DNA of 40,124 nucleotides, taken from positions 1 through 40,124 of IMG/VR virus record IMGVR_UViG_3300025769_000286; one strand, written 5' to 3'. This document shows positions 1 to 40,124 of the stretch, piece by piece (the first letter of the stretch is position 1; every line of letters begins with the position of its first letter). The notes below the pieces were generated by a model that worked only from the letters and a program-made list of their open reading frames with translations, searched no databases and had not been told where the DNA came from. Source of the DNA: a virus. The translations under genes were made by a program, and so were the position numbers.

Positions 1-3000
1 TCCTTACTAAACAAAGGAGCGTCTAATTCAGCCATAGCGTTAAGTAGTCCGGTTTGAAAATCCCTCATGTAATTTACAGCAATAAACGCAGGAGACAGCG
101 TTGTATATACTTTTCTCATAGTGTTCATTATCCCCCTATTAATTGCTGCAAATTTTGATATTTGCTGTATATTGTTTGGCATACCTACGTTTATAGCTTG
201 TTGCATTGAATCATGAGTAAATTTTATAAAATAATCCTTACCACCTTTAACAACTCTTATATAATTCAAGTTTTCTTTCATGTCTTTTTCTGACACAGCC
301 CTATCTACCACCTTCCCATCTTTATTTATAGATTTATAGGTATCAGGTTTATCCTCGGTGTATACATTATATAAATCATTATCTGGATTTTCAATCAACA
401 TGTCTAGCAGGTTAACCAGTACATTGTTTTTGCCACCTCTCATAATAGCTCGCTCTCTTGCTTTCATTATATTCGCAAGAGGACTAGCGGCTTTTGTTTT
501 TCTACCTGTAGCTGTTTTTACTTCTTTCCCTCTAACTGGGAGCGTTCTTCCCCCTTCACCCATATTGGTTTGTTTTGATCTATCTACATCCAGCTGATCG
601 AAACCTGTTAATGGTACGTAGTTTTGATACTCATTATTTAATAAATTATCATACTCAGTTTGAGATAATAAATCTTCGTTCTTTAAAATATCTAATGTCT
701 CTTTAGTCTTTTCATATATAAAATCAGCGGCTTGCTCAAGGTCTTGCGTCAACCCTTCGTTTTCAAATTTGTCTAAAATTTGTTGAGCTTCAGTATCAGT
801 CATGCCTGATCCCGCATCATTTTCTCCGTCAGTTGCTTTACGAATATGCTCGTTTCTTTCTACTGCATGTTTTGCATACAGGTACTCATCAAGGGTTTCT
901 CTGTCTATATTTTTTTTACTAAGCTTATCAAAGAAATTAAACATCTCTGTATTAAAGTTGTCAATCTTATTTCTTATTTTACCATAGACTAAATCCTCTG
1001 CTATATCAAAGTTTTTATCAATTGACATTTTTCTACCCAGTTTCTTTTCGATAGCTTTCTGTAGGTTTCTTATTGGCCTATACTTGTCGTAAAATTTAGT
1101 TAGCAATTTGTCTTTAGAAAGACCGATTTTATCAAAGAAATCTAAAAGAGCCTGACCTTTATTTGTTATATAATTTGTAATAGTTTGACTTGAACTTGGC
1201 GCCATGCTTGATTCTGAATCTGATTGTGGCTCGGTTTCTAAATCTTCTTCGAGCTGCTGTTCTGCCTCAGTGTCTTGTTCTGATTGAGCTTCTTGTTCTG
1301 TATCCACTTCACCTCTTTCTACAGCTTCCATTTGCTCAATTTCTTTTGCTTGTCTTTCAGTTTCTGATTTAGGTTGAGTAATCATATCTTTACCTGCAAC
1401 CCCTCTAATGTTTCTAGCTGTAGGTTTTAATCCTGTCAGCTCTTGAAACTTTTGTTCTAACGCAACTCTCTGCTCATTTGTTTGTGTCCTAGTTCTTGCT
1501 GGTGCTTTTCTACTAGGATTACTTTTAATAAATTCAATCAGCATATCTTCTGTGATTTCCTGATTATAATCTTGACTAAGCTCTTGAGCTATTACATCAA
1601 GCCCGGCTGCGTCTGCCTTGAACCACCTACGCTTCATTGTAGGTGTTTTAAAGTTAGGATCACCAAATCTATCAAAATCTGTTTCTTTTATTGATCTTAA
1701 TCTAAAATCAGCCTCCCATGGAGCTTCAAGTTCTGTATCGCCTTTTTTTGTTTTAGGTGTTTTCTGTAATTGGTTAGCTATTTCAACTGGGTTCTGGCTA
1801 TTTTCTATAATAAAATCAACAGCTTGCTCGCCTTCTATTTCTCCTTCACTAACCATAGTTTCCACGTTAGAATCAACTCCAGTGAACTCTATCGCTTCCA
1901 TATATTCATTAAATAACTTTTGAGTGGCTTTTCGTTTTGCTCCTGTTTTTTTATTGGTTGCAACAACTTCACCCTCTACCAATTCTAATTCTACATTAGG
2001 ATTAGATGATTGAAATACTCCGGTAAACCCTTGGTCTTCAAACTTTAATTGATTGATTCGTTTTCGTGCTGCTTTCTTGTCTGCAACTTCTTCGTTTACA
2101 ACTTTACCACCCTGGTTGTATGATATTGAAATTGGTCTTCCAGCTACATCATTAATTCGGAAATCTGTTTTTACCTCCTCCTGCGTTGTCTGGTCGGTTT
2201 CACTTTCGGTTTGGGTGTCAGTCTCGCTGGCAGGCTGCTGTATGTCACTGGATACTCCTTCAGCCACTTCTTCAGTAACTGTGGATTCGTCTTGGCTAGT
2301 TTCCGCCACTGTGCTTTGCTTCGTACTGGCATCTTCTTGGTTTTTATATTCTTGTTCTACTTCTTGCTTATCTTTTTTAGCTAATAGTTCTATTTGACTA
2401 TCAACCGCGCTAATTTTTTTGTCTATATCTTCTTTCAATGGGCCTTCCAATCCTTTTCTTTGCTCCATTAACTTTCTGCGTCTGTTTAGTAAATCAGCCA
2501 TTGGCTCTTTATTTTCAGCCATTTGAACAGTGCCTTGCGTTTGATTGTTGGCAGCATTCATATTATAAATTTCATTAAAAACATTTTCTGCTTGATTCTC
2601 TTCAAGCAATCCTTCTTTTCTCAAAGATTCTAAACGCTTTTTTATATCTTCTTGTGTAAAGTTTTGTGATATGTAATCTATGGTTTGAGCTCGGTCTTTT
2701 CTACTTAACAACTGTTTACCACCCAATCCTGTGGTTGCGCCCACCGTCAATAGCATGACTTCTTCTATCTCTCCACGCCTAACTTTAGCGTCTCTAACTT
2801 CAGAGCCTACATATTCGTTCATTAAATAATTAACACCCTTTTCAGAAAGATATACAGGTATTTCTTCTATAAATACTTCTCTTAAATTTTCTTTAAGCAA
2901 GTCGTTTGCTTTTCTTTTCAACTCGGCACTGTTAAATTTTTTAGGATCTTTTATAATTAGATTGTAAAGTTGTTTTCTCACTCCCCCCAAACCAGTTAGT

Positions 3001-4982
3001 AATTTTTGGTTACTACCTGCTAGTCCTGCAAATAATCCGTCAAATGTGGATATGGTGTGACCAAACACCATGGCTCTTTCTAAAGCATCTTCTTCAGTAA
3101 ATCCTTTTTTCATCAAATCATCTTTGATGCTTTGTACATTGTTCGTCATAGAAGCAGTGTATGAAGCTAGCCCCATCCCTACATAGCCAGCTTTTTTTCC
3201 TTTCATGCCCAGGGCTTGTAGCTTGTTGCTAAATCCTCTTCCACTTCTAATTAATCCATACATATACGCAATAGTTCCAGTTACTTTTGGTATAGCCGCT
3301 CTACCCACTGTTTCTGTTTCAATATCTGAATCAGGGATGTTTGCGGCATATCTTCGTATATTATCCATATCAACTGGAGAAATAATTCCCGTCATTTCTA
3401 CCCCAGTTTTTTGATCATATACTACACTCTTTTCATCTACAAAATATAATTCTCCTTTATATTCAACAGGTTTTCCTTGAAGAACTAGTTTTCTTTCTAC
3501 TTGACCTTCTTCCCCTCTTTTGTAGTCCTCCATATTATCTCTAATATTTTTACTAAGTCCCGCCCAAATGCCTTTGTTATCACCACCTAATACTGAAAAA
3601 AATTCATCTGCTAACTCAGGTATGTAGTTTATTATTCCATTGCCTAAATTTCCTAATCCATATATACCTTCCTTTAATACCTCACTGGTTTGTGATCCGA
3701 ATTCATCAACTAAATTACCTCTAGCAGCATCATAAACTTTTTTCTTTTTTAAAATTTGTGCTGTCCCTCCAGCTGAAAGATGCTCTTTATAGTTGGGAAA
3801 GTATTCATCTAAATTCATCATTTGCCCAAGGTTGGTGTTAATGATTGAATCATATTTATCTATTTCGGCTTGAAGTGTTTTGTATTCTGCCGGATCTTCT
3901 GTCTTTCTTAGTTGTGCTTCTAAATAAGATTTATCTTTAAGAAGAGATTCGAGTTTATTTTTTTTAAACAACATCGCTCTTTGATACTGCTCTTCTTCTC
4001 TTTTTGCTTTTCTTTGAACCTCATTGGCTTTGATTTGATTTTCCTCACCAAAAAACCTGCCAATACCAAAGTTATCAAGCTTTCTTACTAATTTATAAGT
4101 AAAGTCTTCCGGTCTATAATTTTTTCTTACAAAATCAATATATTCTTTTTTATCTACACCCATTCTTTTAAGGGTGTTGTCGTCTATATCTGCACCATAT
4201 TGAGCTATTAATTCATCCAGGTTTTCTTCAGAAGCATCTAAGCCCAAAGGTGTTACGTAATTTAACGTAGGTGAATTTATATCTATTTGCTTACCTCTTG
4301 ATATATCTTTGTCTTCTATCAAACTTTCTGCTAGTTGATATATTTTTGTGCCGGGAGCATGAAATACTCCGTTTAAAGTTACACCATCCTCTGTGAAATT
4401 TTCTTCAATAAGTTCTACAGCGGTTTTACCTACACCTATGTTTGAAACATCAACGCCTTGAAACTGAACATCAGTCATGTCGTTTATTGGGGTTACACTA
4501 CCATTTAAAACTGCAGTGGCAAAACTATTCTTTTGGTTAGGCGTTAAATTATAGTATCCTTGTTGATACAAAATATTATTTTGATTGGAGGCTTGATTTG
4601 AAAGCACACCTTTAGATGCTTCATCATCTGATAATGGAATTATATTTTCAGTTACATTGAGAGCTGTAACTTCTTCAACTTCTGGAGTTGGAAGAACTGA
4701 AGATGCCGATTGCCCAGCGGCGATTCGATCTTCCTGTGTAGACAATTCCGTAACTTCCTCTTCTGAAATAAAATCGGATTCGTCTTTTTTTTTTAAACCT
4801 AAATTGTTTGACCAAGTTGAAAAATCACTAGTTGTTAATTGTTGACGTGTCAGATATTCATGAACATTGGCTTGCACTTCTTCATTTGATTGAAAGTTGG
4901 CGTTCCATGCTTCAAAATCATTTGTAGTTAACCCTGCTTGGGTTAAGTTATTCCATATATTTTTTAATATTTGTTCGCTCAT
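1..4982 (-). CDS. Giant polyvalent / internal virion ejection-type protein (3' end outside window)
   Basis: An open frame runs without a stop from an ATG at 4982 to the left edge (1660 codons), so only the C-terminal end is missing. The start overlaps the upstream stop as TAATG. Residues about 10-62 hold two copies of an LTTxDFxxW unit (LTTNDFEAW, LTTSDFSTW). Glycine-rich, partly hydrophobic stretches lie near residues 550-610 and 735-750. Very acidic, Q/T/S-rich linkers lie near 860-940 and 1200-1265. The last 300 or so residues contain YVPLTGF (about 1455) and NYMRDFQTGLLNA close to the edge, which resembles large polyvalent protein-associated domains such as LPD38 (assigned from memory). 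As the last of three genes after the tail nozzle, it occupies the place of T7 gp16 in ejection modules. I infer a protein packaged in the virion and injected with the DNA. No catalytic motif was recognised in the visible part. Confidence 0.85.
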   Translation of the reverse strand, partial: MSEQILKNIWNNLTQAGLTTNDFEAWNANFQSNEEVQANVHEYLTRQQLTTSDFSTWSNNLGLKKKDESDFISEEEVTELSTQEDRIAAGQSASSVLPTPEVEEVTALNVTENIIPLSDDEASKGVLSNQASNQNNILYQQGYYNLTPNQKNSFATAVLNGSVTPINDMTDVQFQGVDVSNIGVGKTAVELIEENFTEDGVTLNGVFHAPGTKIYQLAESLIEDKDISRGKQIDINSPTLNYVTPLGLDASEENLDELIAQYGADIDDNTLKRMGVDKKEYIDFVRKNYRPEDFTYKLVRKLDNFGIGRFFGEENQIKANEVQRKAKREEEQYQRAMLFKKNKLESLLKDKSYLEAQLRKTEDPAEYKTLQAEIDKYDSIINTNLGQMMNLDEYFPNYKEHLSAGGTAQILKKKKVYDAARGNLVDEFGSQTSEVLKEGIYGLGNLGNGIINYIPELADEFFSVLGGDNKGIWAGLSKNIRDNMEDYKRGEEGQVERKLVLQGKPVEYKGELYFVDEKSVVYDQKTGVEMTGIISPVDMDNIRRYAANIPDSDIETETVGRAAIPKVTGTIAYMYGLIRSGRGFSNKLQALGMKGKKAGYVGMGLASYTASMTNNVQSIKDDLMKKGFTEEDALERAMVFGHTISTFDGLFAGLAGSNQKLLTGLGGVRKQLYNLIIKDPKKFNSAELKRKANDLLKENLREVFIEEIPVYLSEKGVNYLMNEYVGSEVRDAKVRRGEIEEVMLLTVGATTGLGGKQLLSRKDRAQTIDYISQNFTQEDIKKRLESLRKEGLLEENQAENVFNEIYNMNAANNQTQGTVQMAENKEPMADLLNRRRKLMEQRKGLEGPLKEDIDKKISAVDSQIELLAKKDKQEVEQEYKNQEDASTKQSTVAETSQDESTVTEEVAEGVSSDIQQPASETDTQTESETDQTTQEEVKTDFRINDVAGRPISISYNQGGKVVNEEVADKKAARKRINQLKFEDQGFTGVFQSSNPNVELELVEGEVVATNKKTGAKRKATQKLFNEYMEAIEFTGVDSNVETMVSEGEIEGEQAVDFIIENSQNPVEIANQLQKTPKTKKGDTELEAPWEADFRLRSIKETDFDRFGDPNFKTPTMKRRWFKADAAGLDVIAQELSQDYNQEITEDMLIEFIKSNPSRKAPARTRTQTNEQRVALEQKFQELTGLKPTARNIRGVAGKDMITQPKSETERQAKEIEQMEAVERGEVDTEQEAQSEQDTEAEQQLEEDLETEPQSDSESSMAPSSSQTITNYITNKGQALLDFFDKIGLSKDKLLTKFYDKYRPIRNLQKAIEKKLGRKMSIDKNFDIAEDLVYGKIRNKIDNFNTEMFNFFDKLSKKNIDRETLDEYLYAKHAVERNEHIRKATDGENDAGSGMTDTEAQQILDKFENEGLTQDLEQAADFIYEKTKETLDILKNEDLLSQTEYDNLLNNEYQNYVPLTGFDQLDVDRSKQTNMGEGGRTLPVRGKEVKTATGRKTKAASPLANIMKARERAIMRGGKNNVLVNLLDMLIENPDNDLYNVYTEDKPDTYKSINKDGKVVDRAVSEKDMKENLNYIRVVKGGKDYFIKFTHDSMQQAINVGMPNNIQQISKFAAINRGIMNTMRKVYTTLSPAFIAVNYMRDFQTGLLNAMAELDAPLFSK

Positions 4983-6718
4983 TATCCGAATCCTTGATCA
5001 CCAGAGCCTCCGCCACTTGCAGGTGGCTTAGCGGTTTTTGACCTTTTAATTTCATCTTGAATTAATTTTAAAAGTCCAGCGCCACCTAATTCTACCGGAT
5101 CACCTAAATTTACAGTTGTATTATTAGGTAGTTTTAATATTAAATTTTGTCCTGAAACCTCAACTCCAACTCCACTTTGGCCGATAAGAGCATCATTGAT
5201 ACTTCTTGCAATTGCTTTTTGCACTGTGCCTTCTCTTGCTTCGGGAAGTATTTTACCTAGCGCAGTTAAGCTATCACTAACAGTAGTAAGCACATCCTCT
5301 GGGAACACAAAGTCATCAGAAGTTCTTAATTCTGTAATATCATAATCATCGTTTCTACCAAATTGAAGTCTAAAATTCTTTTTACCCTGTTCATCTAAGT
5401 TAGCTAAATATTTGTTTTTAATTTTATCAAGCTCATCTTTATCTAATTGTCCGGTAATTATTGGAAGTAATCTATCTATAATTTGCTCAGGAGTTTTAGT
5501 ACTAGCTGCACCTGTTGTATCTAAATCTTGCCATGTAATTTTTTGTGTTGCTGTACCTCCCACTTTTATCCTGATACCATCGGCATCGGATTCAAATGCA
5601 GTAATTTCAGGATAGTTTTGAAATAAAAATTGTTTTGCTCTATCTCGTTTTACTTTGTTATTAGATAAAATATCTCCTAAATAACCATATACATTTTGTA
5701 TTTTTTGTATTCTGGAATCATTTGCTCTATCAGTCTGTGTTTTAGTTCCACCTGGTGATTCAATGTAATCTAGCTGTACACTAATAGCCTCTTCTAATAT
5801 TTCTTTTGCACGACCTCTATGTTTTTCAAGAGATTCTTTATCCGGCTGTAGCATTCCGTTTGAATCTGCTTTTACCAGTATGGTGTTGTCATCTACCTTA
5901 GATGGATCTTGGGTTAGTTCGTATCCGTTTTGGGTTAAGATACTTAAAAAGTCTCTACCAGTCCCTTGATTCAAAACACCGTCAATGTATGTATTTCTTG
6001 CTTTTTGAAAATCAGGTTGACGGGTGATGTCTTCTATTGTCATGCTTGGATAAGCTTTCTTATATTTTCCTAAAGTTGAAGCAAATTGTTTGCTTCCATC
6101 CATGATGTCGTAATTTTTAGGAATATCTTTTTGTCTTGCATTCATGTTGGTAAATCCAACTAGCTTTCCATCACCTGTTTGTGAATACAATCTTCCGTCA
6201 GTGTTGATTACTAATCTACTGTTTTGTATATCTGTTGCAGCTTGCAATCCATCAAAACTTAATAATCCTAATTTAGAAACATCTCCGGCTTCTGCAGCTT
6301 TTATAGCTTCAGCGTAATCAGTATTAAATGTTTTAGCTGCTTCTTGAAAAGAATTCCAGTCGTCCTGTAATAATTGTGAGCTTCTAGTGTATGCGTTTGG
6401 ATCAAGCTTGCCTTGCTTTAACAACTTGTTTTGCATTAACATATAATCTTTTACTTGTGTGCTTCCGTCTAACACATATGCATTAAAAGTGTTGTTGCCT
6501 CCAGCTTGATAATCCCTTAAGTCTGTTAGTAGTTCGTCAGTCTTAGTTTGGATTTCATTTCTTTTGTTTTGTCTTTCTTTGTCTACAGTTTGTAATCTAT
6601 CTACAATGTCCCCTGTAATCTTTGCCCAGTCAACAGGAACAAATGCTTCACCGGAATCAAACATTCCTGTAAATCTGTTGCCCCTAGGGTTGTAATAAGT
6701 TCTATTATCTTTTGCCAT
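4982..6718 (-). CDS. Internal virion protein, ejection module (hypothetical)
   Basis: This 578-aa protein has no signal peptide or membrane segment. It is charged and mostly helical, with a probable coiled coil near residues 40-75 and a Gly/Ser-rich C-terminal tail. The N-terminus (AKDNRTYYNPRGNRFTGMF) looks like that of virion proteins from Bacteroidota phages, but I know no biochemical function for it. Its stop is shared with the start of the giant polyvalent gene (TAATG), and it begins 1-2 bases after the gene upstream. By position between a small Ala-rich internal protein and the giant protein it corresponds to T7 gp15. The role is inferred from context only; the coding call is secure. 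Confidence 0.8.
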   Translation of the reverse strand: MAKDNRTYYNPRGNRFTGMFDSGEAFVPVDWAKITGDIVDRLQTVDKERQNKRNEIQTKTDELLTDLRDYQAGGNNTFNAYVLDGSTQVKDYMLMQNKLLKQGKLDPNAYTRSSQLLQDDWNSFQEAAKTFNTDYAEAIKAAEAGDVSKLGLLSFDGLQAATDIQNSRLVINTDGRLYSQTGDGKLVGFTNMNARQKDIPKNYDIMDGSKQFASTLGKYKKAYPSMTIEDITRQPDFQKARNTYIDGVLNQGTGRDFLSILTQNGYELTQDPSKVDDNTILVKADSNGMLQPDKESLEKHRGRAKEILEEAISVQLDYIESPGGTKTQTDRANDSRIQKIQNVYGYLGDILSNNKVKRDRAKQFLFQNYPEITAFESDADGIRIKVGGTATQKITWQDLDTTGAASTKTPEQIIDRLLPIITGQLDKDELDKIKNKYLANLDEQGKKNFRLQFGRNDDYDITELRTSDDFVFPEDVLTTVSDSLTALGKILPEAREGTVQKAIARSINDALIGQSGVGVEVSGQNLILKLPNNTTVNLGDPVELGGAGLLKLIQDEIKRSKTAKPPASGGGSGDQGFG

Positions 6719-6719
6719 G

Positions 6720-7505
6720 TTAAATTTGTTCGTCAGCTACAACATCACCCAAGCTTTCAAAATAATCCGCCATCAATGTATTATCTGGATCACCCAACAT
6801 ATCAGTCAAATCTTCTATAGACTCAGACCTGGTATTCAAATAATCTACAAACCCCTCTTTGTCAAAAGCGTCGGGTGCATTTGTATCTGATACATATGTA
6901 TCTACAGCTCTATTGAATCTTCTTTTTTCTCCTCCATATAAATCACTCATACCCAATATCTCACCGCCTAATGCAGCGGCAGAAGCTCCTGCTCCAGCAA
7001 TTGCAGATGCCTGTTGTCTAGCGCCAGCTGCAGCTCTTTGCCTTGCTGCTGTCCCAGTCGCTGTAAGCATTTGTAATTCTAAATCTTGTTTAGCTTGTTC
7101 GGCTTTTACAATTTCATCTTCACGAGCTTGAAGTTGTTTTTCAATTGCGCCTCTTTGTTTCTCTTCTTGTGTTAATATTTGCTCTCCAATTGTTGGAACC
7201 GCACCTAACACAGCTCTTTGACCAGAGCCTCTCACTGCGTCAAGTAGTTGTTTTCTTTGTCTTAAAGAATCTTTTTGTATTTGATCAATAGAAATTGCGG
7301 GTATGCCTTTTTCAAGAGCAGGTATCTTACTTATGTTATCTCTAGCTTGTGCGACAGCAAGAGCCGCTTCTTCATTAGCTCTTTGCACTGCAGCTTTAGC
7401 TGAAGCTGCTTGAGATAAAGAACCAGCTATTCCAAAAAGCGCACCTACTGCACCTGATATTGCCCCTAGAGATGCACCTGCTGTATCCCCTACTTCTTCC
7501 TCCAT
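6720..7505 (-). CDS. Small internal virion protein (T7 gp14-like by position)
   Basis: This 261-aa protein opens with a Gly/Ala-rich hydrophobic segment (about residues 9-32, GAISGAVGALFGIAGSLSQ). A long Ala/Glu/Gln-rich helical or coiled-coil region follows (about 33-180), then an acidic C-terminus. The layout matches small ejected proteins of podoviruses, which are short, Ala-rich and can span the envelope after ejection. It is the first gene after a promoter-like TATCTTTG at 7531-7538 and is followed by the other two large virion proteins, so it probably heads an ejection operon. The upstream bases give no strong Shine-Dalgarno apart from ATGGAGG inside the start. Function is inferred from composition and place. 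Confidence 0.75.
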   Translation of the reverse strand: MEEEVGDTAGASLGAISGAVGALFGIAGSLSQAASAKAAVQRANEEAALAVAQARDNISKIPALEKGIPAISIDQIQKDSLRQRKQLLDAVRGSGQRAVLGAVPTIGEQILTQEEKQRGAIEKQLQAREDEIVKAEQAKQDLELQMLTATGTAARQRAAAGARQQASAIAGAGASAAALGGEILGMSDLYGGEKRRFNRAVDTYVSDTNAPDAFDKEGFVDYLNTRSESIEDLTDMLGDPDNTLMADYFESLGDVVADEQI

Positions 7506-7530
7506 ATTGATAAATTTATAAATTTAACAA

Positions 7531-7538
7531 CAAAGATA
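7531..7538 (-). promoter_or_regulatory. Bacteroidota-type -7 promoter element TATCTTTG
   Basis: Reading the minus strand, TATCTTTG matches the Bacteroidota -7 consensus TAnnTTTG. It lies 26 bases upstream of the start of the 261-aa internal virion gene, in the short gap after the nozzle-associated gene. I see no clear TTTG/TTG -33 element at the expected spacing. It likely drives the ejection-protein genes. Confidence 0.5.
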
Positions 7539-7544
7539 CAAATT

Positions 7545-8294
7545 TTAAGGGTAACTTTTAAACATACTGCTTTTCACAGCAAATAGTTCTGTTGGTGTGG
7601 TGTCGCTATTTGTTAATGTAAATTCTAAGTAATGTCCTCTTACTCCGTGTGATTCAGCTACACTGTTTTTAATGTAGCAAATAAACGAACCAACTGTAGG
7701 CACTGCGCCACCCACTATAGTGGTGTCAATTGTAATGGTATTTGCAGTATGCCCCGCAACTGTGCCGCCCAATGTAGGTGTATTTCCGAAATAAACTGTA
7801 TCTCTATTTGATATAATTGATCCTACCTCTACATTAAAAGTTAATATTACTAGTGCTGGATCCGTTGAATCTACAGATACTACATCTCCAACACCATTCG
7901 CAGACCTTAAATTAAAGTTAACTGTATTCTCATCTGCTCTTAAAAAAGAAAACCAGTCTGTTTCTTTTTGAACAAAATAAGAAGATAATAAACTACCGCC
8001 TGGATTATGCATGTCGGAATTGTATGTAGCAGCCCAAGCATTATCCGATTCTAAATAAATTGTTTTGAATAATTTTACTTCTAAAGGTTTTGTGTTAAAT
8101 ATACTTGAAATAGTAGAATTGTATTGCACGCCATAATAGTTATTTCTTACCGTATTTGTATTGTGCCTGTATAACTTACCGCCTTTGAACGAATACAAAT
8201 AGTTATTCATGCCAATCATTTTTTCAGGTATAAATGAATAGAATGATGGCCATCCTTTTGAAGTTTCGCTATATGTTAATGTTACTGCTGCCAT
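7545..8294 (-). CDS. Tail nozzle-associated protein (C-terminal part of stabilization-type protein)
   Basis: This is a 249-aa beta-rich protein with no signal peptide or membrane segment. The N-terminal part (KGWPSFYSFIPEKMIGMNN, then YSFKGGKLYRHN and RNNYYGV, about residues 13-56) is a pattern I associate with the C-terminal region of the large 'stabilization'/nozzle proteins of crAss-like and other Bacteroidota phages. Here it is a separate gene 9 bases downstream of the 1651-aa nozzle protein. Residues about 130-249 look like a second beta domain. It probably forms part of the tail nozzle. The family assignment is from memory of the motif. Confidence 0.7.
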   Translation of the reverse strand: MAAVTLTYSETSKGWPSFYSFIPEKMIGMNNYLYSFKGGKLYRHNTNTVRNNYYGVQYNSTISSIFNTKPLEVKLFKTIYLESDNAWAATYNSDMHNPGGSLLSSYFVQKETDWFSFLRADENTVNFNLRSANGVGDVVSVDSTDPALVILTFNVEVGSIISNRDTVYFGNTPTLGGTVAGHTANTITIDTTIVGGAVPTVGSFICYIKNSVAESHGVRGHYLEFTLTNSDTTPTELFAVKSSMFKSYP

Positions 8295-8303
8295 ATTTTT
8301 ATT

Positions 8304-11300
8304 TTATAGTGGTGCCCCACATGTTCCTGTTCCTCCATAGAATAATGCAATTATTTCTCCACTAGCATTTATTTCAGCTATTCTAAATGTTGTTCCAGTT
8401 GCTGTGTCTTCATTTTGAACCGCGCTATATGCTATGTATGTATTGGGTGCAGCACCTGGAGGAATAACACTAAGTACATCACCAATTGTTACACTTGCAA
8501 ATGCATGATTAGTTGTGGTTTGCGCTTGTACAGACATTACATAATTACCGGTACATAACGTAGTGGGGCTACCTTGCACTGAAGATATATAAATATAGTT
8601 ACACGTGGAACAAGCCGCGCTTGATATTAATAATCCGCTTGATTGTTCTCTTACGGTTCCACCTGAATCTTTGTAGAATCCATCGGTTGCTAATGTAGTA
8701 AGGTTAGCATCTGTATAAACTGATGTAGCTGTGCTAAAGCTCGATGTATTTAAGTAGTATGAAGAAGACGAACCTAAACAACAAGCAAGCAACGGTGTAG
8801 TTCCAAATTCTAAAGTAATTGGAGCCACCCCTGCATAGTTATATATTAAATATAAATACGTTTGATTAGTAGGATTGCTGTATGTAAAGTTCGCTTCATA
8901 GTATCCTGTTGATGGATTAGTTACAGCAGTAATATCTGTAGCCGCCGCCACCAATGCATTTATGTCTGCTTGCGAAGATGTGTAAAGTGTATTAGAAACT
9001 AAGAATGAAAACTTATCTGCTGCCGGTGGAATAGTAGGCCCTGGATAACCAGATGCTGGACTAAACACTAATGTGTCAAAATCTATTTTATTTGACGCCA
9101 TATATACCGTGGCATTATTAGGTGGAAATAATCCTTCAGACTCAATACCCGTGATGCTAGTATACCTAGCTAATCTATTAGTGTCAAACGGAGTAAAGCT
9201 AAAAGATGTTTGAACGCTTTCTACTGGACTTGTTGTTGTGCCGTCATTCCAGTAAAATTCATCGTGGATAAACAGTCCATCATCAGAAACAGAGCCAAGG
9301 GCTACATTTATAATTGTCAGTTCATTTACTGTTGGGCATCCAACTATAAATCCAGCTGTGTACGAACCAGTTGGTGTTACTGTAATTTTTAAATTAGTTG
9401 GTGTGGAGGTATTTTTATTAAAATTAAAGCTTCCCGATCCCGTTGCTGCCGGTATATTTCCAGTTGTAGAACTCCATTCGTAATCAATTGCTACTGTGCC
9501 TGTAATTATATAGGATACAATTACATTTCCTTGTGCTTCTCCTAAATTAACATTGTAAATTATAGGATCATCATACTCATAAGCTCCGAATTTCGCGCCA
9601 CATTGAACAGGTATTTCAGTATTAGCTTGATATGCATTTGGCAATCCAATTGTATTTGAACTTAATACATACTCATTCATATACGGATCAAAACCTCCAA
9701 TCTTTTGTGTGTCTGGATACTGAATAAAGTTATCTCTAAAATAACTTCTCATTCCTAATTCAGAAATTAACGTTAGCTTATCGTTAACTCCTCCTGTTCC
9801 TTTTAGCTGAATGACTGCACCCCTACTTGTGTCTGTAAAATACCTGCTGTCTCCATATGCTGCAAAGCTTTCTGGGTTGTTGCTAATTCCGTATTCTTCG
9901 ATTCTAGCTAACTGTGTTCCTAATACAGCAGTAGAAGTTGCTACTACCCCAGCTCCCTGGGCTGCCTGTAGTGCCTGCTTACTTAAAAGTACATTAGATA
10001 TTTTGTCTTCTTGCAATACTAATAAATTGGTTTCAAAAGAATGTAAAACATTTATATCTCCAAAAGATTTTTCTAAATCTTTAAAGTTTCCATCGCTTAA
10101 ATTAAACTCATTAAATCTATTTATGTTGGTGTCAGCGTTGTATATACCGCTATAAGTTATACTAGCATACCTGTTTGCTTCTTTATAATCTTCTTCAGAT
10201 ACTGATGTTGTTCTTTGACCTAATGTAAAACTAGAACCATCCAGTTCATCTAAATACTTATAGCTTTCTACCCCATTACCAAAAGCAAAACAATCAAAAA
10301 ATCCTAGATTTACTATAGCTGGCTGTACAGCAGTTTGATTTTGATCACCTGTTTTTGAACCTGACTGGTGGTATCCTGCAAATATATCAAACACTTCATC
10401 ATTTTCATAGTATATATCTAAATCGGCATTAAGTGGTTCTGTTTCTAATATAAGAGATGCTGTTCCTATGTTAATAGTTACTTGACCTTCTACTCTTGTT
10501 CGCTGACCACTATCTCCTCCAGTTCCGCTAATCAGTCCTAATGTTAATTTTGTGCCAGCTGTACCTACTGATTGCACTCCAGTTGCAGGTGGGGTGCCGG
10601 CGCTTACTGTATAAAATTGATACCTATTGTCTCCGTTTGGTTGATATGGAGCAGTTGGGTTTTCCAAATTATTTAAATCTCCAATAATATTAGTATATAC
10701 ATTTCCAGGTTGAGTACCTATTCCTGAAGCAACCCCTTCTGTAAAATCTATACCCTCTCCATTTACAAATTCAAATAAAGAATTATAATCCTGAGAAGCC
10801 ACTACAGTTCTGTTATAGTCATAAGTTTTTTGATCTGAACTACCAACTAAAAACCCTCCATCACTTGAATTTCTGTTAAATCTTATTGCAAAGTTTACAA
10901 GCGAACCCTCCGGTATAGCTATGTTTTCTACTTCAGTAGCACCGCTTGAATTTACCACCTCTCTAAAGCAAGGGACTCCGGCTACCGCTGCAGGGCCTCC
11001 TCGTTTACCACTTCTTCCTCCTTCTTGACCGCTATCAAAAAATCCATTTGTATTATCTGTAATAGTAAAACCTTGTGGTTTTAAATTCATATATAATCCA
11101 GCGGGTTCTGAAATAAATGCAGAATTAGTTCCAATCCCCTGAGATGCTTCGGGGGTTAAAAAGTTGTTTGCCTTTGATTCAATGGCTAATACTTTGGTTT
11201 TTACCACTGTATTAAGTGGGCCGCTAATATCAGCTTTAACAATTAAGAAATCACCCTCTTTAGCTTTTACCTGATTGTCACCTTCTAGTCTGATCCAAAC

Positions 11301-13259
11301 AGAATTAGTAGAATCGTCATCAAATGCAATAACAGAATATATTGTTTCATAAGTGTCTTCAGCTCTTTTAACTACGAATTTATATTTACTAGCCCAGGTG
11401 GGTGGTGTCATGGTGCTCGGTATATTTATACGTAAGCTATTTGCTGTAACTGAACTTACTGGTGGTATATATATTGTATTACTTCTAGAGGTTAACGCCG
11501 TGGTGCTTCTTAAGTACTCATCCATATACACAATACCAACATCATAGTTCCTGTTACTATGTAAACTTTTTCTGTTTCCGTTAGAAGAGTAATCGGCTTG
11601 AGCTGCGGTAAATTTATAATAACCAAACATATCTGGATTTGGAGCTACAGCAGGATCATCAAATTCTGCGGCAACTAATTGCAGGCTAACTGATGAACTA
11701 CCGGGATTTGTAGCAATTCTAATGGGTTCATCTCTACCATCTATACCTGAATATGTGTGTATATTCGGTGCTTGATCAGTGATAGCACAATTTAGAATGT
11801 CTGTAAGTGTTGCGCCATTACATGGATTATTGGTATTAAAAGGACCTGATATTCCTGGGCCTATTTGTTGAATTAAAAAAGATCCACTAAATAAATCATA
11901 TATACTATTATAATCTTGATTTAATGTGATAGTAAAAGTAATTGATGTTGTAGCTTGATTAGGAGTTCCGGGAGCAGCGCCACCACCTGGCGCATCAAAA
12001 TCAGTTGATTGAAAGTTGAACTGAAAACCTATTTGTGAATCTTGTTTTAATGAAGCCGCGTTGTCTATGTTGGAAAAATCAAAAGTAGCAACTGAATCAT
12101 TTATGTTTTTAGTTATATCAAAAGTATATGTTCCGGTAGACAAAACACCTGTAAATTCTTGTAAATTAATTACCTCGGATTGTTGAGATACCGTGTAGTT
12201 TAATTGATTGTTAACATTGTACCCATCCACATAGTTTCCATACATAAGCCTGTTTGCCATGATGGTTTGAGACTTTGCGGTTCTTGGCACGTTGTCAAAT
12301 AATCTAGTTAGTTGGTTATCACTAAGAGCGGTATATATTTGGTTGTGTCGAAAAACTTCTGTTCTATTTATATTGTTAGACCACCCTAATATGCCTTTAT
12401 TAAACTTTTCAATTACATAAACTCCTGGTTGATTAGCATATTTAAAAAGTAAATCTATTTCTTTAACTAATTTGCTACCAGTGTTGAATGTAACTTCAGC
12501 TGTATTAAAAGCGTTTTCCATTCCAGCGTTAGATAAATCACTAGTATTCAAACTAAAAAAACTAGGTACAAAGGCAATGTCGCTAAACTGAGATATGGCA
12601 GAATATTCATCATCTAAATATCTATATCTGTAAGCAAAGCTTACAATATTTTTTTCTAAAAAGTTTTCTTCTTGACCTGACTGAAGCAAGTTAATTGTAG
12701 GCGCCGCCATAGGTGGTGCTTTAATTACGTTTAATTCAGCATCTGTAATTTGATCAATATGTAATGCTGTTGGGGGAAGATAAGCTCTCGTTATATTTAT
12801 ACATCTAGGTGGGTTTATATTGTCTGTAAAAAACAATAAGTCATCTATTTTATTTACACCATTAATTAAGTAAGTAGGATTAAAATTTAATATTTTAGTC
12901 GATATGACGTGGTAAACTAAATTATTGTTTATAACATTATATGACACAATCATATCAACTTTACCTGTTACTGACTGCCCATTAGATGAATCATGAACAA
13001 ACCAATATATGGTGTTGTTTGCACCATCTTCTAAAACACCTATACATTTTGTGCTTGCAGGATTTAGAGCTACACCATCATAAGTTAATTCTGCTATCAA
13101 TGAATTACCCTTAGAGTTTTCTACAGATCCTATCTCTGTGTCTTCAGTGGAACCAAGTCTCACGTTTAAAGCGTCTACGTATTCACCTGGTGGAAGTAGT
13201 CTTTCATCAACCGACTTATTCATTCGGCCCTTAATAAAATTAGTTTGTATTACCGTCAT
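8304..13259 (-). CDS. Tail nozzle / crAss-like stabilization protein, 1651 aa
   Basis: The N-terminus (TNFIKGRMNKSVDERLLPPG, EYVDALNVRLGS, ENSKGN, residues 5-55) carries the pattern typical of the stabilization protein of crAss-like and marine Bacteroidota phages. It is thought to build the tail nozzle, as T7 gp12 does. The rest is beta-rich, with many Gly, Ser, Thr and Asn residues. Near residue 1180 is GGFDPYMNEYVLSS. Around 1220-1290 there is an Ig-like segment. Around 1500-1555 there is a module (YYLNTSSFSTATSVYTDANL, ending in CSTC) that I recognise as a recurring unit of Bacteroidota phage tail proteins. The start overlaps the stop of the ring protein gene as ATGA. The large size suggests added receptor-facing modules on a nozzle core. 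Confidence 0.8.
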   Translation of the reverse strand: MTVIQTNFIKGRMNKSVDERLLPPGEYVDALNVRLGSTEDTEIGSVENSKGNSLIAELTYDGVALNPASTKCIGVLEDGANNTIYWFVHDSSNGQSVTGKVDMIVSYNVINNNLVYHVISTKILNFNPTYLINGVNKIDDLLFFTDNINPPRCINITRAYLPPTALHIDQITDAELNVIKAPPMAAPTINLLQSGQEENFLEKNIVSFAYRYRYLDDEYSAISQFSDIAFVPSFFSLNTSDLSNAGMENAFNTAEVTFNTGSKLVKEIDLLFKYANQPGVYVIEKFNKGILGWSNNINRTEVFRHNQIYTALSDNQLTRLFDNVPRTAKSQTIMANRLMYGNYVDGYNVNNQLNYTVSQQSEVINLQEFTGVLSTGTYTFDITKNINDSVATFDFSNIDNAASLKQDSQIGFQFNFQSTDFDAPGGGAAPGTPNQATTSITFTITLNQDYNSIYDLFSGSFLIQQIGPGISGPFNTNNPCNGATLTDILNCAITDQAPNIHTYSGIDGRDEPIRIATNPGSSSVSLQLVAAEFDDPAVAPNPDMFGYYKFTAAQADYSSNGNRKSLHSNRNYDVGIVYMDEYLRSTTALTSRSNTIYIPPVSSVTANSLRINIPSTMTPPTWASKYKFVVKRAEDTYETIYSVIAFDDDSTNSVWIRLEGDNQVKAKEGDFLIVKADISGPLNTVVKTKVLAIESKANNFLTPEASQGIGTNSAFISEPAGLYMNLKPQGFTITDNTNGFFDSGQEGGRSGKRGGPAAVAGVPCFREVVNSSGATEVENIAIPEGSLVNFAIRFNRNSSDGGFLVGSSDQKTYDYNRTVVASQDYNSLFEFVNGEGIDFTEGVASGIGTQPGNVYTNIIGDLNNLENPTAPYQPNGDNRYQFYTVSAGTPPATGVQSVGTAGTKLTLGLISGTGGDSGQRTRVEGQVTINIGTASLILETEPLNADLDIYYENDEVFDIFAGYHQSGSKTGDQNQTAVQPAIVNLGFFDCFAFGNGVESYKYLDELDGSSFTLGQRTTSVSEEDYKEANRYASITYSGIYNADTNINRFNEFNLSDGNFKDLEKSFGDINVLHSFETNLLVLQEDKISNVLLSKQALQAAQGAGVVATSTAVLGTQLARIEEYGISNNPESFAAYGDSRYFTDTSRGAVIQLKGTGGVNDKLTLISELGMRSYFRDNFIQYPDTQKIGGFDPYMNEYVLSSNTIGLPNAYQANTEIPVQCGAKFGAYEYDDPIIYNVNLGEAQGNVIVSYIITGTVAIDYEWSSTTGNIPAATGSGSFNFNKNTSTPTNLKITVTPTGSYTAGFIVGCPTVNELTIINVALGSVSDDGLFIHDEFYWNDGTTTSPVESVQTSFSFTPFDTNRLARYTSITGIESEGLFPPNNATVYMASNKIDFDTLVFSPASGYPGPTIPPAADKFSFLVSNTLYTSSQADINALVAAATDITAVTNPSTGYYEANFTYSNPTNQTYLYLIYNYAGVAPITLEFGTTPLLACCLGSSSSYYLNTSSFSTATSVYTDANLTTLATDGFYKDSGGTVREQSSGLLISSAACSTCNYIYISSVQGSPTTLCTGNYVMSVQAQTTTNHAFASVTIGDVLSVIPPGAAPNTYIAYSAVQNEDTATGTTFRIAEINASGEIIALFYGGTGTCGAPL

Positions 13260-14176
13260 TTAATCCACTTTGCTTGACTTCTAAGATTCATTAAAAGCCT
13301 ACCTGGATGTATGTCGCTTAGGCGAATTTTTGCATTTCTTAAAAGTGCTGATTTATCTTTCCTTGCTCTATTTACTATAAACTCTTGCACACCTAATCTT
13401 GAGTTTAAAATAGCATACTTAATGTAAGAGTAAACATAATCTTCAAATAATTTATTTACACTTACTGCTGCATCATTTCCATTCTCCATTCCGTCTGATA
13501 CATATTCTAATACACACAATTGATTTGCCATACCTGAACTAAAATTTATAACACCAGCTTTTTTATCAATTCTGTATGTGGGATTTATATTGGCTGTTTC
13601 TGTATTTAAACCAAACCTTGCACCGATTTGATAATCAAAATACCAGCAGCCATCTACGCAATACCCCATTCTACCATTATATTGACCTTCGCCAAGATAA
13701 ATAGATTTTTTGGTGCCTGCAATTCTTTGTCTATCTAAAGCAGAATATTCTGCTTCTAAAATATTTCCATTAATATCAAACAGTATTCTGCAATCATGAG
13801 CTTGTAAATAACTTTTAGCTGAATTAACTTGTATGTTTTCACTAAGTGGTAATAGCATGCCGTCTTTATACATAGAAATTCTAACATAGTTTACATAGTC
13901 TGGAGGCAATACATATCTCAATCTGTCACATACATCTAATTCTAAAACTTTAATTTCTTTGAATGCATCGTAATTCAATTCTTGTATAGCTCTTTTAGCA
14001 AAGAATAAAACCTGGTATCTATTAACGTTGTTAATTAACTGTAAGTTGTCATTGTAGATAAGCATAAAGTTATTTACTATATCTTCTAATGAAACATACT
14101 GATAGCTACCCCAATTTGCATCTTCTGGAATGTTGCCTGAATTTTCGTAATATTGATAACCTGTTAAATATGCCAT
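13256..14176 (-). CDS. Tail tubular A-like / ring (connector) protein
   Basis: This 306-aa soluble protein has an N-terminal helical part (SLEDIVNNFMLIYNDNLQL, RYQVLFFAKRAIQELNYDAF) followed by RLRYVLPPDYVNYVRISMYK (about residues 89-108). The LPPDYV stretch and helical-then-beta layout are typical of T7 gp11-like adaptor or ring proteins in crAss-like phages. The C-terminal part is helical and basic (RKDKSALLRNAKIRLSDIHP). It lies between a connector-like gene and the 1651-aa nozzle gene, with ATGA coupling to the latter, which fits a ring between portal and nozzle. The specific assignment to gp11-type proteins is by resemblance and order. Confidence 0.7.
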   Translation of the reverse strand: MAYLTGYQYYENSGNIPEDANWGSYQYVSLEDIVNNFMLIYNDNLQLINNVNRYQVLFFAKRAIQELNYDAFKEIKVLELDVCDRLRYVLPPDYVNYVRISMYKDGMLLPLSENIQVNSAKSYLQAHDCRILFDINGNILEAEYSALDRQRIAGTKKSIYLGEGQYNGRMGYCVDGCWYFDYQIGARFGLNTETANINPTYRIDKKAGVINFSSGMANQLCVLEYVSDGMENGNDAAVSVNKLFEDYVYSYIKYAILNSRLGVQEFIVNRARKDKSALLRNAKIRLSDIHPGRLLMNLRSQAKWIK

Positions 14177-14180
14177 AATC

Positions 14181-15128
14181 TTATTGTGTAGTTTCTGTTA
14201 ATCTATCTTCTGCTTCCAACGATTGACCAAACTTAGTAACGTCTGCTTCTCTTACAGACACACCTGCGTATTGTAAAATTTTATTAACTAAACCATTCAT
14301 GTCTGATTCTGGTAGCTCAAAATCTTGGTAGTCCGCTGCAGATGCGTTAAACACCGGCTCTCCTCCTGCGAGAGTATTGTAAGTCCATTTTGGAGTTTGT
14401 GGGTATCTTACGTATTGAGCGTGTATATCGGCTGCTCCAGTGATAGTCGTAGGATAAACGGTAACTGTATTTCCTAATGCCGTTCCAGTTGCGCTATCTA
14501 ATACATATGCTGGGAACATTGTAGTTGGAGCAGCAATGTTAGAATTGGTTAGGTAAAATATTTTATTTTGTGTTACTCTTTCTACTTCTCTAATATGAGT
14601 GTTAGAGTATATAGAATAATTTTGTCCAGCTGCAATTAGAGGGCTGCTTAAAGTTAATTGAGTATCGCTATCTACAGACACAACAAATGCTTGTAATGAA
14701 ATAGTGGTGTTGACTACTAAACTTCCAGGGGTTACGGTAGTTAAAAAATTTTGTCCTGCTTCAATTAATAAAGAACCACTGGTGCCAGTGGCTGTTCCTG
14801 AATCTAATAAGTTTGAATAGTAAAATATTTTATCGACTAAATAATAATCTGAAGGAAGGCTGTATGTATTAGCATTTACTTGTGTAAGAAATGTGTTAAC
14901 AGAAAAACTATCTATAACCTCTACAATACCTTTAGTAATGTTTGCGTATCCTGTACCAGATTTACGCATTACTTCAGCATTAAGCTGATTGTTATATAAA
15001 TAGAAATAATCCTCGAATATATCAAGTTGCGCCTGTTCTGCAAATAAATTAAAATCGCTAGGGGAAATATACCCGTAGTTATTTTTATTTATTACAGCCA
15101 TTACTGCATTTCGTACTTCGTTTATCAT
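14181..15128 (-). CDS. Head-tail connector / ring protein
   Basis: This 315-aa protein begins INEVRNAVMAVINKNNYGYI, then SPSDFNLFAEQAQLDIFEDY (about residues 2-41), a conserved opening I know from structural modules of Bacteroidota phages. The middle (about 110-175) is beta-rich and contains a small hydrophobic beta domain. Near residues 180-185 REVERV is followed by more beta structure, and the C-terminus is helical. It starts 18 bases after a TATCTTTG promoter element and is followed after 4 bases by the ring gene. Function is inferred from gene order between capsid and tail genes; a neck or ring role is most likely. Confidence 0.65.
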   Translation of the reverse strand: MINEVRNAVMAVINKNNYGYISPSDFNLFAEQAQLDIFEDYFYLYNNQLNAEVMRKSGTGYANITKGIVEVIDSFSVNTFLTQVNANTYSLPSDYYLVDKIFYYSNLLDSGTATGTSGSLLIEAGQNFLTTVTPGSLVVNTTISLQAFVVSVDSDTQLTLSSPLIAAGQNYSIYSNTHIREVERVTQNKIFYLTNSNIAAPTTMFPAYVLDSATGTALGNTVTVYPTTITGAADIHAQYVRYPQTPKWTYNTLAGGEPVFNASAADYQDFELPESDMNGLVNKILQYAGVSVREADVTKFGQSLEAEDRLTETTQ

Positions 15129-15145
15129 CGTATCTAGTGTTTATA

Positions 15146-15153
15146 CAAAGATA
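15146..15153 (-). promoter_or_regulatory. Bacteroidota-type -7 promoter element TATCTTTG
   Basis: TATCTTTG on the minus strand fits TAnnTTTG and sits 18 bases before the start of the 315-aa connector gene, in a 67-base gap. The next bases (TAT) match those after the element at 36499. Just upstream (plus 15155-15162) is a short A-run, which is a T-run on the coding strand. It follows a weak 4-bp stem, which could be a poor terminator for the gene before. No clear -33 box was found. Confidence 0.5.
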
Positions 15154-15195
15154 CATAAAAAAAATACGTTTCGATTTATTCGAGGATATACCCCT

Positions 15196-15948
15196 TTATT
15201 TTTCTAGCATTTTCTTTAACAGCTTGTAGGACTCTACACCTTCATCGGTTTGAAAATAAGAAGCAACAATAAAAGATGGTTCTTCGCCATGAGGAACTGT
15301 GAGCATTTTAGTTTTGTTTTTCTTCAAATTAAAATACACATCTCTGTTTTTATTTCTCATTTGCAGTAAAGTTGCGCTAAACATCTTGACCACCTCATCC
15401 TGTAATTCGACCATAGGATCATTAATTAAATCCAAAAACTCTTGAGGATCTCTTCTAGCAAACACCATAATATCTCTTTTAAGCTCTGCTGTGGTCATTT
15501 TATCTGCACGAACACCTAATACTACTCTTGAAATACTTTCGAGCTTAGAAAGGCTTAAATCGCGTGCAGCTATTTGTGCCTCTAATTCAAAGTTCATAGC
15601 TTCCATGTCTTGAGCGGCGTCTTGTTCATTATTTACTTCATAAAAAACATTGCCGTTACCTGGGTGAAGTTTTAAAAATTCTTGTAAGATTTGATTTTGC
15701 CTTGGAACTCTTAACATTCCTTCTTCAAATATAATAGGTTCTAATATTGCATTGCCATCCTGCTCGTCTTCAAATATTGATTTTTGATTTCTAGCATAAC
15801 GTAAAGCTCTATTGATTCCTGTGTCTTCGTCGAAATATAGTAAGGCTTTTCTTTTTGTGTGTTTTGATGACAGCATATATGAAAGAGGTGCTGCATCTCT
15901 GGTAAGTCTGTATACTTTATCCTCGTATACTTTTTTATTTTTTTTCAT
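15196..15948 (-). CDS. Conserved Bacteroidota phage structural-module protein, unknown role
   Basis: This 250-aa soluble protein is basic at the N-terminus (KKNKKVYEDKVYRLTRDAAP) and contains RKALLYFDEDTGINRALRYA, then RNQKSIFEDEQDGNAILEPI (about residues 33-75), followed by acidic helices and a helical C-terminus. I recognise the pattern as conserved in Bacteroidota phages next to capsid genes, but I know no function; a head-completion or neck protein is plausible. It lies between the major capsid gene, from which a hairpin terminator separates it, and the connector genes. The leader TTAAATCAAATG resembles that of the scaffold gene. Confidence 0.7.
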   Translation of the reverse strand: MKKNKKVYEDKVYRLTRDAAPLSYMLSSKHTKRKALLYFDEDTGINRALRYARNQKSIFEDEQDGNAILEPIIFEEGMLRVPRQNQILQEFLKLHPGNGNVFYEVNNEQDAAQDMEAMNFELEAQIAARDLSLSKLESISRVVLGVRADKMTTAELKRDIMVFARRDPQEFLDLINDPMVELQDEVVKMFSATLLQMRNKNRDVYFNLKKNKTKMLTVPHGEEPSFIVASYFQTDEGVESYKLLKKMLEK

Positions 15949-15974
15949 TTGATTTAATTTAATATTTATAAAAA

Positions 15975-16006
15975 ATATCTAAGGGGTGACTTGCACCCCT
16001 TGATAT
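15975..16006 (-). terminator. Hairpin terminator after the major capsid gene
   Basis: On the coding strand an 8-bp stem AAGGGGTG/CACCCCTT encloses a 5-base loop. It is extended by a further GATAT/ATATC pairing with one bulged base, and is followed by a T-rich run (ATATTTTTTAT). It begins 14 bases after the capsid stop codon. This is the clearest terminator in the window and may allow partial read-through, because no promoter element was found between it and the next gene. Confidence 0.75.
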
Positions 16007-16020
16007 TATAAAACTACTTA

Positions 16021-17451
16021 TTATGCATCTTGGAATAAGAAGAAGTTGTTTGCACCTAAAGTACAAAGCGCTCTTTCTGATAAGAAGTTAACTTGCATTA
16101 CGTCAGTACCTGAAGTAGCAGCGCCACCAGCAGAACCAGTAATCCATGTTTTATATCTTCTATCTTCAGTTTCAGAAGCTCTATATCTTACGTGTAAGAA
16201 TGGTCTCTTAGCGTTCTTACCTAAGATTTGATCGTATACTGAAGTAGAACCAGCAGGTACAAGTACACCATTGATTTTTCCTCCAACAATATCACCTCTC
16301 ATAGTAGGATCGTTAAGGTATTTCCAATCTGTTTTGTAGAAATCATAACCTCTTCTGAATCCAGAGAATCCTAAATTTAATGCCATCTCTTCGTCATTAT
16401 CAAATAATCCGTAAGAGCTACCACCTGCACCATATGAATTTTGTGCAGCTAACATGTCATCAATGTCAAAAGAAAATTCTCTGTTTAAGAATAATACATT
16501 TTCCTCGATAGCACCTTGCTTATCTAATCTCTGAATGATAGCGTCAAAGTCTGCTAAAGCCGCTGGAATTCCACCGCCCCAAACATTTCCTCTTTGACCT
16601 AATACATAGAACAATCCTTCAGATCCTTTGTTACCTGTACCTGATGCTACACCAGCCGCGATAGCTGCCACACCAGAACCTGCTTCTGCTGGAACTGCTT
16701 CCACCATAGCTGTTTCTAGGTAATCCTCGAATCTTAATCTTGTTTCATGCTCTGATTTTAAATACCATAAGTATCCTGTTGCTCCGTTTTCAGTAGTAAC
16801 TTCGATCCATCCAATCTGAGCCATATCAGAACCAGATACTTCGTAAAGATCTTTGATAATGATTGGGCTATTCTGGAAGATAACGTCGTCAGCTTCTAAT
16901 GAATTTGCCATAGCAACTGAACCTTTTTGGAATTCAGAACCATAAATAAATAATGAACACTGTACACCTGCAGCCATTGTCTGACCACCTGCTTCGTAAT
17001 ATGCAACGTCAATAGTACCAGCTGCATAATTTACAGCAGTAACGATACCTTTGTTGCTGTTAGTAGAACCAATAGAGCTGTCAGATAACATAAATGTTTG
17101 ACCTACTCTAATAGCAATACCACCTGTACCTGGTACAAGTACGTCATTGACTGTTAATGTAGCTACGTCTTGAGCTGCTGCCGCACCTGAAGTTACGTTA
17201 GTGTATTTAGTGTGTAATCTTCCTTGCTCCGCCCATTTAATAAGGTCAGAGTTAGAAGGCATTTCAGCGCCTACCATTCTTAAGAATGACGCTACTGTTC
17301 TGTTCCCGTATCTTTCAAACTCCTTTTCATAAGTATCAGGTAGATACTGATTCAAGAAGTTGAAGTTAGTTATGTAGTTTGACTGAACGGCTACTCTTTC
17401 TGCACTTGGCTGTAAAGCAAATGTAGGAGAGGCCTGAACTGAACCTGGCAT
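16021..17451 (-). CDS. Major capsid protein
   Basis: This 476-aa protein follows a scaffold-like gene and precedes a strong terminator, the usual setting of a major capsid gene. The N-terminal part (NYITNFNFLNQYLPDTYEKE, FERYGNRTVASFLRMVGAEM) is a helical N-arm. Residues about 75-160 form a beta insert. VLGQRGNVWGGGIPAAL, the acidic spine-helix-like segment near 300-330 and the beta C-terminus (YKTWITGSAGGAA) fit an HK97-fold capsid protein of the kind found in Bacteroidota phages. Its frame is rich in frequently used codons compared with its neighbours. The leader (AAAATTTAAAATTATG) has no Shine-Dalgarno, as in highly expressed Bacteroidota genes. The fold assignment is inferred from position and length. 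Confidence 0.85.
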   Translation of the reverse strand: MPGSVQASPTFALQPSAERVAVQSNYITNFNFLNQYLPDTYEKEFERYGNRTVASFLRMVGAEMPSNSDLIKWAEQGRLHTKYTNVTSGAAAAQDVATLTVNDVLVPGTGGIAIRVGQTFMLSDSSIGSTNSNKGIVTAVNYAAGTIDVAYYEAGGQTMAAGVQCSLFIYGSEFQKGSVAMANSLEADDVIFQNSPIIIKDLYEVSGSDMAQIGWIEVTTENGATGYLWYLKSEHETRLRFEDYLETAMVEAVPAEAGSGVAAIAAGVASGTGNKGSEGLFYVLGQRGNVWGGGIPAALADFDAIIQRLDKQGAIEENVLFLNREFSFDIDDMLAAQNSYGAGGSSYGLFDNDEEMALNLGFSGFRRGYDFYKTDWKYLNDPTMRGDIVGGKINGVLVPAGSTSVYDQILGKNAKRPFLHVRYRASETEDRRYKTWITGSAGGAATSGTDVMQVNFLSERALCTLGANNFFLFQDA

Positions 17452-17474
17452 AATTTTAAATTTTTAAATTGTTA

Positions 17475-18635
17475 TTAATTACTTTTTTTTATACTTCTAA
17501 TCTTTAAACCTCGACCTGAGTCTTGATTCAAAGACCTTACTTTGAAACCAGATTTTGATGTGACTTGTGGAGTTGACCTTACATCCATATTTATATTTTT
17601 AGTTTTTTTGGATATATTTTCTACTGCATCCGCCTTGCCTTGCTCGTAAAAGAACTTGGCATATTTGTCTGGATTCATTGCCATAGATAAAGCCCTATGA
17701 TACTGAGCGGTGTCCTTTACCAATCCTCTATTGTCAACATATCTTTGAATAAAATTATCAATAGATGACTGACTTGATTTGACATCCTCTACAGATCCAG
17801 GTAAATAAGAAATTTTCTTATCGTTAATAACAAACTCAAAACCTTTGAAATCTTTATTAAAGACTTTATTAGTTTCTTCTTTAAACCACTGTAGCTTTTT
17901 AGCTGCTTCTTTTTCATAAACAGCATTTTCCTCTATGTACTTTCTATAAGCTTCGACTTCCTTTTTATTGCTTTCAGAAACAACTTCTCTTGACTCAAGA
18001 GGTAGTTTGTATTTTTCTTTTTGCTCTTTAAAGTATTTCTTAGCTTTAGATAGCTCTCTTTTTTTTGCTAATTGTTTTTTCTTTTTTTCTTTATCATCAT
18101 CTAAATCCTCATCGAAACCAAATTTATCATCCATTAGATATTGAATATCTTCTGAATCTAAACCTTCTTCGGTTGCAGAATAATAACTAGCAATTAAAGA
18201 ATCAGGATTCATAGAATCGTAATCTTGTTGTAATTTTACAAAATCACTAATACTTCTGCCTGTTTCTTTTTTATATTCAAAGTAAGCTTTTACATCTTCC
18301 GGTAATTCTTCAGATGCATTTCGCTTAACAATGAAGTCATCCAGTGAAGACACCTCTTCACCGTATTTGTTTGTAATATATGAAAGAACATCAGTCTCCG
18401 ACATTTCTTGCGCAGAAACTTCTGAAGTTTCTACTACAGGTTCTTCAACTTTTTCTTTTACTACTTTTTCTTCTTCTGCCGGAGCTTCTTGAAGATTTAC
18501 ACGCTCCACCTCATCTTTTGGCTCTGGATTATCCACGGCTTCTAGTTGGGCTTCGTGTTTCTCAAGTAGTTCTTTTTCGATTTCTTGTGTTGATTTAGAC
18601 TCTAGTTCGCCTAAATCTCTTACTTTAATTTCCAT
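17475..18635 (-). CDS. Head scaffolding protein
   Basis: This 386-aa protein is highly charged. Residues 1-100 are Glu/Val/Pro-rich and acidic. The centre (about 170-260) is a Lys/Glu/Asp coiled coil that includes DEDLDDDKEKKKKQLAKKRE. The C-terminus is basic (SGFKVRSLNQDSGRG, KIRSIKKSN), suited to binding the capsid shell. There are no catalytic motifs. It lies immediately upstream of the capsid gene with a 23-base gap and is preceded by a promoter-like TAACTTTG. These are standard properties of a prohead scaffold, and no separate prohead protease was seen nearby. Confidence 0.75.
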   Translation of the reverse strand: MEIKVRDLGELESKSTQEIEKELLEKHEAQLEAVDNPEPKDEVERVNLQEAPAEEEKVVKEKVEEPVVETSEVSAQEMSETDVLSYITNKYGEEVSSLDDFIVKRNASEELPEDVKAYFEYKKETGRSISDFVKLQQDYDSMNPDSLIASYYSATEEGLDSEDIQYLMDDKFGFDEDLDDDKEKKKKQLAKKRELSKAKKYFKEQKEKYKLPLESREVVSESNKKEVEAYRKYIEENAVYEKEAAKKLQWFKEETNKVFNKDFKGFEFVINDKKISYLPGSVEDVKSSQSSIDNFIQRYVDNRGLVKDTAQYHRALSMAMNPDKYAKFFYEQGKADAVENISKKTKNINMDVRSTPQVTSKSGFKVRSLNQDSGRGLKIRSIKKSN

Positions 18636-18651
18636 TTGATTTAATTTTTTA

Positions 18652-18659
18652 CAAAGTTA
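18652..18659 (-). promoter_or_regulatory. Bacteroidota-type -7 promoter element TAACTTTG
   Basis: TAACTTTG on the coding strand fits TAnnTTTG and lies 16 bases upstream of the scaffold start, in the 34-base gap after the PAP2 gene. It would give the scaffold-capsid pair its own strong late promoter, ending at the hairpin near 15990. A -33 box is not evident. Confidence 0.5.
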
Positions 18660-18669
18660 AACAATAATT

Positions 18670-19215
18670 CTAAATATATTTAAGATGCTTTATATGATTA
18701 TAAAGGTCTGTTCCTAATTTTTCTCCCACTGTTTTATCTGATTCATAATGCACCCTTGCAACTATTCTACTATTAGAGATATTTTCAGCTGCCGTCTCAA
18801 AGTGTTTTTTTAAATGCGGGTACATAGCTGTTAATGCCAGTGACACTAATTTTGATTGTGCGGAATGACCTGATGGGAATGCAGGGGTTTGAGCACTTTT
18901 CATTTTTAAATAATCTAAATCAATTTTAAATTTTTTTGCATTTACATTAGGTCTCGGTCTGTTGTGATAATTTTTAATTTTTTTAATTATAGGCTCTGAT
19001 TCATTTAACAACTTTTCTACCACTTTATATGGAAAAGATTCTACTCGATATGAAAAAATATTTTGAAACACATTTAATATGTTATCATATTTAGGTGGTA
19101 AAACTTTATTTAAGGGCATTAACTTTAATCTTTTTATTTCACCTAATGTTCTTAAAGAATTATCTTTAGGCACAGAAATTTGTTTGTATTTTTCAATATT
19201 AAAATTTTCAAACAT
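18670..19215 (-). CDS. PAP2-superfamily phosphatase-like protein
   Basis: This 181-aa protein carries all three PAP2/class A acid phosphatase motifs with correct spacing: KX6RP (KIKNYHNRP, near residue 85), PSGH (FPSGHSA, about 114-119) and SRX5HX3D (SRIVARVHYESD, about 148-162). The expected catalytic residues are therefore present. Unlike lipid phosphate phosphatases it has no membrane segments and no signal peptide, so it should be a soluble cytoplasmic or virion enzyme. It is tightly coupled (TAATG) to the portal gene and followed by the scaffold gene. The substrate is unknown; a role in head assembly, nucleotide or phosphate release, or inside the virion can only be guessed. Confidence 0.85.
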   Translation of the reverse strand: MFENFNIEKYKQISVPKDNSLRTLGEIKRLKLMPLNKVLPPKYDNILNVFQNIFSYRVESFPYKVVEKLLNESEPIIKKIKNYHNRPRPNVNAKKFKIDLDYLKMKSAQTPAFPSGHSAQSKLVSLALTAMYPHLKKHFETAAENISNSRIVARVHYESDKTVGEKLGTDLYNHIKHLKYI

Positions 19216-21650
19216 TATCTAGGTTCAAATTCAGCTAAATCAAAACCATCTAAAGTGTCTTCATTCGATTCGAAACTAATCGGAGGAAGATTGTTTTTTC
19301 TTTGCTGTATAAGTTGAGATTGCTCAGTGTTTGCCTGACTAATACGTTTGTTTTTTGCTTTTTCTCTTTCTTTTTCTCTTTTGTCAACAGCCTGCTCTTC
19401 TCGTCCTTTGAGTTGCATATTAAAATCAAACTCCACCTGCATCAATTCTCTTTTTAACATTGCTTCATTTTTAAGCCTTTCAATATCAAAAGCTACTTCA
19501 GCTTGTTTTGCCTGCATTTGAACTTGAGCTTCCATTTGTATTTTTTTCATCTCTTGCTCTGATTGCATTTGTTGCACTTGCATTTTTGTTTGAGCGTCCA
19601 TTTGTTTTTGCGTCATTGCAAACTGCTGATCTTTTTCTTGCTTTTTTTGTCTTTTAACTTTTAGCAATTGATTGGCTAGCTTAATATTTTTTAACTCTCT
19701 TATGTCTATTGCATCTTCTAAATTAATATCATTTTTAGATAAAGCCATTTGTATGTTTTGTTCAAGCTGCGCTTTTTCTTCTTCATCTGGAGCCACCTCT
19801 ATAAAGATCCCAAAGTCATACATATACAAATCATTTATTTCTTCAAGAATCCCTACATTGTATTTTCCAATTTGCATTTTAAATTCTTCTTTAAAATCTG
19901 CGTACTCTAAAATATCTGCAATTCTAATAGATAAAGCTTCTGCCAATGTTTGTGTTATATATAGGCTTCCCTGAAGAATATGTCTAGTAGCTGTATTTGA
20001 ATTAAGAGCTGCTAATTTTTGTACACCAACTAATGCGTAAGGATCTGGTTTAGTTCCATCTCTAGCTTCGTTTAAACCTGTTACACTTCTTAGCATATCC
20101 ATATAGTGATTGTAGGTTCCCACCAAGCTATTGATTTTACCTTGACCGCTACTTGATGTTAGTTGTTGAATTGGGACTCTAGCATTATTAAATTCTCCAT
20201 CTTGCGTATAACTTCTACCTATAACACTACCAGTTTGAAAGTATAGCCTTAAAGCATCTTGAGGATTGTATGCATTTCCTGTGCCTAAGTCAACTTCATT
20301 TAATCCATCTGCATCTATAAACACACCATCTGGTACAGTTCTTGCGATTACCTGTTGCAATTTTAAATGCGTCATTTGTATTAAATCTGCAAACGTAATC
20401 ATTCTTCTTACCAATGATTCGATTACACCTTTATACATTCTAGGGGCACAGGCAATATAGTTAGGCATAGCATGCTGAGAGGCAGACTGAGGTCTAACCA
20501 TATTTTCCATTTTCTTCCACTGAAGCATTATATTTGTCCCCATTACCATAACACCCTCATACCACACATCTATTTTCTTTTCAACTTTTTCAAAGTTTCC
20601 TTCCTCCATCATTTCTTCTGGCGGATTAAATTGATCGTCTTTTTCAATTACCCTTGCGCCTCCTCCATCTAATTTCTTTTTCTTATATACAATTGAGTTT
20701 GTGGTTTTATAGTTAAAATATAACAACGTTGCAGTGTCTCTATAAAACATACTGTTTTCATAAAACTGAGCGACATTATAATAATCATACCACGCTTGGC
20801 TATACTTAGCTATTTCTTCTAAATCTTCATTTGTTAATGTTGGATCTATTTTAGGTAGTTCCGTCATTGGAACAGTTTTAATTTCACCCCAATAGAAACA
20901 ATCTTTAAAGTGCGGATCTTCGGTATAACTATAAACAACGTTCGCAGGATCAACATAATCAATCTTAACACCTTCACCTGGTAAAAAATATTGTTTAGTC
21001 ATACCCACCCCTAACACTGTAATATCGTAGTCTACTCTTTTTCTAATGTGAGAATAATGATTTTCTTCAAACAAAGTGTTGATAGCTTCTTCCTCCGCTA
21101 TTTCAATACCAGGTTTGTAGTTTAATTGCATGTAAAGAGCGAGTTCTTCATCATTATTTGGAAGTTCATCTGGATCAGTAGCAAAAGGGTTTACTCCAAA
21201 ACCTTTTTGTATTTGAGTAAGAATAGGTTTGGCAACCATATCAGCCTCTATCATATCTTGAAATGAAGATCTGTTTTCTGCAGACAAAGCGTCTTGTGCA
21301 TATGCTTGAACTTTAAATAATCTGTCCGACATTCCATTAACAACAATGTCTACAAATTTTGGAATAATAGGCACAGGCGTCCAATCTAAGTTTAAGTAAC
21401 TTAGATCACCGTCTATAGCTAATTCATTTTTGTATTTTTGAACTGACTGCTCTCCTCTTGCATACAGTCTTAATCTGTGGTAATCTCTCCACTGAGAATA
21501 AAACCTACACGTACTACTGTCTTTACGAAACCATTCGTATTGAATTGCTTGACCGATCTGTAGTCCGTACTCTACTGTATCTTTTTCACTATCAGAAACA
21601 AATAAATCCGGAAACCCCACTGGGTTTATATCAATTTTTACATCTACCAT
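19215..21650 (-). CDS. Portal protein
   Basis: This 811-aa protein has the length and layout of portal proteins from crAss-like and related Bacteroidota phages. The N-terminal helical/beta part includes FYSQWRDYHRLRLYARGEQS and VPIIPKFVDIVVNGMSDRLF (about residues 48-120). The middle contains the stem/clip region and a KRVDYDITVLGVGMTKQYFL segment. Residues about 640-770 form a long Gln/Lys/Met-rich coiled coil, typical of the portal barrel and crown. It follows the large terminase with a one-base stop/start overlap and precedes the PAP2, scaffold and capsid genes. It forms the dodecameric ring through which DNA is packaged and ejected. Confidence 0.85.
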   Translation of the reverse strand: MVDVKIDINPVGFPDLFVSDSEKDTVEYGLQIGQAIQYEWFRKDSSTCRFYSQWRDYHRLRLYARGEQSVQKYKNELAIDGDLSYLNLDWTPVPIIPKFVDIVVNGMSDRLFKVQAYAQDALSAENRSSFQDMIEADMVAKPILTQIQKGFGVNPFATDPDELPNNDEELALYMQLNYKPGIEIAEEEAINTLFEENHYSHIRKRVDYDITVLGVGMTKQYFLPGEGVKIDYVDPANVVYSYTEDPHFKDCFYWGEIKTVPMTELPKIDPTLTNEDLEEIAKYSQAWYDYYNVAQFYENSMFYRDTATLLYFNYKTTNSIVYKKKKLDGGGARVIEKDDQFNPPEEMMEEGNFEKVEKKIDVWYEGVMVMGTNIMLQWKKMENMVRPQSASQHAMPNYIACAPRMYKGVIESLVRRMITFADLIQMTHLKLQQVIARTVPDGVFIDADGLNEVDLGTGNAYNPQDALRLYFQTGSVIGRSYTQDGEFNNARVPIQQLTSSSGQGKINSLVGTYNHYMDMLRSVTGLNEARDGTKPDPYALVGVQKLAALNSNTATRHILQGSLYITQTLAEALSIRIADILEYADFKEEFKMQIGKYNVGILEEINDLYMYDFGIFIEVAPDEEEKAQLEQNIQMALSKNDINLEDAIDIRELKNIKLANQLLKVKRQKKQEKDQQFAMTQKQMDAQTKMQVQQMQSEQEMKKIQMEAQVQMQAKQAEVAFDIERLKNEAMLKRELMQVEFDFNMQLKGREEQAVDKREKEREKAKNKRISQANTEQSQLIQQRKNNLPPISFESNEDTLDGFDLAEFEPR

Positions 21651-23896
21651 TAAGTACGTATTTCGCTATATAATCCCTTGTTATTATATCTTGCAAAGTT
21701 AATCTTTATTTTTGACTCTTTTTTTTGCGGTGTATATAAGTGTTTTTGATTAGCCATGATAGCTAAACCTGAACTTATAGTGGCGTCAAACTTAGTTCTA
21801 TTGTTAATATTGAATCGAGCCCAGTCCTCTAATGTTCTATTAAAATACATAGTGCCCATATCCATTTTATCTCTAAAAACCCCTTCCATATCCATTCCCA
21901 CATATTTTTCAATGTAGCTTTCAATAGCGCTGGCGTGTGCTTGCTTTACTTCTTCTGAAGAATTAGGTATTCCCCCTATTTCTCTTTCAGATTTAGAAAG
22001 CTTATTATATACTTTATCCGGTCGATTCATACAATATTTTCTATACCCTCTGTTTTTAAAATGATACAATAATCTGGGTTTATTGTTTTCCACTAAAATA
22101 GGCATTCCGTAAAAAACACAGGCCATTAAAACATCTTCAAAAAATAATTCTGCGGTCTGCGGTCTTGCTACGTATTCTAAAAAAAATTCATTACTGGGTG
22201 CGTTGTCCATATTAAATTTAGTTAATCCGTGTAAGGCGCCATTTGATCCTCCACCCCCTACTGTACCAGATATATCATATGAATCACAGCCAAAGCTACC
22301 TAAATGCTCGTTACCTGGTGCATACTTTCCGTTTTGATTTAGCCTACAATTTTGTAGGTTTTTTTCAGGTATCCATGAAATTAAAAACCGACCTCTAGTG
22401 TCTGGCGACCACACTACTTTTGAATCTTTAATTCCATCCTTCCAACTAAATCTACCCCTAGTTAAATAGTGCTCTTTAATTAAAGAATCATTATAATCTA
22501 TTTGCTGATAAATTTTAGTTAAGTTAAATAACGATTGCTTACTTTCATCTCTAAATGCATGCGAATCGGTTCTAGGAAATTGTCTATAAAATTCATTTAA
22601 AACATCAGCATCTTTCTTTAAAGAATCTACTTCGTTTTCCCAGTAATCAATAGCTCCTTGATATATAAACTCACCATCAGAACCCTCTACAGCTTTAGTT
22701 GGTGTTTTAAAAACAGGCATGCCATACCTGTCTATGTATCCTTCAAAATTCCACTCCATGGGAATAAATAAATTATACAATCCGCTTTTTGTTTGACCAT
22801 TTTGATTTCTGTTTGTTACATCAGAATCATAAAATAATTTTTTAAAATTCTCACCACCTTTATCTAAAGCGTTTGACGTAGAACCCATCATACATTTTCC
22901 AATAATTTTACTACCCAGCCTCAAACATGTTTTAGTTACATTCCAATTGTTAATAATGTTATCAGGCTTCAACCATTTACCTGATTCATCATGTATTAAT
23001 AATTTTAATTTTTCACCATCATAACTGTTGTCGGCTGTGTTCTTCCAGTCAATTGTTGTGTCTAATCCTTCCAGTTCCTCCTCTTCAGTTTCAAACATAT
23101 TTTTTTTTGTAATCTTAGAAGCAGGTACTCTATAGGCTAACTCTGTTTTTGGTCTATCCATACCGTCTTGTATGGGTTTAAAAAAGAAAGGATAATTGTT
23201 TGATATTGGCACAACCTTGTCAGTAAACATTTTTTTAGCATCGGATCCGGTTTTGGAAAGTATACCTATTCTTGCATCCTTGCTAATTGTAGCGGTGTTG
23301 ACGGCTTCGCAAGAACCCATAAAAGAAAAACCTGAACGCCTTATTTTTAAATAACACATGCCAAAGCTTCTTTTGTCAGCTTTGCATGCTTCCCAAAAAA
23401 TATAAAATATTCTATTTGCTTCTCTGAACTCAGGTTTCCCAACATCTATTTTTGTCCACTGTAAATACATATAGTGAGTACCGGTAATATAGGTCGGAGA
23501 TCCATTGTTGTAGAACCAATAACCTTCTTCTCTTCTATCAAATTCAGTTTCAATATAGTCAACCCATTCATTTTTAAATTCATTAGTCATTTCATGCCAT
23601 TGAAATATCGAACTAATTCTTGACAAAGCTTTTGGATACTCCGAAGCTATCCAGTATTGATCTGTTGTTTTTTTAGAATTTTTGTGTATTGTTTTAGGTT
23701 GTTTCGGTAACCCTATGAGTAAGCCATTGATATTGTATATTTCCCCCACTGTTCCGTTTTTACTTATAACCACTAAGTCATGGTTAGGGTTGTAGCCATA
23801 CTGCCAAGATTTATGCTGATTCATTTTCAACATAGATTGTTTTGATACGTGGTTTTTTACAACACTATATAATTTATTTTGATCGTCTTTCTGCAA
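21650..23896 (-). CDS. terL: Large terminase subunit (crAss-like type)
   Basis: This 748-aa protein has an ATPase region with a Walker A-type loop (KIRRSGFSFMGSC, about residues 182-195) and a Walker B segment (KLLIHDES, about 298-306, with the DE pair). A C-terminal nuclease part is marked by FGCDSYDISG near residue 540. The K-x-RR-x-G-x-S form of the P-loop and the length over 700 aa resemble terminases of crAss-like and marine Bacteroidota phages. It pumps DNA into the prohead with the portal encoded just downstream (TAATG overlap). The chosen start overlaps the upstream gene by 23 bases; a Met at about residue 22 would remove the overlap. Confidence 0.88.
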   Translation of the reverse strand: MQKDDQNKLYSVVKNHVSKQSMLKMNQHKSWQYGYNPNHDLVVISKNGTVGEIYNINGLLIGLPKQPKTIHKNSKKTTDQYWIASEYPKALSRISSIFQWHEMTNEFKNEWVDYIETEFDRREEGYWFYNNGSPTYITGTHYMYLQWTKIDVGKPEFREANRIFYIFWEACKADKRSFGMCYLKIRRSGFSFMGSCEAVNTATISKDARIGILSKTGSDAKKMFTDKVVPISNNYPFFFKPIQDGMDRPKTELAYRVPASKITKKNMFETEEEELEGLDTTIDWKNTADNSYDGEKLKLLIHDESGKWLKPDNIINNWNVTKTCLRLGSKIIGKCMMGSTSNALDKGGENFKKLFYDSDVTNRNQNGQTKSGLYNLFIPMEWNFEGYIDRYGMPVFKTPTKAVEGSDGEFIYQGAIDYWENEVDSLKKDADVLNEFYRQFPRTDSHAFRDESKQSLFNLTKIYQQIDYNDSLIKEHYLTRGRFSWKDGIKDSKVVWSPDTRGRFLISWIPEKNLQNCRLNQNGKYAPGNEHLGSFGCDSYDISGTVGGGGSNGALHGLTKFNMDNAPSNEFFLEYVARPQTAELFFEDVLMACVFYGMPILVENNKPRLLYHFKNRGYRKYCMNRPDKVYNKLSKSEREIGGIPNSSEEVKQAHASAIESYIEKYVGMDMEGVFRDKMDMGTMYFNRTLEDWARFNINNRTKFDATISSGLAIMANQKHLYTPQKKESKIKINFARYNNKGLYSEIRT

Positions 23897-24152
23897 ATCC
23901 TTGTCTTGATTTTTCTTCTACTTTTTCAACTCCGTTTAACAAATCTTTTTCTAATTCTATTCTTGTCAATATTTCAAACGCATCAAATATAGCTAGCTTT
24001 TTTGTAGCTGCTGCATTTTTTAATCTGTCTGCGGCTAACTCATCATCTTTGTCATACTTAATAATATCTTCCTTAGCAACTTTTATTAACTGTGCTACAG
24101 CTTCTCTACCTGCACTAATTATTTCTATTTTTAAATCTTTTGATGATTTCAT
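23874..24152 (-). CDS. Possible small terminase subunit / conserved phage protein
   Basis: This small helical protein contains AGREAVAQLIKVAKEDIIKY, followed by DKDDELAADRLKNAAATKKL and IFDAFEILTRIE. I recognise the block as strongly conserved in Bacteroidota phages directly before the large terminase. I chose the ATG at 24152 (92 aa) rather than one 24 bases earlier, because it overlaps the stop of the upstream gene as ATGA, the usual junction here. Size, helical content and place suggest a small terminase that recognises DNA, but I see no clear helix-turn-helix. The function is inferred. Confidence 0.65.
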   Translation of the reverse strand: MKSSKDLKIEIISAGREAVAQLIKVAKEDIIKYDKDDELAADRLKNAAATKKLAIFDAFEILTRIELEKDLLNGVEKVEEKSRQGFAERRSK

Positions 24153-24712
24153 AGTACCATTGTTATGTTGTTCCAAAACATCCTGTAAAGTTTTTCTCCA
24201 TTTATATAAAACGGATATTCACATTCAGGTTCAAAAACCACCTCATCATTTTCTTTTACACCTAGTTCAGTTAATTTTGAATTAGTGTATTTTATTATAC
24301 CAACAAGAGGTTCCTCCTCAACAGGCTTCATAATAATTGACTCCCTTACTGGCACTGGTTTTATAAAGCAATACTTAGAGTGTGTTTGCCATTTACTGTT
24401 GTGATAGTACATATAAAATTGATCGTAATCAATAAAAAATAAATCGTCTTTAAAAAAACTTCTGCCGCTTTTTTCTCGACCTTTCATGTCATAATATATT
24501 TTAAATACATTGTGGTGCACCAGCAATATATCTCCGCTTTGTATTTCACCGGTATAATTTAAAGGACAGCTGACGACCTCGGCAAATCTGTTGGATGCAG
24601 TATGGTCTTCTTGAGAAACGCTTGTGTAAAAATCAATACCTCCTATATTTTTTATATTATCATATCTCCTACCCTTAACAGGTTTTACAATAAAATAGTG
24701 TGGAGATTTCAT
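24149..24712 (-). CDS. GroES-like (co-chaperonin-type) protein
   Basis: This 187-aa protein begins SPHYFIVKPVKGRRYDN and contains TASNRFAEVVSCPLNY, then TGEIQSGDILLVHHNVFKIY (about residues 40-70). That matches the Cpn10 pattern of a variable mobile loop followed by a GDILLVH-type strand. The second half (KYCFIKPVPV, LVGIIKYTNSKL, ELGVKENDEVVFEPECEYPF) looks like a second Cpn10-like unit, giving a tandem form. Related GroES-like proteins occur in marine and crAss-like phages, where, like T4 gp31, they may adapt the host GroEL for capsid folding. It ends in ATGA coupling with the terminase genes. Identification rests on pattern, not on a search. Confidence 0.65.
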   Translation of the reverse strand: MKSPHYFIVKPVKGRRYDNIKNIGGIDFYTSVSQEDHTASNRFAEVVSCPLNYTGEIQSGDILLVHHNVFKIYYDMKGREKSGRSFFKDDLFFIDYDQFYMYYHNSKWQTHSKYCFIKPVPVRESIIMKPVEEEPLVGIIKYTNSKLTELGVKENDEVVFEPECEYPFYINGEKLYRMFWNNITMVL

Positions 24713-24936
24713 TAAAAGTTTATATTGTATTCAATAGCCATTGGCATATTAGAATTAAATTCCTTCCATAATAATACTTCATTATTTTTTTCAATCCAAA
24801 TTTTGATTGAATTATTTGATAAGTCTTGTTGAATTAAATGTATTGTATAGCTTCCGTTCAGTATAGCTTGACCTACTAAGTAGTGCATAGAACTTGACTT
24901 GTAGTCAGCGCCTATGGAGATTTTTCTAATATCCAT
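24712..24936 (-). CDS. Small conserved phage protein
   Basis: This 74-aa protein (DIRKISIGADYKSSSMHYLV, VLLWKEF, MPMAIEYNINF) matches a short protein that I recall as conserved in Bacteroidota phages beside terminase and fibre genes. It has no signal peptide or membrane segment and is predicted to be mainly beta. Its stop overlaps the start of the GroES-like gene (TAATG), so the two are probably translated together. Function unknown. Confidence 0.7.
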   Translation of the reverse strand: MDIRKISIGADYKSSSMHYLVGQAILNGSYTIHLIQQDLSNNSIKIWIEKNNEVLLWKEFNSNMPMAIEYNINF

Positions 24937-24965
24937 AATAAATTAAATTTTATTTAACTATAAAT

Positions 24966-26870
24966 TTACGATAGCACCGGACTCATATCCGCTGCATTTA
25001 GTATTTTGTAGCTCAAATAGTAATAAAATACACTATCCCCTCCAGTTAGTGTTCCGGTAGTTCCTAACACCAGTGCATCATCCACCCTCAATTCGTTGAA
25101 ATATGTGTCTATCGACACCGCTCTATTATCACTAGTTGCAGTCCAGACAGCGCTTCCTATAGCTATATATCTTCCTCCTGTACCTATATTGCCTGCAAAG
25201 TAAAGACCTGGTGATCCAGTTACGCTGTAAGGGGTTGTGTTGAAGTCATAAAAATAAGAAAGCATATCTATCACTATGAGCTTACCCGCTCCAGGTGCTG
25301 GCACCAAAACTTTAGGAGTGCCCGCTAGCGCTAATAATTCAGCTGAAGTTACAACTCCGCTTACATATCTTGATCCTGTTGGTGAAATCGTAGATGAAGG
25401 ATTGTTAATCCACTGAGTAGCAGTTCCGGTAGAAGATAGCACTTGGCCTGCTGTACCCACTGCATTTGTACTATCTTTTATTGTTGACTTAAAGTAAGCG
25501 CTGTTTTCAAAAACAGCTGGGCCCCACAGACCAATATCACTTGTCAAGTTATTTCTATTTATATGGGTTGTTGTCTGGCTATCAATATTAACATCACCAA
25601 AAGACGACAGAGTTATAGGCCCTGTTGTGGATGTAATTTCTACGTTAGCACTAACTGTTGACGTAAATGAAGATCCAGAGATAGATACAGCTCCTGCAAT
25701 GTCAGATATAGCACTGTCAGTTAGAGTATCAGAGTCTAGCCATTTTGGAATTTTGTCTGCTGATCCACTGCCATTTACTACGCTTTTCCATAAAACTGAA
25801 GTTCCTGTGCTAGATAATACTTGACCAGAGGTTCCAGGTTGTCCACCAGCATCTTGCATTGTAGAATTAAATCTGGCGTTTTGTTGAAAAGTCATTATCC
25901 CGTTTACAACAGCTGAGTCAGTTGGATCGTTTCCTATATGAATTGTGCTTCCTTGTAGATACGTATCATTAGCAACAACAACACTTGTACCGTCATCTGT
26001 AATAGAACTATTTCCTAAAGACTGAGTTCCTGTCCATTTAGTTAAAGTGTCTGCTGTACCAGTGCCAGAGAATATATTTTGATTATCAATTTCTTGCCAA
26101 GCTGTGCCGTTGAATATAGCCCAATCACCTGTCTGCCAGCTGTTATTTCCATCTAAATTTGTGGTACCTGGAGTCCCTACAATGTAATAATATCCTTGAA
26201 CTCCTACTCCTGAAGCTAACGCTGGATTGTTTGCGTTGGCATCCCATGATCCTTGAAAACTTAAACCTGAAGGTAGTTGATCTATCCATTGTACTCCTGT
26301 TGCTGTAGCTGAAAGAACTTGTCCGCTTAATCCTACATTTCCTAGCCTATCTATTATTTGTGCCTCAAATTCATGAGTGCTGTGAGATATGATTTTAGGA
26401 ACCGTGGTGTTTAATTCAAATTGTGGATTTTGTCCCGCAGCACCCAGTCTTAAGCCGTTTCCAGCCCAATTGTATATATAGCCAAAACCGGCTCCATCAT
26501 CATCCCATCCAAAACTAACTTTGAAGTTGCCGTCCTGCTGTATTAAATATTCTGGATCCCCTGTTGTTACTGAGCTTGGTTTGTTTATAATAAACCTGTC
26601 ACAATCGTCAAACCTCATTTGATATAAGCCGCTGCTTAATGGAAGTGATTGTGATAACTTGCTGTCGCCGATCGTTAGTCCATCTGGCGTAAACATAGCT
26701 ATTCTATTTAATGTACCTGAACCACCTATAGTTGCAGGCATTACATCAGCAATAGACTGTAATGTAAAGTTTACAGTCTCGTTGCTATTTGATGTGTCTG
26801 TGCCTATTACATAATCTGCGAGTTGCGGTGCAACTGTAGGGTAGGCTATTAAATTACTTATCTTCGCCAT
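24966..26870 (-). CDS. Tail fibre / fibre-like structural protein
   Basis: This 634-aa beta-rich protein is rich in Gly, Ser, Thr and Asn. The N-terminus (AKISNLIAYPTVAPQLADYV, IGTDTSNSNETVNF) is of the type that anchors phage fibres. A GQVLSxTxTxxxW unit occurs three times (about residues 183, 350 and 477), each followed by a beta segment, and a related GTAGQVL unit occurs in the S74 fibres to the right. Residues about 495-634 form a distinct C-terminal domain (PAPGAGKLIVIDMLSYFYDF) that may contact the receptor. It overlaps the upstream coiled-coil gene by 17 bases. It has no S74 chaperone motif. Confidence 0.75.
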   Translation of the reverse strand: MAKISNLIAYPTVAPQLADYVIGTDTSNSNETVNFTLQSIADVMPATIGGSGTLNRIAMFTPDGLTIGDSKLSQSLPLSSGLYQMRFDDCDRFIINKPSSVTTGDPEYLIQQDGNFKVSFGWDDDGAGFGYIYNWAGNGLRLGAAGQNPQFELNTTVPKIISHSTHEFEAQIIDRLGNVGLSGQVLSATATGVQWIDQLPSGLSFQGSWDANANNPALASGVGVQGYYYIVGTPGTTNLDGNNSWQTGDWAIFNGTAWQEIDNQNIFSGTGTADTLTKWTGTQSLGNSSITDDGTSVVVANDTYLQGSTIHIGNDPTDSAVVNGIMTFQQNARFNSTMQDAGGQPGTSGQVLSSTGTSVLWKSVVNGSGSADKIPKWLDSDTLTDSAISDIAGAVSISGSSFTSTVSANVEITSTTGPITLSSFGDVNIDSQTTTHINRNNLTSDIGLWGPAVFENSAYFKSTIKDSTNAVGTAGQVLSSTGTATQWINNPSSTISPTGSRYVSGVVTSAELLALAGTPKVLVPAPGAGKLIVIDMLSYFYDFNTTPYSVTGSPGLYFAGNIGTGGRYIAIGSAVWTATSDNRAVSIDTYFNELRVDDALVLGTTGTLTGGDSVFYYYLSYKILNAADMSPVLS

Positions 26871-27111
26871 CTTCTGGTTTGTCTTTTATTTCGCCGCTCT
26901 CCAAATTAATAACTACGTTGTCACCGTATTCTTTAATTAACTCAGCTTCAAAAGACTTGAATTCAGATCTAAGAACATCTATAGTGCCTAGCACTTGATG
27001 TTTTCTTACCTCTAAATCTCCAACTTGTTTATGAAGATTGGCAAAATTTTGGTTTAATTCTTGAAGTTTACTTAAATGTTCTTCGCTTACTTTTCTTACT
27101 TGTTCACTCAT
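26854..27111 (-). CDS. Small coiled-coil protein
   Basis: This 85-aa protein is a single coiled coil (LQELNQNFANLHKQVGDLEV, then RKHQVLGTIDVLRSEFKSFE) ending in KEYGDNVVINLESGEI and an acidic tail. Similar short coiled coils ending in a YG...INL..GEI pattern are common in phages of Bacteroidota and marine bacteria next to tail genes. Function unknown; a fibre accessory or assembly role is possible. It overlaps the following fibre gene by 17 bases. Confidence 0.7.
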   Translation of the reverse strand: MSEQVRKVSEEHLSKLQELNQNFANLHKQVGDLEVRKHQVLGTIDVLRSEFKSFEAELIKEYGDNVVINLESGEIKDKPEDGEDK

Positions 27112-27140
27112 TTTTTTATTATTTGATTGTTATTAAATTA

Positions 27141-27380
27141 TTATTCTAAATCTGGAATTGATGTAAGATCAATACTTTCAGATAAATTCATGTCAGGATA
27201 TATTCCCTCCATATGATCTCTAACTTTACTAATTAAATCTTCATCTTTAGTTGAATCATCAAAAAGCAGAGTCCATCCAAATTTACAAAATATATTGTCT
27301 TTTACCAACTCTATTAAAATATTTGCTTCAGATAGTTCTATGTTTTTTGACTCAATTGATATGTATATTCCGTCTTCCAT
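27141..27380 (-). CDS. Small hypothetical protein
   Basis: This 79-aa acidic protein (EDGIYISIESKNIELSEAN, then DHMEGIYPDMNLSES) has no signal peptide, membrane segment or motif I recognise. It sits between the fibre genes in the same direction, with short A-rich gaps on both sides. The coding call is supported by strand, spacing and the lack of any better frame. Confidence 0.6.
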   Translation of the reverse strand: MEDGIYISIESKNIELSEANILIELVKDNIFCKFGWTLLFDDSTKDEDLISKVRDHMEGIYPDMNLSESIDLTSIPDLE

Positions 27381-27390
27381 TTTTTTTATT

Positions 27391-28746
27391 TTATAATGAT
27401 ACTTTTACGAATCCTGATGCGTCTCTATATAAGCGTCCTGGTATGCCAGGATCTGAATTAGGTAGCGTTGCTAACTTTAAGGACTGTGCAGGATCTTGAT
27501 ACTTCATTTCTCCTGCGCTATCTGCAATCATAATTTGATTTTCAGTAGGTGTTACGTTGACTAATTTTATTTTCCCTGGCATATTTATATAACCTGTTCT
27601 TATCGAAAAATATGATCCGCCATACCCTAGACCTTGGGTTTCTGTAGAATCAAATCGAAAGCTAGGGGTGGTAAAGTTGTAGCCTGCCCCTGCTGGAATT
27701 CCAGGTAACATAAATAATAAACTTTGATTGGTTAAATTAGCTCTAATCTCAGGGCCTTGAAGTTGATAGTCGCCAAATAACATGTACCTTTGATAAGTGT
27801 CATAATAAAGTTGTCCGCCGGCAACTTGCCAAGGCTTTGTTATATTAGCAACAGCAAACTCATTTGTAGTTCCATTAAATGAAGACGCGGGAAGTTCATT
27901 GTTTGCGTAACTAAAAGTTCCATCTCCGTCATCTTGAAAAACATTTCCAAATATATAGCGATAGCCTCCATCAGCAGTTAAAGCCAGTACCTCATTTTTA
28001 ACGGTATCATTTACTTTTAAATAATTAAGTATGTTTAAAGCTCCGTAAACCATTGATGAAAAATACCAGCCTGAAGAGGTTTGATCTGAATTTACAAATT
28101 GAAACGTACCTATATCTGCATCCATAGGATTTGTACCGCTGCTAAAATTAAAATAACCGTTAGAGGTCACATTACCTTGTACATTGGTATATGAATAAGT
28201 GGCTCCGCTTGTACCGTTGACAATAGTCCAGCTAAGTAAATTTCTATTTGCAGGATCCGCACTATAATAATTGTAGACAGCTGCAGTAAAATTTGGAACC
28301 TCGGGGCTACCGCCTTGAAATGCTATGTAATTGAAGATACCTGTAAAACTATTTACATTAGATCCTGCAGCGGTTGCATATTGATATGAAGGAATTACCG
28401 GAGAAGTAACATTTAATCTTACAGATTCTATTTTAAAAATAGGCGCAAAAGCTCCATTATCAAATTGGGTTGGTTTCACAGGGTAAGGCTTTCCGCCCAC
28501 GTTGGTCGGTGGAGTTGGTAATACATACCCCTTCCAAGCATCCATTTTAAAATAAGGTTTTTGATTAGATCCAACAAAAGTTACTTCATTTAATGAAGTG
28601 GGCTCCATGGAGTCGTTTATAGAATCTTTTAAATCTTCTAAGGTATAAACCTCTCTACCACTATTCGCTCTTGCAGATCCTAAGTCTGAAGTAACTGTTG
28701 ATGAGGTTAATGTATGAAATTTCTGTCCATTTGGTATTATCGCCAT
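27391..28746 (-). CDS. Tail fibre-like protein, paralogue without S74 domain
   Basis: This 451-aa protein shares its N-terminal attachment segment (AIIPNGQKFHTLTSS, GSARANSGREVYTLEDL, about residues 2-45) with the two S74 fibres to its right, although less closely than they match each other. The middle is a long beta-rich region of unknown fold rich in Asn, Tyr and Phe. The end (PGIPGRLYRDASGFVKVSL) resembles a widespread phage tail-protein terminus. It lacks the S74 chaperone. The shared N-terminus suggests that all three dock at the same virion site with different receptor-facing parts. Confidence 0.75.
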   Translation of the reverse strand: MAIIPNGQKFHTLTSSTVTSDLGSARANSGREVYTLEDLKDSINDSMEPTSLNEVTFVGSNQKPYFKMDAWKGYVLPTPPTNVGGKPYPVKPTQFDNGAFAPIFKIESVRLNVTSPVIPSYQYATAAGSNVNSFTGIFNYIAFQGGSPEVPNFTAAVYNYYSADPANRNLLSWTIVNGTSGATYSYTNVQGNVTSNGYFNFSSGTNPMDADIGTFQFVNSDQTSSGWYFSSMVYGALNILNYLKVNDTVKNEVLALTADGGYRYIFGNVFQDDGDGTFSYANNELPASSFNGTTNEFAVANITKPWQVAGGQLYYDTYQRYMLFGDYQLQGPEIRANLTNQSLLFMLPGIPAGAGYNFTTPSFRFDSTETQGLGYGGSYFSIRTGYINMPGKIKLVNVTPTENQIMIADSAGEMKYQDPAQSLKLATLPNSDPGIPGRLYRDASGFVKVSL

Positions 28747-28752
28747 AATATA

Positions 28753-30207
28753 TTATTTATCTTGTTTTTTATCTAGCTCAGATTTTAATTCTTGTATTGC
28801 TTTTACTAGTATGGGTACTAATTTACCATAACTCATTTCTAATTTATCAGGGTTTGCATCGTATATTAATCTTAAGGTATCATCGTCGTGAACCTGAACT
28901 TCTTGTGCAATAAATCCAAAATCTTTTTTGCCTTTATTAGCGCTAACAATTTCGGAAACAGACGGGCCTTCTTTCTTTTCAGAATGAGGTAAAAAAGTTT
29001 TTTGCTCTACCCTGTTATCCCATACAAATTCTCTAGGTTGTAATTTACTTACAAAATCTAAACCGTATGTTAAATCTTTTATGTCTTTTTTATCACGCTC
29101 ATCAGACAACGAAGTAATAGATGTTACCGCTGCTCTAATCGCCGTAATACTTGCGTTACCTAAAGTGATTTCATTGCTTACAGTAGCTGAACTCGCAGCT
29201 GCGTTGTATCCAATTACTATATTGTTGTCTCCGGTTGTTAATGCATCGCCTGCAAATGCCCCTATTAAGGTATTTTCTTCACCATTAGTTACCGCATATC
29301 CAGCTCTGTGTCCAAAATATGAATTTTTACCACTTCCTGATTGGGTATAACCAGCTTCGTAGCCAACCACTGTTGTCCAGACCTCGTCTAATTCATCTAA
29401 ATTTCTTAAAGCTTGATAACCAATTGCTGTAACGAATTCATTACTACCTCTGTAATGAGCTTCGTAACCAATGGCAACGCATCCTGTTTCAGCTCCCTGG
29501 TATCCTGCTCTGTAACCAATCGAAACAGCGCCTGTTGAAACACTTGCTTGAGAGTTAGCTAAACTACCTATAGAAACTGCTCTTTCACCGCCTGTTACTT
29601 GATCACCAATACAAACGCTATTACTTCTATTGTTTCCGCCTGCTGCCCAACCTACAATGGTGTTGCTCGATCCGCCTGAAATATCTTCTCCAGCTTCATG
29701 TCCAACCGCTGTATTTTTACTACCACTTGATGCGGTTCTACCAGCTTCATTTCCAATAAACGTATTGTCTGAGCCTGTAGATACTACACCGGCTCTATAC
29801 CCTACAAAAGTATTTTCATTAGACGTATTTGCGTTTCCTGCTTCAAACCCAATAAAAATATTTTGAGTACCAGGGCTTGTTACATTAATACCGCTAGCAG
29901 TATCTGTAACGTTTACGGGTACCGAAAGTGTTTGAAATGAAGGATTTGCTCCTGCTCCATTTGAAGTTAATACTTGTCCTGCTGTACCTATCGCAAGATT
30001 TGTTATAGTATTGGTATCTGTAAATACAGGTAGTGCATATTGTACTCCTGATCCGTCTATTGATCCACCAGTTGCAGATACAGTGTTAATAATGTCTTGC
30101 ATTGTATAAATCTCTCTTTGAGATTGAAGCTCTGCTGATCCTCTGTCAGTTGTATCTACTGTTGATGATACTGTATGAAATTTCTGTCCGTTTGGAATGA
30201 TTGCCAT
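28753..30207 (-). CDS. Tail fibre with YadA-like repeats and S74 chaperone domain
   Basis: This 484-aa protein has three parts. Residues 1-95 are the attachment domain shared with the neighbouring fibre. Residues about 115-350 are repeats of the form NTxIGxxAG (GNEAGRTASSGSKNTAVGHE and variants), the left-handed beta-roll type known from YadA-like heads. Residues about 365-484 form an S74 intramolecular chaperone: SDERDKKDI near 367, then KKDFGFIAQEV and LEMSYGKLVPILVKAIQEL. In this family the chaperone trimerises and cleaves itself off at the conserved Ser. The product is likely a trimeric fibre or spike for host binding. Confidence 0.85.
   Translation of the reverse strand: MAIIPNGQKFHTVSSTVDTTDRGSAELQSQREIYTMQDIINTVSATGGSIDGSGVQYALPVFTDTNTITNLAIGTAGQVLTSNGAGANPSFQTLSVPVNVTDTASGINVTSPGTQNIFIGFEAGNANTSNENTFVGYRAGVVSTGSDNTFIGNEAGRTASSGSKNTAVGHEAGEDISGGSSNTIVGWAAGGNNRSNSVCIGDQVTGGERAVSIGSLANSQASVSTGAVSIGYRAGYQGAETGCVAIGYEAHYRGSNEFVTAIGYQALRNLDELDEVWTTVVGYEAGYTQSGSGKNSYFGHRAGYAVTNGEENTLIGAFAGDALTTGDNNIVIGYNAAASSATVSNEITLGNASITAIRAAVTSITSLSDERDKKDIKDLTYGLDFVSKLQPREFVWDNRVEQKTFLPHSEKKEGPSVSEIVSANKGKKDFGFIAQEVQVHDDDTLRLIYDANPDKLEMSYGKLVPILVKAIQELKSELDKKQDK
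29923..30207 (-). repeat. Fibre 5' direct repeat, copy 2
   Basis: About 285 bases that encode the attachment domain of the 484-aa fibre are nearly identical to the matching 5' end of the next fibre gene at 31261-31545. Differences are scattered, mostly at third codon positions. The pair could support recombination that deletes or swaps a fibre gene. Confidence 0.85.
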
Positions 30208-30228
30208 GATTTATTATATTATTTTATT

Positions 30229-31545
30229 TTATGCGTTTTCTAATGTTGTAACTTTAGCTGATAATTCTTGAATTGCTTTTACAAGTATTGGCACCAGTTT
30301 ACCATAACTCATTTCTAATTTATCAGGATTTTCGTCATATACCAATCTTAATGTATCGTTGTCTAGTTCTTTAACTTCTTGAGCTATAAATCCAAAATCT
30401 TTTTTACCTTTATTTGCACTAAAGTATTCAACTTCTACTAGATTTCCATCTTCATCTTTTTCAGTTTTAATTTCAGCTCTATTGTTCCAAACAAATTTTC
30501 TAGGTTTTAATGCCATTACCGTGTCTAATCCTGTGTCTAAATCAACTATTTCTGTTTTATCTCTTTCATCTGATAAAGCAGTTATAGAAGTTACAGCACA
30601 TCTTAACACACTAACACTTGAATTACCTAAAGTAATTTCGTTACTAACTGATGCTGAAGTTGCGGCAGCGTTATAACCTATAATAGTATTATTGCTACCG
30701 GTAGTTAAATCATTGGTGCCAGTAGCTCCGGCTTTACCACCTAAAATTGTATTATGTATACCTGATGAAATTTTCCAGCCAGCATCGTAACCTACACCCA
30801 CGTTAAATGGATCTGAGCTTGGGGTTGAAAGAGCTAAAGCTCTATGACCAACCGCAACACTTCCATCTCTATTATTGTTATTTTCTAAAGCACTATCCCC
30901 AATAGCTACATTATCTTCACCTGATGTCATTGCAAAACCTGCATTTCTACCAATAAGTACATTTGCTCGACCTTGGAAATTGTTAAATCCAGCTGCTTCA
31001 TATCCTATAATTACATTATAATCTCCAAGAGTCATTGCATCTGCAGCTTTACTTCCTATTATAACATTTTTTTCCGCATTAGTTATACTTTTACCAGCTT
31101 CATAACCTATTACAACATTATTATTTACGTCATTATTTGGTACATTTTGAAGAGCTTGAAATCCTAAACTTGTGTTACCAAAAACTCCAGCTGGAAAATT
31201 AAAGGTTTCAGCTCTAACTATTCTATCAGTACCATCTACAAAGGGAACGTATGCACTAAGTGATAGTGTTTGAAATGAAGGATTAGCTCCCGCTCCATTT
31301 GAAGTTAATACTTGTCCGGCTGTGCCTATTGCAAGGTTGGTTATAGTATTAGTGTCTGTAAATACAGGTAGTGCGTATTGTGCTCCTGATCCATCAATTG
31401 ATCCGCCGGTTGCAGATACAGTGTTAATAATGTCTTGCATTGTATAAATCTCTCTTTGAGATTGAAGCTCTGCTGAACCTCTGTCAACAGTGTCTACTGT
31501 TGATGATAGTGTGTGAAATTTTTGTGCTACTGGAATTATTGCCAT
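30229..31545 (-). CDS. Tail fibre with YadA-like repeats and S74 chaperone domain (paralogue)
   Basis: This 438-aa protein has the same build as the fibre just downstream. It has an attachment domain at residues 1-95 differing at only a few positions, NxxIGxxAG beta-roll repeats at about 115-310 (VVIGYEAGKSITNAEKNVII) and a C-terminal S74 chaperone (SDERDKTEI near 326, KKDFGFIAQEVKEL, LVPILVKAIQEL). The conserved Ser for self-cleavage is present. The two ends are much more alike than the middle, as expected of duplicated fibres diverging for host range. A TATATTTG promoter element lies 30 bases upstream. Confidence 0.85.
   Translation of the reverse strand: MAIIPVAQKFHTLSSTVDTVDRGSAELQSQREIYTMQDIINTVSATGGSIDGSGAQYALPVFTDTNTITNLAIGTAGQVLTSNGAGANPSFQTLSLSAYVPFVDGTDRIVRAETFNFPAGVFGNTSLGFQALQNVPNNDVNNNVVIGYEAGKSITNAEKNVIIGSKAADAMTLGDYNVIIGYEAAGFNNFQGRANVLIGRNAGFAMTSGEDNVAIGDSALENNNNRDGSVAVGHRALALSTPSSDPFNVGVGYDAGWKISSGIHNTILGGKAGATGTNDLTTGSNNTIIGYNAAATSASVSNEITLGNSSVSVLRCAVTSITALSDERDKTEIVDLDTGLDTVMALKPRKFVWNNRAEIKTEKDEDGNLVEVEYFSANKGKKDFGFIAQEVKELDNDTLRLVYDENPDKLEMSYGKLVPILVKAIQELSAKVTTLENA
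31261..31545 (-). repeat. Fibre 5' direct repeat, copy 1
   Basis: This is the partner of the direct repeat at 29923-30207, in the same orientation about 1.3 kb away. It encodes residues 1-95 of the 438-aa fibre, including GSAELQSQREIYTMQDIINT, which is identical in both proteins. Confidence 0.85.
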
Positions 31546-31575
31546 AATTTATTTTTTTGTCTTTTAAATATTTTA

Positions 31576-31583
31576 CAAATATA
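31576..31583 (-). promoter_or_regulatory. Bacteroidota-type -7 promoter element TATATTTG
   Basis: TATATTTG on the coding strand fits TAnnTTTG and lies directly after the stop of the basic-protein gene, 30 bases before the first S74 fibre. It probably gives the fibre genes independent transcription. No convincing -33 box was seen. Confidence 0.45.
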
Positions 31584-31874
31584 CTAATATTTTCCTTGTC
31601 TGCTTTTAGGACTTGACTTGGTACTACCGCCTTTTCCTGCCCATAATTTTTTACATGCCCAATACCTAGCTGTTAGTTTTGATTTAGCTGTTCCACACTT
31701 ATGTCTAGCTCTAAAACTTTTTCTTGCTGCCGCAGAATAATTGTGACCATAACCTTTGGCTCCAAAGTGAATTAGTTTTTCTCTACCGCCCTCACAGGCC
31801 TTTACCATTTTCTTTTTACCTGGTCTTGTCGAACGCCTTACTTTATTGCAAGGCATGTTTTTTTTACTAGCCAT
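31584..31874 (-). CDS. Small, very basic conserved phage protein (FRARH/ARYW type)
   Basis: This 96-aa protein is extremely rich in Lys and Arg, with four Cys residues (MPCNK, KACEGG, HKCGTA, WACKK). It contains LIHFGAKGYGHNYSAA, then RKSFRARHKCGTAKSKLTAR and YWACKKLW, a pattern that I know recurs in small proteins of many phages although its function has not been settled. Such proteins could bind packaged DNA or be virion components, with the Cys residues binding metal. It ends a cluster of five small basic proteins and begins 1-2 bases after its neighbour's stop. Confidence 0.8.
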   Translation of the reverse strand: MASKKNMPCNKVRRSTRPGKKKMVKACEGGREKLIHFGAKGYGHNYSAAARKSFRARHKCGTAKSKLTARYWACKKLWAGKGGSTKSSPKSRQGKY

Positions 31875-31875
31875 A

Positions 31876-32151
31876 TTATGCGTTTCTTACTCTTGCAGCT
31901 CTAGTGTTAGAAACAAATTGACGACCTCTGCCTTGTCTCTTTTTTTTCTTAGCTGTTGCTGCTAATTGTTTTTTACTTAATCTTCTTGCTTTCGCTAATG
32001 GCAAACATCTATCCGGGTTTTTTTTGTTTTTAGACGTACCACAAGGCCCTTTAATTTTACCATCGGTGCCGATACGAACCCATTTTTGTTTAACCCATTT
32101 TTTTAATTCCCCCATTATGCGCTTGTATTTCCCATGGCAGAGTTCTGTCAT
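31876..32151 (-). CDS. Small, very basic phage protein (DUF5872/DUF6321-like, uncertain)
   Basis: This protein of up to 91 aa contains KKWVKQKWVRIGTDGKIKGP, CGTSKNKKNPDRCLPLAKAR and KKKKRQGRGRQFV. The W(V)..G..G.CG...K....CLP-KAR pattern resembles small basic proteins of phages and large DNA viruses annotated as DUF families (I recall DUF5872 or DUF6321 but cannot confirm which). The frame overlaps the HExxH gene by 62 bases; a Met at residue 13 (position 32115) would give 79 aa and a 26-base overlap and may be the true start. It is probably a nucleic-acid-binding virion protein, by composition only. Confidence 0.75.
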   Translation of the reverse strand: MTELCHGKYKRIMGELKKWVKQKWVRIGTDGKIKGPCGTSKNKKNPDRCLPLAKARRLSKKQLAATAKKKKRQGRGRQFVSNTRAARVRNA

Positions 32152-32455
32152 AGGTGTTAATTTTACTACTCGGTATACGCTGTATTGGTGAGGTTATGCT
32201 TTCTCTATAATAATAATTATTATGATCGAAATGCAACAACCCTAACCTAATTTGGTCAAGGTGTACTTGCTCGTGCTTTACAGCTCTACGTTTATTTGCT
32301 GGCGTTGCGTCTTTATTAATTTCAATAACGCCATTAGGATTTATTTGACCTAAAACATTTTTAGACATTTTTTTCTCCACAACAATTCTGTCTCCGTTGG
32401 AGTATTGTTTGTTGTGACCGAAAACCTCATAAATATTTTTTAAGTTAAAAGCCAT
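32090..32455 (-). CDS. Predicted small zinc metallopeptidase-like protein (HExxH)
   Basis: This 121-aa protein contains KHEQVHLDQ (His61, Glu62, His65), a zinc-metallopeptidase HExxH motif. LPWEIQAH follows, with Glu109 as a possible third metal ligand. The ATPANKRRAVKHEQVH setting (helix leading into the motif) and the later LPWE are a pattern that I associate with small M48-like or minimal gluzincin-like proteins in Bacteroidota phages. It has no signal peptide or membrane segment. It lies inside the basic-protein cluster, coupled by TAATG to the gene upstream. It could process a virion or lysis protein. Activity is inferred from the motif. Confidence 0.7.
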   Translation of the reverse strand: MAFNLKNIYEVFGHNKQYSNGDRIVVEKKMSKNVLGQINPNGVIEINKDATPANKRRAVKHEQVHLDQIRLGLLHFDHNNYYYRESITSPIQRIPSSKINTYDRTLPWEIQAHNGGIKKMG

Positions 32456-32634
32456 TACTTCTTTTTTCTCATAGCCATTTTAGCTTTTTTCATCATTTTC
32501 TTTTGAACTGATGATGGAAGAGCGTCAAAGCCTGGGTTTAATTTAGGTTTTCTCATTGAAAGCTTAGGTTTCTTTTTACCCATGGCCATTTTTACTTTTT
32601 GAATTGCATTAAGCATCGGTTTTCTCATTTGCAT
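32455..32634 (-). CDS. Small highly basic protein, 59 aa
   Basis: The protein (MQMRKPMLNAIQKVKMAM, GKKKPKLSMRKPKLNPGF, then a KKMMKKAKMAMRKKK end) is almost half Lys and Met. It contains two RKPxLN units (near residues 4 and 28). The ATG at 32634 follows a 26-base A/T leader; a second Met two codons later is possible. Its stop overlaps the next start as TAATG. It is likely a DNA-associated virion protein, though nothing beyond composition supports that. Confidence 0.7.
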   Translation of the reverse strand: MQMRKPMLNAIQKVKMAMGKKKPKLSMRKPKLNPGFDALPSSVQKKMMKKAKMAMRKKK

Positions 32635-32660
32635 GATTTCTAATTTTTAATAGTTATAAT

Positions 32661-32819
32661 TTATTTTCTTTTTGCTTTCTTAGCATAGTTGGGATCTTTA
32701 CAATATTTACTTGCAGCCATGTTTGCGTATGCTGAAGGGTATCTATCGAAAGTTCTTTTTGCCCAAGCAATCCCAGCTGGACATATTTTGTTCCCTTTTG
32801 TTCTTCCTTTTTTTGCCAT
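32661..32819 (-). CDS. Small basic protein with CPAGIAWAK...SAYA motif, 52 aa
   Basis: The sequence reads AKKGRTKGNKICPAGIAWAK, then RTFDRYPSAYANMAASKYCK and a basic tail. The C-x-x-GI-x-WAK-x-x-F-x-x-YPSAYA...KYCK pattern is one I recognise from small proteins of phages and large DNA viruses, of unknown function. Two Cys residues (13 and 40) may pair or bind metal. The start is coupled to the upstream stop (TAATG). Confidence 0.75.
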   Translation of the reverse strand: MAKKGRTKGNKICPAGIAWAKRTFDRYPSAYANMAASKYCKDPNYAKKAKRK

Positions 32820-32953
32820 TATCCTTGTCCTGTGTATAATTTTTTGTACAATTTACTACTTTTTAATTTACTAGTTTTAGTCTTAGCGTGTATGCCAGGT
32901 CTTTTTTTTCTAGCTTTCTTATACTCAATTGGATTTATTATTTTTCTTGCCAT
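32819..32953 (-). CDS. Small highly basic protein, 44 aa
   Basis: The sequence starts MARKIINPIEYKKARKKRPG and continues with repeated KTSKL/KSSKL (residues about 26-35) before ending YTGQG. It is fully basic with no Cys. Both its start and its stop overlap neighbouring genes as TAATG (with the holin gene upstream and the 52-aa gene downstream), which supports its being translated. Function unknown. Confidence 0.7.
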   Translation of the reverse strand: MARKIINPIEYKKARKKRPGIHAKTKTSKLKSSKLYKKLYTGQG

Positions 32954-33411
32954 TACTTTTTAAATATACTTATTGCTTTTTCGCTCGACCTTCCTCCGAA
33001 ATAAGCTAAAACCACCGCCATCATCACATTCTCAAATGTTGAATTCCAATTATCATGTATTGTGAACGGTATAGTTTCAACACTATCTAATATTCCAGCA
33101 AATGAAAAAACTACTATACACCATATTAACACTAATGGTCGTACATTTTTAGACATCCATGAATCAGACATTGAGTCTGCTTTCCATCTTGAAGTGATTG
33201 CCTCTAGCTCTTTGTTTTGTTGTTCATATATTAATTGCTGTAATTTAATTTTATCTTCAGCCGGAGCATCTGATTTAGTTATTTCAGCAATGGCTTCTTG
33301 TGGACTTGCAACACCCTGCAATATATTTCCTAGTGTAGGATTTATTACGGACGCCGCGCCAAATAAAAGCTGCCCAACTGTTGTGTCTTTAAAAGGTTTT
33401 TTTGAACTCAT
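32953..33411 (-). CDS. Holin, 3TM (gene-transfer-release) type
   Basis: This 152-aa protein opens with a soluble helical part (VGQLLFGAASVINPTLGNIL, DKIKLQQLIYEQQ). RWKADSMSDSWMSKNVRP then leads into membrane helices at about 91-107 (LVLIWCIVVFSFAGIL) and 127-140 (VMMAVVLAYFGG), with a basic end. The 'RWxAD..SD.W.SKNVRPL' stretch before the membrane part is the pattern of the Holin_3TM family, which forms lesions in the inner membrane at lysis. It follows the M15 endolysin gene with an ATGA overlap. Confidence 0.85.
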   Translation of the reverse strand: MSSKKPFKDTTVGQLLFGAASVINPTLGNILQGVASPQEAIAEITKSDAPAEDKIKLQQLIYEQQNKELEAITSRWKADSMSDSWMSKNVRPLVLIWCIVVFSFAGILDSVETIPFTIHDNWNSTFENVMMAVVLAYFGGRSSEKAISIFKK

Positions 33412-33869
33412 ATTACTTTATACTTTGTTTTACCATCCTCTTTATAAGCCTTCAAACATCTGTTTCTGTTTTCATCTTTTGACACGTATGAAACATGGAT
33501 CCAGTTGGGATTCATGTCTGTTCCAAACTCCCATATCAATTGGTCAAAATCTAAATTTTCTCGTATGTACATAAACATTTCTGCATTAGACTTATACCCA
33601 TACACATCATCCAAATCAATTGCTTGACCTTTACAATGTTGGCTGGAACTTACCCCGCCAATAGCTTCATTCAAAGATGGCGACCTAAAAAAAGAATTTA
33701 CTTTTATAGGGCCTCCAACCCAAGATCTTAAAGGCTCAAACACCATTTCCGCTGTAGTGGCCATGGCGGCTATTTGAGTAGGATTTGGCGTATTGTCAAT
33801 TTTTTTCCTTTTAGCTGTATTGGAGTGTATAGCTTCTGCGTATGTTATATGCTCACTGATTCTATTCAT
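33408..33869 (-). CDS. Endolysin, peptidase M15A-type (D,D- or L,D-carboxypeptidase fold)
   Basis: This 153-aa protein shows the M15 zinc-peptidase pattern. SSSQHCKGQAIDLD gives His78 and Asp85 (SxHxxGxAxD), Glu114 (LIWEF) is the likely catalytic acid and His125 (NWIHVS) is the third zinc ligand. Upstream are FEPLRSWVGGPIKVNSFFRS and the LNEAIGG loop of the fold. It would cut peptide bridges of host peptidoglycan at lysis. It has no signal peptide, so it needs the holin encoded immediately downstream, with which it overlaps by four bases. Its length matches the single-domain family. Confidence 0.9.
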   Translation of the reverse strand: MNRISEHITYAEAIHSNTAKRKKIDNTPNPTQIAAMATTAEMVFEPLRSWVGGPIKVNSFFRSPSLNEAIGGVSSSQHCKGQAIDLDDVYGYKSNAEMFMYIRENLDFDQLIWEFGTDMNPNWIHVSYVSKDENRNRCLKAYKEDGKTKYKVI

Positions 33870-34096
33870 AAATTTAATTTTAATATTATGTAAAATACCG
33901 CCGGTATACTAGAAAAAATAAAATCCATAAACTCCGGATTTCCTTTACCCATCCACCAATCGTAAATAATTTCTTTAGCTGCATACAAAGTTACGGAAAA
34001 AATAAATCCATAAATTGACAACACGTAAACTAAAGGGAATGCTGTGATGCCTCCCCAAAAGAAGTGTAATAGCTTGTCATTAGGTATCCTGTTCAT
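33866..34096 (-). CDS. Small membrane protein of the lysis cassette
   Basis: This 76-aa protein has about two or three hydrophobic segments (FFWGGITAFPLVYVLSIYGF, FIFSVTLYAAKEII, FIFSSIPAVFYIIL) and the pattern KLLHFFWG...KEIIYDW..GKGNPEFMDFIF. The H-x-x-WG, KEI-x-D and D-F arrangement resembles small phage membrane proteins with a VanZ-like look found in lysis regions. It may be an accessory holin or envelope-disrupting protein. The start is coupled to the beta-barrel gene by TAATG and its end overlaps the endolysin start by four bases. Confidence 0.65.
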   Translation of the reverse strand: MNRIPNDKLLHFFWGGITAFPLVYVLSIYGFIFSVTLYAAKEIIYDWWMGKGNPEFMDFIFSSIPAVFYIILKLNL

Positions 34097-35370
34097 TACA
34101 ATCTAATGTTTAAGCCAATTGATGACTGATAAATTTCAGAATCCCAAAACTTTGTGTATTCTCCTTCAATAAACACGCCTAAACTTTTAGAAAGTTTCCA
34201 TCCAAATGATATGCCTGCCTGCCAATCCTCCCACTGCTCTAACTCAGAATCTTGTCTCAATCCTCCTAACCCCCAATTGTTTCTATTTAGATAACTAAAA
34301 TCAACATCTCCTTGAACGTATTTGTGATAAGGTAATAAATAAGAACCGTAGGCGTGAAGCCAGAAATTTCGCTTGTAATGATACGCATCAAAACCTATAA
34401 TTGGACTAACCACGCCAAATGCATCTAACTCATCCCAAACTTCATGGTTAAACCTGTTCATTAAGTCAGCAAAAACAGTGTCACGAAATTCTAAATCTGT
34501 ATGAGCCACGATTTCTCCATTAGGATCTATCCAATACCAGTCGGACACTTCGTTTCCAAACTGGTCTTCTTGAGTATAATAAATATCATCATAACCGTAT
34601 TCAAAACCTAACGTATACCAAGGATTTATAATTTGTCCGTCTTGATTAGTTTCATTCAACCATATTTCAACTGGATTGTATCCGTAAGGGCGCTCATGAG
34701 TCCTATAGATTGCACCGGCAGAAATACTAAATTTTTTACCTATAGGAAGCTTTGCTCTTACTTCGGCTGATTTATAATTAAAATCTACCTTTCCTTGTTT
34801 TCTACTTTCTAGCTTGACTACGTGGTATTGACCGCTATGCTTAATAAAATACCTGTGGTTTGTAAATATCTCATCTCTTGATCTTTCTTTTTCATAATGA
34901 ATGGTGTATTCTAACCCTTTTACAGGAGAGTTTGGTGCTGACAAACCAATGTTATTTTCAGTACCATCATAGTAATGCTTTCCTTTTATTTCATAATCGA
35001 ACCTAGCAAGCTTTCGTATTCCTACGCCATACCTGTAATCAAAATCATAGTAGTCGGTTCCGTCAACCACCACGGGCGCTGAATACAAATTGCCGTTTGG
35101 ATTTGTTCTAACGAAGTAATCTTTTGGATTTTCTTTTGGGTTATCAATATCACCAGCTACATATATAGTGGAGTATTTGAGTATATCTTTGTACACATCC
35201 TCAAAAAAATTTTTTACTTTATATTTTTTTACAATTTTATTTTCAAGTTTTTTTGAATCATCAATAACTTGAGCTTGTGCTCCCAAACTAAAAAACATTA
35301 ATACAATAAATATCATTATATATATTAATGCGTTGGTAGCAAACTTTTCGGTTTTTTCTTTTCTATTCAT
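34096..35370 (-). CDS. Predicted outer-membrane beta-barrel protein, secreted
   Basis: This 424-aa protein opens with a basic segment and a hydrophobic stretch (IYIMIFIVLMFFSLGAQAQV), a Sec signal peptide with likely cleavage after AQA near residue 34. The mature part has alternating polar and aromatic strands (FDYRYGVGIRKLARFDYEIK, KFSISAGAIYRTHERPYGYN, WLHAYGSYLLPYHKYVQGDV) and ends in a last strand IYQSSIGLNIRL. Aromatic girdles and a final strand ending in a hydrophobic residue are the marks of outer-membrane beta-barrels. This is unusual cargo for a phage and lies in the envelope/lysis cassette beside a secreted thioredoxin-like protein. It might alter the host surface (for instance to block superinfection or change transport) or help lysis; neither is shown. 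Confidence 0.75.
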   Translation of the reverse strand: MNRKEKTEKFATNALIYIMIFIVLMFFSLGAQAQVIDDSKKLENKIVKKYKVKNFFEDVYKDILKYSTIYVAGDIDNPKENPKDYFVRTNPNGNLYSAPVVVDGTDYYDFDYRYGVGIRKLARFDYEIKGKHYYDGTENNIGLSAPNSPVKGLEYTIHYEKERSRDEIFTNHRYFIKHSGQYHVVKLESRKQGKVDFNYKSAEVRAKLPIGKKFSISAGAIYRTHERPYGYNPVEIWLNETNQDGQIINPWYTLGFEYGYDDIYYTQEDQFGNEVSDWYWIDPNGEIVAHTDLEFRDTVFADLMNRFNHEVWDELDAFGVVSPIIGFDAYHYKRNFWLHAYGSYLLPYHKYVQGDVDFSYLNRNNWGLGGLRQDSELEQWEDWQAGISFGWKLSKSLGVFIEGEYTKFWDSEIYQSSIGLNIRL

Positions 35371-35372
35371 TT

Positions 35373-35696
35373 TTAAAATTTACTTTCTATTATTTGTTCA
35401 ATTTTTTGTTTTAATTGTTCTATCGAATCTTCAGGCAATGTTAATGAAATACCTGATTCGATTCTAAAATACTCTTCTTCATTATAAAATAATATAATGG
35501 TGGGAATATATTTAACGTTATGTTTTTTGAATATATCTTGTGAGCTTGACATGTATATAGTCTTAGTGTCGTATCTAAAACCTTTCAATGAAATTTCTTT
35601 TTCTTTTACGAAAGAAGCACTAAATTGAACTATTTCAATATCAGTTTGAGCAAAACTGACACATGTCAGGAAAAAAGCAATTATTGCACATCTCAT
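35373..35696 (-). CDS. Secreted thioredoxin-like protein lacking CXXC
   Basis: This 107-aa protein has a short signal peptide (CAIIAFFLTCVSFAQ, cleavage near residue 17). EIVQFSASFVKEKEISLKGF then looks like the first strand and helix of thioredoxin, with SASFV at the place of the CXXC active site. HNVKYIPTIILFYNEEEYFR supplies the cis-proline loop (Pro65). With no Cys pair it cannot act as a normal thiol oxidoreductase, so binding or structural use is more likely. It ends 2 bases before the beta-barrel gene, and both are predicted to be exported. I recall similar proteins in marine Bacteroidota phages. Confidence 0.7.
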   Translation of the reverse strand: MRCAIIAFFLTCVSFAQTDIEIVQFSASFVKEKEISLKGFRYDTKTIYMSSSQDIFKKHNVKYIPTIILFYNEEEYFRIESGISLTLPEDSIEQLKQKIEQIIESKF

Positions 35697-35998
35697 CTCT
35701 GTTTGCTGATTTCATATAATCTTTCATCAATTTTGTTGAGTTGTTCTTTAATTTCTTCTACTGATTTTTCTAGCCCTAAAACTTTTTCGTTTGTGTTAGA
35801 TATTTCAGATCTAACCAGCTCGTCTTTATACGACCATTCAATTTTAGAGACTTCAGGTTCTGGCTTTTCCATAGCAAGAGCTATGTCTGATTTTAATACA
35901 AAATACATACTTGTAAGTGAAACAACGCCGCCAACAATAAGACCTATAGTTTTTAAGTCTAATGTTACGTTTGTGTCTTCACTTATTTTCTGTGCCAT
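35693..35998 (-). CDS. Small membrane-anchored coiled-coil protein
   Basis: This 101-aa protein has one hydrophobic helix (LKTIGLIVGGVVSLTSMYFV, about residues 15-36). A charged coiled coil follows (NEKVLGLEKSVEEIKEQLNK, about 66-95). Placement in the lysis cassette and a single N-terminal anchor with a coiled coil resemble inner-membrane spanin-type or accessory holin proteins. It could equally be a scaffold for the envelope proteins encoded next. It overlaps the thioredoxin-like gene start as ATGA. Confidence 0.6.
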   Translation of the reverse strand: MAQKISEDTNVTLDLKTIGLIVGGVVSLTSMYFVLKSDIALAMEKPEPEVSKIEWSYKDELVRSEISNTNEKVLGLEKSVEEIKEQLNKIDERLYEISKQR

Positions 35999-35999
35999 T

Positions 36000-36413
36000 T
36001 TATTTCTTTTTACTAGCTGTTACTTTGCTTTCACCTTTAGTAACCGTAACATCTGTGTCTGTTACGTCTACCTGCATAGGATCATCTTCTTTGTCGGAAA
36101 GTTCTTTGATCAAGCTTTTAATTATTTCTAATTCTGGCTTTTCTTCTTTTTCTTTAGCACCGACAATGTGTTGTAATATACCTATCATTGCCATTGCAGC
36201 AGTAGATACTAAACCAATTACAGCTGTTAAAGCACCGCCTTCTAAAAACTGAGAGCTAACCACTCCTATTACAACCAGTATGGTTATGTAATTAATTGCG
36301 TGCTTTCCTAGGTGTTTAGATGCAATTTCTTTAGCTGTACTTTTTGCATTGATTTTATCAATCTCAATTTGAGCTAAAATTTCTTCAGTTGATTTGTCTT
36401 TATAGAACTTCAT
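36000..36413 (-). CDS. Small two-helix membrane protein, possible holin
   Basis: This 137-aa protein has a charged N-terminal part (residues 1-38), then two membrane helices (NYITILVVIGVVSSQFLEGG and LTAVIGLVSTAAMAMIGILQ, about 41-80). A charged C-terminal tail follows with a repetitive VDVTDTDVTVTKGESKVTAS stretch. Two helices plus a charged tail fit a small holin, and the Holin_3TM gene further down may make this a second holin or a regulator of it. It is the first ordinary-sized gene after a promoter element at 36499. Confidence 0.6.
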   Translation of the reverse strand: MKFYKDKSTEEILAQIEIDKINAKSTAKEIASKHLGKHAINYITILVVIGVVSSQFLEGGALTAVIGLVSTAAMAMIGILQHIVGAKEKEEKPELEIIKSLIKELSDKEDDPMQVDVTDTDVTVTKGESKVTASKKK

Positions 36414-36424
36414 GGATCTATATT

Positions 36425-36493
36425 TTATTTGTTTTCTACGTAATTATACTCCACTTCTAAATCGTGGTACCAAGTTGTTGTTGTGTGCTTCAT
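36425..36493 (-). CDS. Possible 22-aa micro-ORF (leader peptide or remnant)
   Basis: An ATG at 36493 opens a 22-codon frame (MKHTTTTWYHDLEVEYNYVE, ending in NK) that stops at 36425, 11 bases before the holin-like gene. The ATG lies 5-6 bases after the end of a TAnnTTTG element, so the transcript could start at or just before it, making it leaderless. The TTWYHDLEVEYNY pattern looks like the beginning of a small beta-rich phage protein, so it might be a truncated gene instead. Evidence that it is translated is weak. Confidence 0.4.
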   Translation of the reverse strand: MKHTTTTWYHDLEVEYNYVENK

Positions 36494-36498
36494 AGATA

Positions 36499-36506
36499 CA
36501 AAGATA
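36499..36506 (-). promoter_or_regulatory. Bacteroidota-type -7 promoter element TATCTTTG
   Basis: TATCTTTG on the coding strand fits TAnnTTTG and lies in the 127-base gap after the 1095-aa fibre gene. It heads the envelope/lysis cassette (two small membrane proteins, thioredoxin-like, beta-barrel, endolysin, holin). The surrounding GTATCTTTGTAT is shared with the element at 15146-15153. A -33 motif is not clear. Confidence 0.5.
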
Positions 36507-36540
36507 CTTTATATTTTTGACTTTTATTATTGTATTTTTA

Positions 36541-39500
36541 CTATACCGCAGTAGTTGATAAATTACCTGAGTTATCTACTGTAACTCTATATCTTGTTCC
36601 ATTTGGTGATTTTAAGATAAGACCATATCCTACTCCTGATGTTTCTATATCTCCAACAGCAACTGTTAATCTTGAAGTAGGACTAGTAGATCCAATACCT
36701 ACGTTACCAGCGGAATCAATACGCATTCTTTCGGTATTATTAGTATTTATAGTCAATGGATGGTTTGTTTCCGTACCTATAGTAGCATCCGAATCTCTAA
36801 CATAAGCAACAAGTTTAGCATTATTAGTTGTGTCTATTATTCCAAGAGTTGGAATAGATGATCCTGATATTTGTATACCATCATATGTATTGTTTGATAC
36901 AACTTCTAATTTCTTGCTAGGACTAGTAGTTCCGATACCTACGTTGCCTGAAGAATCAATGCGCATGGCTTCTGTATTGCTTCTGTTATGAAAAGTCATA
37001 GCTCTATCAACAGTAGTAGAAGTTGAAGCATGAATTTTAAATTCATAATCGCCACTTGTTTTTTTATCTATATATCCTGCTGACGCTGCATTGTTTTGAT
37101 TACCAAAATATACTGTACCATCAGAACCAATACGCATTCTTTCATTCCAAGAAATAGCATTACCAGATGTTCCTGAAGCAGCATTTTGGAATGTTATTAT
37201 ATCATTATTAAAAAACATTCTGCTTACAGCTTCAGAATTTTTATATAATTCTTGATTGGCAGTATTAAAATAAAATCCTGTACCTAACAATAAATCATTG
37301 GTATCATTTGCCCTTGTGGTTAAATTTGCTCCTCCTATTTGAAAGTTTCTCCAAGTGCCTGAAGAATTTTCTGGAACAACACCAAAGCCAAAGTTTCCAT
37401 TACTGTCTATACGCATTCTTTCTGTTTCTGCCGTACCAAATCGTAAAGCATCAGAGTTATGATTATAGCTAACAAAACCTTGATAATCTGTACTTGTATT
37501 TGTGTCGGTAAAATGAACTGCAGATGCATTGGTATTTCCTGCATAAATTGAAATTATTTCTGAGCCACCCCCATCTCCTACAGTTAATCTTTGTTGAGGA
37601 CTACTCGTTCCAATACCTACGTTGCCGTCTACATCTATTGTCAGCTTATTATTTGTAGCTAAATTAGTAGCGGATGATATTTTAAATTTATCAGCGTCAT
37701 TATTATCAATTCCTAATCTCCATCTCCTTACACTTGAAAGTAGAAAAGACAAAGCAGCATCCCCTGTTCCATCTTGTTCAATAGTAACTCCAGCTGTTGT
37801 GTCATCATCTGCGTTATTCTGATAAACATGTAATTTTGCAACAGGACTGCTAATACCTATACCAACATTACCACCATTAAAATAAGAATCCCCATATCCT
37901 CTTACAAAAACATTTGTCGTTCCTGATTCGTTATTTAATTTTAGTAAACCGCCATTTCCATTGTCATATCCTATTAACGTTTTTTGTGATCCATTATTTT
38001 TAAGTATACTAATTTTAGCATCATCACTACCTAGCTGTTTTAATTCTAGTAAATTACTCGGATTATTAGTCCCAATACCCACACTACCATTTCTATCTAT
38101 ACGCATAGCTTCGGACATATCACCACCATCTGCTTTTGTTTCAAAAGCTAATTCACCAGATGGATTTGCACCTACATGATCAGGATATATTGCTGTTATT
38201 CTAGCAGCGTCTAATAAATCCCCGGTTGAATTATTAGAAGAATTTGTTTGGAATGATATTCTGTTAAAATTGCCATCAGTTTGCTCATTGTTTTGTAAAA
38301 CTAAATCTCCTGTATTTTGTCCAGTAGTAGGACTAGAATATGTTGTTGTAGAATCTTTTCTAACAGTTAGAATTTGTGATGGCACAGTAGTTCCAATACC
38401 TACGTTTCCTTCATGTGTAAATCTAACTCTTTCAATTAAAGCTCCAGCAGCAGTGCCATTACCAAAATCAAAAGTAATATCTCCTGACGTGCTGCCAGCG
38501 ACAGAATCCATTACTCCAAATATGCCACCTATAGAGTATTGATTGTAACCTCCAAATTGAATTCCATACTTTTCACCTACAGTAGCACCTGTTCCATTTA
38601 TAAACAGTGCTGTATGTGTATCTGTTGCAACATTTGTTATTCTATTAGGTTGATTTGTATTTAGCGCGTCTCCTTTTATTGTTACTCTTGTTTCAGGAGT
38701 AGTAGTTCCAATACCCACCTTACCATCAGATTTAATTGTCATTTTTGTAATAGGCGAAGCAGATGTTGATACGTGAGTTGTTTGAAAAAACAAATCAGAT
38801 GATCCATTATCTAAAGCACTTCTAACAGCTTGTATTTTTGCATTATAAAGTGATGTAGTTGCAGAGACAGATGTACCAAAAATAATTTCACTTCCTCCAC
38901 CAGGGAGATTTAATCCATTATTAGATAAAAATATAAGTGGTTGAGGTGAGTTAGAAAAATTAGTAGTAATTTGCAACTTTGCTGTAGGACTAGTAGTTCC
39001 AATACCCACGTTACCATCAGAATTAATACGCATTCTTTCTGCTGTTGAGCCACCTGAAGGAGTGGTAAACACTAAAGAGTTATTTCCTGAAGTATCTTCT
39101 GATTCTGACCTTATAACACTTGAAGCACTCCCTCCACCTGAAGTTTTTGTAGTAAAAATCAACCCCACATCTGTCCCAACAGTAGTTCCGCTATTTTGTA
39201 ATCTTAAAGGATATGTTAGAGCGCCTGCATTTGTGTCTACTATATGTAGTTTTTTATCAGGACTACTTGTTCCAATACCAACATTACCAGCACTAGAAGA
39301 TGTTAAATATACATTAGCACCACCAGATCCAAGTTGTGAAACACCTGTTGCAATAAGTGTTCCGTCTACATGTAGTTTAGCAGATGGACTAGCAGTTCCG
39401 ATCCCTACATTACCATTGTCTTCTAATGTCATAACTGTAGTAGCACCACCATTAGTTCTAAATCTTAAACTTTGGTCATTATAATAAGGTGTAATTGACC

Positions 39501-39828
39501 AATCGTTATCTGTAGAAGGATTAGTGTTTATTAGGGTTATTTCTGATGTAAGGTTATTTGTACCAGATATTGTAACTCTACTACTAGGCGAAGTAGTTCC
39601 AATACCTAATCTCTTGTTGGTGTTATTCCAATAAAAATCATTATCTCCAGTTACTGTAGAAGTAGCACTAAAAAAAGTTACTTGACCTGCAGCTCCAGAT
39701 CCTGAAGGGTAGCTACCTAATAAATCCGCAGGAGTTATCTGTACGTTTTCTGTTCCGTCCCAGCCTACTAAATAGTTTACGTTTGCCTTATCTGTTTCAA
39801 CTACAAATTGTGAAAATTTTACTGCCAT
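36541..39828 (-). CDS. Tail fibre with VGIGT.SP repeats, 1095 aa
   Basis: The N-terminus (AVKFSQFVVETDKANVNYLV, GWDGTENVQITPADLLGSYP) is a phage fibre attachment type. The rest is made of units that begin GNVGIGTTSPxxKLxV or close variants. I count about eleven clear and two degenerate copies between residues about 75 and 1065, often preceded by ERMRIDSxGN. Between them are beta-rich segments. Such units occur in fibres that end in an S74 chaperone, yet here the C-terminus (GTRYRVTVDNSGNLSTTAV) shows no S74 motif. It probably forms a long trimeric fibre needing a chaperone supplied from elsewhere, or a domain lost by recombination. It starts 3 bases after the gene upstream. Confidence 0.85.
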   Translation of the reverse strand: MAVKFSQFVVETDKANVNYLVGWDGTENVQITPADLLGSYPSGSGAAGQVTFFSATSTVTGDNDFYWNNTNKRLGIGTTSPSSRVTISGTNNLTSEITLINTNPSTDNDWSITPYYNDQSLRFRTNGGATTVMTLEDNGNVGIGTASPSAKLHVDGTLIATGVSQLGSGGANVYLTSSSAGNVGIGTSSPDKKLHIVDTNAGALTYPLRLQNSGTTVGTDVGLIFTTKTSGGGSASSVIRSESEDTSGNNSLVFTTPSGGSTAERMRINSDGNVGIGTTSPTAKLQITTNFSNSPQPLIFLSNNGLNLPGGGSEIIFGTSVSATTSLYNAKIQAVRSALDNGSSDLFFQTTHVSTSASPITKMTIKSDGKVGIGTTTPETRVTIKGDALNTNQPNRITNVATDTHTALFINGTGATVGEKYGIQFGGYNQYSIGGIFGVMDSVAGSTSGDITFDFGNGTAAGALIERVRFTHEGNVGIGTTVPSQILTVRKDSTTTYSSPTTGQNTGDLVLQNNEQTDGNFNRISFQTNSSNNSTGDLLDAARITAIYPDHVGANPSGELAFETKADGGDMSEAMRIDRNGSVGIGTNNPSNLLELKQLGSDDAKISILKNNGSQKTLIGYDNGNGGLLKLNNESGTTNVFVRGYGDSYFNGGNVGIGISSPVAKLHVYQNNADDDTTAGVTIEQDGTGDAALSFLLSSVRRWRLGIDNNDADKFKISSATNLATNNKLTIDVDGNVGIGTSSPQQRLTVGDGGGSEIISIYAGNTNASAVHFTDTNTSTDYQGFVSYNHNSDALRFGTAETERMRIDSNGNFGFGVVPENSSGTWRNFQIGGANLTTRANDTNDLLLGTGFYFNTANQELYKNSEAVSRMFFNNDIITFQNAASGTSGNAISWNERMRIGSDGTVYFGNQNNAASAGYIDKKTSGDYEFKIHASTSTTVDRAMTFHNRSNTEAMRIDSSGNVGIGTTSPSKKLEVVSNNTYDGIQISGSSIPTLGIIDTTNNAKLVAYVRDSDATIGTETNHPLTINTNNTERMRIDSAGNVGIGSTSPTSRLTVAVGDIETSGVGYGLILKSPNGTRYRVTVDNSGNLSTTAV
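36660..39620 (-). repeat. Internal coding repeats of the 1095-aa fibre gene
   Basis: A DNA motif close to 'tagttccaatacctacgtt' (as written on the plus strand) followed by a variable stretch and, in most copies, 'atacgcattctttc' recurs about every 150-350 bases. Each copy encodes one ERMRIDS/GNVGIGT.SP unit. The spacing is irregular and the segments between differ, so this is an array of coding repeats that could recombine to change fibre length. Confidence 0.8.
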
Positions 39829-39831
39829 TTT

Positions 39832-40124
39832 TTAGTGTACTATTTTTAATAAATCTCCTGTTCTATAAACATCTCCTGTTGTTAATCCTCCTGCAATAGC
39901 TGCTGCATTATCTGCGTATTCTGATACGCCTGTAATTTTAATACCTGTGGTTGTAGTTTCAAGTTTCTTTACATTGTCATAGTATAGATTTACTGCGCCA
40001 TTTTCTACAGCAGTAATCATAACTTCAGTTATTGATGAATTATATACTTGTAGATGATTTGTTGATAAAACAAGTAAGCCTACACCTGTATCTGATATAA
40101 AACTATTACTGCCATTGTGATATA
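39832..40124 (-). CDS. Tail fibre / structural protein, C-terminal end (5' part outside window)
   Basis: The frame is open to the right edge, so the first visible residues are internal. It reads GSNSFISDTGVGLLVLSTNH, VYNSSITEVMITAVENGAVN and LYYDNVKKLETTTTGIKITG. It ends with AAIAGGLTTGDVYRTGDLLK and IVH. The S-I-xDTGxGxL, GAVxLYYDNxKKLETTxxG series is typical of fibre or structural proteins of marine phages. An internal Met near 40020 could pass for a start, but the homologous pattern continues upstream of it, so this is the end of a longer gene. The stop is 3 bases before the 1095-aa fibre gene start. Confidence 0.8.
   Translation of the reverse strand, partial: YHNGSNSFISDTGVGLLVLSTNHLQVYNSSITEVMITAVENGAVNLYYDNVKKLETTTTGIKITGVSEYADNAAAIAGGLTTGDVYRTGDLLKIVH

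Follow-up and report, generated by a model that had tools for sequence, protein, structure and literature searches.

A conserved viral trio of envelope-directed proteins with a cysteine-less thioredoxin fold is accessory within one phage lineage

The window analysed in this work is the whole of the 40,124-bp IMG/VR virus record IMGVR_UViG_3300025769_000286, classed as linear, which is probably a fragment of a podovirus genome of about 60 kb; a relative, G001, measures 59,949 bp. The terminase of the window displays 72% identity to that of MW202828 and about 45% to those of the Flavobacterium phage elemo records. On the minus strand, genes with overlapping or abutting frames run from 35998 to 32953 and constitute one operon. 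It begins with cc (35693..35998), which encodes 101 aa with one N-terminal transmembrane (TM) segment and a C-terminal coiled coil, and whose gene overlaps that of a secreted, 107-aa thioredoxin-like protein (trx-like, 35373..35696). After 2 bp follows the gene of a secreted 424-aa protein, a predicted outer-membrane beta-barrel with a C-terminal BAM-type beta-signal (34096..35370), which overlaps by 1 bp a gene for a 76-aa protein with two hydrophobic segments (33866..34096), found in only part of the relatives and matching no family. An M15-family endolysin (33408..33869) and a holin (32953..33411; phrog_3427 holin, 3.9e-18) complete the operon, as context outside the trio. A sequence-only reading had described the two adjacent ORFs at 34096-35696 as a pair in which both proteins carry signal peptides; the ORFs and, by reading of the N-termini, the signal peptides are present as described, but the unit is a trio that includes the overlooked cc. 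Elsewhere in the window, two adjoining genes (28753-30207 and 30229-31545) encode proteins with a near-identical N-terminal segment (MAIIP-QKFHT-SSTVDT-DRGSAELQSQREIYTMQDI), related chaperone-like C-terminal ends and differing middles, probably diversified tail-fibre paralogues.

The barrel family was recognised neither by Pfam nor by PHROGs in profile searches. Aligned members are 58-96% identical to the window copy, the highest value being that of locus L002, carried on G001, and the comparison of these two copies indicates strong purifying selection (dN 0.020, dS 0.43). Signal peptides were read from more than 30 N-termini of the family; these are unrelated in sequence among the relatives, while the mature protein is conserved. 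With signal peptides throughout the relatives, a virion or tail protein reading was rejected. The terminal strand, SSIGLNIRL, follows the pattern polar-x-G-x-x-hydrophobic-x-hydrophobic, which has a chance of about 0.6% per position and was found in 31/31 aligned members. The AlphaFold2 model of the putative barrel is of low confidence (pLDDT 57, pTM 0.52), yet its best fold matches in the PDB are outer-membrane beta-barrels (NanC, 1.6e-5; porin 2por, 6e-5), with TM-scores of 0.2-0.5 against such barrels. Hydropathy alternation in the predicted strands exceeds that of shuffles (p 0.019) and adds modest evidence, the strands being taken from the same weak model. The barrel features first noticed in the sequence are supported in part, the closed barrel itself being a prediction. 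The accompanying remark that phages seldom encode full outer-membrane barrels was somewhat overstated, as BFVD holds other phage-encoded barrels, the best match there being A0A516LKJ4 (E 1.5e-22, 24% identity).

The trx-like protein, with a signal peptide by reading of its N-terminus, is likewise under strong purifying selection (dN 0.023, dS 0.30, window vs L002). Its window copy alone matches PF00085 weakly (E 0.037, below the cut-off), while 24/25 diverse members match this family, the best at 1.1e-7 and some above the curated cut-off, the long member L081 among them (29.2 bits vs 23.5). Furthermore, the family profile retrieves PDB thioredoxins at 1e-6 and better; the structure model of the protein is of very low confidence (pLDDT 43). 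The CXXC motif is absent from all 209 distinct relatives (164 + 45). The replacement had been placed at SASFV; these residues (26-30) form the WAxWC-like segment that precedes the site, and the residues equivalent to CXXC are V30-K33 (VKEK), preceded by F29. Among the relatives, the Trp-CXXC site is mostly substituted by F-N-x-x-N in the longer proteins and mostly by W-N-x-x-N in the divergent branch described below (branch 2). The cis-Pro, correctly noted before as retained (P65 in the window), is invariant together with the next Thr in the aligned families. The protein resembles PF00085 thioredoxins in its fold and cis-Pro, and differs from them in lacking CXXC and in being secreted and viral; the natural reading of these sequences would be a redox-inactive binding fold.

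The cc protein displays a TM segment and a heptad pattern, with a predicted inner-membrane, N-in topology. To assess the association of the three genes, each protein was searched separately and loci flanked by 3 kb or more in both directions were retained. All three genes were present in 56/56 barrel-anchored, 46/46 trx-like-anchored and 44/48 cc-anchored loci, counts that are descriptive, given that the loci are phylogenetically non-independent and the three samples overlap. The conserved co-occurrence of barrel and trx-like genes expected from the earlier pairing was thus observed. Nevertheless, the most faithful companion of trx-like is cc, since their pairwise distances correlate at 0.83, compared with 0.47 for trx-like and barrel and 0.44 for a trx-like and endolysin control. 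In 169/169 non-redundant loci cc and trx-like share a strand and overlap or adjoin each other, the overlap measuring 4 bp or 1 bp in 108. At L253, L254, L267, L268 and G405, the stretch covered contains this couple but no barrel, and the 71-kb record of L268 holds no barrel of this family anywhere; the notion of thioredoxin and barrel as a fixed pair finds no support in this form. We infer that the three proteins belong to one physical complex across the envelope. As a separate observation, a lipoprotein family of about 145 aa was found at varying insertion places in the same cassettes at 20 loci (e.g., L025:8244-8687, L028:7315-7758 and L029:7083-7526), and is absent from the window.

The trio is carried on hundreds of IMG/VR contigs and hardly ever in cellular genomes, and the hosts of these marine viruses are Bacteroidota-type bacteria. 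Within the order of a Flavobacteriaceae MAG, matches were obtained in 3/396 genomes, two of them through contigs already known as trio carriers and the third carrying the trio too; a cellular gene caught by chance was consequently rejected. The matching genome contigs come from MAGs, with a Woesearchaeota or Maricaulis label on some of them, and presumably consist of binned or mis-binned phage DNA. No credible relative of barrel, trx-like or cc was found by tblastn in 50,697 phage records, and no description of the set was found in the literature searched.

Regarding the genomic surroundings, an endolysin lies within 4 kb of the set in 69 of the 79 well-flanked loci of the window's own branch (branch 1), belonging to M15 in 65 and to Amidase_2 in 4, and was undetected in the other 10. 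When the scan was anchored on the endolysin, with 4 kb on both sides (n=43), the whole trio was found in 18 loci, part of it in 6 and none in 19. From the latter, 12 carry a window-type terminase (64-78% identity) and, where covered, a window-type portal, and have no lipoprotein substitute near the endolysin or holin. Searches of whole records found the barrel in none of the 12 same-lineage records, MW202828 or elemo NC_055854, and the trx-like gene in only one of them, G405, in which cc and trx-like lie about 10 kb from the endolysin and holin. As several of the records are only short pieces, single absences carry little weight; firmer are the complete circular MW202828 and the 41.5-kb G413. 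Since phages of the same lineage retain endolysin and holin without the trio, the set is accessory and not an essential part of the lysis machinery. Two relatives encode proteins in which an N-terminal TM segment is combined with a C-terminal part resembling beta hairpins with an aromatic or basic tail: L040:4644-5399, which matches DUF6808, and L054:15506-16129 (MW202828). The latter, encoded directly upstream of an M15 endolysin in a relative without the trio, could be an alternative envelope-spanning protein.

A divergent branch of the family, in large phages, was reached through the barrel relative L281 on a MAG contig, which led to at least 541 further loci (branch 2). Of the 52 loci flanked by 2 kb or more in both directions, 39 have both cc and trx-like in the 4-kb flanks. 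At all 52, a gene of about 1000 aa lies near the barrel, encoding a signal peptide and GCTDPxAFNYDPxA-type repeats; it is usually directly upstream, often with a 4-bp overlap (e.g., L283:979-3963, L304:1008-3935 and L308:1023-4004, with about 70 more ORFs in L282-L361). The three such proteins run against Pfam contain a PF18962 Type IX secretion system (T9SS) sorting domain above the cut-off. One or two PF18962 genes were found in each of ten large records (120-246 kb), and the terminase present in six indicates that these are viruses and not host chromosomes. No sorting-domain cargo was detected in the window, in the 60-kb relative G001 or in any branch-1 locus. At L337, the module adjoins replication and ribonucleotide-reductase-like genes instead of lysis genes. 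Two further observations concern this branch: a 63-aa lipoprotein gene overlaps both the sorting-domain and barrel genes in L356:3753-3944, L358:3753-3944 and similar loci, and one record, IMGVR_UViG_3300030098_004828 (245,646 bp; L358 and L360), carries two barrel and sorting-domain gene sets.

These surroundings bear on several possible functions. From its operon, the trio was at first favoured as a spanin-like device, in which an inner-membrane coiled coil, a periplasmic adaptor and an outer-membrane barrel would disrupt the outer membrane after the endolysin cuts the wall. The single operon of overlapping genes that the trio forms with endolysin and holin in the window, the endolysins adjoining most branch-1 loci and the PG_binding+Amidase_2 proteins beside the set in some branch-2 loci all agree with such a role, as does the layout of cc, whose TM segment and coiled coil recall an i-spanin. 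A weak match to an Rz-like PHROG (E 0.023) was seen in 3/15 cc members. A motif scan of the window and the 60-kb relative found no lipobox lipoprotein on the coding strand of the cassette, and no credible unimolecular spanin with an N-terminal lipobox and a C-terminal TM segment. According to one survey, Bacteroidetes phages use unimolecular spanins only (PMC12596118), and flavobacterial isolates with annotated unimolecular spanins have been described (PMC8776804). The lack of a credible spanin in the 60-kb relative speaks for the trio in this role; the absence of a lipobox component, together with the barrel and trx-like protein, sets the trio apart from Rz/Rz1. The endolysin-anchored scan and G405 demoted this reading, as same-lineage phages keep endolysin and holin with neither trio nor nearby lipoprotein, and cc and trx-like are found without a barrel and apart from lysis genes; with branch 2 tied to T9SS-type cargo as well, we consider a spanin unlikely. 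The accessory status and the frequent place beside holin and endolysin would also suit a regulator of lysis timing, with trx-like and cc acting on the holin and the barrel as an outer sensor, so that superinfection delays lysis. The T4 antiholin RI, which is periplasmic, offers a precedent, but some copies of the set lie well away from the holin or next to replication genes, and this role appears very improbable.

Branch 2 raises the alternative of surface display through T9SS, in which the barrel would help to place or anchor a phage secreted protein while cc and trx-like assist in the periplasm, branch 1 having retained the module without cargo. The constant proximity of the sorting-domain gene to the barrel in branch 2, their frequent overlap and the recurrence of such genes in all ten large viral records speak for it. 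Domains of the PF18962 type are, on our own reading of the family, presumably type A cargo. In host genomes, the gene of a PorP/SprF shuttle barrel commonly comes after that of a type B cargo (PMC12618676, PMC9143113), an arrangement that the branch-2 gene order resembles, whereas type A cargo is handled by the host PorV (PMC12618676). The barrel, moreover, has no Pfam match to PorP/SprF and no FadL-type protein among its top fold matches, and no cargo was detected in any branch-1 locus; display as the function of the module is rated as improbable. A broader version, a trans-envelope machine that in large phages would work with the host T9SS to put the phage-made protein of about 1000 aa on the surface of the infected cell, is regarded as doubtful.

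With the integration of these findings, we tentatively favour the trio as an accessory, moron-like module for envelope remodelling in Bacteroidota phages. In the proposed mechanism, cc would sit in the inner membrane and hold trx-like in the periplasm as a binding, non-redox adaptor; the couple would contact the phage barrel, or a host outer-membrane protein where no barrel is encoded, and this contact would change outer-membrane display or admission late in infection. The benefit might be that superinfection is prevented and that progeny is not wasted through re-adsorption to debris or to cells already infected. By analogy, superinfection exclusion is the most plausible benefit; a change in nutrient uptake may be another role. 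The comparison is with T5 Llp, a periplasmic protein that acts on the FhuA barrel in superinfection exclusion (PMC9586334). What the two share is a periplasmic protein of phage origin with an outer-membrane barrel as its possible target, but Llp is a small lipoprotein working on a host barrel, whereas in the trio the barrel is supplied by the phage, together with a thioredoxin-fold protein and a predicted inner-membrane partner, and the exclusion function of the trio is putative. Lom/Ail-type proteins and phage porins are also phage-borne outer-membrane barrels, which have no sequence match to the present one and are not fixed in a trio. Two observations weigh against the favoured reading: predicted regions outside the strands are as conserved as the strands (0.82 vs 0.84), unlike fast-changing surface loops; and the trio lies mostly inside the branch-1 lysis operon, a position unnecessary for a factor that acts in exclusion alone. 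As for the earlier proposal that the pair remodels the host envelope with a redox-dead thioredoxin as the partner of the barrel, its general role is retained, given the accessory status and the T9SS-type cargo of branch 2, and so is the loss of CXXC; the pairing is not, as the closest partner of trx-like is cc.

If the trio remodels the envelope, it would add to the known phage envelope modifiers a three-protein design with a redox-dead thioredoxin, and would offer an entry to mutual control and exclusion among phages that infect the Bacteroidota, which abound in the sea. Furthermore, the sorting-domain protein of branch 2 makes the use of host Type IX secretion by phages directly testable.
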